Positions 1 to 32,831 of a DNA stretch of 32,831 nt are shown here, in pieces. Origin of the DNA: a virus. The notes under the pieces are model-generated. The model did not search any database. It had not been told where the DNA came from and worked only from the letters and a program-made list of their open reading frames with translations. The stretch spans positions 1 through 32,831 of IMG/VR virus record IMGVR_UViG_3300003690_000165; one strand, given 5' to 3'. The position numbers were made by a program, and so were the translations under genes. Within the stretch, counting starts at the first letter, position 1. Each line of letters begins with the position of its first letter.

Positions 1-719
1 AATAGTGTACCCTGTATACCTACGAAGTTATCCAAGTATTTATCAGTAAGGGGATCTATTTGGATGAGATATGTATTCCTACTTACCCCTCGGCTAGTAG
101 CCGTATATAAACCTCCATCCCTCACAGTGATTTGTACCTGCATTCGAGAGATATCCAGCTTATACTCTGCCTCTATACCCCTACGATATAGGTTAAGCTG
201 CACCTCCGCATCATGGAGGTCCTTCTCATCCTCGTTATACTCAAACTTAGCATCCTTACCCCTGCCTATCTTAACCACCCCTAATGCTCTAGCTACTCTG
301 AAACTACCCCAGGTTTTATAATCTGTGAGTACCCACTTGTCATCCTCATATTCTAGATTATCTATTGTACCTTGTACTCCACCTTGGTTAAAGTGTAACT
401 CACTCACTATGGTAGATTTATTAGCACCTATGGGGAAGGTGTCTGTATCCTCTAATAACTTATGATGTGTACTACCCAATAGAGCAAATGCCCTGTCCTC
501 CACACTAGTTACATACGGGAACTTAGCCTTGAGATATTCCTGCATGGTACCATTTAACAAACTAGTCACATGAGGAGTGCCATCCCACTTGCGCTCACCT
601 TGAGCTATGGCTAGTAATGTGGCTTTACTTGCACATCGCTGGTACATCCGGCACTGAGCGAGACAACTCTCAATACTAATCTCCTCGCCATCCGGACACC
701 TGAAACCTTTAAGTGGCAT
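1..719 (-). CDS. PD-(D/E)XK nuclease, Cas4/RecB-like (3' end cut by window edge)
   Basis: The reading frame starts at ATG 719 behind a GGAGG site and runs off the window, so about 239 residues are visible. The nuclease signature is clear: H86 in a HKLLE stretch, GTID with D120, then LTDYK with D133 and K135, and a QLNLY motif (Q174, Y178) matching the QxxxY motif of Cas4 and RecB-family exonucleases. Such enzymes cut or resect DNA with Mg2+ or Mn2+. Four cysteines crowd the N-terminus (C8, C19, C23, C29), suggesting a bound metal, though the classical Fe-S nucleases place three of theirs at the C-terminus, which is not visible here. In phages this type usually serves recombination or replication, which fits the nearby RecA-fold ATPase. 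Family assignment is firm; the specific role is inferred. Confidence 0.85.
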   Translation of the reverse strand, partial: MPLKGFRCPDGEEISIESCLAQCRMYQRCASKATLLAIAQGERKWDGTPHVTSLLNGTMQEYLKAKFPYVTSVEDRAFALLGSTHHKLLEDTDTFPIGANKSTIVSELHFNQGGVQGTIDNLEYEDDKWVLTDYKTWGSFRVARALGVVKIGRGKDAKFEYNEDEKDLHDAEVQLNLYRRGIEAEYKLDISRMQVQITVRDGGLYTATSRGVSRNTYLIQIDPLTDKYLDNFVGIQGTL

Positions 720-721
720 AG

Positions 722-859
722 TTAACCTCCAACTACAATTGAACTATATCCCCACCCTACCCCTCCCCACCTACATTTCGTGAACTGAGAATCCCTAGAT
801 TTATAGGTGAGAAGGGGAGGGTATGTTAGTACTCTTACAGGTTGTTGGTTTGATATCAC
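722..859 (-). CDS. possible 45-residue ORF between nuclease and upstream gene
   Basis: A GTG-started frame fills the gap between the nuclease and the 223-residue gene and ends five bases before... the nuclease start codon region, overlapping its Shine-Dalgarno site. No good ribosome binding site precedes the GTG. Its C-terminal half reads RWGGVGWGY, which is what the G-rich DNA at 750-768 encodes. It may be only the chance translation of a leader. No family is recognised. Confidence 0.22.
   Translation of the reverse strand: MISNQQPVRVLTYPPLLTYKSRDSQFTKCRWGGVGWGYSSIVVGG
750..768 (-). other. G-quadruplex-type motif on the - strand
   Basis: The - strand carries four guanine runs, GGGG, GGGG, GGG and GGGG, separated by 1, 2 and 1 bases, which fits the canonical G-quadruplex pattern. 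It is unusual in this A+T-rich sequence and lies about 20 bases upstream of the Shine-Dalgarno site of the nuclease gene. It could affect translation of that gene, or it could merely be the codons of the doubtful small ORF across it. Confidence 0.5.
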
Positions 860-883
860 CGTCAAACTGTAGGAGATAGTAAC

Positions 884-1555
884 CTAATCTGGTATGATCG
901 AGTAAGTCCCGTCATCATTCTTACCAATCTTACCCGCTGCTTCCTGAGTTGGTATGAACTGTCCGTTTAGAATCTGACTGGAGTATTCAGAACCTTTAAC
1001 TATAGGGTCCTTCACTGCCTCCTGCTGGAACTGCTGGATAGTCTTACCATCAAGGATAGAAAGGGTATGGGCTAGTGGGTCAACTTTAGATTTAGGTTCT
1101 ACTACATCACTAAACCCCTGAGCTTCCACTACCTGCCATGCTTCTGTATCTACTAATCCACCTTGATCTCTATTGTATATCTGCTTACCACCAGTGTAAT
1201 GGAGTAGTAACCTTTTACCCACTGCATCAGGTAAGTCCTGATTCTCTCTATAGAACGCATTTAGGCTATCTAGGAATATCCCACTACGGCTGTTCTTACT
1301 AACCTCACCCGCATCATTAGGTGAGTAGGATATATCTACCTGTGCAATAGGAAAGTCATAAGGTTCAGTGGATTCTAACACTTCTACGTTCTCAAAATCA
1401 TACTGTATTGCATACCCACTATCACCAGATTGATACTTTACTTCCTTTACAGTATAATCCTGCAAATCACCCCAGAACTTCCTCAATGGAGTCCTCGGCC
1501 CTCCACCTTCCCGAAGGTTCTTACTAGACAGTTTAGCTTTTAAATCCGATACCAT
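884..1555 (-). CDS. hypothetical early protein, 223 aa
   Basis: No family is recognised. The frame starts at ATG 1555 after GGAGGTAAATA, a good ribosome binding site. Residues about 30-150 alternate short hydrophobic and polar stretches (DYTVKEVKYQ, GKRLLLHYTGG, AWQVVEAQGF) as expected of a beta-rich domain, and the C-terminal third is polar with an acidic end (GKNDDGTYSIIPD). It lies between a recombination-type nuclease and the promoter of the operon, where phages often encode a single-strand DNA binding or recombination partner protein; that role is only a guess from position. No catalytic motif or membrane segment is seen. Confidence 0.75.
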   Translation of the reverse strand: MVSDLKAKLSSKNLREGGGPRTPLRKFWGDLQDYTVKEVKYQSGDSGYAIQYDFENVEVLESTEPYDFPIAQVDISYSPNDAGEVSKNSRSGIFLDSLNAFYRENQDLPDAVGKRLLLHYTGGKQIYNRDQGGLVDTEAWQVVEAQGFSDVVEPKSKVDPLAHTLSILDGKTIQQFQQEAVKDPIVKGSEYSSQILNGQFIPTQEAAGKIGKNDDGTYSIIPD

Positions 1556-1558
1556 TAT

Positions 1559-1639
1559 TTACCTCCTGAATATCTTAACCAATCCCCCTACTAATAGGGG
1601 AAATCCTACGATAAGTATAGTATAAATTACTATCTCAAT
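1559..1639 (-). CDS. candidate 26-aa membrane microprotein with ATT start
   Basis: The frame reads from ATT 1639 to TAA, giving EIVIYTILIVGFPLLVGG followed by LVKIFRR, a single hydrophobic segment ending in a positive tail, as in small inner-membrane peptides. A strong GGGAGGG site lies about five bases upstream of ATT, and no ATG, GTG or TTG is available at the right spacing. The predicted transcription start of the promoter at 1660-1688 is only a few bases before this site, so it would be the first gene of the operon. It ends just before the start of the 223-residue gene and overlaps its ribosome binding site. The start codon choice is inferred. Confidence 0.4.
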   Translation of the reverse strand: MEIVIYTILIVGFPLLVGGLVKIFRR

Positions 1640-1659
1640 ATGTCCCTCCCTTCCTGCTA

Positions 1660-1688
1660 ATTATAACATTATTATTGACTGATGTCAA
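1660..1688 (-). promoter_or_regulatory. sigma-70 promoter with overlapping dyad
   Basis: On the - strand TTGACA (1683-1688) and TATAAT (1660-1665) are 17 bases apart, a perfect consensus. A 12-base dyad TGACATCAGTCA (1676-1687) overlaps the -35 box and recurs in the same place at two other early promoters. It would transcribe the microprotein, the 223-residue gene and the nuclease. Confidence 0.8.
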
Positions 1689-1722
1689 GGGGTAAGCTTA
1701 TAGTATAATTATTATGCTCTTC

Positions 1723-1752
1723 GGGATAATAAATTAAATGCTATAGATAGTA
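1723..1752. repeat. 30-base inverted repeat, left copy
   Basis: This 30-base stretch matches the reverse complement of 1914-1943 at 28 of 30 positions; the two differences are adjacent (AA versus TT). The pair encloses about 160 bases containing a broken small ORF. It could be the ends of a small mobile element or the arms of a long-range RNA hairpin. Confidence 0.75.
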
Positions 1753-1774
1753 TACTATGTATATAATCATTGTA

Positions 1775-1875
1775 TTATGGTTGTTTTATCTCTGTAAGCT
1801 GGAAGCCATACTCTACGAATAGAGGTTCAAATCTATCCCATATCTCCTTTAAGCAGGTGGTCTATTATTTATCAT
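1775..1875 (-). pseudogene. broken small ORF between inverted repeats
   Basis: A strong AGGAGG site precedes ATG 1875, but that frame stops after eight codons (MINNRPPA). The -1 frame then continues as LKEIWDRFEPLFVEYGF and QLTEIKQP to TAA at 1777-1775, which looks like real protein. A single-base change would join the two pieces. It may be a frameshifted gene remnant or an assembly error; no slippery heptamer is visible that would support programmed frameshifting. It is bracketed by the 30-base inverted repeats. No function is recognised. Confidence 0.35.
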
Positions 1876-1913
1876 ATCTATTTCCTCCTGAATATAATAT
1901 AAATGCCGATAGG

Positions 1914-1943
1914 TACTATCTATAGCATTTAATAAATTATCCC
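1914..1943. repeat. 30-base inverted repeat, right copy
   Basis: This is the partner of 1723-1752 in opposite orientation, 28 of 30 bases matching. It overlaps the stop codon and last codon of the 189-residue gene, so in a - strand transcript reading through, the two copies could pair and form a long hairpin just after that gene. Confidence 0.75.
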
Positions 1944-2506
1944 TGTTTAGTGTATTGAACTAGTGTAATAGTCCCTTGCTCACGAAACTTATTAAGGTCT
2001 ACGTGCACTAGTTGGGTGCCATCTATTCCCTTGCCTATCTCTAGGGTAATGGTCTTAACATTACGTGTATGATTATCTAAATAGGTAAAGCAGGTAGCTG
2101 TCCAAGATTCAATTAACTTATCCCTCTCATTCTCTAGAGCTTCTCGTACCTCCACCGCATGTTTATAGGAGCAGTGGAGATCATCACGTAATAACTCTGT
2201 GTATTCAGTGCGTTTACCTATTTGTAGCAATGTACAGTTACGGCAGAGCATAAGGATAGTATGTGGGTCTACTCTAATATGACTAGGTATCCCCATTTTA
2301 CGCATGGTATACCAGTCCTCAATGAAGGTAGGGTAGATGGGTTGTTTCTGACAAAGGTAAAGGTCTTGAAAGTTACATACGGGTGGTCCTTTAAAGTTAC
2401 TGGCTACAAACCAATCATCACTGTACTCTAAATCTAGATAGGATACAATATCTCTACGATACCCATCTATTAACTCCATGTGTAGTTTTTGGGTATGGCG
2501 GTTCAT
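1937..2506 (-). CDS. hypothetical protein, 189 aa, end of ATPase operon
   Basis: No family is recognised. The frame starts at ATG 2506, overlapping the stop of the upstream zinc-finger gene in an ATGA junction, which points to translational coupling. The protein is soluble, with C53 of the KGPPVCNF stretch and a later LCRNC pair as its main cysteines, and a helical segment around residues 100-130 rich in charged residues. It is the last gene of the operon that starts at 4219-4248 and follows the RecA-fold ATPase, so a part in replication or recombination is possible but not shown. Its stop codon sits inside a 30-base inverted repeat. Confidence 0.7.
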   Translation of the reverse strand: MNRHTQKLHMELIDGYRRDIVSYLDLEYSDDWFVASNFKGPPVCNFQDLYLCQKQPIYPTFIEDWYTMRKMGIPSHIRVDPHTILMLCRNCTLLQIGKRTEYTELLRDDLHCSYKHAVEVREALENERDKLIESWTATCFTYLDNHTRNVKTITLEIGKGIDGTQLVHVDLNKFREQGTITLVQYTKQG

Positions 2507-2649
2507 CTATGTTCCTCTCTAAAGTGTACAAGGAAGCAGTCTATACAGAGTGTCACTTTACACCGTCTACATCTAGTATGGCACTGCTCGAAACAGTCGG
2601 TACAGAGATAGAACCATTCATCACCAGTTGTAGATAGCGAAGTCACCAC
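2503..2649 (-). CDS. small treble-clef/zinc-finger-like protein, 48 aa
   Basis: Starting at GTG 2649 or GTG 2646 behind AAGGAAG, the frame gives a 48-residue protein with closely spaced cysteines: CTDC, then CHTRCRRC, then CIDC. Seven or more cysteines in 25 residues suggest two bound zinc ions, as in B-box or RING-like folds. It ends in an ATGA overlap with the next gene and its own start overlaps the end of the preceding small ORF by 29 bases. Zinc binding is inferred from cysteine spacing; a target (DNA, RNA or protein) cannot be told. Confidence 0.6.
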   Translation of the reverse strand: MVTSLSTTGDEWFYLCTDCFEQCHTRCRRCKVTLCIDCFLVHFREEHR

Positions 2650-2749
2650 AATTCTTCCTTATACAAGCTGAATAACCCTGAGCAGTAGTACCTTCTGGGT
2701 GTACGGTGTAGTGTGCGACGTGGTTATGTAGGTTCATCTGACACAGCAC
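2621..2749 (-). CDS. small hypothetical Cys/His protein, 42 aa
   Basis: From GTG 2749, with AGGA four bases upstream, the frame runs 42 residues: a cysteine and several histidines near the N-terminus (LCQMNLHNHVAHY) and then CIRKNCGDF. ATG 2737 is an alternative start. The Cys/His pattern could hold one zinc ion. It lies between the ATPase and the zinc-finger gene and overlaps the latter by 29 bases in another frame, so one of the two starts may be further downstream. No family is recognised. Confidence 0.4.
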   Translation of the reverse strand: MLCQMNLHNHVAHYTVHPEGTTAQGYSACIRKNCGDFAIYNW

Positions 2750-2759
2750 CCATCCTAGG

Positions 2760-3581
2760 TTAGGTAGTATTACTAGCTTCCTCAACATCCTTCTTAACAC
2801 TTATCTCCTCCTTACTAGGTATCCTTACCTTAAATATTAGATCACGTTCATCTATCTCCACCTCTATAGGTGACAGTGTAGTCTTGGCATTACGGGGATT
2901 CTTAGTGAAGGTGAGAGTGAGGTAGTGCATAGGTTTACTAGCCACATGTTTAAGATGAATACTAGTATCAAACCAGTTTTCAAAATAGCTACTACCAAAT
3001 AACTCTTCACCCCATTGGATAGCGTCTAGGTCTAACCCTTGAGACTGTTTACGTAGATGTGCAAAGACTATAATACCTAAGTTATACTTATGGGCCAGGT
3101 TGTCTAAATTATCCTGCCACCGTTGTACATCTACTGCATCAGCAGTACTACGGGTGAAGGTTTTATACAAGGGGTCTACCATTAGTACATCAGGTCTAAT
3201 CCGGGATATCTCACGCTCTAGTAACTTAGCCTCTAGAGGTGCATCCAACTTCAATACAGGTTCGTTGATCCAGTATAGGTTAGGTACAGTATTATCCTTA
3301 TAAGGGTTATGTCTGAGGTAATCACGGATGCGTTCTTGATATGCGAACTTAGGTACCTCAATCTGGACAGATATAACCTTAGACTTAGTAGTGTGTTTGC
3401 CAAACCATGATTCACCCTTGGCTAGTACAAATGCAGTGTGCATGGCGACCATGGATTTCCATGAACCATACTTGCCGAAGATTATTAGTCTCCCCCCTGG
3501 ATAGAGTATAGAGTCCTGAATAATGTTCTTTATATCAGGTGGTTTCCATGTCATGAAGGAGGCAGTGGATTCAATGTCCAT
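2760..3581 (-). CDS. RecA-fold ATPase (AAA_25/RepA-like)
   Basis: A P-loop ATPase of the RecA superfamily, similar in layout to RepA-type hexameric helicases and phage AAA_25 proteins. The Walker A region is FGKYGSWKS (residues 35-43), with tryptophan W41 where glycine usually precedes the lysine; K42 and S43 are kept. Walker B is RPDVLMVDPLY near residue 135, followed by IIVFAHLRKQ, the sensor-like strand and histidine typical of this family. At 273 residues it is a single-domain member. The start at ATG 3581 overlaps the upstream zinc-finger gene by 11 bases. It probably acts in DNA unwinding, replication loading or recombination; the exact role is not visible from sequence. Confidence 0.85.
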   Translation of the reverse strand: MDIESTASFMTWKPPDIKNIIQDSILYPGGRLIIFGKYGSWKSMVAMHTAFVLAKGESWFGKHTTKSKVISVQIEVPKFAYQERIRDYLRHNPYKDNTVPNLYWINEPVLKLDAPLEAKLLEREISRIRPDVLMVDPLYKTFTRSTADAVDVQRWQDNLDNLAHKYNLGIIVFAHLRKQSQGLDLDAIQWGEELFGSSYFENWFDTSIHLKHVASKPMHYLTLTFTKNPRNAKTTLSPIEVEIDERDLIFKVRIPSKEEISVKKDVEEASNTT

Positions 3582-3735
3582 GAGGTACCCAGTTCAATAC
3601 TCTCTGAGATGGAAAGAACTCACGTAATATTTCTGAATTAAAGTGTCGACTTAGACAGATAGGATGGAATAGAGAATAGCAGATAGGACAGGATACCATA
3701 TACCCTTGAATCTGTTTACAGTACCAGCATGGCAC
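3571..3735 (-). CDS. small zinc-finger protein, 54 aa
   Basis: The GTG at 3735 shares one base with the TAG of the upstream helix-turn-helix gene (TAGTG), with GAGG nine bases before it. The 54-residue product has CWYC, then CPICYSLFHPIC, then a histidine, a cross-brace-like spacing as in RING or PHD fingers. The C-terminal third is basic and aromatic. It overlaps the ATPase gene by 11 bases, so the three genes are probably translated together. Function unknown; zinc binding is inferred. Confidence 0.6.
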   Translation of the reverse strand: MPCWYCKQIQGYMVSCPICYSLFHPICLSRHFNSEILREFFPSQRVLNWVPHGH

Positions 3736-4157
3736 TAACCTAATACCTCTTTAGATTTCATAACTATTAATTCCTCACTAGCTTGTGAACGGGTGAGTAG
3801 GTGGCAAGTGCCAGTGGATTGACAGATTACATCCATTAATTGGCAACCTTTGCAGGACGGTAGGTTAGATAGTGAATAGACTAACCCTAACCTCTTACGC
3901 CAACGAGATACAGTACTACGGTCAAGGTTAAGTGTGTTACCTACCTTATATAATGAACCTTCAGTAAGTAAGATTTCAATTGACTGCCCAAACTTTAACT
4001 CATAGTACCTCATATGTTTAGTTTTAAGGTGATTAGGTATACGAGTAGGTGGTTCAGGCCGTTTACGTACTTGTTTTTTACTTTTAGATACCTGTATACT
4101 CTCAACACCATGTTGGTTGAGAATATCTCGGCGTATATCTGCGAGGCGTCTACCCAT
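3735..4157 (-). CDS. helix-turn-helix DNA-binding protein with C-terminal Cys cluster
   Basis: First gene of the operon read from 4219-4248. The N-terminal third is basic (KSKKQVRKRPEPP). Residues about 66-92 form a helix-turn-helix of the resolvase/transposase-helper type, with a recognition helix LDRSTVSRWRKRLGL. Residues about 102-118 hold CKGC, then CQSTGTC, a four-cysteine cluster that may bind zinc or an iron-sulfur group. Likely a transcription regulator or DNA-binding replication accessory. As the promoter-proximal gene next to a divergent promoter it is a candidate for the regulator that binds the TGAC-N4-GTCA dyads, but nothing in the sequence proves that. Confidence 0.75.
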   Translation of the reverse strand: MGRRLADIRRDILNQHGVESIQVSKSKKQVRKRPEPPTRIPNHLKTKHMRYYELKFGQSIEILLTEGSLYKVGNTLNLDRSTVSRWRKRLGLVYSLSNLPSCKGCQLMDVICQSTGTCHLLTRSQASEELIVMKSKEVLG

Positions 4158-4218
4158 TTCATTTATACTGTTGCAACTTACTCATTTCATTCTACCTCCA
4201 TATATTCAATTCATCCTT

Positions 4219-4248
4219 ATTATAGCATTAAAGTGTGACTATTGTCAA
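4219..4248 (-). promoter_or_regulatory. sigma-70 promoter with overlapping dyad (divergent pair)
   Basis: On the - strand TTGACA (4243-4248) and TATAAT (4219-4224) are 18 bases apart. The dyad TGACAATAGTCA (4236-4247) overlaps the -35 box. It drives the helix-turn-helix, zinc-finger, ATPase run. The + strand promoter begins 17 bases away, so a protein bound here could affect both. Confidence 0.85.
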
Positions 4249-4264
4249 GCAGATAAATTACCCC

Positions 4265-4293
4265 TTGACAAAGGTATCGCAATGTGATAGAAT
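4265..4293 (+). promoter_or_regulatory. sigma-70 promoter for the 4372 gene
   Basis: TTGACA (4265-4270), 17 bases, TAGAAT (4288-4293). The predicted start near 4300 leaves a leader of about 70 bases before ATG 4372. The bases after the -35 (TTGACAAAGGTAT) resemble those of the - strand promoter at 12599-12627. Confidence 0.85.
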
Positions 4294-4371
4294 ATGGGCA
4301 CGATGGATGAAAGGGGCATCTGAAATTACGAAGGTCGAGTATGTTAATAGTACATTATTTAGGAGGTAAAC

Positions 4372-4935
4372 ATGGTTAACTTTGCAGATATGTCTGCAGA
4401 GGAACTAGCAGAGGCTAAGTCACAACTGCTAGAGGTAGAGAAAGGTCAGAAAAAGTTAGCTAAAGAGACTGCTCAAAAGGAGGCGCAACAGAAACTAGCT
4501 GGATTGGTGGGTAATTACTTCCCCGATAACAAGGCCGCTACCAAAGTTATGAATGAACTTGAGGAGAGCGGGTTTAGTGGGCTAGAGTTTAGTATCACTA
4601 AGGTAGATGGAGTGGTAACGACTAGTTTCAAAGCAAAGGGAGGTGCTGGAGGAGGTGGCGGTGAGAGGAGACCTGGAGTACCAGTAAGTGAACAGTTTGA
4701 ACAGTTCGCTACGGAAGAGGATAGAACTGAGATGCAGAAACTAGAGGATGAGTATGGACCTAATGACTCACTCTCTAAGGAGGATAAAAAGAAAAAGTCT
4801 TCCGCTCAGTGGGCATTGCCCTCAATTTCCCCTGGTAGAGTAATTACCTCTACTGGGGGTTATTTTTTATCCAATTTAACAGAGCATATTCAATGCACTG
4901 TTCCATGTATACTTCTATTAAGTCTCAGCGGTTAG
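4372..4935 (+). CDS. coiled-coil early protein; frame runs through its own terminator
   Basis: No family is recognised. ATG 4372 follows AGGAGGTAAAC. Residues 8-45 are a charged coiled coil (EELAEAKSQLLEVEKGQKK), residues about 50-90 a compact domain (ELEESGFSGLEF, then DGVVTTSFKAKGG), followed by a glycine-rich linker, an acidic stretch and KEDKKKK. The layout matches the 160-residue protein at 8981-9463. It is the only + strand gene in the early region and has its own promoter. A strong terminator at 4829-4870 lies inside the frame, so residues after about 153 would not be made from a terminated transcript; both other frames stop at 4838 and 4843, just at the hairpin. A frameshift at the AAAAAGAAAAAG run is one explanation, a lost stop codon another. 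Confidence 0.75.
   Translation: MVNFADMSAEELAEAKSQLLEVEKGQKKLAKETAQKEAQQKLAGLVGNYFPDNKAATKVMNELEESGFSGLEFSITKVDGVVTTSFKAKGGAGGGGGERRPGVPVSEQFEQFATEEDRTEMQKLEDEYGPNDSLSKEDKKKKSSAQWALPSISPGRVITSTGGYFLSNLTEHIQCTVPCILLLSLSG
4829..4870 (+). terminator. intrinsic terminator inside the 4372 reading frame
   Basis: CCCCTGGTAGAG (4829-4840) pairs with CTCTACTGGGG (48-59 of the same hundred), with two G-U pairs and a seven-base loop, followed by TTATTTTTTAT. It works only for + strand transcripts, since the opposite side lacks a T-run. It separates this gene from the convergent - strand operon. Confidence 0.85.
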
Positions 4936-5310
4936 TTATGAATAGTCCATAGAGTGGACTCTTGAACATTCATGGGGTACGTTGGTATCTAGAATCCATT
5001 GGTGTAGTTCTTGACCTAGGCTAGCGGCCTTAGAGTCCAATGCACTTCCCAGTCCATCATACCCTCCGATAAAAGATCTCCACCAGTCTATAGGTCTGCC
5101 AATAAACTTAGCAGCAGCCATAATTTGGTCATCTGAGCTACTAGCCTTTAATCGCTCACCTGCGATTAGTAGATCAGTGGGTCAGGCTACACCTCCTTTC
5201 ATAATAGTCCATATACCTAATTTTGCTTTGGATCTAAAGGTATGGACTAGTTCCATCTCTGACCGTGAGATATGGTGTTTGAGTAGGGCAAGGATCTCAT
5301 CATTAGTCAT
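4936..5310 (-). CDS. hypothetical protein interrupted by in-frame TGA (readthrough or broken gene)
   Basis: From ATG 5310, which overlaps the previous stop in TAATG, 42 codons lead to TGA at 5184-5182 (MKGGVA-TGA-PTDLL). The same frame then stays open for 81 more codons to TAA 4936, and the part after TGA looks like protein (IGRPIDWWRSFIGGYDGLG). The ATG at 5121 lies inside this second part but has no good ribosome binding site, and the codons between TGA and that ATG are also protein-like, so one 124-residue product made by reading TGA as an amino acid, or one gene disabled by a point mutation (TGG or CGA to TGA), explains it best. TGA is followed by C, the leakiest context. No family is recognised. 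Confidence 0.55.
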
Positions 5311-5633
5311 TACTTAGCTTCCTTTAGTCGTTTAAGTGCGGCAGAGTGGTGGTCTCTACCATGTATGTTGTACTCTATACTACCTTCGTATCCCAACCAC
5401 TTAGCAATTTTATCTACCATGTTATCTACGGTATCTAGATCACCCTCTATAGGGTAATAGTAGTTATCCTCAGCCAAGTCAAACTTACAACCACTTACAG
5501 TAGCTGCTTTACTGGCAGGTCAGAGGCCCACACCTTTCTTGCCGTAGGCTACTACTCGAGCCGACTGTGCACCATCAATAAAAGATATAGCTCGACTAGA
5601 CTTAGCTGCTAATTTCTCTTGTTCAGTTAACAT
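5310..5633 (-). CDS. hypothetical protein interrupted by in-frame TGA (readthrough or broken gene)
   Basis: ATG 5633 overlaps the upstream stop in TAATG. After 37 codons comes TGA at 5522-5520 (GKKGVGL-TGA-PASKAATVSG), then 69 open codons in the same frame to TAA, which itself overlaps the next ATG. The second part has no start codon near its beginning; it reads CKFDLAEDNYYYPIEGDLDT and ends HGRDHHSAALKRLKEAK. The continuous frame and the intact overlaps at both ends argue for one 107-residue product. The TGA context (GV.L-TGA-CC) resembles that of the next gene. Real TGA stops are used elsewhere in the window, so the code is not globally changed. Function unknown. Confidence 0.55.
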
Positions 5634-5806
5634 TACTTAGTCTTTAACCTTTCTGCTATCAAACTTAAAGACTCTGCTATATCTACAAGCACGAATCTTA
5701 GAGGTGAAATTACATTACAGAGCATCATCATATCATCACTACTATTTCCAGGGTATGGGTAGTTCTGGTCCTCACCCTGTTTTAGAATCTTATCTAAGTC
5801 TCGCAT
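5633..5806 (-). CDS. small hypothetical protein, 57 aa
   Basis: ATG 5806 follows GGAGGATAAGTA, a ribosome binding site lying in the end of the upstream gene, and the stop overlaps the next ATG (TAATG). The N-terminal half is polar (KILKQGEDQNYPYPG), the C-terminal half an amphipathic helix (FVLVDIAESLSLIAERLKTK) suited to dimerisation. No family is recognised. The tight overlaps with both neighbours support it as a real gene. Confidence 0.65.
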   Translation of the reverse strand: MRDLDKILKQGEDQNYPYPGNSSDDMMMLCNVISPLRFVLVDIAESLSLIAERLKTK

Positions 5807-5809
5807 TAC

Positions 5810-6256
5810 TTATCCTCCGTTACTTAACCTATTATACTCAGCCTTAAACTTACCCGCTAGCTCTTTCCACTTTGCATTTTCCTTCCGTAGGCAGGCCAGT
5901 TCATTAAGTAAGGTGCCTACCATATGCTCAAAGGACTCCAGGTTAATAGTAGTATAGTTAGTACTTAACTTCTTTTCTACTGCCTGGACTGCATGGTGAT
6001 GAGACTCTGTTGGTTGATGGGATTCTTTTGGTTCAGGTACACGAAAGTCTATCTGATGGGCATGGTGTTGATCTAACCACTTACCCCTAAGAAAGTATAG
6101 ACTAAATTCTTTCCGTGCTTTAATCCTAATACTTCTACCCATCCGTCCTAACTGTTCACCTATAGCCTCGGGATCTACGTCTAGGTCTACTAACCCTTTA
6201 ATCTTTTTAATTTCCTCTGGTCGCCACTGTTTGTTAGTTCTATTCCTTACCAACAT
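5810..6256 (-). CDS. SANT/Myb-like DNA-binding protein with coiled-coil tail
   Basis: Residues about 8-52 (KQWRPEEIKKIKGLVDLD, then EAIGEQLGRMGRSIRIKARK) match the three-helix SANT/Myb-type fold with its spaced tryptophan and a basic third helix, seen in many phage regulators. A histidine- and proline-rich linker follows (residues about 75-90), then a leucine-rich coiled coil to the C-terminus (LLNELACLRKENAKWKEL) that should form a dimer. The start at ATG 6256 shares a base with the TGA of the upstream zinc ribbon (TGATG). Probably a sequence-specific DNA-binding regulator; its site is unknown. Confidence 0.65.
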   Translation of the reverse strand: MLVRNRTNKQWRPEEIKKIKGLVDLDVDPEAIGEQLGRMGRSIRIKARKEFSLYFLRGKWLDQHHAHQIDFRVPEPKESHQPTESHHHAVQAVEKKLSTNYTTINLESFEHMVGTLLNELACLRKENAKWKELAGKFKAEYNRLSNGG

Positions 6257-6384
6257 CAGTCTGTCTCCTCTCTAAATGTATACCCACAGTTAGTGCATAT
6301 GAACCATAAATGCTCCTCTCTAACAGACATTACCTTGAAACTATTCTTCGCCGCAGTGTACCCACAACTAGGACATTGTAGCAA
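6256..6384 (-). CDS. zinc-ribbon microprotein, 42 aa
   Basis: The product has CPSCGYTAAKNSF and, 20 residues later, CTNCGYTFREE, a textbook zinc ribbon with two CxxCGY knuckles. The only start codon in frame is TTG 6384, with GGAA about eight bases upstream; the frame overlaps the end of the 98-residue gene by 17 bases, and its stop overlaps the next ATG (TGATG). Zinc ribbons of this kind bind nucleic acid or polymerase subunits. The fold is clear, the role is not. Confidence 0.65.
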   Translation of the reverse strand: MLQCPSCGYTAAKNSFKVMSVREEHLWFICTNCGYTFREETD

Positions 6385-6664
6385 GGTAGGATTCCAGTTT
6401 ACTCAACCGCTGCTGTAACTTGGATACCTTACGTACTGAGCTTAATAGAAGTATCTGTTGTACTTGTTCTATTTGCCGTTGTACCACTGCTAGTAATGTA
6501 GGGTATATCTTGTGGCGATAGAGGTATGATATTGTACCGTGAGCACAAGCTATGGTGTATACCTCGTATAACCCATTATCATACTTAATAGGTGATATAG
6601 ATATAGCACATACCTCACAGCCTGGAGTATCACAGCCTAGTACATGTTGTTTAAGTGCACCCAT
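6368..6664 (-). CDS. hypothetical protein with N-terminal Cys cluster, 98 aa
   Basis: ATG 6664 overlaps the stop of the AbrB-like gene by one base. The N-terminus holds GCDTPGCEVC, three cysteines in eight residues, and a further ACAHG around residue 40, together a possible zinc site. Residues about 55-95 form a long leucine- and glutamine-rich helix (QRQIEQVQQILLL, then SKLQQRLSKLESYL), probably a coiled coil. No family is recognised. Its place behind an AbrB-type protein suggests they act together, but this is inference. Confidence 0.65.
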   Translation of the reverse strand: MGALKQHVLGCDTPGCEVCAISISPIKYDNGLYEVYTIACAHGTISYLYRHKIYPTLLAVVQRQIEQVQQILLLSSVRKVSKLQQRLSKLESYLATMS

Positions 6665-6858
6665 TATTCTCCCCCCATTAACTTATCTAACTCTTGGCTA
6701 ATAGGACGGATAATTATCCTACCTCTATCTACCATCATCGCCACCATATCTCCAGGGTGAGTACCTATTTCTTTAGCAATCTCCATAGGTATATAAAGAA
6801 CCTGCTGTTGACCGTCCCGACCCTTTTTACCTATCCTACTTACTTTTACTTTCCTCAT
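6664..6858 (-). CDS. AbrB/MazE-like SpoVT-fold DNA-binding protein
   Basis: The 64 residues fit the swapped-hairpin AbrB (MazE, SpoVT) domain: VSRIGKKGRDGQQQVLYIPM, EIAKEIGTHPGDMVAMMV and DRGRIIIRPI, with the typical 'ip.eia.eig...GD.v' pattern in the middle. Such proteins dimerise and bind DNA as transition-state regulators or as antitoxins. No toxin reading frame of the MazF or PIN type adjoins it, so a regulator is more likely than an antitoxin. It overlaps the upstream zinc-finger gene by 23 bases. Confidence 0.8.
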   Translation of the reverse strand: MRKVKVSRIGKKGRDGQQQVLYIPMEIAKEIGTHPGDMVAMMVDRGRIIIRPISQELDKLMGGE

Positions 6859-7069
6859 TACTTGCCTCCCTTAGTATTAACTTTTGACCTCGACCTAGCC
6901 CCAACCCTCTCCCATATAGATGATAGTCATCTTTACACATATAAGCCCAGGGACCGTGGATGGTCTTGCCATCTACATAGGCAGGTGACTTTTTACAGAT
7001 ATCACAAGTAGGGATAAAATCCATTTCTGCTTGAGTGTGTGGCCAAACCTTAGAAGTATCCTTCTTCAT
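6836..7069 (-). CDS. small phage zinc-finger protein, 77 aa
   Basis: CDICKKSPAYVDGKTIHGPW followed by AYMCKDDYHLYG and GLGLGRGQKLIL matches a widespread family of small phage proteins with a CxxC...C(H) zinc site and a conserved GLG.G.GQ tail. The start at ATG 7069 follows AGGAGGAAGTA and overlaps the upstream stop (TAATG). The family is common in early regions of actinobacterial and other phages; its function has not been settled to my knowledge. Confidence 0.75.
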   Translation of the reverse strand: MKKDTSKVWPHTQAEMDFIPTCDICKKSPAYVDGKTIHGPWAYMCKDDYHLYGRGLGLGRGQKLILREASNEESKSK

Positions 7070-7245
7070 TACTTCCTCCTCATATTAAACCTTTTAGCTA
7101 TACTACCTATACGTTGACGAGATAGTCCATACCTATCACCTATTACTTGATAGCTCAGTTCAGGATGTGAAGAGATATACCTGGCTATCTCATAGGTAAT
7201 CAAAGACATACGTGGTGAGAATATAGAGGTGAGTCTAACTGTCAT
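7069..7245 (-). CDS. small helix-turn-helix protein, 58 aa
   Basis: The frame from ATG 7245 encodes 58 residues, most of them one helix-turn-helix: ISSHPELSYQVIGDRYGLSR with the recognition helix LSRQRIGSIAKRFNM, close to the sigma-factor region 4 or resolvase type. Its stop overlaps the next ATG (TAATG). A good ribosome binding site is not obvious (the upstream sequence is GACACTA), so coupling to the upstream gene is likely. It may act as a phage repressor or Cro-like regulator. Confidence 0.65.
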   Translation of the reverse strand: MTVRLTSIFSPRMSLITYEIARYISSHPELSYQVIGDRYGLSRQRIGSIAKRFNMRRK

Positions 7246-7251
7246 TAGTGT

Positions 7252-7563
7252 CTATTCATCCTCTCTCCAGACTACCACATTATTACTGTCCACTATGTCC
7301 ACTCCATCACTGTGATGCTTTACATATGCTTCGTGCTTTACTTGAGGATAGTTATTTAATATCTTAGTTAACCCACATACACCTTTTGAATTAGGTTTAT
7401 TAACATAGCAGTGGTACTTAGGATGAGTTAATATTACCGCATCGCCTGGTTGAAGACTATTAATTATATCTATGAACTCACTCACATCCTTAGATAATCC
7501 CCTGCGTCCGCCACCTTTATCAAGGTCTAACTCTGATACTTTAGTCTTTTTAATAATCTTCAT
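7252..7563 (-). CDS. hypothetical protein, 103 aa
   Basis: No family is recognised. The N-terminus is basic (KIIKKTKVSELDLDKGGG). A central part reads SLQPGDAVILTHPKYHCYVN, a beta-hairpin-like segment, and the C-terminus is acidic (VVVWREDE). Only two cysteines are present, C67 region and C79 region, so a metal site is unlikely. It overlaps the upstream 74-residue gene by 14 bases and belongs to the run read from 8251-8279. Confidence 0.65.
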   Translation of the reverse strand: MKIIKKTKVSELDLDKGGGRRGLSKDVSEFIDIINSLQPGDAVILTHPKYHCYVNKPNSKGVCGLTKILNNYPQVKHEAYVKHHSDGVDIVDSNNVVVWREDE

Positions 7564-7774
7564 CTATCTGTTCCAATCCCTTATCAGTGATAGCCAGGAG
7601 AGGTTCACCCTTCCGCCATGTTACTGCAACAGACCCATCTCTAATCATATCTACCATAGCTGCATCTACTTCATGTATCCATCTAGCCTTAGGCACCTTG
7701 TTCTGTGCAGCCAACCACAACTCATACTGAGCAGCGGGGTCATGTGTACCGCCTAATTCACTAGTCATCATCAC
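7550..7774 (-). CDS. hypothetical protein, 74 aa, winged-helix-like
   Basis: The product (AQYELWLAAQNKVPKARWI, then VDMIRDGSVAVTWRKGEPLL and AITDKGLEQIDED) reads like a small winged-helix domain: helices followed by a two-strand wing and the 'itdkGle.i' end common in such folds. That comparison is made by eye and is tentative. Three ATG codons follow one another at the start; GGGGGTGATG upstream may serve as ribosome binding site. It overlaps both neighbours by 14 bases. Confidence 0.65.
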   Translation of the reverse strand: MMMTSELGGTHDPAAQYELWLAAQNKVPKARWIHEVDAAMVDMIRDGSVAVTWRKGEPLLAITDKGLEQIDEDY

Positions 7775-8078
7775 CCCCTAGTTCTATCTGTGTATGCACT
7801 ATATGAATAGGATCACCCATATCATACTCGCCACACCCTGGGCAGTAGCTGTCAGGTGGAGACATGTCATCTGCAAGAGGATGACTGTTCTCCTCAAGTA
7901 AATCATGTAACCCTATATAGATCTCTTCAGACAGTACCCAAGGCCGCTCGTGAAAGAGCAACCCAATTAATCCCTTATCATCTGCACCCCTTGTAGCTAT
8001 ACTACAATTGACAATAATCTGACGCTCTTCAAGGGTAGTTGTTATCTCCATGCCATCTGTATGTCGTCGTACTTTCAT
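7761..8078 (-). CDS. hypothetical protein with CxxC, 105 aa
   Basis: No family is recognised. ATG 8078 overlaps the TGA of the upstream zinc ribbon (ATGA). A first half of alternating strands (GMEITTTLEERQIIVNCSIA) is followed by an acidic helix (IYIGLHDLLEENSHPLADD) and YCPGCGEYDMGDPIHIVHTQ, where two cysteines and two histidines could bind a metal. The C-terminus is acidic (GGDDD). Confidence 0.65.
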   Translation of the reverse strand: MKVRRHTDGMEITTTLEERQIIVNCSIATRGADDKGLIGLLFHERPWVLSEEIYIGLHDLLEENSHPLADDMSPPDSYCPGCGEYDMGDPIHIVHTQIELGGDDD

Positions 8079-8206
8079 GCGATGGACTTATGTAAACACG
8101 TATAGCACACCCATTCAAAGCTGGCTTCAATGTCATCTGGCTTGGTAATCTCTATCTCTGTGATCTCACTGGGCTGCTTCACTTCTCCACATTCTTTACA
8201 TGTCAT
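8075..8206 (-). CDS. zinc-ribbon microprotein, 43 aa, first gene of operon
   Basis: CKECGE at the N-terminus and CYTC near the C-terminus, 27 residues apart, make a zinc ribbon with an acidic middle (EITEIEITKPDDIE). ATG 8206 follows AAAGGAGATCACC, a strong ribosome binding site, about 45 bases after the promoter at 8251-8279. The stop overlaps the next ATG (ATGA). Function unknown. Confidence 0.75.
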   Translation of the reverse strand: MTCKECGEVKQPSEITEIEITKPDDIEASFEWVCYTCLHKSIA

Positions 8207-8250
8207 GGTGATCTCCTTTATAGATCCTATTTATATCTTCGCCTATATAT

Positions 8251-8279
8251 ATTATAACAGAAAGTATGACCGTTGTCAA
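8251..8279 (-). promoter_or_regulatory. sigma-70 promoter with overlapping dyad
   Basis: On the - strand TTGACA (8274-8279) and TATAAT (8251-8256) are 17 bases apart. The dyad TGACAACGGTCA (8267-8278) overlaps the -35 box, as at 1676-1687 and 4236-4247, and the next bases (TACTTT versus CACTTT at 4219-4248) are shared too. It drives the run of genes down to about 4936. Confidence 0.85.
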
Positions 8280-8449
8280 TAGGTGATTAAAGGGTTAAGT
8301 CCAAGGTGTGACCTGATACATGCCTTACAATACCCTGACTTGCCAGCGGTTAACCTCACTGCCTTACCACACCCTTTGCACAGTTTAATTCGCCTACCTT
8401 TACGTCGAGGTAGAGAGTAATGTATAATACTCAACACCCATACCACCAT
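8276..8449 (-). CDS. zinc-finger microprotein, 57 aa
   Basis: From ATG 8449 the frame gives a hydrophobic start (MVVWVLSIIHYSL), a basic stretch (PRRKGRRIK) and then CKGCGKAVRLTAGKSGYCKAC, a four-cysteine zinc knuckle. Only a weak GAGA site precedes it; it overlaps the 31-residue ORF upstream by 19 bases, so coupling is likely. The stop codon lies in the -35 region of the promoter at 8251-8279. Function unknown. Confidence 0.6.
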   Translation of the reverse strand: MVVWVLSIIHYSLPRRKGRRIKLCKGCGKAVRLTAGKSGYCKACIRSHLGLNPLITY

Positions 8450-8526
8450 CTATAGTATCTCAACTTATATACCTTAAAATCAGGGCCTAGTAACTTGATT
8501 AGTAATTGTAATTCTTTAAGTGTCAT
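8431..8526 (-). CDS. small hypothetical peptide, 31 aa
   Basis: ATG 8526 follows AGGAGATAGGTA, a good ribosome binding site, and the frame gives an amphipathic helix (TLKELQLLIKLLGPDF) ending in aromatic and basic residues (KLRYYRWWYGC). It overlaps the following zinc-finger gene. It might be a leader peptide that couples translation, or a small membrane-active peptide. Confidence 0.45.
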   Translation of the reverse strand: MTLKELQLLIKLLGPDFKVYKLRYYRWWYGC

Positions 8527-8536
8527 TACCTATCTC

Positions 8537-8806
8537 CTACGCTGTACTCAAGGCTTCTAACTTAGCACTCCAATCGGTGACGTTTAAGGTGACCTCTTCA
8601 AGGGACTCGGTGTAGATGGCACGGTAAGCCTTACCCATGACATCGCATCTCACACAGTCTGTGTGCCACTCGCTAAGGTGAAGCTCCTGCTCATCTGTGT
8701 CGCTCAACTCATACCACGCATTAAGTACGGCACTCGTCGCAACGGCAAGTTCCCGTACACTGGCCTTGAACGCCTTCTGTTTGTCTGGCTGTTGCCGAGT
8801 ATGCAT
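8537..8806 (-). CDS. hypothetical protein, 89 aa
   Basis: No family is recognised. ATG 8806 follows GAGGAGGGTAATAAC. The protein is mostly helical with a tryptophan-rich, acidic middle (LNAWYELSDTDEQELHLSEW) and CVRCDVMGKAYR, a CxxC pair. Codon use (GCG, ACG, GTG) differs from the CTA/AGA/ATA style of most neighbours and resembles the island at 8.98-9.75 kb. It lies just beyond the terminator of that island and no strong promoter of its own was found. Confidence 0.65.
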   Translation of the reverse strand: MHTRQQPDKQKAFKASVRELAVATSAVLNAWYELSDTDEQELHLSEWHTDCVRCDVMGKAYRAIYTESLEEVTLNVTDWSAKLEALSTA

Positions 8807-8833
8807 GTTATTACCCTCCTCTGTTGCAATGTA

Positions 8834-8905
8834 CTACCCTAAAGGTAGCATATATTCTATACTTTCACGCTCGCATTGACCTTCGCAGGCAGAGATATGG
8901 TCCAT
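8834..8905 (-). CDS. possible 23-aa Cys-containing peptide
   Basis: ATG 8905 follows AAGTAAGGGACTAAG; the frame gives MDHISACEGQCERESIEY plus MLPLG and a TAG stop. The spacing to AAGGGA is good and it ends 28 bases before the next gene. It is short enough to be chance. Confidence 0.3.
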   Translation of the reverse strand: MDHISACEGQCERESIEYMLPLG

Positions 8906-8934
8906 CTTAGTCCCTTACTTGTCCAACCCTACTC

Positions 8935-8972
8935 ACAAAAAGAGACAGGGGCGGCTCCCTACCCCTATCTCT
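8935..8972 (-). terminator. intrinsic terminator of the 9.75-8.98 kb unit
   Basis: On the - strand AGAGATAGGGG (8972-8962) pairs with CCCCTGTCTCT (8951-8941), with one mismatch and a G+C-rich loop, followed by TTTTTGTG. It lies immediately after the 160-residue gene and closes that transcription unit. Confidence 0.85.
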
Positions 8973-8980
8973 TATTGCAA

Positions 8981-9463
8981 TTACCAGCTTAGATTTTGTT
9001 TTTCACACCAGGCACGCATCTTGGCATCACGTTTGCCACTTAAATTCTTTCTGGCGTGGGCATCTTTTTCCATTTTGATTTCACGATCAAGCTCTAGCAC
9101 CAAAGCTAATAGCTCAGAGGGCGGATTGCTGTTATCGAATGTGCCTCTAAGATCGCCTGTTGTTTTGCGCTCGCCGTTGCTCGCTGTTCTTTTACGGCCT
9201 ATTGTCACACAATGTATTTGGCCATTCTCGTCGTAAGCGAAGCCGAAGCCGTTGTAGCCTATTGCTACAAACTTTTCTACAATGTCAATTCTAGCTTTTC
9301 GGTCGGCCGTGTTTACGTTTGTAGCTTCGGCAAGCAAGCTGTCAAGCGTACGCTTTTTGAGCGTACCCTCAGCTTCAGCTAATTGTGCTTTCAATACAGC
9401 CAGCTTCGTGGCGTCAACGTCAGCAAAAGGATTGATTGTTTCAACGTTTGGCGTCATTGTCAA
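8981..9463 (-). CDS. coiled-coil protein related in layout to the 4372 product, 160 aa
   Basis: Residues about 18-50 form a coiled coil (KLAVLKAQLAEAEGTLKKR); residues about 55-95 carry DRKARIDIVEKFVAIGYNGF and GFAYDENGQIHCVTIGRKR, followed by a basic GERK stretch, an acidic helix and a lysine-rich tail. The same order (coiled coil, '.KA....+...+.G+.G+.F', short strands, GER) is seen in the + strand gene at 4372, although base composition and codons differ strongly, with GGC, GCG, ACG and CGT frequent here. The gap of 49 bases to the upstream gene holds one copy of a 29-base inverted repeat. Ribosome binding site AGGAGAAATTGAC. A DNA-binding, nucleoid-like or masking protein is possible; nothing proves it. 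Confidence 0.7.
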   Translation of the reverse strand: MTMTPNVETINPFADVDATKLAVLKAQLAEAEGTLKKRTLDSLLAEATNVNTADRKARIDIVEKFVAIGYNGFGFAYDENGQIHCVTIGRKRTASNGERKTTGDLRGTFDNSNPPSELLALVLELDREIKMEKDAHARKNLSGKRDAKMRAWCEKQNLSW

Positions 9464-9475
9464 TTTCTCCTATTT

Positions 9476-9504
9476 GTGTTCAGGCTCAATTTAGAACACG
9501 ACAA
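9476..9504. repeat. 29-base inverted repeat, left copy
   Basis: It matches the reverse complement of 9767-9795 at 26 of 29 positions and lies directly upstream of the 8981-9463 gene. Within the copy GTGTTC and GAACAC face each other 12 bases apart, sharing the GTTC/GAAC half-sites of the dyad array at 10097-10243. Confidence 0.75.
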
Positions 9505-9512
9505 GCTATTAG

Positions 9513-9752
9513 CTAAATGAAAGCAAGCTCAGGGCTATCGTTATATGTTAACGTGATTGCTGTTGTACAATGTATTGATACGATCAAGCAATCATGGCAC
9601 ATATATAAAGAATCAAGCTCATAGGGCGTATTGTTCGTAAAGGGGAAGGCGTCAACGATACGTATATCGTCGCCGCAAGCGGCACACAATGTCATTTTAA
9701 CGTTCGTTGAATGTTGATGGCAAGGGCAACAAATTATTATATCATTAGACAT
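9513..9752 (-). CDS. small zinc-binding protein, 79 aa
   Basis: The protein shows CCPCH near the N-terminus, then LCAACGDD, then YMCHDCL, three closely spaced pairs that could hold one or two zinc ions. ATG 9752 follows AAGGAAAAATC. It is the first gene after the promoter at 9898-9926 and has a leader of about 140 bases that contains one copy of the 29-base inverted repeat; the other copy lies after its stop codon, so the gene is bracketed. Composition is unlike that of the neighbouring phage genes. Function unknown. Confidence 0.65.
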   Translation of the reverse strand: MSNDIIICCPCHQHSTNVKMTLCAACGDDIRIVDAFPFTNNTPYELDSLYMCHDCLIVSIHCTTAITLTYNDSPELAFI

Positions 9753-9766
9753 GATTTTTCCTTAAT

Positions 9767-9795
9767 TTGTCGTGCCCTAAAATGAGCCTGAACAC
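9767..9795. repeat. 29-base inverted repeat, right copy
   Basis: Partner of 9476-9504 in opposite orientation, 26 of 29 bases matching. It lies in the leader just upstream of the ribosome binding site of the 79-residue gene. In the - strand transcript the two copies are complementary and could pair around that gene. Confidence 0.75.
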
Positions 9796-9897
9796 GCTAT
9801 ATATTTAATTGTTAATGTGCAAGCTGGGAGCCTAAGCCCGCTATCAATCATGCCGCATGCCTCAATATTGCGGCTGTCGTATTTAATTGACATTCAT

Positions 9898-9926
9898 AAT
9901 ATATCATATGCTGTTAGCGTTGTCAA
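9898..9926 (-). promoter_or_regulatory. sigma-70 promoter of the island
   Basis: On the - strand TTGACA (9921-9926), 17 bases, TATATT (9898-9903). It lacks the TGAC-N4-GTCA dyad found at the phage early promoters. It would transcribe the 79- and 160-residue genes up to the terminator at 8935-8972. Confidence 0.75.
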
Positions 9927-9981
9927 TAGCACAGGCGTTCGACTTTTGGCATTGGCGCCAAATGCGATCCATTGTTTGTTG

Positions 9982-10085
9982 TATGTGCAATTACAATTGA
10001 TTGCATGTGCGATAGCATGCATATGCAATCGTTTGCAAATGCGGATGACATGTATGTGCAATGATATGCATGTGCGAATGACATG
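9982..10085. repeat. iteron-like block of TGCA-containing repeats
   Basis: TATGTGCAAT occurs at 9982-9991 and 10053-10062, GCATGTGCGA at 10003-10012 and 10068-10077, and ATGACATG twice near 10045 and 10078. Between them lie further TGCAA and TTGCA words (ATATGCAATCG, TTTGCAAATGCG). The block is non-coding, repeats on both strands, and adjoins the dyad array. Candidate origin or regulator-binding region. Confidence 0.55.
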
Positions 10086-10096
10086 CAACAACAGTA

Positions 10097-10243
10097 GAAC
10101 AAATGTTCGCCAGCCTAGCCTATAGAACTAATGTTCAGCACAAATGTTCTAATATTCCAACTGCAAATTTAGAACTAATGTTCTAATATGCCTGGGGCGC
10201 ATGTAGCACAAATGTCTAGCACATATGATTAGCACGCCTGTGC
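10097..10243. promoter_or_regulatory. array of GAAC-N4-GTTC-type dyads (SOS-box-like)
   Basis: Perfect GAAC-N4-GTTC sites lie at 10097-10108 (GAACAAATGTTC), 10125-10136 and 10172-10183 (both GAACTAATGTTC; the last extends to TTAGAACTAATGTTCTAA). Variants are GCACAAATGTTC at 10138-10149, GCACAAATGTCT at 10206-10217, GCACATATGATT at about 10219-10230, and TTAGCACGCCTGTGCTAA at 10230-10247. Several centres are 13 bases apart. The perfect sites match the LexA (DinR) box of Gram-positive bacteria. Confidence 0.7.
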
Positions 10244-10359
10244 TAATTTGATGTAACTTTCTTATACCCTATACCACTATGTCAGTAAGGTCTAATTTGG
10301 TAAAGTGAAAACATTATGTCAAGTGGGATAGGTATTAGTTATCTTCTATTATTTGCCCG
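10244..10359. other. non-coding remainder with an 11-base inverted repeat
   Basis: No gene is seen between the dyad array and the 66-residue gene. CCTATACCACT at 10268-10278 faces AGTGGGATAGG at 10322-10332 (10 of 11 match), each next to an ATGTCA word. There is no T-run, so it is not a simple terminator. The composition returns here to the style of the main phage sequence. Confidence 0.45.
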
Positions 10360-10560
10360 CTAGCTAGTCAATGTCACGATAGCGTTTTTGTAGATTGCCT
10401 GCCCATTTTCGGATAGGCTATCTGGAACTAGCATGGGGGAAGGTCTGAAATAACTTTCCATGTGGCACAACCGTGCATATTCTGGTGACCATTGGCCGTT
10501 ATAGCACTCTGATAATGCCAGGTACCACGCTTCACATATGTCGAGACGATTGAAATACAT
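10360..10560 (-). CDS. small conserved-looking protein, 66 aa
   Basis: ATG 10560 follows GGAGGAAGTTAACCG. The sequence YFNRLDICEAWYLALSECYN then GQWSPEYARL and SLSENGQAIYKN has the flavour of a small protein family found on plasmids and phages ('n.Rldi.EAwy....dyh.GQ.s..y......f.p.p...sLsEN...iy'), which I recall only loosely; function is not known to me. It ends the operon that begins at 12592. Confidence 0.65.
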   Translation of the reverse strand: MYFNRLDICEAWYLALSECYNGQWSPEYARLCHMESYFRPSPMLVPDSLSENGQAIYKNAIVTLTS

Positions 10561-10585
10561 CGGTTAACTTCCTCCCTACTGCTGA

Positions 10586-10762
10586 TCACTCTAGATCATG
10601 GGTGACGAACTTGCGGGTGTTATCCTCGAACTCTACCAGGGCCATCCCGTTGGAGTCTATGGAGAGTAGTTTGAGGGGGTTATCTGGGGTATTGTACTTA
10701 TCCCACACCGCCTGGTGAGAGTGATTAAAAAGGGGCCGCTCGTAGTAATTTAACTCAGCCAT
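10586..10762 (-). CDS. small hypothetical protein, 58 aa
   Basis: ATG 10762 overlaps the stop of the upstream gene (TAATG). The product starts MAELNYYERPLFNHSHQAVW and has a two-strand region SIDSNGMALVEFEDNTRKFV, as in small beta-barrel (SH3- or Sm-like) folds. Codons are slightly richer in C than in neighbouring genes. No family is recognised. Confidence 0.6.
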   Translation of the reverse strand: MAELNYYERPLFNHSHQAVWDKYNTPDNPLKLLSIDSNGMALVEFEDNTRKFVTHDLE

Positions 10763-11004
10763 TATTTCATCCCCTCTACCCTTTCCACCCAGTCTGAGAT
10801 TACCATGTTTATCTCGGGAGATATTAGTAGTTTACTTCCTATACTTACCACCTGTGCGGGACTAACCTCCATGATGCAGATTTGATTGTCAAAGTTGGAG
10901 AAGGTGAGGACTAGCTTGATATTGCCGGATAGATCCTCAATCCTAATCACATCTTCTAGAGTAGCGCCTTGGACTCGTTTAAGTATATCATCACGCTGGT
11001 TCAT
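10762..11004 (-). CDS. hypothetical protein, 80 aa
   Basis: No family is recognised. The product alternates strands and helices: KRVQGATLEDVIRIEDLSGN, then IKLVLTFSNFDNQICIMEVS, then a C-terminal helix ISDWVERVEGMK. It sits three bases after the upstream gene's stop and overlaps the next start, in the operon with the MazG- and TSCPD-type proteins. Confidence 0.6.
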   Translation of the reverse strand: MNQRDDILKRVQGATLEDVIRIEDLSGNIKLVLTFSNFDNQICIMEVSPAQVVSIGSKLLISPEINMVISDWVERVEGMK

Positions 11005-11007
11005 TTA

Positions 11008-11241
11008 TTAGACTCCATCACTCCTTAGTCTAAAGCATCCACCATTTTCAACTATATTATCCATCCCTGTCCATAGCGCAAGTTTAGCAGTTTGGTATAA
11101 GTAACGATCCTTATTCCACGCACACTGAGCACAATTAGCGATAGTTCGACCTATGATAGTAATATCCTCTATCCATAAAAACTCTGCTTGATCTCTATAA
11201 TGCTCTGTCCCTGGTACATTTGGTTTATTCTCAACTAACAT
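11008..11241 (-). CDS. hypothetical protein, 77 aa
   Basis: No family is recognised. The middle reads DITIIGRTIANCAQCAWNKD, with a CxxC pair, followed by a helix YLYQTAKLALWTGMDNIVEN and a final CFRLRSDGV. It overlaps the TSCPD gene by 11 bases. The position suggests a link with nucleotide metabolism, without direct evidence. Confidence 0.6.
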   Translation of the reverse strand: MLVENKPNVPGTEHYRDQAEFLWIEDITIIGRTIANCAQCAWNKDRYLYQTAKLALWTGMDNIVENGGCFRLRSDGV

Positions 11242-11605
11242 TCTGGAATTCCTTTACTGCGTGGAAAATGCCCTCAGCAGGAGATTTAACCCAGGTTTCG
11301 AAGTAACCATCTGAAACAGGGTGACATTCTAATCCCTGGAGTTCATCTATGAATACATCTATAGGTACGCCATGTTGGATACCAGCAGAGATAACTCTAG
11401 TTAATGCTTCTACCCAGACTTTGAGGCAGGGGTTAGCTTTACCCTCGCCTTCAGTAGGTTTACCTAGATTGGCGATAAGTTCAAAAGGTTTACCTTTTAC
11501 CTTGTAGCCGATGGTGAGGTATAGTATGCCATGACCGGTTTGCACCTTAGGTGTGACTGATTGGAGGAACTGGGGTCGTACCTTTTTACGCACTTTTACT
11601 CCCAT
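11231..11605 (-). CDS. stand-alone TSCPD-domain protein
   Basis: The sequence TGHGILYLTIGYKVKGKPFE, ELIANLGKPTEGEGK, then VEALTRVISAGIQHGVPIDV and ELQGLECHP follows the TSCPD domain pattern (tGcg.lYvti....g.pfEvf..lGk.g......EAi.RliS.alr.Gv.....i..L.gi.C) found at the C-terminus of B12-dependent (class II) ribonucleotide reductases. Here it stands alone at 124 residues, and the usual cysteine of TGCG is histidine (TGHG). Stand-alone copies occur in many phages next to nucleotide genes. No reductase is in the window. It probably modulates the host's reductase or nucleotide pool; that is inference. ATG 11605 overlaps the MazG-like gene by 20 bases. Confidence 0.8.
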   Translation of the reverse strand: MGVKVRKKVRPQFLQSVTPKVQTGHGILYLTIGYKVKGKPFELIANLGKPTEGEGKANPCLKVWVEALTRVISAGIQHGVPIDVFIDELQGLECHPVSDGYFETWVKSPAEGIFHAVKEFQNVS

Positions 11606-11963
11606 GCTTGTAGTTACGGGTTTTATTGTACTCCATTTTATCCAATATCACCTTCTCTATGTCGATCCCAATAAACTCACTAAGGTCGAGGAGTCTGATG
11701 ATAGTATCCGCAAGTTCAGTGGGAAATCCCACAGGCTTGGTAAATCCTGTACCCTGCTCATTCTCGGTGTAGAGTACGAGTGATAGAGTAGCTAGACTAT
11801 CCATAGTCCGCCAATCCTCCACAGCTTCTGAGATTTCACTATGAGCTAGTAGAAGTTTAATACCTATATCCTGGTGAATATCTTCAGCTGTCTCTACACC
11901 CTCCCACCAACCATGATCCACAGCAGTCTGATGAATCTTTTTAGTTAGTTCGTTTAGTTCCAC
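11586..11963 (-). CDS. MazG-like nucleotide pyrophosphohydrolase
   Basis: The all-alpha NTP pyrophosphohydrolase signature is present: HSEISEAVEDWR supplies E43 and E46 (ExxE) and FPTELADTIIRLLDLSEFIG supplies E83 and D86 (ExxD), the four Mg2+-binding residues. The end, KVILDKMEYNKTRNYKHG, is also typical. At 125 residues it is a single-domain form. These enzymes hydrolyse nucleoside triphosphates to monophosphates; phage versions are thought to adjust nucleotide or alarmone levels. The start is GTG 11963 with GTAGTGGAGGTATACC upstream, so GGAGG at a good distance. Confidence 0.88.
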   Translation of the reverse strand: MELNELTKKIHQTAVDHGWWEGVETAEDIHQDIGIKLLLAHSEISEAVEDWRTMDSLATLSLVLYTENEQGTGFTKPVGFPTELADTIIRLLDLSEFIGIDIEKVILDKMEYNKTRNYKHGSKSA

Positions 11964-12210
11964 GATGGTATACCTCCACTACATACTGCTTGAAATCCTT
12001 ATAGTACTTAGCCTCACCCTTACTGGTAATCCGCTGCACCTTCAGACAATACTTACACTCAAAAGCAGGTGAAGTTCCATTGTCCTCTAGATGTACCCAA
12101 TGATGAGCCGAAGTAGGCGATAGACTACATTTCCAACTATCGCCTTCTACGTAGGCTCTATCTTTAACAGGAACTATTAGGTCGTTCTTTAATTTGATGC
12201 CACTTGTCAG
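11941..12210 (-). CDS. zinc-binding protein, 89 aa, probable CTG start
   Basis: The frame contains WKCSLSPTSAHHWVHLED and, 20 residues later, FECKYCLK, a C...HH...CxxC zinc site common in small phage proteins. It is open from a TAG upstream with no ATG, GTG or TTG before the motif; CTG 12210 lies five bases after a GGAGGG site and is the best start. The C-terminus overlaps the MazG-like gene by 23 bases and the N-terminus overlaps the upstream gene by 47. The protein character is convincing, the start codon is inferred. Confidence 0.55.
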   Translation of the reverse strand: MTSGIKLKNDLIVPVKDRAYVEGDSWKCSLSPTSAHHWVHLEDNGTSPAFECKYCLKVQRITSKGEAKYYKDFKQYVVEVYHRGTKRTN

Positions 12211-12592
12211 GACGCCCTCCTAACCCCTCAAGTTGGCGAGAGAGTAGTTCAATATCTATAGATAGACGAGTTATCTTAATACTATAATCCTTGCCATTAC
12301 TACTGTTCTCATACCTTCTAATCCTCCAGTGATAACTAGCGATGCGCCGTAATATAGTTTGCCTGAGTGCTGCATCTACTGGATTAAGATCCAGCTTTTT
12401 CCTACCCCGCCTAGGTACCTCATACTTTGATAACTTAGATAATCCATCCTCCATCCAGCAGTCAGGATGCCAGTAGATACGTTTATTCTGGCCACGTTGT
12501 CCTATCTGTGGATTGCCTGTAGAGATAGGTTCTAAACACCCATCCTTGTTGCAGACCTTAACCATGCCACTTCTTGATAGCCATGTATCCAT
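12164..12592 (-). CDS. zinc-binding/basic protein, about 140 aa, first gene of operon
   Basis: The N-terminal part shows CNKDGC and, 24 residues on, HPDCW, a possible zinc site, then basic patches (PRRGRKKLDLN, SYHWRIRRYE) and a helical end. The reading frame is open further upstream to 12655, but the promoter -10 box at 12599-12604 lies inside that extension, so it cannot be translated from this promoter. ATG 12592 falls on the predicted transcription start, making a leaderless message possible; ATG 12565, after AAGAAGTGGC, is the alternative. Probably a nucleic-acid-binding protein. Confidence 0.6.
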   Translation of the reverse strand: MDTWLSRSGMVKVCNKDGCLEPISTGNPQIGQRGQNKRIYWHPDCWMEDGLSKLSKYEVPRRGRKKLDLNPVDAALRQTILRRIASYHWRIRRYENSSNGKDYSIKITRLSIDIELLSRQLEGLGGRPDKWHQIKERPNSSC

Positions 12593-12598
12593 GGTGTT

Positions 12599-12627
12599 AT
12601 TATAGCATATATGCATACTTTTGTCAA
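12599..12627 (-). promoter_or_regulatory. sigma-70 promoter of the MazG/TSCPD operon
   Basis: On the - strand TTGACA (12622-12627), 17 bases, TATAAT (12599-12604). The -35 is followed by TGACAAAAGTAT, a partial form of the early dyad, similar to the + strand promoter at 4265-4293. Confidence 0.85.
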
Positions 12628-12667
12628 GGACTATAACATTCTTTATTATTGACAATTAAATTGGCAC

Positions 12668-12696
12668 TTGACATTCACAACTAAGTATGATATGCT
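12668..12696 (+). promoter_or_regulatory. promoter of the late (head) operon
   Basis: TTGACA (12668-12673), 17 bases, TATGCT (12691-12696). The predicted start is near 12703, immediately ahead of an AGGAGGTGAT site that is fully complementary to the usual 16S rRNA tail. It lies back to back with the promoter at 12599-12627. Confidence 0.7.
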
Positions 12697-12712
12697 AAGG
12701 AGGAGGTGATAT

Positions 12713-13303
12713 ATGACTAATGCAGATATGGTTATTACTTCAGACGGCCAACAGATAGATGAATCTCCCTCTCAAGCTGCCGTAGAAAGCTTTATACCTT
12801 ACTTTAGTTTAGATAGCCAAAAGACCAAATACCTGAGCTATAGGGCTACTGGATTCACAGTGAGGGAGTCCGCTCAACTTGCAGGTATTGGTAAGAAATG
12901 GCCTGAGAGACAGATCAGGCGTTGGAGAGCGAATGACCCTCTATTCGCTTACTGGGATGGGGAAGGTATTGTTGAACTCCAGAAACAAGCTGGTGCCCAT
13001 TTCACCTTTGCCGAATTTACTCGTAACTTTAGACTTGCGATGGAGAAGGATGCGAAGGTACTGCATAAGTCTATGCTGGAGGGTGAAGAAGGTGAGGATG
13101 GTAATATTGTCTATTTGACCAAGGAGGAGCACGAGTACTTGCTCAAGATTAGACCTCTATACTCTCCCCAGGCTTTAGAGGCTATTACTAAGGTACTTAA
13201 ATCCGGTGGCGAGGATGGTAAGAAATGGAACTTCACCGAAGCTGTGGTAGAGTTGAGTAGCGGCGGTACCGTGACATTTAGACAAGGGGAAGTAAGTGCC
13301 TAG
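12713..13303 (+). CDS. terS: terminase small subunit candidate
   Basis: It is the first gene of the late operon and stands two small genes upstream of the large terminase, the usual place of the small subunit. Residues about 38-75 form a helix-turn-helix (KYLSYRATGFTVRESAQLAG, then KKWPERQIRRWRANDPLF), as in DNA-recognition domains of small terminases. The middle is helical and charged and could oligomerise; the C-terminus has a short beta segment (SGGTVTFRQGEV). At 196 residues the length fits. No specific sequence family could be confirmed by eye, so the call rests on motif and position. Ribosome binding is near-perfect. Confidence 0.7.
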   Translation: MTNADMVITSDGQQIDESPSQAAVESFIPYFSLDSQKTKYLSYRATGFTVRESAQLAGIGKKWPERQIRRWRANDPLFAYWDGEGIVELQKQAGAHFTFAEFTRNFRLAMEKDAKVLHKSMLEGEEGEDGNIVYLTKEEHEYLLKIRPLYSPQALEAITKVLKSGGEDGKKWNFTEAVVELSSGGTVTFRQGEVSA

Positions 13304-13454
13304 TAAGGTAATCAAACCAAAGTTATATGGTCGTTCTAAACATCCAGTGAGTAATAGAGAGAATAGAATATGTGAAGGTTGTGGCGGTAAGTTTAACATA
13401 GTAATGATTAAACCAGATACCCTTTGTAAAGTGTGTACACTTGCCCAGACATAG
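13296..13454 (+). CDS. zinc-finger microprotein, 52 aa
   Basis: GTG 13296 overlaps the end of the small terminase gene by eight bases and has AAGGGGAAGTAA upstream. The product is basic at the start and carries CEGCGGKFNIVMIKPDTLCK followed by VC, a CxxC...CxxC zinc knuckle. It resembles the small zinc proteins of the early region but is expressed with the late genes. A link with packaging (binding DNA ends or terminase) is possible; no direct evidence. Confidence 0.65.
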   Translation: MPSKVIKPKLYGRSKHPVSNRENRICEGCGGKFNIVMIKPDTLCKVCTLAQT

Positions 13455-13560
13455 ACAATCAGTTAGACAACAGTCAGCAAGGAGGAGTAATATCCGCTCT
13501 GCTCAACATAGTCGTAGAGGCAGACATAATCAAAGATACCGTAGGCGTAGACATAGATGA
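13441..13560 (+). CDS. very arginine-rich peptide, 39 aa
   Basis: The frame from TTG 13441 ends in TGA overlapping the ATG of the large terminase (ATGA), which supports a real, coupled gene. About half of the residues are arginine, histidine or glutamine (for example RRGRHNQRYRRRRHR), a protamine-like make-up suited to binding DNA or RNA. The TTG lacks a Shine-Dalgarno site; a good AAGGAGGAG lies further inside without a standard start codon behind it. Arginine-rich reading frames can arise by chance in purine-rich DNA, so confidence is limited. Confidence 0.4.
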   Translation: MPRHRQSVRQQSARRSNIRSAQHSRRGRHNQRYRRRRHR

Positions 13561-15107
13561 ACTACACAGTTAAGGAACTAATCCAGAATGAGATTCTATT
13601 CACTGAGACTCTAGTTCAAATTGCAGATAAAGCCAGACGGACAGTACCCTTCCATCGTAACCATATTCAAAAAGAGTTTGACAAAGCTGAGACAGGTAGA
13701 GATGTCATAGTCAAACCAGCTCAGGTGGGATTTAGTTCAAGGCTAATCTCCAAAATATTACATCGTACTATTACCATACCCAACACAACTAGCGTTATAG
13801 TTGCCTATGAAGATTTCATCACTCAGAGATTACTTAACAAAGCCCAGAGTTTCTACGATAGTCTACCTAAAGAATTTAGACCAGAAATGGACCGTCGGGG
13901 AACTCATGAGAAGTTCTTTGCGGATATTAACTCTGTGTTGTATATTGGTTCTGCTCGCTCCTTTACCTTTGCCAGAGGCGAGGCAATCCATAATTTTCTG
14001 GCTGATGAGTACGCATTCTGGCCAGACCCTGAGAGAATAATGGGACCTGCACTTGATAGAGTAGTCAAACCCCACGAAGGGGGTAGATTTTGGGTACTCA
14101 GTACTCCTAACGGTATGGAGAATGCTTTTTACGATATCTATATGAATGCGAAGGAAGGGGTGGAGATAGGCGGTAGTCCTTTCACCCCCCATTTCTATCC
14201 ATGGTATATCCATGAGGAGTATAGGTTAGAAGAGGGCCATCCAGATGCATTACCTAAAGATCAAGGTAAATTAGTTAATCTAGACAGTGACGAGTATACA
14301 CTGAGATCAATTGGTATAGATGATGAACAACTTAGATGGAGAAGGTTAAAAAAGGCTGAGAAGGAGATACTGAGAAGGTCTGGGGAGACGAGAGTACTAT
14401 TTGAACAGGAATATCCCTCTAATGATATTACCTGTTTCCTAACCGCAGGAGATATGGTCTATGATGCGGATATGGTTAACTCTAAAGCTAAACAGTGTAA
14501 AGAACCACTTATTAAGGATAGAGATGTATGGATCTGGGAAGCGCCTAAACAGAATCAAATTTACCATATGCCAGTAGACCCAGGCCAAGGTAAGCAAACT
14601 AAAAGTGTAATTCAAGTATGGAGGTACTGGTGGGAAGAGGTAGATGGTCGAGAGATAGAATACGGTAAGCTCTGTGCGAACTTCTCTGAAATTGCCGGTA
14701 TTACTGAGACTAACAATCAGATGGAGCGCATGGGTCAGATGTATGGTAATGCCAAATCAGCTATAGAAGCTAATGGGCATGGATTGGGTTTAATCCATGA
14801 GACAAGTTATAATAACTTATATATGCGGAAGGATATAGTTAAAAATATAGAAACTATGGTACCGGGATGGTATACGTCACCTAGAACTAAACCTACTATG
14901 ATTAAAGAGTTAATGAAGATGTTACCTAATTTGGAGATTCCAGATCTTAGAGTAATCTCAGAGCTAAGGAATATCCGTGAAGACCCTATGAAAAAAGGTT
15001 TGTATGTGAGTGTAGGAGCAGATGATAACCACGACGCTGCGGCTATAGGAGTAATTACTAGAGATTCACGGCCAATAGAACACGAGATGATAGAATATGG
15101 ATGGTAA
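13557..15107 (+). CDS. terL: terminase large subunit
   Basis: The packaging ATPase-nuclease that drives DNA into the head and cuts it. ATPase part: Walker A-like KPAQVGFSS (residues 53-61), Walker B NFLADE ending in D150-E151, coupling motif LSTPNG (181-186). Nuclease part with RNase H fold: MPVDPGQG with D341, AIEANGHGLG with E404, and VGADDNHDAAA with D490 and D493. At 516 residues it is full length. ATG 13557 is preceded by a stop in its own frame, so the start cannot lie further upstream. Together with the portal three bases downstream it defines the late module. Confidence 0.95.
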   Translation: MNYTVKELIQNEILFTETLVQIADKARRTVPFHRNHIQKEFDKAETGRDVIVKPAQVGFSSRLISKILHRTITIPNTTSVIVAYEDFITQRLLNKAQSFYDSLPKEFRPEMDRRGTHEKFFADINSVLYIGSARSFTFARGEAIHNFLADEYAFWPDPERIMGPALDRVVKPHEGGRFWVLSTPNGMENAFYDIYMNAKEGVEIGGSPFTPHFYPWYIHEEYRLEEGHPDALPKDQGKLVNLDSDEYTLRSIGIDDEQLRWRRLKKAEKEILRRSGETRVLFEQEYPSNDITCFLTAGDMVYDADMVNSKAKQCKEPLIKDRDVWIWEAPKQNQIYHMPVDPGQGKQTKSVIQVWRYWWEEVDGREIEYGKLCANFSEIAGITETNNQMERMGQMYGNAKSAIEANGHGLGLIHETSYNNLYMRKDIVKNIETMVPGWYTSPRTKPTMIKELMKMLPNLEIPDLRVISELRNIREDPMKKGLYVSVGADDNHDAAAIGVITRDSRPIEHEMIEYGW

Positions 15108-15110
15108 ATA

Positions 15111-16826
15111 ATGCCAACACTAGATAGAGCGACGACTATTCGAAGTAGATGTAATAGTCTGCAGAAAAATCATTCAGTGAGGAATAAGAAGATTCAGGAA
15201 TGGTACAAAATTATCAACCTTGAGGAGAATAAAGAGATACCTCCTCGAATGGAGAACTTTACTGGTAATGACCCTAAGACATACTTTACCATGAGTAGAT
15301 TCCTCCTTACCAACCCTGCGATCCACAACATTATAGATACTAATAGGATGAATGAGAAACAGTCTGAGGCGGTGGGATTGTTAGAAGACCTCGCTGATCT
15401 AGGTTGGGCAGATAACTTTAAACAAGCATTACAACAGGGTAGAGGTGGATTCCTGTATAGGTTTAGTGGACTACTAATTGCTCAAGGTGGTTACGCAGTC
15501 TTTGCCAAGGCTTTTAGTGATAGACTAATAGCCCAGGTCTGGAACCCTTATCAGGTATTTCCAGACTTTGATGATTGGACTAATGGTCCTAGTGAAGTAT
15601 GTAGGATATACGAAGTACCAGTTGCTAAGGCTAGAAGTATTGCGTATAGTAATGGTTGGGTAATACCTAATTTTAATTTCCAAGGTAATACTAAGATCTA
15701 TAATTACTTTGGCTATACGGATGAAATGGTACCTTATAACACGGTGTTAATAGGTAATGACGTGGTGAGGTGGACGGAGATAGGTGGAAGTAGGTTGCCA
15801 GTATATTATAGCACAGCGGGTGGGATACCAGATATAGATGTAGTACTAGGTAGTACAGAGAACTTTCCTGGAGAAAGTATCATAGCGACTAATATAGGTA
15901 TCTATAAGAACCTGAACCGCACTATGACTCATATTCAACAGATAACCAAGGATACTGCTCAACCGCCAATTAAGGAATATAGTTCTAATGCAGATAAAAA
16001 AATAGTCGATGAGAATAAAATATTCACTAGAGCCTACGTGATGAGAATGGGTACGGGTGAAGATGTAAGGGTATTGGACATGCCCAGTCTACCTCCCGAA
16101 ACTACCTCCCATGCAATTAACATCAATGATATGAGACAAAGAGGTAGTGTCCCTGACATAGCCTTTGGCAATCTCCAGCAGAGTGGATTAAATAGTCTAA
16201 TGATGAGCCAGGTTACCCAAGCTGCACTTAGTGCACTACAGCCTTACCTAGATGTAACTGTCTCTCTATTCAATGAGATTAATGATATGTGGGTGAAGGA
16301 GGTATTAGATAGAGGCTGGTCACCATATGGCTGGATTAAACCTACTAACTTACCACCCGTTGATGATATAAAGTTTAATACAGATTTCAGGGTGAAGATA
16401 CCTGGTGATCTAGTCAGTCGAGCCACTACCATGCGGATGTTGGCACCAGATATAGAGATCAGTCCTGAGACTACACTAAGCTTACTATTCCCTGAGATTA
16501 AAGACCCAGCTAGAGAACTGGCTAAGGCTCATAGTTCAAAGGTAATGAACCATGCAATTGAGGAAACGAGACAACTGTTAGAAAGTTATCGGGTTAGAGC
16601 TGAACAGTTAAAAACTGAAAATCCGAGGTCAAGTGAATTATACTCTAAAATTGCAGCTAGGTTAGAACAAGAACTTACTGGTGAGACTGAACAGGATCCT
16701 GCTCCTTCACCTAGACGTACCTCACCTAGACGGAACCTTCCTATCCCTCGACAGGAAGTATTACCCCAGGAAGCAGGACCGGTCAATGGTAATGTACCTC
16801 AAGTTCCTGAAGAGGCAGGTTTATAA
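15111..16826 (+). CDS. portal protein
   Basis: The 571-residue product directly after the large terminase has portal features: the N-terminal RMENFTGNDPKTYFTMSRFL and LLTNPAIHNIIDT, a long alpha/beta core, and a C-terminal tail with a helix (ETRQLLESYRVRAEQLKTEN) followed by a proline- and arginine-rich end (SPRRTSPRRNLPIPRQEVLP). Portals form the dodecameric ring through which DNA enters and leaves. Spacing of three bases to the terminase and overlap TAATG with the next gene indicate one operon. The call relies on both sequence pattern and position. Confidence 0.85.
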   Translation: MPTLDRATTIRSRCNSLQKNHSVRNKKIQEWYKIINLEENKEIPPRMENFTGNDPKTYFTMSRFLLTNPAIHNIIDTNRMNEKQSEAVGLLEDLADLGWADNFKQALQQGRGGFLYRFSGLLIAQGGYAVFAKAFSDRLIAQVWNPYQVFPDFDDWTNGPSEVCRIYEVPVAKARSIAYSNGWVIPNFNFQGNTKIYNYFGYTDEMVPYNTVLIGNDVVRWTEIGGSRLPVYYSTAGGIPDIDVVLGSTENFPGESIIATNIGIYKNLNRTMTHIQQITKDTAQPPIKEYSSNADKKIVDENKIFTRAYVMRMGTGEDVRVLDMPSLPPETTSHAININDMRQRGSVPDIAFGNLQQSGLNSLMMSQVTQAALSALQPYLDVTVSLFNEINDMWVKEVLDRGWSPYGWIKPTNLPPVDDIKFNTDFRVKIPGDLVSRATTMRMLAPDIEISPETTLSLLFPEIKDPARELAKAHSSKVMNHAIEETRQLLESYRVRAEQLKTENPRSSELYSKIAARLEQELTGETEQDPAPSPRRTSPRRNLPIPRQEVLPQEAGPVNGNVPQVPEEAGL

Positions 16827-17182
16827 TGCAACAGAGAGATGAAATTAGACCGCCAGTACCGTTCCCGCCAAGTAAGATAGGTCATGTACCTCCACCTGGT
16901 AGAACACCTTTTGAAGTTATTAGGAAATTAGGTGCGGCGCAGAGATTGGATTTAACTACACTTAGTGATGCTAGATTTCAAGTATCTAGTGAACTCAAGT
17001 CAAATAGAATTGGAATAGAGAGTTTAGATGCTAATATAGGTAATCTACAACAACTACATACTGAGAAGTATAATGAGGTAGCAGGGTTAATCTCATTATC
17101 TATGGATATACCTCGTGTAGGAGGTCAAACTAATCGTGGTGGATCTATTATTTCCAGATTCTGGAGTTTCAAAAATAGATGA
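16826..17182 (+). CDS. hypothetical structural protein, 118 aa
   Basis: ATG 16826 overlaps the portal stop. The N-terminus is proline-rich (PPVPFPPSKIGHVPPPGRTP), followed by a helical, coiled-coil-like region (IESLDANIGNLQQLHTEKYN). The last 47 bases overlap the start of the giant gene, which continues in the +1 frame with another coiled-coil segment; the two may once have formed, or may still form by frameshifting, one protein. A clear AGGAGG site for the giant gene argues that it is started separately. No family is recognised. Confidence 0.65.
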   Translation: MQQRDEIRPPVPFPPSKIGHVPPPGRTPFEVIRKLGAAQRLDLTTLSDARFQVSSELKSNRIGIESLDANIGNLQQLHTEKYNEVAGLISLSMDIPRVGGQTNRGGSIISRFWSFKNR

Positions 17183-20100
17183 ACAGAGAGCAGCACTAGT
17201 AACTAGTAGGCAAGAACTAGCTGCCATGGATAGAACACTTCAACTTCTTATCCAGGATAAGACAGATGCACTAAGTAGAGATAGTAGGCTTACGTGGCAA
17301 GATTATATACTCACCGCAATAGATAGAATAGATCCCATTGTTACCTTCTTTGATGAAGATGGTAATCTGCAATTTGGATCTCCCGAAGAACTAGTTAGTC
17401 TATTCCGTAATGAAGGTGGGTTTGAACATCTTAATGCAGAGGACGTGGAATGGTTAACAGGGGTTATCTCAAGGGCTAAAGAGGAGATTGCTGAGAGGTT
17501 AACTGAAACTATTCCCTTAGAGAAGTTCTACTTAGAGCAAAAAGCAGGTAACGTAAGAGCTATCTCAGATATGACTATTGAGGAGACTGTTAAAGCACTT
17601 GCATTTGGTGATCGACCTGTACTTACTCCTGCCCAGGCGTTTAGATATAACCAACAACTCTCAGTGATTCTACAAAGAGCGGGTGATTTGACTGAAACAG
17701 AGAAAACTGAGGCTTGGACCCGAGACATCTTAAATAGGATGTCTGAGATTAATGCTGAGAGGGAAGCAAGTATCCAGGGGATGGTGAGCCTAGGATTCCC
17801 CGAGATAGGTATGTGGAGACAACTATATATGGGGGTAGTGAGTCCTGCCATACTAGGTTTAGAAGCAGTTCAAGCCTATAGTAAATACTACGTCATGCCC
17901 TGGGCGGCAGCAGTACTAATTGAGGGTAAAAAGTTAAACGCTATATATAATAGTGTATTTCCTACTCTTGCACTACCTCAAGGGGATGTATCCCTAGGAC
18001 CTCTTGCAGCTTGGCAGTTTGGATTAGTTACCCTAGAAAAACTAGCGCCTTTTGATTTTAAGCTAGATGAACTAGAGATGAGTTTTAAAGAACTAGACAG
18101 AGATAATAATCGCTGGATGGCTTACTCTAAAGCCTATGAGGAATGGGAAGCTAACGGGGCGGTTAAGTTAGGAATAGAGCTAGCTCTAGACCCTCTCACC
18201 TATGTGGGGTTTGGAATAACTACAAAGATACTTAAACCTATTCCATTGGTAGGTAAACACCTCGCCGCATTTAACCACGGCTATATGCAGTTTACTGATG
18301 ATATGGTGAGTGGGGTATTCAAATCTGTGCGAGGATTCCCCAAGACTATAGCTATGAAGTCGATGATTAAATCCTCAGATATCCATGTGAGTCTTTTAAA
18401 TAACTTCTTTAGAGTAAGTGGCAAGTATATAGATGATCTAGGTACTAAATCAGGTGGTGAGTTAGTAGCAGGTTGGATGAAACTAGCCGCATTGTTAGTA
18501 GGTAAAGGCAAGTTGCTAGGTAGTGGTCCTATTCAACAGATTCAAACTACCCTGATGCAGTCATCGAGTAAACGAGTAATTAGACCTGAACAGATATCTG
18601 GTACTGCACTTAAATTACTACGCTCAGATATTATTACTAAAGTAGACGATGTAACAGTTACTCAGTTCTCTGATGTCCAAAACTACTTTAATAAAGCACT
18701 AGCTGATGACTCAGACGCCAATATAACTCAAACGGCACAGAAGTTAGTAGAGATACTATCCCCAGGTCAAAGTGGTCAGCCACGAATACTAAAGGAGATG
18801 ACAGGTGCACTGAGAACGTGGATAGCAGACCTTCGAGCAGATATGATTAAACTTACCACGCCTAGAGGTAATGAAGGTGGATTTAGTATAGTTGAACGTG
18901 TGGTAAAGGAGGCGTTTACTTCTGAAGACGATATTCTAAGGATACCCACACAAGTACTTCACGAAGGTAGCTTTCTGGGGTACCAGTACCAAAAGGGTAT
19001 AGTTAGTGGGATGTTAAGTGGAGTAGATGCTACGACTAGACTGCTCTGGACAAATTGGTTAGAGAAGAAATTAATTATCCCTTTCAGCAGAGCATTTCTA
19101 GTCTTCGGCGCATATGGGCCATTTAACTTACTAGAAGGGATAATGAAACCACTTCTCGAGGATCTGCCTGCGCTGTTCGTCTCCAAACGTTTTGGGTTCA
19201 TGGGGACTAAGTGGTCACCTAAGCATAGACATGATGTAATAGCCAGGGGTATAGAGAGGAAAGTAACAGAGCTGGAAGGAGGGGCAATCGTTGAGCAGCT
19301 AGGTCCTATTGGGGATGGAGATATGGGTAATATTGCTGAGAGGATACTAGCTCTAAGGATTAGTAAAAACTTTGATGCCTACCACTGGATGGTCCGAATG
19401 TTTGGCAGGATTGGACTGAACCAGCGTGCGGACTTCATGGTCAAAGCTACTCATAGGGAGTTATGGAGGCAGGACTATGAAACTATGCAGGTGCTGGATA
19501 AGGAATTTATTAAATTATGGAGGAAGTACCCAGGTATAGATTCTGAATTTGATGGCATGATGGAGACTATACTTAGGGATGCGTTAACAGTAGATGAAGC
19601 AACCTTTAGAGAAACTGTAGAAATCGCACTGCGGACAATCCCTGAACATAGGGTGGAACAAGTATTAAAACGCTTCCCTGATCTAGGGGTGGAATATAGA
19701 CAGATAATTACCGAAGGGGTTAGAAGTGGCGAGATGTTCTCTAATCCTAAATTCTTTGGCAACCTTAGAGAGGTAGCAGTTAATGTAACTCTCAGACATC
19801 CTCGAGATATGTCTCGAAGGTTTGATAAACTAGTAGCGGAGTTTAGGAAGCTACAACCACAGAACTACAAGGAGCTGTTGAATAAGTTTAACCAGGTACT
19901 AGAGCTAACACATCTGCGTCAGAGGGTTCATCATAGTATCCAGAAACAAGCTGATCTAGTGGCGAGGGGTAAGTCTGTCGCAGATAAGGATAAGATGTTC
20001 AATGAGGTCTACGAAGGGTTACAGGACTTCCTCCGTACCTCTAATGATTCTATCTCTGCAATGACTACTCAGATGAAGCACCATCTGGAGATACAACTAC

Positions 20101-23100
20101 AACCACCTGTAGAGTGGGGGAAGGTAACTATAGCAAAGGGGTTGAATAGACAAAGGGTTAGAGATGTAGTTAATAACCTTCCATTAGATCTGAAAATATC
20201 TCTAAAGAATATCCGTATAACTGGAGGTAGTGATCGGGAAATAGCTAGTCAGATATTCCAGGAGTATCTAGAAGATAGTATACTAAAAGGTAATCTCCAA
20301 CCCTTTGCTGAATACTTGAACCGTACTGGATTTACTGAAGCTGCTGAGGATATGACAGCACAGGTATTCCAAGTAGGTGCGAGGAACCTCACCCCTGCCG
20401 GAAATGCTAGAGAGTTAATGAAACGGTTTAGAGCGAAGGATAGTGTATTTAATATAAAGCGGCTGGCTGACGAATTCGCAGATTATGCTAGAGCGAGCAG
20501 TAAACAAGACTATATAGATATTAGTTTTGATAAAGATATCAGTTGGTTCATTGGTGATAGACCCCTAGACGTCAAGGAAGTAGTAGATCGGGCTCGTAAT
20601 CAATTCGATGCCTTTGAATCTATCTGGCCAAAACGTCTCTCCACACTAAGAGGAGACGTCCCTAATCAAGACCTCATCCACGTGGACAACATGATCCAAC
20701 TTATGGATGAGTATAATGTGATCTACAACGAGGCGTTTACTAAGTTTAATAACTTCCGTACCACCCACTTTGCCAACAGACCTAAAAACCTAAAGGATAA
20801 GGTTGCCCAGGGTAAGTTCTGGGATGAATACTTCTACAACAAGCAGGTCATATTTGACGATGTTGAGAAGGTAGCTAACGATATGCTTAAAACCCGTGAG
20901 GTACCGATTAGCGCCTTCCTAGCTAGGGCAGAACAACCACCTCACGTAATGCCAGCATTAAATGGGACTATCTCTACAAATGATGTGGTACAACTGTTAG
21001 GCGGCGGTAGTCCTCAGGACCTAGATCAATCTGTACTAAGTGAGTTCCTCCAGACCCTGGCAGATAAAGATACTTGGATTGCAACTATCCGTGGTAAAGC
21101 TAATATGATGGGTAAGTACCACAAGATCGCTGATGAGATGATTGAACAGGTATGGAGTGAGGAGAGGATAGGTCAAGTATATGATAGACTAGTCACCCAA
21201 CAATTCCCGATGATTCAAAATGCAGTAAAGGAATATAACTCTCCTCTATTCCAGCAGATTCACGACATTGAACAGGAGATGGGTCAAGTAGCTAGGCTGA
21301 GAGGTTGGGATGAGAGTAGACAGAATTTAATCCGCCAGTGGGTGGATGATAGTGCAAATGAGTTAAATAAGAACCTTCACCTCCAACAGATACAGTGGAC
21401 AAAACCAAGTGGGATAAGGACTTATGGAGGTCCTAGTAAAAAGATAAAGATATTTAGCACTAATGAAGAGTTGTTCGATGCGGGGGATGTATCAGAGATT
21501 AGCGCTGGCTTTGGCAGGTGGTTATCTAATATTCAAAAAGAGCAGATTGGAGGGACTCTCTGGGATGGAGATGAACTCCGAGAGGCAGGTCATAGATGGG
21601 TGACAACCGCAGTTGACTATTTCCCTCCACCCCGACGTGCAGCGATTAGAGATAACTTTGGCAAAGTAGCAGAAGCTAATGAAGCATATCAGATTGATTT
21701 ACGTATAGGTCTCCAAGAGCAATTTGGTGATACTGTCACTGTTTGGAGAGGAGTTAGACTGAAGGATTTTGGTACTCTAGGTACCGGTGGCCATGAGTAT
21801 ATAAATGTAACGTTAAATAAAGACACTGCAGCGAGTTTCTCTGATCTGAGCGGTGCCGGTATTGTTCAGAGAATGGAGATACCTACTAATGAAATAGTGG
21901 CGTTGGGTAGTGGACCTGAATCGGAGTTAATAATCCATAATAGAGCATTTAGGGAGGTAGATACACAACTCAAAATACACCTAGACCGTGAACAGAGTAT
22001 TAGAGACTTTCTCACTCTCAAAGAGGTGAATAGGCAGAACGTAACTGAAGTATTTAACTCTCTTAACCAGGCAATTACTGAGATGGAAGGTGCAGGTGTG
22101 CATCCGACTATGGTAAATAGTGTTAGAGAACGACTGAGGAAACTCTATAAAGCTGACTTCGAAGTTTCTGAGTTACCCTCTGCAGCACTATTTGACTTTG
22201 CAGATGCACTGAGAGACATAGAAATACCTCCCTTCGAGTTCAAACCCCGCACTTGGCGTGAAACTAGAAACGCTGCCTACGATGATGCAAGTAAGCTCTA
22301 CTTCAACTCATTCGCAGACTACGCTCATCCAACTGCTGTCAACCAATTCATGCGAAGTATATTCCCTTATTGGACATACGAAGCTCACCGTTGGCACTGG
22401 ATAATGAGAGAAGCAATAAGACATCCAGGCACGGCTGCGGCGTGGGGTAAGTATATGGACTACTCAGACAATGGGTACATACCACTACCCTTCTCGGACT
22501 CCATGCAGTTCAACCCCCTGAGAGGGACTATCTTCATGGGTGGGATGTCTAGACTAATGCGCCGAGACTTCCCTGAGTTCCAGGACAATATGCCTGCGAT
22601 TGCTGAACCAATAGACATGCTAGGTAGATTTGGGTTCTATCCCAACGTAGCTATCATGGGTATATTACAATTCATAGGTCCAGGTGACCCTAGACGGAGA
22701 CAGGCTTATAGTCAAGTAATACCCTCTACTTGGATGAGTATCCTGTATGGACTACAAGGTATTCCAGGTACAGATAGCTTCAATCGTCTGACTGAGATTT
22801 TATTCCCTGAACCTTTTAGAGACTACTACACAATGTTGGCAGCGGGAGATATGATAGCAAATAACCCTGCCATCTATAATCCTGATGAGATTAGTGCAGT
22901 AGATATATGGACTAAGAAGTTCAGGGGTACCAAGCTACTACCTTCTGAACAAGAGCTTTGGGATAAAGCATTTAGAGCTTCTTCTAAGAGTCTATTACTA
23001 ATGAACCAAGCTGGTGTGCTTAGAATGCAACCTAAAACTCTAATACTAGCGCAACAGGAAGTTAGGGAACTGATAGAGGACTGGACAGGTGTTAGCGTAG

Positions 23101-24125
23101 AGAGACAAGAAGCTCTTAATCGTAGAGGTATGAGATATAATGACTTCATCCGTAAATACTTAACCTTAGAACAAATGGAAATACTCAATAACCTAGACGC
23201 CTTTAAAATCTGGGCAGGGAAAGTAATTCCATTACTACCTTCCCTTGAAGGTAGAGAACGAGTTATCCACTATGAGTTCTGGGACAGCGTAGTAAGGAGT
23301 AGAGAGGACGCAGCTGGATTAGGTATATTCCACCCTGAAACAGGTGAACAGATATCTAAAGGTATGGAGCAGATAGACGCAGACTTTAGACTGACGGGTA
23401 ATTCTACTGTATGGAAAAGTGACCTAGGAGATATTCAAGGTGCACTGAATGATTTTAGAAATATACTAAGTACACTGCCACAGTATAAGGATATCCCTAT
23501 CACCCGTGAACAGCGAGAGGCAGTATGGGCAGAGACTGGTATACATCCCTTGGCGTGGAGTCCTGAGGAGGAGATACTATTTAGTTACTATGAGGTACAG
23601 GTAAAAGAGGTAACTAGATTCAATGAGGACGTAGGTAGGTATGAGAAGTACCTAGACTGGGATACTTTCTGGGCACAGAGAGAGACTATCCTCAGCATGG
23701 TAAAGGAAAGGAATTATGAGTTCTATCTTAGATTAATAAATAAAATAGATAAGAACCTAACTGAACTAGGCCGGGTGTTTAGACAGTATAGTAGAGAATG
23801 GAAAACACCTTATAGAGGGATAACTCAAATAGTTCTAGAGACCTTTACAGACGAAGAGAGAAGTATTATCCGCAGTTACCGCTCTGCTACCCTAGAGGAA
23901 CAAAATAGACTACGTGAGCTAAAGAATGACCAAGGTAAGATAATATCTACTTATGATGCTAAACTAACGGGAACTAGAAAACGCTGGAGAGAAGTTAACC
24001 CAGAAGGTGAAGCCTGGATGTTGTTCTTTGGTGATGTAAGTACAGCAACTACCGATGAAGCTTGGGAGATATACCTAGCTTTTAAGGTACAACATGACAT
24101 AGCTAGTGGGTTGGGGAGCGAATAA
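17136..24125 (+). CDS. giant virion/ejection-type protein (2,329 aa) with predicted ADP-ribosyltransferase domain
   Basis: GTG 17136 follows AGGAGG by about ten bases. The protein lies between portal and scaffold, where inner-capsid or ejection proteins are encoded. It is mostly helical, with segments such as DPLTYVGFG (near 352), FLVFGAYGPFNLLEGI (near 655) and FPYWTYEAHRWHW (near 1742) that recall large phage virion proteins. Residues about 1440-1612 look like an ADP-ribosyltransferase of the R-S-E class: TVWRGV with R1538, EYINVTLNKDTAASFS with T1559 in the place of the S-T-S strand, and GPESELIIH with E1595 and E1597 forming the ExE pair. Such a domain would transfer ADP-ribose from NAD+ to a host target, as packaged T4 Alt does. 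Composition matches the neighbours. The virion role is inferred from place and size, the ART call from motifs only. Confidence 0.8.
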   Translation: MVDLLFPDSGVSKIDEQRAALVTSRQELAAMDRTLQLLIQDKTDALSRDSRLTWQDYILTAIDRIDPIVTFFDEDGNLQFGSPEELVSLFRNEGGFEHLNAEDVEWLTGVISRAKEEIAERLTETIPLEKFYLEQKAGNVRAISDMTIEETVKALAFGDRPVLTPAQAFRYNQQLSVILQRAGDLTETEKTEAWTRDILNRMSEINAEREASIQGMVSLGFPEIGMWRQLYMGVVSPAILGLEAVQAYSKYYVMPWAAAVLIEGKKLNAIYNSVFPTLALPQGDVSLGPLAAWQFGLVTLEKLAPFDFKLDELEMSFKELDRDNNRWMAYSKAYEEWEANGAVKLGIELALDPLTYVGFGITTKILKPIPLVGKHLAAFNHGYMQFTDDMVSGVFKSVRGFPKTIAMKSMIKSSDIHVSLLNNFFRVSGKYIDDLGTKSGGELVAGWMKLAALLVGKGKLLGSGPIQQIQTTLMQSSSKRVIRPEQISGTALKLLRSDIITKVDDVTVTQFSDVQNYFNKALADDSDANITQTAQKLVEILSPGQSGQPRILKEMTGALRTWIADLRADMIKLTTPRGNEGGFSIVERVVKEAFTSEDDILRIPTQVLHEGSFLGYQYQKGIVSGMLSGVDATTRLLWTNWLEKKLIIPFSRAFLVFGAYGPFNLLEGIMKPLLEDLPALFVSKRFGFMGTKWSPKHRHDVIARGIERKVTELEGGAIVEQLGPIGDGDMGNIAERILALRISKNFDAYHWMVRMFGRIGLNQRADFMVKATHRELWRQDYETMQVLDKEFIKLWRKYPGIDSEFDGMMETILRDALTVDEATFRETVEIALRTIPEHRVEQVLKRFPDLGVEYRQIITEGVRSGEMFSNPKFFGNLREVAVNVTLRHPRDMSRRFDKLVAEFRKLQPQNYKELLNKFNQVLELTHLRQRVHHSIQKQADLVARGKSVADKDKMFNEVYEGLQDFLRTSNDSISAMTTQMKHHLEIQLQPPVEWGKVTIAKGLNRQRVRDVVNNLPLDLKISLKNIRITGGSDREIASQIFQEYLEDSILKGNLQPFAEYLNRTGFTEAAEDMTAQVFQVGARNLTPAGNARELMKRFRAKDSVFNIKRLADEFADYARASSKQDYIDISFDKDISWFIGDRPLDVKEVVDRARNQFDAFESIWPKRLSTLRGDVPNQDLIHVDNMIQLMDEYNVIYNEAFTKFNNFRTTHFANRPKNLKDKVAQGKFWDEYFYNKQVIFDDVEKVANDMLKTREVPISAFLARAEQPPHVMPALNGTISTNDVVQLLGGGSPQDLDQSVLSEFLQTLADKDTWIATIRGKANMMGKYHKIADEMIEQVWSEERIGQVYDRLVTQQFPMIQNAVKEYNSPLFQQIHDIEQEMGQVARLRGWDESRQNLIRQWVDDSANELNKNLHLQQIQWTKPSGIRTYGGPSKKIKIFSTNEELFDAGDVSEISAGFGRWLSNIQKEQIGGTLWDGDELREAGHRWVTTAVDYFPPPRRAAIRDNFGKVAEANEAYQIDLRIGLQEQFGDTVTVWRGVRLKDFGTLGTGGHEYINVTLNKDTAASFSDLSGAGIVQRMEIPTNEIVALGSGPESELIIHNRAFREVDTQLKIHLDREQSIRDFLTLKEVNRQNVTEVFNSLNQAITEMEGAGVHPTMVNSVRERLRKLYKADFEVSELPSAALFDFADALRDIEIPPFEFKPRTWRETRNAAYDDASKLYFNSFADYAHPTAVNQFMRSIFPYWTYEAHRWHWIMREAIRHPGTAAAWGKYMDYSDNGYIPLPFSDSMQFNPLRGTIFMGGMSRLMRRDFPEFQDNMPAIAEPIDMLGRFGFYPNVAIMGILQFIGPGDPRRRQAYSQVIPSTWMSILYGLQGIPGTDSFNRLTEILFPEPFRDYYTMLAAGDMIANNPAIYNPDEISAVDIWTKKFRGTKLLPSEQELWDKAFRASSKSLLLMNQAGVLRMQPKTLILAQQEVRELIEDWTGVSVERQEALNRRGMRYNDFIRKYLTLEQMEILNNLDAFKIWAGKVIPLLPSLEGRERVIHYEFWDSVVRSREDAAGLGIFHPETGEQISKGMEQIDADFRLTGNSTVWKSDLGDIQGALNDFRNILSTLPQYKDIPITREQREAVWAETGIHPLAWSPEEEILFSYYEVQVKEVTRFNEDVGRYEKYLDWDTFWAQRETILSMVKERNYEFYLRLINKIDKNLTELGRVFRQYSREWKTPYRGITQIVLETFTDEERSIIRSYRSATLEEQNRLRELKNDQGKIISTYDAKLTGTRKRWREVNPEGEAWMLFFGDVSTATTDEAWEIYLAFKVQHDIASGLGSE

Positions 24126-24261
24126 CTAGCTGTGATATTAATAGATAAACAATTAAATAGCCCTTATTTTAATCTCCTGGGATATGTGTATAACTCCCTG
24201 AATATCAGGCTGGCACCCACCTGAACAATTATATAAACAGTCTCAACGCACCATAGGCTAC
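24126..24261. other. short gap after the giant gene
   Basis: No gene is seen. A small inverted repeat, CCTGAATATCAGG, is present near 24202-24214. No T-run follows it, so no terminator can be called; late transcription may continue through into the scaffold gene in addition to the local promoter. Confidence 0.4.
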
Positions 24262-24290
24262 TTGACACAGGCAATACACCGTGATATAAT
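24262..24290 (+). promoter_or_regulatory. sigma-70 promoter for scaffold and capsid
   Basis: TTGACA (24262-24267), 17 bases, TATAAT (24285-24290), followed by GGAGGTGAAG and ATG 24307. An extra promoter here would raise scaffold and capsid levels above that of the giant gene. Confidence 0.85.
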
Positions 24291-24306
24291 CTTATGGAGG
24301 TGAAGA

Positions 24307-24867
24307 ATGCTAGATGATTCTAAAGATGGAGATGGACAGAACACTGGAGATGGAGACGGGGAAGGTGAAGGTGGCGGGGTTGATAAAAGTACACCATCTA
24401 CTTCTAAAATGGTCAAAGAATCTGACCTCATGGCAGTGAAAAGTCAAAATAAGGAAGCTAATGAGAAGGTAACTAACCTTACTTTTGACCTCTCCACTTC
24501 TAATGACAAGGTTACTAAACTTGAAGCCGAGATATTAGGCTTAACTGAAAAGGTAACTAATGCTGCATCCTCTGAAGATGTAGAGAAGCTGAAGTCTGAA
24601 CTGGCGGCCAGTACGGAAAGCCGTGAGAGGTTGGAGAAACAACTTCTCGATAATAGAGTAAATAGTTTAGTCACTACACATAAGATAGATAAGGCTAAAC
24701 TGGAAGGTAAGTCCTCAGACCAGCTTGACCTCCTGGAGGAGGTTCTAAAGGGTACGAGTGAAAGTAGCAAAGGGTTTGATCTTAGCGGAGGCGGTGGAGG
24801 AACAATTCGACCTGAGAAACCTAGAGATAGAATCCTAGCTGCGTTAAATGCAGAGAATAACCGTTAA
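24307..24867 (+). CDS. capsid scaffolding protein
   Basis: The product precedes the major capsid gene and has scaffold character: an acidic, glycine-rich N-terminus (DGDGQNTGDGDGEGEGGG), a long charged coiled coil from about residue 38 to 125 (EKVTNLTFDLSTSNDKVTKL and onward), a serine/glycine linker (DLSGGGGGT) and a short basic tail (RPEKPRDRILAALN) of the kind that touches the capsid shell. No protease domain is present. Scaffolds guide procapsid assembly and are then removed. Start and GGAGGTGA site are clear. Confidence 0.8.
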   Translation: MLDDSKDGDGQNTGDGDGEGEGGGVDKSTPSTSKMVKESDLMAVKSQNKEANEKVTNLTFDLSTSNDKVTKLEAEILGLTEKVTNAASSEDVEKLKSELAASTESRERLEKQLLDNRVNSLVTTHKIDKAKLEGKSSDQLDLLEEVLKGTSESSKGFDLSGGGGGTIRPEKPRDRILAALNAENNR

Positions 24868-24885
24868 TAAAGGAAGGATAAACAG

Positions 24886-25935
24886 ATGGCCGTAGTTGGT
24901 CACTGGGAAAACCTGGCAGAAGCTGAGAAGCTTACGCAGTCTATGTTGCTCTCTGGAGTAATAGACACTGTGATAGAAGCTGGTCAGTTGATACCAAGGA
25001 TGCCCATTAAACAGATATCAGGATTAGACCTTGTTTACAACCGTGAGAAGTCTAGCAATGCTCAGGATGGCGCTGGATTCTATGACATCCGAGAGCAGAT
25101 TACCTGGACATCTGACGTAAGTTATGACAAGGTGACAGTACCTCTGAAGCGAGTCATTAGACAGGACCCAATTGACAAGTTTGTAGAGATGACTTACAAC
25201 AACGTCAATGACTATAAAGCTCTGATGATCCAACAGTTGGCGAAGCGAGTAACTAGATTCCTTGAACACCAGATTATCTATGGGGATGTCACCTATGGAG
25301 GGTCAAAACAGTTTGATGGTCTCCACGCAATGGCAGAGGAACTTACTGGTGACTTAGACGTAGATATGGGTGAAGCTGGTCTATCCCTTATGACTCTGAG
25401 GAAAACCTTAGATGCTTGTAAAGTAGACCCAGATAAAGCAGGTGCAGAAGGTGTGTTCTGGTTGTTCCCACGTGAGATAGCTAGACGAATGTCTGCTGCT
25501 TACTTTGAACAGGGGATAACCACTGGCGGTTCTAACACATTAAGTCAATCATCCTTAATCTCTCAATCAATAAACGATGCGGGTAGACGGGTGATGGCTT
25601 TTGACAACATACCTATAATAGTTTCAGACTTCCTCCAAGCAGAACAAGATAATACTGGAGTAGGTAGTGATGCTAGAGCATTGTATACTGCTGACGATAA
25701 ACAGTATTCAGTGTTCCTCATACGAATGGGACAGACTGAAGATGGTGGTCTCTCCATGCTGTTTGGTGGTGGTGGGAGTGAAACAGGAGAAGTATTTAGG
25801 CGAGAGACATTTGAGAAACTAGAGGACTTTGACTCTGGCGGAGAACGTCTTGTCACCTACATGGCTCCAGCACTGGGTGCACAGCATAGTCTTGCAAGGA
25901 TATACGACATAGAGGATGTAGCCGTAGTAATATAG
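24886..25935 (+). CDS. major capsid protein (HK97-type fold expected)
   Basis: The 349-residue product follows the scaffold gene and has the look of an HK97-type capsid protein: an N-terminal helical part (LAEAEKLTQSMLLSGVIDTV), an extended loop region (SGLDLVYNREKSS), the spine-like helix FVEMTYNNVNDYKALMIQQL, a peripheral domain with FDGLHAMAEELTG, and a C-terminal beta part in which a named motif (FDNIPIIVSDFL) is typical of these shells. ATG 24886 follows AAGGAAGGA. It forms the head shell. The call rests on pattern and position. Confidence 0.88.
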   Translation: MAVVGHWENLAEAEKLTQSMLLSGVIDTVIEAGQLIPRMPIKQISGLDLVYNREKSSNAQDGAGFYDIREQITWTSDVSYDKVTVPLKRVIRQDPIDKFVEMTYNNVNDYKALMIQQLAKRVTRFLEHQIIYGDVTYGGSKQFDGLHAMAEELTGDLDVDMGEAGLSLMTLRKTLDACKVDPDKAGAEGVFWLFPREIARRMSAAYFEQGITTGGSNTLSQSSLISQSINDAGRRVMAFDNIPIIVSDFLQAEQDNTGVGSDARALYTADDKQYSVFLIRMGQTEDGGLSMLFGGGGSETGEVFRRETFEKLEDFDSGGERLVTYMAPALGAQHSLARIYDIEDVAVVI

Positions 25936-25977
25936 GGTACTAGGACATAATAGGCACTATGGAAGAGGAGTTGGGCT

Positions 25978-26790
25978 GTGCCAAGAAATATAACAATGCC
26001 TTGGATTCAGACTGAGCATGGGATGAGTATTGTTTATCCCCGTGATGCAGTCTATACAGGAGACCTTCTAGGTCTTAATCAGATACTAAAAGATGGACTA
26101 CATAATGTAAGTACGTCGCAGCAGTTACCTATAGGTACTATGATCTATGATCTGGGTGGAGATAGTGTCTATAGATACGCTGAGTATGGTGACACCACCA
26201 AAGCTGGAGATGTAGTTCAAGCAGAACAGCCGGATCCTGCACATGATGACCTTAATCCGGCCGGATCAGGTACTGGAGCAGGGGTAACAGCGGGTAGTAC
26301 AATTATCTCAATTGCTACTAGTATTACTCTAGTAGTAAATGAGTATGCAAATGGGTTCATGGTAATTGAAGCAGATACTGGTAAAGCTTATAGGTATGTT
26401 ATTGAGTCCAATGAGGTTGCTGCTGGTGCTTCTAATGCGAATGTAGTACTTTGGGATAATGGACTTGAGATTGCTATAGACTCTACCAGTGATGTAAAGT
26501 TGATTAAGAATCGCTGGAAGGAAGTAATTATCTGTCCTACAACTCTGACTGCTGACGTCGCAGGTGTAGGTATGGGTGTAGGTGCGGATGGTAGCTTTGG
26601 GTGGATTCAGACTAGAGGACCAGCAGCTGTACTAACAGCAGGTAGCTTGGTAGTAGGCAATAATGCAGTACCATTGACTACAGCAGGGGCAGTGGGACCA
26701 TCTGCTGGTCACATACTACCTAATATAGGTAGAGTGATGGATGTAGGCCCGACTACTGAACATAGTCTGATATTCCTTACTCTAGAGTAA
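25978..26790 (+). CDS. head decoration / stabilisation-like protein, 270 aa
   Basis: GTG 25978 follows GAGGAG. The protein is beta-rich and glycine/alanine-rich, with GSGTGAGVTAGSTIISIATS in the middle and a C-terminal barrel-like part (FGWIQTRGPAAVLTAGSLVV, then GHILPNIGRVMDVG). Proteins of this composition directly after the major capsid gene commonly decorate or cement the shell. No cysteine or catalytic pattern is seen. It is followed by a strong hairpin at 26799-26838, which may set its level relative to downstream genes. Confidence 0.65.
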   Translation: MPRNITMPWIQTEHGMSIVYPRDAVYTGDLLGLNQILKDGLHNVSTSQQLPIGTMIYDLGGDSVYRYAEYGDTTKAGDVVQAEQPDPAHDDLNPAGSGTGAGVTAGSTIISIATSITLVVNEYANGFMVIEADTGKAYRYVIESNEVAAGASNANVVLWDNGLEIAIDSTSDVKLIKNRWKEVIICPTTLTADVAGVGMGVGADGSFGWIQTRGPAAVLTAGSLVVGNNAVPLTTAGAVGPSAGHILPNIGRVMDVGPTTEHSLIFLTLE

Positions 26791-26798
26791 AGTAAACA

Positions 26799-26838
26799 GG
26801 GAGGGTAGGTAGAGATGCACCCTTCTATCTGCCCTTCC
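26799..26838 (+). other. strong RNA hairpin between genes
   Basis: GGGAGGGTAGGTAGA (26799-26813) pairs fully with TCTATCTGCCCTTCC (26824-26838), 15 pairs of which three are G-U, around a ten-base loop. No T-run follows. It probably protects or separates the upstream message or slows transcription. Confidence 0.6.
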
Positions 26839-26851
26839 TAGAGGATAACTT

Positions 26852-27064
26852 ATGCCTTTACCAGTTGAAACCTTAACACCAAATAGTAGTCGTGAGGAAA
26901 TTCAAGCTGCGATTAGTGCTTCCATCTCCCAGTGTATGAGTGAAGGGGGTAAAGAGCAGGAACAGTGTGTAGCTATAGCCCAGGAGATAGCTAGAAAGAC
27001 CACTGGAGATGGTGGTGGAAATGTAGCAGGAAGGAAAATTAGAGCAGGTTTAGAACAAGCTTAA
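26852..27064 (+). CDS. small hypothetical structural-region protein, 70 aa
   Basis: ATG 26852 follows AGAGGATAACTT. The sequence SREEIQAAISASISQCMSEG and QEQCVAIAQEIARKTTG is a helical hairpin with two cysteines ten to fifteen residues apart; short proteins with this '.qa.aIa...' pattern are often seen in phage structural regions. The C-terminus is glycine-rich and basic. Function unknown. Confidence 0.65.
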   Translation: MPLPVETLTPNSSREEIQAAISASISQCMSEGGKEQEQCVAIAQEIARKTTGDGGGNVAGRKIRAGLEQA

Positions 27065-27108
27065 TAGAATAACCGTTAGCACTTGGAGATAAAGAAAGGA
27101 CCACTAAG

Positions 27109-27408
27109 ATGCCAACACTTGTACAAATAGGTGAAGAGCAGGTAACAGTCGCAGATAGCGCCAAATCGCTTACTGCAGCTGAGATTACTAATAAAGTAAT
27201 CATGGCTCGGATGAAGCTAGAGACTGCTCAAATTAGGTACAATGCAAAAACAGACCCCACTGCCGGTGGTACAGAGGGGTCTTTTATTATGGATATAGGG
27301 GATGAGATAGAAGTGTGGGGTCAAAAGGATCTATTTGGATTTCGAGGTTTTAGAACGGGCACTCCAAGTGGCAAACTCCAGGTACAGTACTTTGGTAGTG
27401 GGGATTAA
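27109..27408 (+). CDS. small structural protein, 99 aa
   Basis: ATG 27109 follows AAAGGACCACTAAG. The product is beta-rich: VQIGEEQVTVADSAKSLTAA, then MDIGDEIEVWGQKDLFGFRG and a C-terminal GKLQVQYFGSGD. This sheet-like make-up with alternating glycine suits a small head- or tail-associated barrel. It lies two bases before the fibre-like gene. No specific family is recognised. Confidence 0.65.
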   Translation: MPTLVQIGEEQVTVADSAKSLTAAEITNKVIMARMKLETAQIRYNAKTDPTAGGTEGSFIMDIGDEIEVWGQKDLFGFRGFRTGTPSGKLQVQYFGSGD

Positions 27409-27410
27409 CT

Positions 27411-28997
27411 ATGTCTATAAAGACTGTAAGTAAGTTAAGGAGTCTAGGCGGTGGTCCACTATACCTGGATGCTGATGGTGATACCTATGTAGAGGCACCT
27501 ACTGATGATACTATCGAATGGTATATTGGTGGTAACCTCAATATGTCATGGACAGATGGAGAAATAACTGTCTTAGATGCAAAGGATTCTGCCTGGGGTA
27601 CAGGTATTGATACGGTATTAAGGTGGTCTACTGCGGACGCTAGTAACCACGCACTTGCCTTGGGGTTAGGAGATAGTAGTCAAGCACTACATATCACAGA
27701 TAAAGGTGCTATTGCTACAGACTGGAACATCGGGGCTACCACACATCCCAATGTCTACATTCACTCCAACACGACGCCTGCTACTGACTACTTACGGTTG
27801 GGAGGCCACGATGGGACCACGGCGTATGTAGATGTTGTAGGAGGGACAACTCTTGCTGTGCAGGTAGACGGCGTAACTCAGTACAGTGCCGATGCTACGA
27901 ATCTGATAGCTATCGACAATAATGCGTTTGCAGCAGGGGCAGGGGCAGACTCTCGTATCTACTACGATGGCACAGATACCTTCTGGGACTTGAGAGCAGT
28001 GGGTACGGGTGATCTGATGATTGCCCTTGCGGGTAGTTTTCCAAGTCCCGACGCAGAGAAAGTACACATCTGGAGGGGCAGTGCGGGTGTTGTAGACGGT
28101 ACTGCTGTTTCTGCGCTTGTTCTTGAAGATGACGGCGATGTGAGCCTTAATCTACTTGGGCCAAACGCTAATAATAAGTCAATACAGTTCGGAGAACCTT
28201 CTTCAAACTATAGAGGACAGCTTATCTTTCGAGGAAGTGGTGGATCTCCTGCAGATACATTCCAGTTCGACATAGCTACCACAGTAAGAATGCAGCTTAA
28301 TGCCACAGGACTGGATCTCCTCAACAACAGTCTTCTCAACGTCGGTGCTGCCGGGAACGACTGGACGGCTAACACGCTTACTCTTAGCAGCGATAATAGC
28401 GGAGGTAACCAGCGTATTATCGTCGAAAACACTTCAGCTAACGCTGCTAGCCACGCTATCATAGCTGCAACAGTTAAAGGTGCTTCAGCTGGAGACCCCA
28501 AGATTCTTCTGACAGTTGATGGTGTTGCCGTCTATGCTAACGGGATAGATGCTTCTACTGCGGCTTGGGTATGGTCTCTCAGTGAGTATTTAGGAACAAA
28601 CGACCGGATGCGGCTTGCCAGCGATACAGGGGTGTTGAGCGTGGATGGTGCGGGAGCGGGTAATGGCCTTCCCACCCTCTTCGATGAATACGATGACGCA
28701 GCAGAACTTCGCACCTTTCAGATGGCTAACGTCCCTTGCTCTATGATTACTAGGGAGCAGCAGGTAGCAAATCAGAAGCGACTTGTAGAGATAGGTGTTG
28801 CAGAGTGGGCAATCCAAGAAGACGGTTCACACCATTGGATGATGCGGGTACAGCCCATGAACAGACTGCTTGCAGGAGGCATCTATCAGAACCGTCAGCT
28901 AATAGACGAACAGGCAGAAACCATTGCAGCGTTGAACGAGCGTATGGATACTCCATACAAGGAGCTAAATCGTAGACTACAGGCTATAGGAGCGTAA
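27411..28997 (+). CDS. fibre-like structural protein, 528 aa
   Basis: The product consists of many short beta repeats with regularly spaced glycines and aspartates (for example YLDADGDTYVEAPTDDTIEW, LRLGGHDGTTAYVDVVGG, SRIYYDGTDTFWDLRAVG), as in trimeric fibres, followed by a C-terminal part with FDEYDDAAELR and a terminal helix (LIDEQAETIAALNERM) likely to trimerise or chaperone the fibre. From about 27.7 kb the DNA is richer in G+C and uses fewer CTA and AGA codons than its neighbours, which suggests that this receptor- or head-binding part came from elsewhere. It is probably a head or tail fibre; the attachment place cannot be told. Confidence 0.7.
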   Translation: MSIKTVSKLRSLGGGPLYLDADGDTYVEAPTDDTIEWYIGGNLNMSWTDGEITVLDAKDSAWGTGIDTVLRWSTADASNHALALGLGDSSQALHITDKGAIATDWNIGATTHPNVYIHSNTTPATDYLRLGGHDGTTAYVDVVGGTTLAVQVDGVTQYSADATNLIAIDNNAFAAGAGADSRIYYDGTDTFWDLRAVGTGDLMIALAGSFPSPDAEKVHIWRGSAGVVDGTAVSALVLEDDGDVSLNLLGPNANNKSIQFGEPSSNYRGQLIFRGSGGSPADTFQFDIATTVRMQLNATGLDLLNNSLLNVGAAGNDWTANTLTLSSDNSGGNQRIIVENTSANAASHAIIAATVKGASAGDPKILLTVDGVAVYANGIDASTAAWVWSLSEYLGTNDRMRLASDTGVLSVDGAGAGNGLPTLFDEYDDAAELRTFQMANVPCSMITREQQVANQKRLVEIGVAEWAIQEDGSHHWMMRVQPMNRLLAGGIYQNRQLIDEQAETIAALNERMDTPYKELNRRLQAIGA

Positions 28998-29000
28998 GTT

Positions 29001-29216
29001 ATGGCAGAAACATTTACTGAGGATGTGCTGGAACATTTATCTGTTGAACAACGCAAAATCAACAGTACGATTAACGCTGTACATGAGGTAAATAATAATA
29101 AGGCTAAGTATAAGACCGCTGAAGTAACTATTCTGATAGCAGAGGTCAAGGCCCATGATGCAACCTGTACGGTATGTGCAAATTGGGCAGGTAATAACCG
29201 TCCCGTACCCGACTAA
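29001..29216 (+). CDS. small hypothetical protein, 71 aa
   Basis: ATG 29001 follows AGGAGCGTAAGTT. The N-terminal part is helical (EDVLEHLSVEQRKINSTINA) and the C-terminal part has a CTVC pair before a short proline-containing end. No family is recognised. It lies four bases after the fibre gene and 15 before the next gene. Confidence 0.6.
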   Translation: MAETFTEDVLEHLSVEQRKINSTINAVHEVNNNKAKYKTAEVTILIAEVKAHDATCTVCANWAGNNRPVPD

Positions 29217-29230
29217 TATGAGGTATTATA

Positions 29231-29590
29231 ATGGAACTAGGTATATTAGATAGACTAGTCCTCCTTCAGGTAGTCCCCAAACAGGGGGATATTACTACCA
29301 TCAAACTAGTCCAGGACTTTATCTCAGAATGTGGATTTAGTGAGGAGGAACTGGAGGAGTATAAGATAGGTGAGACTGCGCAAGGTGGTGCTAAATGGGA
29401 TGACCCTGAGGATAACCCTTATACTAAGGATGTAAGTATAGGGGATAGATTATTCAGGATGATTAAAAAGGAGTTTCAGAATCTCAATAAAAAGAAACAG
29501 TTACAGCTGAGTCACATTAAGGTATATGATAAGTTTATTCCACCTAAGGTAGAGGATAAACCTAAACTAGTCAAAGAAGCTACTGGCTAA
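29231..29590 (+). CDS. hypothetical protein, 119 aa
   Basis: ATG 29231 follows GAGGTATTATA. The pattern FISECGFSEEELEEYKIGET, then KDVSIGDRLFRMIKKEFQNL and LSHIKVYDKFI is a small helical domain of a kind often encoded near phage structural genes (the 'f.eeE...y.i' and 'l..LyeKF' ends). The C-terminus is basic and proline-rich. No function can be named. Confidence 0.65.
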   Translation: MELGILDRLVLLQVVPKQGDITTIKLVQDFISECGFSEEELEEYKIGETAQGGAKWDDPEDNPYTKDVSIGDRLFRMIKKEFQNLNKKKQLQLSHIKVYDKFIPPKVEDKPKLVKEATG

Positions 29591-29593
29591 TAG

Positions 29594-31492
29594 ATGCGTA
29601 CTATTGACTCGGCTATAACCACAGTAATGGAATCTGACTCACGGAAGGTATTCTGTGAGATTAAAATTATTACTAGTGAACCTTCTACCAGTGAGGACTT
29701 TAATACCACGAATAAATTAATAAATATTCAGGGTATAGAAGAACCCTATGCGGGTAGTTGCAGGATAATTCTTAAAGACTATAACCAAGCACTGAAGAAT
29801 AAGGATTACACAGGTAGAAGGGTAAGGATAGGGTTCGGGTATAACACAACAGGTAGTCCAGCTAATAGAGCAATAGGTTATGGGGGCGAGGTACAGCCCT
29901 TCTGGATTATACACCATAATGTGGTGAGTGAAGCAGGAGCTACTTATGTGGTGTTAGAATGTGAAAGTATATTTAATAGACTAGCTCTAGAACCATTAGG
30001 GGTTGGAAATGCCGATGCGCCTAGTCAAGCGCCCAACTACAACGTAACAGTAGGATCAGCGGGAGGAGTTACAGAGAATAGAACAGAAGTAGGATTACCT
30101 CATACAATTAATGATCTGGTAGAGGATATGCTAGATCAAATTAAACCGTCCGGGTTTACTAGTGCAGGTATCCCTCTAGTTGACACCCCATTGGTCACAG
30201 GCCAACATGATGGTTCTGATGGCTTATCTGCACTAAATGATTCAACTGCAGACTTTATAGATGATGGTGTACAAGTAGGAGATTGGTTAGTTAATGTAAC
30301 AGATGGAAGTTCTGTAGAGATCACGTCTCGCTCTGCTATTCAGATATTTGGGACTCTAGCTGGTGGTACAGCGAATAACTGGGATGAAGATGATGTCTAT
30401 AAAGTATTTGATGCATTATACTATAATGATCTGAAACCTATGATGGTGTTTAGATGGAATACACCAGCTCTGGATATTATTAAAATAACTCTAGAGATGA
30501 CCAGAACAGTACTACGGATGCAAGAGTTTGGCGCAGATATGGAGGCTATCTATCCTTCTGATACTAAAGTAAATGAGCAGTATGAATTTGGTGGTAGCGG
30601 TAAAATCAAACCCTTTAGTGTAGGTCATCAGAAGCAAGTAGAGAGACCTAATAGAGTCTATGTGGTGGATGTAGAACCTGAACCGGGTGGCGAGGATATC
30701 CATAGATTTGTGGGGGCGGTCGATAATTCAGTCAGTATGACTAGATATGGAGTTATGCCTGCACTTTTTGGCCCTACCACAGATGAGCAAGAGATTGAAG
30801 ATCAGGATGAAGCAGATTCTCGGGCCGCTAGTTTAATGAGAAAGATAAATTCTGAAAGTGCAGAAGCTCTCATAGTAACTACCCCCCATATATTTTTAGA
30901 ACTATTTGACAGAGTAAAGATAGTAGATAGTCGACTAGCCCCTACCACTCCACCAGAAGGATTCGTAGGTAGAATAGAATGGAGACTTAACCTCGATGAA
31001 AAGTTAGGGCCTATCCAGTTTGAACAGGAGATTAGGGTAGGTGGGTTGAGGAAATATGCGTGGACATCCACCTCCCAAACTTTGATGGGACCAGGAGGTC
31101 CAGTACAATTAGGTTTCCAGACTACTACTAGGATGAGTGAATATTATGGAGAGGTAGAACGTCATCGTATCGGCCCGAGGGAGTTGATAGATGTAGATTA
31201 CAGCCGCATAGACCTAGACAGAGCACCAGCTATTATGGGATTACTTCAGCGGTATGGAGATATACCTAAGCGATTTGGAGGAGGTGGACCATTTAGTATC
31301 CCACCGATAGTTTCTCAGCCTATACAACGAGTAGCTGGTCAAGAACAATCTAGGCAACTAGTGAAATTCTTTGAGGAACTTCGGAACTATGAACGTGAAC
31401 AGGCAATACCTGAACCGGATAGACGGCCTAGGGGAATAGATCTACAGCCAGCACAGAAGCAAATACCTAAGGGGAGACCTCTTGCCCATTAA
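29594..31492 (+). CDS. hub/baseplate-like structural protein, 632 aa
   Basis: The N-terminal 130 residues alternate strands in the style of phage hub proteins: SCRIILKDYNQALKNKDYTG, then RRVRIGFGYNTTG and FWIIHHNVVSE. A loop-rich insertion near residues 200-270 (GLSALNDSTADFIDDGVQVG) looks like a small beta domain added to the core. The part near 440-480 (FLELFDRVKIVDSRL, then GFVGRIEWRLNLDE) again recalls late-control or hub domains. The C-terminal 130 residues are proline- and arginine-rich and probably flexible. Likely a tail hub or tip protein that carries the needle encoded next; the call is by pattern and place. Confidence 0.55.
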   Translation: MRTIDSAITTVMESDSRKVFCEIKIITSEPSTSEDFNTTNKLINIQGIEEPYAGSCRIILKDYNQALKNKDYTGRRVRIGFGYNTTGSPANRAIGYGGEVQPFWIIHHNVVSEAGATYVVLECESIFNRLALEPLGVGNADAPSQAPNYNVTVGSAGGVTENRTEVGLPHTINDLVEDMLDQIKPSGFTSAGIPLVDTPLVTGQHDGSDGLSALNDSTADFIDDGVQVGDWLVNVTDGSSVEITSRSAIQIFGTLAGGTANNWDEDDVYKVFDALYYNDLKPMMVFRWNTPALDIIKITLEMTRTVLRMQEFGADMEAIYPSDTKVNEQYEFGGSGKIKPFSVGHQKQVERPNRVYVVDVEPEPGGEDIHRFVGAVDNSVSMTRYGVMPALFGPTTDEQEIEDQDEADSRAASLMRKINSESAEALIVTTPHIFLELFDRVKIVDSRLAPTTPPEGFVGRIEWRLNLDEKLGPIQFEQEIRVGGLRKYAWTSTSQTLMGPGGPVQLGFQTTTRMSEYYGEVERHRIGPRELIDVDYSRIDLDRAPAIMGLLQRYGDIPKRFGGGGPFSIPPIVSQPIQRVAGQEQSRQLVKFFEELRNYEREQAIPEPDRRPRGIDLQPAQKQIPKGRPLAH

Positions 31493-32441
31493 AGAACGTA
31501 ATAGAATACTTGTAGACTACGATAGAAGTAGACTTGGCATAGATGGCGGGCCACTATTCCCGTTTAACTCTGTATATCAGACTACCGAACAGATGATGGG
31601 AGCGATATTAGGCCCTTACCAGCAAAGTGGTCAGAACCTCCTTAGACAGAAGCAAATACCTAATAAGCTCTATCTCAATGGTATAAAAGCTGGGGAGGAT
31701 ATTAGTAGAGGCGATGTAGTCTATATATCTGCTGCTAACACAGTTAAAAAAGCTCTAGATAGTATCGGTATTATCTACAGTGTAATTGGCGTAGCTGCCC
31801 ACACTGCTAGTAATACTGAGTTTATACTTGTACAAACCTATGGTCCTATAACGATCACGGCAAATGGTGCAGTGGCAGTAGGAGATCTAATTAGAGCGGC
31901 CACTGGTACAGCGGGTAGAGGTGAGACATTAACTAGAACTCATACCCATAGTATACCAAATATTTCTCATGACTTAGCTCATGTACATCCTAACCCCACA
32001 ACAGTTAGTGATGCTCATACCCATACAGTCTCTAATACAGGTAGTTTTGACTCCGCTCATACTCATACTGAAGGAAATACCACAGGTAGCATAGACCTAG
32101 GCCATGCTCATACTCAGGCAGATACCGCTAGTGACGCTGGTGGAGGATCACATACCCATGGTAACCCTGTTACAAATAGTAATAGTGATGCACACTCGCA
32201 TACCAATCCCAGTACAGGTAGTAGTCTAGGCAGCCATACACATACTGACTCTGGCACTGGCTCAGATAGCCATACTCACACTCAAGGTTCTACAGGTAGT
32301 AGCCTAGCTGACCCTGAGACTATGAGTACAGGGCCAACTAATGTTGAAGCTATTCCACTACCTGGTGCTGTAGTGGGTAAAGCAATGACTGTGGCAGCAG
32401 GTGCGGGTAATACTTTTGTACTCATGGTGACACTAAGTTAA
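31482..32441 (+). CDS. HxH-repeat tail needle/fibre tip protein, 319 aa
   Basis: TTG 31482 follows AAGGGGAGACCTC and overlaps the hub-like gene. After an N-terminal adaptor of about 150 residues (ISRGDVVYISAANTVKKALD), residues about 150-265 hold nine HxH motifs (THTHS, AHVHP, AHTHT twice, GHAHT, SHTHG, AHSHT, SHTHT twice) spaced by serine-, glycine- and threonine-rich linkers. In the tip of the T4 long tail fibre (gp37) repeated HxH motifs from three chains bind a row of iron ions in a thin needle, so a similar metal-holding needle is likely here. A short beta end follows (GAVVGKAMTVAAGAGNTF). Probably contacts the host surface. Confidence 0.75.
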   Translation: MPIKERNRILVDYDRSRLGIDGGPLFPFNSVYQTTEQMMGAILGPYQQSGQNLLRQKQIPNKLYLNGIKAGEDISRGDVVYISAANTVKKALDSIGIIYSVIGVAAHTASNTEFILVQTYGPITITANGAVAVGDLIRAATGTAGRGETLTRTHTHSIPNISHDLAHVHPNPTTVSDAHTHTVSNTGSFDSAHTHTEGNTTGSIDLGHAHTQADTASDAGGGSHTHGNPVTNSNSDAHSHTNPSTGSSLGSHTHTDSGTGSDSHTHTQGSTGSSLADPETMSTGPTNVEAIPLPGAVVGKAMTVAAGAGNTFVLMVTLS

Positions 32442-32456
32442 AAAAGGAGCAGAATC

Positions 32457-32582
32457 ATGCCACGTCGGAAACGAGGACCTTCAGCTGCTTACTGGCCAAA
32501 AATGAAAAGGACGAAAAGTAAGTTACCTCGAAAACGTAGAGGATCTCAACAACCCAAAGTTCGTAGACGTTACTCAGTGTAA
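32457..32582 (+). CDS. very basic small protein, 41 aa
   Basis: ATG 32457 follows AAAAAGGAGCAGAATC and the stop overlaps the next ATG (TAATG). Nearly half of the residues are lysine or arginine (PRRKRGPSAAYWPKMKRTKS, then RKRRG and RRRY), which resembles ribosomal or protamine-like peptides and suggests nucleic acid binding, perhaps inside the head. No family is recognised. The strong ribosome binding site and the overlap support it. Confidence 0.65.
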   Translation: MPRRKRGPSAAYWPKMKRTKSKLPRKRRGSQQPKVRRRYSV

Positions 32583-32831
32583 TGAAGCTGATGCTGAGAG
32601 TCATTCGCAGAGGTAGCCTAGGTCTATACCGCAAGGCCCAGTCATGGCGTGAGCGTGTCCTCACCAAGATCGAGTACCTTCAAGCTGAGTCTACACGCTG
32701 GCGACTAGCCTTTTCTACCCTCAAACTCCCGTACACGTTACTGATCGCAATGGGGTTCTCGCCAAGGACAGCCGTTACTCTCATTATCGCTGGCAGTACT
32801 GTAGGTGGAGGGGTAGTGGTAAACGAGACGG
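32582..32831 (+). CDS. hypothetical membrane-associated protein (3' end cut by window)
   Basis: ATG 32582 overlaps the previous stop. The 83 visible residues begin with a basic amphipathic part (LRVIRRGSLGLYRKAQSWRE), then a helix (TKIEYLQAESTRWRLAF) and a hydrophobic stretch (AVTLIIAGSTVGGGVVV) that may cross a membrane. A holin or a virion membrane-contact protein is possible, but the end is missing. Confidence 0.6.
   Translation, partial: MKLMLRVIRRGSLGLYRKAQSWRERVLTKIEYLQAESTRWRLAFSTLKLPYTLLIAMGFSPRTAVTLIIAGSTVGGGVVVNET

Follow-up and report, generated by a model that had tools for sequence, protein, structure and literature searches.

The window analysed here, a virus record of 32,831 bases with a terminase and a major head protein, has an early region that reads mostly leftward. 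Two neighbouring leftward genes of this region are each interrupted by one in-frame TGA, and a plus-strand gene converges on the second of them:

5310-5633, minus strand: early gene of 107 codons including one TGA, encoding an orphan protein (translation; post-TGA coding score 0.236 over 69 codons)
5520-5522, minus strand: in-frame TGA at codon 38 of that gene, context CTC-TGA-CCT (sequence, translation and coding score)
4936-5310, minus strand: early gene of 124 codons including one TGA, encoding an orphan protein (translation; post-TGA coding score 0.098 over 81 codons)
5182-5184, minus strand: in-frame TGA at codon 43 of that gene, context GCC-TGA-CCC (sequence, translation and coding score)
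4372-4935, plus strand: convergent gene that seemingly runs past its natural end, with a terminator at 4829-4859 inside the ORF (drop in coding score; terminator prediction)

Around their stops the two genes read KKGVGL-TGA-PASK (5310-5633) and KGGVA-TGA-PTD (4936-5310), and both stops have the form C-TGA-CC, with a C before, CC after and GGTCA on the plus strand at each site. The sequence and the translations agree with the preliminary description, which had reported one TGA in each of two neighbouring genes in similar settings, each followed by C. Its claim that intact TAATG overlaps mark the outer ends of both genes stands for 5310-5633, which has one at either end (5308-5312 and 5631-5635), but not for the end of 4936-5310, which has one at its start only and whose TAA (4936-4938) abuts the end of the convergent plus-strand ORF. 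Comparison of the two genes rejects the idea that they are duplicates of each other, and AlphaFold models of both proteins, made with no alignment, have a mean pLDDT of about 40. Directly ahead of the TGA in 4936-5310 lies a nearly perfect Shine-Dalgarno-like stretch, AAAGGAGGTG, at 5190-5199 (minus strand); AGGAGGT occurs within genes only six times in the window, and the stretch is probably a chance product of its Lys-Gly-Gly codons. An RF2-type frameshift at this point was considered and rejected, since the +1 frame closes within a few codons.

Both frames were said to be open on either side of the TGA, and indeed neither contains a further stop and both downstream parts score as coding by codon statistics fitted to the remaining genes of the window, in which right-frame chunks have a median of 0.154 and the 99th percentile of wrong-frame chunks is 0.079. 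The parts beyond both TGAs show no sign of decay or relaxed constraint in these statistics. In-frame start codons do follow the TGAs, with 61 or 34 residues still to come in 4936-5310 and with 55, 36 or 28 in 5310-5633; the first restarts lie 14 and 20 codons beyond the TGA and have anti-Shine-Dalgarno energies of -1.1 and +0.4, compared with a median of -6.4 over 37 assigned starts. Because the downstream parts are coding and no restart is usable, we conclude that each gene encodes a single protein or did so until recently. A survey of the window for stops flanked on either side by an open frame of coding character returned nine, the two target TGAs included; we read the other seven as gene junctions with an immediate restart, as short stretches ahead of genes, or as antisense to a gene, and the window yielded no further interrupted frame of the same kind. 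Extended to relatives, the survey gave 12 entries over 534,992 bases, window included (five TGA, five TAG and two TAA), among loci that overlap and of which two, L007 and L045, represent the same record. Outside the window there are ten entries: nine lie in contigs of 57-68% GC, a range in which false open frames are common, and the remaining one (L025, a TAA) in a contig of 46% GC. The surveyed relatives offer no other clear example of TGAs in a pair.

Elsewhere the window keeps the standard code. The 44 genes examined end in TAA (26), TAG (13) or TGA (5), and the 42 genes other than this pair, one of them 2329 codons long, contain no inner stop. TGA genuinely ends at least eight frames: those at 2503, 3571, 6256 and 8075, previously cited against a window-wide code change, each close an open frame, and four more were checked. 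Since in-frame TGA is absent from the 42 remaining genes, that exclusion holds, and a general reading of TGA as tryptophan in the window is ruled out by the same absence together with the eight TGA ends. The frames ending at 2503, 6256 and 8075 (minus strand) encode small zinc-ribbon-like proteins with CxxC motifs and a TGA end, and are absent from the list of ORFs of 50 residues. The suppressor tRNA that the preliminary description had proposed to look for did not appear: the window, which may be a fragment, contains no tRNA gene and hence neither a suppressor tRNA nor a tRNA-Sec.

Both proteins appear to be orphans. The read-through proteins gave nothing at E 0.1 by tblastn against phages, and nothing convincing at E 10 with cysteine at the site; plasmids contained no relative, nor did viral contigs searched by peptide, and an exact DNA pattern for the 5520 site, the one site searched in this way, found no second copy in viral contigs. 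No homologue of either protein came from Pfam, PHROGs, NCBIfam or PADLOC, including queries with cysteine at the site, and the best match among PDB sequences, a colicin immunity protein at E 0.088, is unconvincing. The DNA of 4500-8500 had no match in phages, and Rfam returned weak local matches only, with nothing at gathering score. Alignments of the terminase and of the helicase led to 38 related loci (best identity 55%) and 4 related loci, respectively; two scans of genome contigs found no terminase relatives. Related virus records searched whole (13 and 17, one shared, giving 29 distinct) contained no relative of either gene, in record sets that may omit records very near the window, and six-frame phmmer over 47 loci reached a best E of 0.37.

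These observations lead us to favour, tentatively and at slightly under an even chance, the explanation that each of these early genes, both small and probably dispensable, recently and independently suffered a nonsense change in a tailed-phage-like virus with the standard code. We rank UGA recoding, in which regulated read-through is included, second and an artefact third. Under the nonsense explanation each mutation would have replaced a sense codon with TGA, the products would now be peptides of 37 (5310-5633) and 42 (4936-5310) residues, the remaining frames would be too young to have decayed, and the alike contexts would reflect chance or a shared mutational preference. The recency of the changes, the dispensability of the genes and the halting of ribosomes at the TGAs are what we infer. 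A single stop per gene in frames otherwise without defect, in a window with the standard code and no suppressor tRNA, supports this explanation; that both proteins are orphans fits dispensable accessory genes. The convergent plus-strand gene bears on the same question. Its coding signal disappears near 4805, the score falling from 0.29 before the codon at 4810 to -0.09 after it, a strong intrinsic terminator of 12 pairs follows at 4829-4859, and the gene may have lost its stop codon; an end that looks damaged in this way favours local decay. The TGG at 4810 was considered as the lost TGA stop and set aside, since tryptophan aligns there, at low identity, both in a diverged paralogue of the gene (8981-9463, minus strand, 28% identity) and in L007.

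The shared context of the stops is unusual, although it was noticed first and counted afterwards. Of random nonsense changes in both genes, with transitions weighted 4 and the two actual sites left out, 4.5% would give TGA-C and 0.6% C-TGA-CC, yet both forms are seen at two of two sites. A methylation-linked error or hotspot at GGCC was rejected as the source, since the window shows no general GGCC depletion (49 against 56 expected, with GGTC at 83 against 99) and keeps four in-frame TGGCC codons intact. CC directly follows 4 of 158 TGG codons, 5 of 87 cysteine codons and 5 of 56 CGA codons; two of two before CC is therefore least expected if the lost or recoded residue is tryptophan, which is a weak hint. 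Besides this want of a hotspot, the undecayed downstream parts and a stable hairpin of bacterial SECIS (bSECIS) type after each TGA weigh against two nonsense changes:

5487-5507, minus strand: hairpin with a 9-pair stem and the loop GUA, which starts 21 nt past the TGA; conforms to the bSECIS model (folding; mildly unusual given the amino acids)
5149-5168, minus strand: hairpin with an upper stem of 5-7 pairs and the loop AGGUGA, which starts 20 nt past the TGA; conforms to the bSECIS model (folding; unusual against synonymous shuffles too)

The model, as given in a review (PMC13188914), calls for a loop of 3-9 nt, a stem of 4-16 pairs, a G at the first or second position of the loop, a spacing of 16-37 nt and a minimum free energy of -7.5 or below. 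Both sites satisfy it, and also the G[G/U] form that is common; their loops lie at 20 and 21 nt, and their energies are -15.3 and -14.8 kcal/mol. The outcome is unchanged across all 11 fold lengths tried, and the positive control, E. coli fdhF, passes at 18 nt and -14.2. In stability, the 50 nt downstream of each TGA rank within the top 2-3% of codon positions for this window. Ordinary codons pass the loose form in 1000 of 8388 cases and the tighter form in 494 of 8388, TGG codons in 15 and 5 of 140, respectively, and none of eight genuine TGA stops passes. If the sites are independent, the chance that both pass the tighter form is about 0.0035, for a model that was applied only after the folds had been seen. 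Among synonymous-codon shuffles, scored by a criterion slightly different from the bSECIS test, 5.9% pass for the hairpin in 4936-5310 and 0.1% pass and are equally stable, compared with 40% and 10% for that in 5310-5633, so that only the former is clearly unusual given its amino acids and the latter mildly so. The hairpins are suggestive of recoding, not proof of it.

Because both hairpins fit the bSECIS model, selenocysteine joins tryptophan and arginine as a candidate residue. The host's SelB and tRNA-Sec would then redefine both UGAs through the hairpin directly downstream, and the full products would arise only in hosts that use selenocysteine. This explanation accounts for the UGA, the subsequent C and the hairpins together: both sites pass the model in its G[G/U] form with a stability like that of fdhF, the C after the UGA is found in fdhF too, and the genuine TGA stops of the window fail the test. 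We nevertheless consider it unlikely. The fit was noticed only once the folds had been looked at, and the hairpin in 5310-5633 is not special given its amino acids; no cysteine homologue was found; neither protein has a CxxU or UxxC motif, the next cysteine being 12 residues off in 5310-5633 and far off in 4936-5310; and the window contains no tRNA-Sec. Some selenoproteins have no redox motif of the CxxU/UxxC type. Searches of open-licence papers listed no phage selenoprotein, and the fuller picture of a phage operon in which two neighbouring genes encode new selenoproteins, each gene having a SECIS hairpin right behind its UGA, and in which early expression depends on the selenocysteine machinery of the host, strikes us as rather unlikely.

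Recoding could also take the form of programmed leakiness, in which UGA-C would be decoded with a fixed frequency by a near-cognate tRNA (Trp, Arg or Cys), aided by the stem, to give short and long forms of both early proteins. UGA-C is a leaky stop context in bacteria, and it stands at both sites ahead of stable structure and a frame that remains coding; the TAATG overlaps suggest that translation should normally run to the end of 5310-5633. However, such a structure and such a context are generic and fit this explanation less specifically than they fit selenocysteine, and no relative shows that the arrangement has been kept, so that we regard it as distinctly unlikely.

An artefact of assembly or sequencing, or the entry of a minor variant into the consensus, is improbable. 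If the codon was tryptophan, both sites would carry the same plus-strand change, from C to T within GGCC, and the sequence is a single contig for which no second copy was found (one site searched). Against this, the other 42 of 44 genes, the one of 2329 codons included, have no inner stop, and with 49 GGCC sites and four in-frame TGGCC codons intact a methylation-linked error would have to strike just these two. That each locus encodes two separate small proteins, the second starting internally, finds later in-frame start codons in both genes and is very improbable, since the first of these, 14 and 20 codons past the TGA, have no ribosome site and the whole stretch after each TGA is coding-like and free of stops. 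That the virus reads TGA as sense throughout (code 4 or 25) can be dismissed for this window: TGA stops are scarce (5 of 44), but the other 42 genes lack in-frame TGA, eight frames close with it, several of them with zinc-ribbon-like tails, and recoded phages have dense in-frame TGA (PMC10746230).

The favoured nonsense changes find their closest parallel in pseudogenised phage accessory genes, which likewise have one stop per gene, an intact remaining frame and orphans in an early operon, but the present genes differ in forming a neighbouring pair with the same C-TGA-CC, in their bSECIS-like hairpins and in having no intact relative that we found. With bSECIS genes of the E. coli fdhF type they share an in-frame UGA-C, a hairpin directly downstream, the G of the apical loop, the spacing and the energy, but these are phage orphans with no redox motif, cysteine homologue or known selenocysteine-using host. 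Viral UGA readthrough as in Q-beta and the alphaviruses (named in PMC8310308) resembles the arrangement in its single in-frame stop and coding extension, whereas here the virus is a DNA virus, the genes are early orphans and no relatives show conservation. Stop-recoded phages (codes 4, 15 and 25) also have in-frame stops in their genes, but here there are two sites only, TGA is still a stop and the window has no suppressor tRNA. The literature drawn on also includes PMC1794560 and PMC11210395. Two nonsense changes would mean ordinary decay of orphan phage genes. Recoding, if true, would add a further example of mechanisms already known, placing two early phage genes under host-dependent stop-codon redefinition, and more such genes may be hidden because gene finders truncate them; with selenocysteine, these would possibly be the first phage selenoproteins, judged by the open-licence literature.

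Five sigma-70-like promoter candidates, at 12627-12599, 8279-8251, 4248-4219 and 1688-1660 (minus strand) and 24262-24290 (plus strand), all have 12 of 12 consensus bases and a TG ahead of the second hexamer, which points to a bacterial host. Three GAACNNNNGTTC boxes stand inside 90 bases of a long intergenic stretch (10097-10108, 10125-10136 and 10172-10183), compared with an expectation of 0.25 for the entire window. Their sequence resembles that of Gram-positive SOS (LexA-type) operators, and the same consensus appears in connection with a Clostridium difficile LexA paper (PMC4234289). Finally, over the whole window the tetranucleotide CGCG is absent where 25 copies are expected, GATC, CCGG and GCGC occur at about 0.6 of expectation and CpG at 0.53, which suggests avoidance of host restriction sites.

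What the first reader, a model, noticed from the sequence alone, without database searches (positions are those of the whole stretch)
21450..21975. Predicted ADP-ribosyltransferase embedded in a 2,329-residue virion-type protein
Residues about 1440-1612 show the R-S/T-ExE layout of arginine-type ADP-ribosyltransferases: R1538 in TVWRGV, T1559 in INVTLNKDTAASFS, E1595/E1597 in GPESELIIH. The gene lies between portal and scaffold, so the product may be packaged and injected. Phage T4 injects Alt from the head, and polymorphic MuF-type toxins and 'polyvalent' proteins are known to carry ART domains, but a giant helical protein with an ART buried two-thirds along its length could be an undescribed effector carrier. 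Seen: motifs and place. Known: ART families and T4 Alt. Inferred: delivery and activity.
Basis: partly seen in the sequence, partly recalled or inferred. Interest (0 to 1): 0.78.

Follow-up and report, generated by a model that had tools for sequence, protein, structure and literature searches.

The report
Phage protein with swappable enzyme slot
A giant head-gene protein of an uncultured bacterial virus carries a predicted ADP-ribosylating enzyme in a fixed slot that, in related viruses, is empty or holds other enzymes (other ADP-ribosyltransferases or acetyltransferases), which suggests a modular way of delivering different enzymes into infected bacteria.

Summary
Alone they are weak evidence (a loose pattern occurs in 127 of 2000 shuffles). 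Homologues settle the family: seven slots share the R-G, N-x-T and E-S-E positions; the window slot matches one directly (BLASTP 6e-10); the family's AlphaFold model has only R-S-E ADP-ribosyltransferases (ARTs: Vis, iota-toxin Ia, VIP2, C3) among its 50 listed PDB matches, at modest Z (at most 5.3).

The larger finding is the carrier. It is an undescribed protein family in roughly 42-kb environmental phages, always between terminase/portal-like genes and the major capsid gene. The ART fills one of three fixed insertion sites. In 50 relatives this site is empty in 25, and otherwise holds the R-S-E ART (7), other ART-like domains (9), GNAT acetyltransferases (4) or unassigned sequence (5). Content follows scaffold phylogeny no better than shuffled labels (24 changes; shuffled mean 23.3). 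The other sites hold zinc peptidases, GNAT, ART-like or ParB-like domains.

It works like a 'polyvalent' phage protein with exchangeable cargo. The 2017 survey reports Alt/VIP2-type R-S-E ARTs absent from genuine polyvalent proteins. Enzyme activity, packaging and injection are inferred, not shown.

The parts
17136..24125 (+). Giant carrier protein, 2,329 aa, the polyvalent-type scaffold with three insertion sites
   Evidence: ORF and translation; relatives of 1.8-2.8 thousand aa in about 50 environmental phage contigs; no Pfam or PHROGs match to the scaffold
21372..22250 (+). Site S3 insert (residues 1413-1705): cargo slot holding the R-S-ExE ART and a helical tail; empty in the closest relative L006
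   Evidence: Scaffold HMM boundaries and slot extraction
21543..21953 (+). ART homology region (residues about 1470-1606)
   Evidence: Alignments A3 and A5, BLASTP with the L065 slot 6e-10, family fold
21747..21749 (+). Codon of R1538, predicted NAD-binding Arg of the R-S-E triad
   Evidence: Invariant in 7 of 7, position checked
21810..21812 (+). Codon of T1559, aligned with the NVTSS motif of the family (STS-like position)
   Evidence: Invariant in 7 of 7, position checked
21918..21926 (+). Codons of E1595-S-E1597, ExE motif with the predicted catalytic Glu
   Evidence: Invariant in 7 of 7, position checked
20943..21371 (+). Conserved scaffold block left of the slot (residues 1270-1412)
   Evidence: Left HMM found in nearly all relatives
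22251..22835 (+). Conserved scaffold core right of the slot (residues 1706-1900), with the PYWTY motif; an intein site in relatives
   Evidence: Alignment A2, inteins
20109..20447 (+). Site S2 insert (residues 992-1104): probable decayed zinc-metallopeptidase domain, without HExxH
   Evidence: Zincin profile built from five relatives matches residues 992-1029, domain E 0.0017; QEYLE stands in place of HExxH
19746..19748 (+). Site S1 (after residue about 871), empty here; zincins or GNAT in relatives
   Evidence: Insertion map
13557..15107 (+). Terminase large subunit
   Evidence: Pfam Terminase_6N 3.8e-4; tblastn to annotated terminases 3e-22
15111..16826 (+). Putative portal protein
   Evidence: Position and synteny in all relatives with enough flank; no library match
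24307..24867 (+). Putative scaffolding protein
   Evidence: Position only, with weak coiled-coil matches
24886..25935 (+). Major capsid protein
   Evidence: PHROG 212 'major head protein' 4.8e-20; annotated capsid relatives

Best explanation
The gene encodes a phage-head-associated polyvalent carrier. A conserved, mostly helical scaffold is encoded with the terminase, portal and capsid genes, and takes interchangeable enzyme domains at three fixed internal sites. In this phage the third site holds an ART of the R-S-ExE class, which by analogy with ExE enzymes probably modifies arginines. The most likely course of action is: the protein is packaged with or next to the DNA, enters the host at infection, and the ART (free or still tethered) modifies a host protein such as a defence or transcription component. 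Relatives exchange or lose the cargo as hosts change. Shown by computation: the ART family and its conserved catalytic positions, the fixed slots, the alternative contents, the empty slots, the turnover and the gene order. Inferred: enzyme activity, target, packaging, injection and advantage to the phage.
For: (1) Seven slot domains share invariant R-G, N-x-T and E-S-E; the window slot matches L065's directly at 6e-10. (2) The model of family member L059 (pLDDT 76, pTM 0.74) has all 50 listed structural matches in R-S-E ARTs, Z 4.4-5.3 over about 125-142 residues; Foldseek's best is Vis. The window's own model has KptA as best hit and Vis further down. (3) Large insertions (45 aa or more) in about 45 scaffolds fall at three sites plus one intein site; P0001 shows one further insert of 82 aa near S2. 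(4) The same site holds ART-PolyVal-like domains (Pfam 7e-7, 3e-5, 3e-4) and GNATs (2.5e-7 and 2.4e-5, above the Pfam cutoff) in relatives, and is empty in 25 of 50. (5) Slot state is independent of scaffold phylogeny. Cargo can be more alike than its carriers: GNATs L044/L053 60% against scaffold 28%; ART-like L012/L048 60% against 34%; R-S-E ARTs L066/L077 52% against 30%. (6) Near-identical flanks hold different states: L003 (GNAT) and L004 (empty) 91-92% DNA identity; L019 (empty), L020 (ART), L024 (another ART) 84-87%. (7) The order terminase, portal-like, giant, capsid holds in all relatives with enough sequence. (8) ART, GNAT, zincin and ParB are the repertoire described for injected polyvalent proteins.
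Against: No virion proteomics, and no cultured member. The scaffold matches no known packaged protein, and no MuF domain was found. The portal is unconfirmed. Fold matches are modest (Foldseek E 0.055 at best, Z at most 5.3). The window's ART is the most divergent member, and a profile made without it finds it only at E 0.0008 overall and 0.018 for the domain. An ART in a late gene could also act late, in the producing cell.
Confidence: 0.7

Rival explanations
1. The ART is active but not injected: it is made late and acts in the producing cell or on virion proteins during assembly.
For: The gene lies among late morphogenesis genes. A 2022 survey mentions that ARTs near packaging genes might instead counter immunity aimed at portal or terminase (PMC9503650).
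Against: Fusion inside a large carrier is not needed for action in the producing cell. The co-occurring ART, GNAT, zincin and ParB repertoire is that of proteins predicted to be injected.
Confidence: 0.2
2. The insert is a structural or binding module without enzyme activity, kept because it fills a tolerant loop.
For: Half of the relatives do without it. The window's own S2 peptidase appears decayed, so dead inserts do occur in this protein.
Against: All seven homologues keep R, N-x-T and ExE although they have diverged to about 23-52% identity. Independent fillers are also enzyme folds.
Confidence: 0.15
3. The inserts are selfish passengers, like the inteins that interrupt the same scaffold, with no benefit to the phage.
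For: Inteins do occupy a site in the scaffold core, and the slots turn over quickly.
Against: The slot domains show no splicing or homing motifs, keep catalytic positions, and belong to effector families known from polyvalent proteins.
Confidence: 0.08
4. The giant protein is mainly a tape-measure or DNA-ejection conduit protein, and the cargo is secondary.
For: It is the longest gene in the three records inspected, and no long tape-measure gene was found; one 646-aa gene matches a tape-measure PHROG weakly.
Against: Its place before the capsid gene is not the usual place of a tape-measure gene (general knowledge). This reading is compatible with cargo delivery and does not explain the enzyme swapping.
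Confidence: 0.25

Closest known systems
Phage polyvalent proteins (Iyer et al. 2017, PMC5512222)
   Same: Very large, many enzyme domains (ART, GNAT, zincin, ParB-like) in one chain, encoded near virion genes, predicted to be packaged and injected
   Different: [quoted passage not shown] Here the R-S-ExE type sits in a slot that also takes ART-PolyVal-like domains. The scaffold matches none of the Pfam families, and fixed insertion sites with empty versions are shown by comparison
T4 Alt and the Alt/VIP2 ART clade
   Same: R-S-E active-site class; ART encoded by a tailed phage, delivery from the head proposed
   Different: Alt is a separate head protein; this domain is embedded in a giant carrier and is not detectably similar to it in sequence
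MuF-fused ARTs and MuF polymorphic toxins (PMC5576092, PMC9503650)
   Same: Carrier gene next to the portal, with variable effectors
   Different: MuF toxins carry the variable domain at the C-terminus with an immunity gene; here the variable domains are internal, no MuF domain was found, and immunity genes were not looked for systematically
Vis, iota-toxin Ia, VIP2 and C3 ARTs
   Same: Best structural matches of the family model; ExE motif as in the Arg-specific members
   Different: These are bacterial toxins acting on eukaryotic cells; sequence identity to the model is about 8-15%

Membership tests
R-S-E class ADP-ribosyltransferases | Conserved R, S/T and ExE in order on successive strands | tested here: met
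   7 of 7 homologues; model strands at R, N-x-T and ExE
R-S-E class ADP-ribosyltransferases | ART fold | tested here: met
   Family model: the 50 listed chains are R-S-E ARTs, Z 4.4-5.3, Foldseek best Vis E 0.055. The scores are modest; the window's own model is weaker
R-S-E class ADP-ribosyltransferases | R, S/T and E meet in one NAD+ pocket | not testable with these tools
   No coordinates are returned
R-S-E class ADP-ribosyltransferases | NAD+-dependent transfer activity | not testable with these tools
   Needs an assay
Phage polyvalent proteins | Several disparate enzyme domains in one large chain | tested here: met
   Across the family: ART, GNAT, zincin (HExxH), ParB_N. The window protein itself has an ART and a probable dead zincin
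Phage polyvalent proteins | Encoded near terminase, portal and capsid genes | tested here: met
   Synteny; terminase and capsid by similarity; portal by position only
Phage polyvalent proteins | Packaged in the virion and injected | not testable with these tools
   Needs virion proteomics
Phage polyvalent proteins | Known LPD, ArdC-N or H-Y-D ART-PolyVal domains | tested here: inconclusive
   None in the window protein; ART-PolyVal hits below the Pfam cutoff in relatives L015, L055, L020
MuF polymorphic toxins | MuF domain in the carrier | tested here: not met
   No MuF hit in 22 carriers at E 0.01; a very divergent MuF is not excluded

The most novel reading that the evidence does not exclude
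A family of uncultured phages uses one conserved virion protein as a cartridge holder: three fixed internal sockets into which different host-modifying enzymes (R-S-E ARTs, other ARTs, acetyltransferases, peptidases, ParB-like nucleases) are exchanged between distantly related phages, so that the injected enzyme set changes while the delivery protein stays the same.
Probability: 0.55. Interest if true: 0.78.

Novelty: new variant of a known kind. Interest (0 to 1): 0.64.

Why it matters
It gives a natural series of the same carrier with empty and differently filled sites, at up to 92% DNA identity around the site. That makes it testable which part of a giant phage protein is needed for delivery and which part is exchangeable cargo. 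It also adds R-S-E ARTs to the polyvalent setting, from which the 2017 survey excluded the Alt/VIP2 type, and offers a computational handle for finding new anti-defence enzymes: read out the slots.

Tried and rejected
Sequence searches with the window's ART alone found nothing: Pfam, NCBIfam, PHROGs, PDB sequences, phage records; six chance hits in plasmids. The carrier has no match among 50,697 phage records with three different members as query and one weak place in bacterial genomes, a 5.6-kb contig binned as a gammaproteobacterium, possibly a binning artefact. The Pfam SulA match (E 0.005) lies in the conserved scaffold block and is below its cutoff: rejected. Profile comparison of R-S-E ART slots with ART-PolyVal-like slots gave no relation, so these are kept as separate fillers. 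A MuF domain was sought and not found. A single weak SLT transglycosylase hit in one of 22 carriers (E 0.0024) could not be located and was left out. The top matches of the window model by Z are long-helix matches to its helical tail and were ignored. Portal identity could not be confirmed. Tail type stays open. ART labels for L008, L024, L010, L012 and L048 rest on motifs only.

Full report
What was claimed.

Check of the observation. The ORF and residues are as stated. On their own the motifs are weak: a loose pattern appears in 127 of 2000 shuffles of the same protein, and no library recognised the region. The window is a virus record of 32,831 bases.

Relatives. The giant protein has no relative among 50,697 phage records, but about 50 environmental phage contigs encode one, several in records of 41-47 kb. 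In every relative with enough flanking sequence the order is terminase, portal-like gene, giant gene, capsid gene. Terminase and capsid are supported by similarity; portal and scaffold by position only.

The ART region is an insert. Between two conserved scaffold blocks (residues about 1270-1412 and 1706-1900) lies a stretch that is 9-27 aa long in half of the relatives and 89-360 aa in the others. The closest relative of the window protein, L006, has it empty. Across about 45 carriers, insertions of 45 aa or more fall at three sites (after window residues about 871, 1016 and 1416) and at one intein site, plus one extra 82-aa insert near the second site in the window protein itself. The profile alignment pools inserts between neighbouring columns, so sites are exact to some ten residues.

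What fills the slot. Six other carriers (L049, L059, L065, L066, L076, L077) hold a domain homologous to the window's. All seven keep W, R-G, N-x-T and E-S-E. The window copy is the outlier: BLASTP with L065 gives 6e-10; a profile without it finds it at E 0.0008 overall and 0.018 for the domain, the best hit outside the family. A scan of the viral collection with this domain returned only members in this same slot. Other carriers hold ART-PolyVal-like domains (L015 twice in tandem, L020, L055; Pfam 7e-7 to 3e-4, below the curated cutoff), further ART-like domains by similarity or motif (L001, L008, L024, L010, L012, L048), GNAT acetyltransferases (L044 2.5e-7 and L055 2.4e-5, above the cutoff; L053, L072, L003 weaker) or unassigned sequence. 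The first two sites hold HExxH peptidases (L017, L048, L062, L051, L076), a GNAT-like domain (L077, by eye), a ParB-like domain (L059, Pfam 9e-6) and an ART-like domain (L053, by eye). In the window, the second site seems to hold a peptidase remnant without HExxH.

Structure. The window slot was modelled with five sequences: pLDDT 59 overall, 70-80 over most of residues 90 to 260; the best Foldseek hit is KptA, an ART-superfamily enzyme (E 0.18, probability 0.84), and Vis appears lower. The L059 slot with seven sequences: pLDDT 76, pTM 0.74. Its Foldseek list is led by Vis, with iota-toxin Ia, BECa, Plx2a and CDTa among the next, and all 50 listed VIA-align matches are R-S-E ARTs, Z 4.4-5.3 over about 125-142 residues. 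Each score is modest, but the uniformity of the list is hard to get by chance. Geometry of the catalytic residues could not be measured.

Turnover. On a tree of 50 carriers built without slot columns, five slot states need 24 changes against a shuffled mean of 23.3; R-S-E ARTs need 7 changes for 7 rows; empty/filled needs 16, at least 14 forced by well-supported branches (quick tree, with the window on a long branch). Some cargo is more alike than its carriers: GNATs L044/L053 60% against 28%, ART-like L012/L048 60% against 34%, R-S-E ARTs L066/L077 52% against 30%. Carriers with 91-92% identical flanking DNA differ by a whole GNAT domain (L003/L004), and L019, L020 and L024, at 84-87%, have an empty slot and two different ARTs. 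Exchange between carriers, not only descent and loss, is therefore the better reading.

Comparison with the known. Iyer et al. 2017 (PMC5512222) define polyvalent proteins as large multidomain proteins of phages and conjugative elements, predicted to be injected, with ART, GNAT, zincin and ParB domains. The carrier works like one and shares the repertoire and gene context. [quoted passage not shown] a 2022 survey reports Alt/VIP2 and N4-ART family ARTs fused to MuF (PMC9503650). So an R-S-E ART in a phage head-gene protein is not new in kind; its place in a multi-slot polyvalent carrier, alternating with other ARTs, is. MuF membership is not met at the sensitivity used.

Verdict. ART identity of the window region: about 0.9. 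Fixed slot with exchangeable cargo: about 0.9. Packaged, injected and acting on the host: about 0.6-0.65. New variant of a known kind.

Noticed in passing
L065, L066, L067, L068, L069, L072, L076, L028 (scaffold core, PYW^TY site): Intein-like insertions of about 300 aa at the PYW^TY site of the scaffold core (in L028 slightly shifted) in eight relatives; the window protein has none.
   Followed up: partly
window 20109-20447: Probable remnant of a zinc-metallopeptidase domain at the second insertion site, HExxH lost.
   Followed up: yes
L055:8957-9997 and L015:12659-13510: Tandem cargo in one slot: ART-PolyVal plus GNAT (L055), and two ART-like domains in a row (L015).
   Followed up: partly
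L013:6992-9853: About 900-aa C-terminal extension of the carrier with a hydrophobic stretch and an HEIGH peptidase motif.
   Followed up: no
window 11231-11605 (-): Stand-alone TSCPD domain protein (Pfam 3.8e-11), a domain otherwise known from ribonucleotide reductases.
   Followed up: no
window 2760-3581 (-): AAA_25 (RecA-like ATPase) protein, Pfam 4e-20.
   Followed up: no
L023, L045, L030, L009, L060 (slot S3): Five slots of 89-165 aa filled with sequence that could not be assigned.
   Followed up: no
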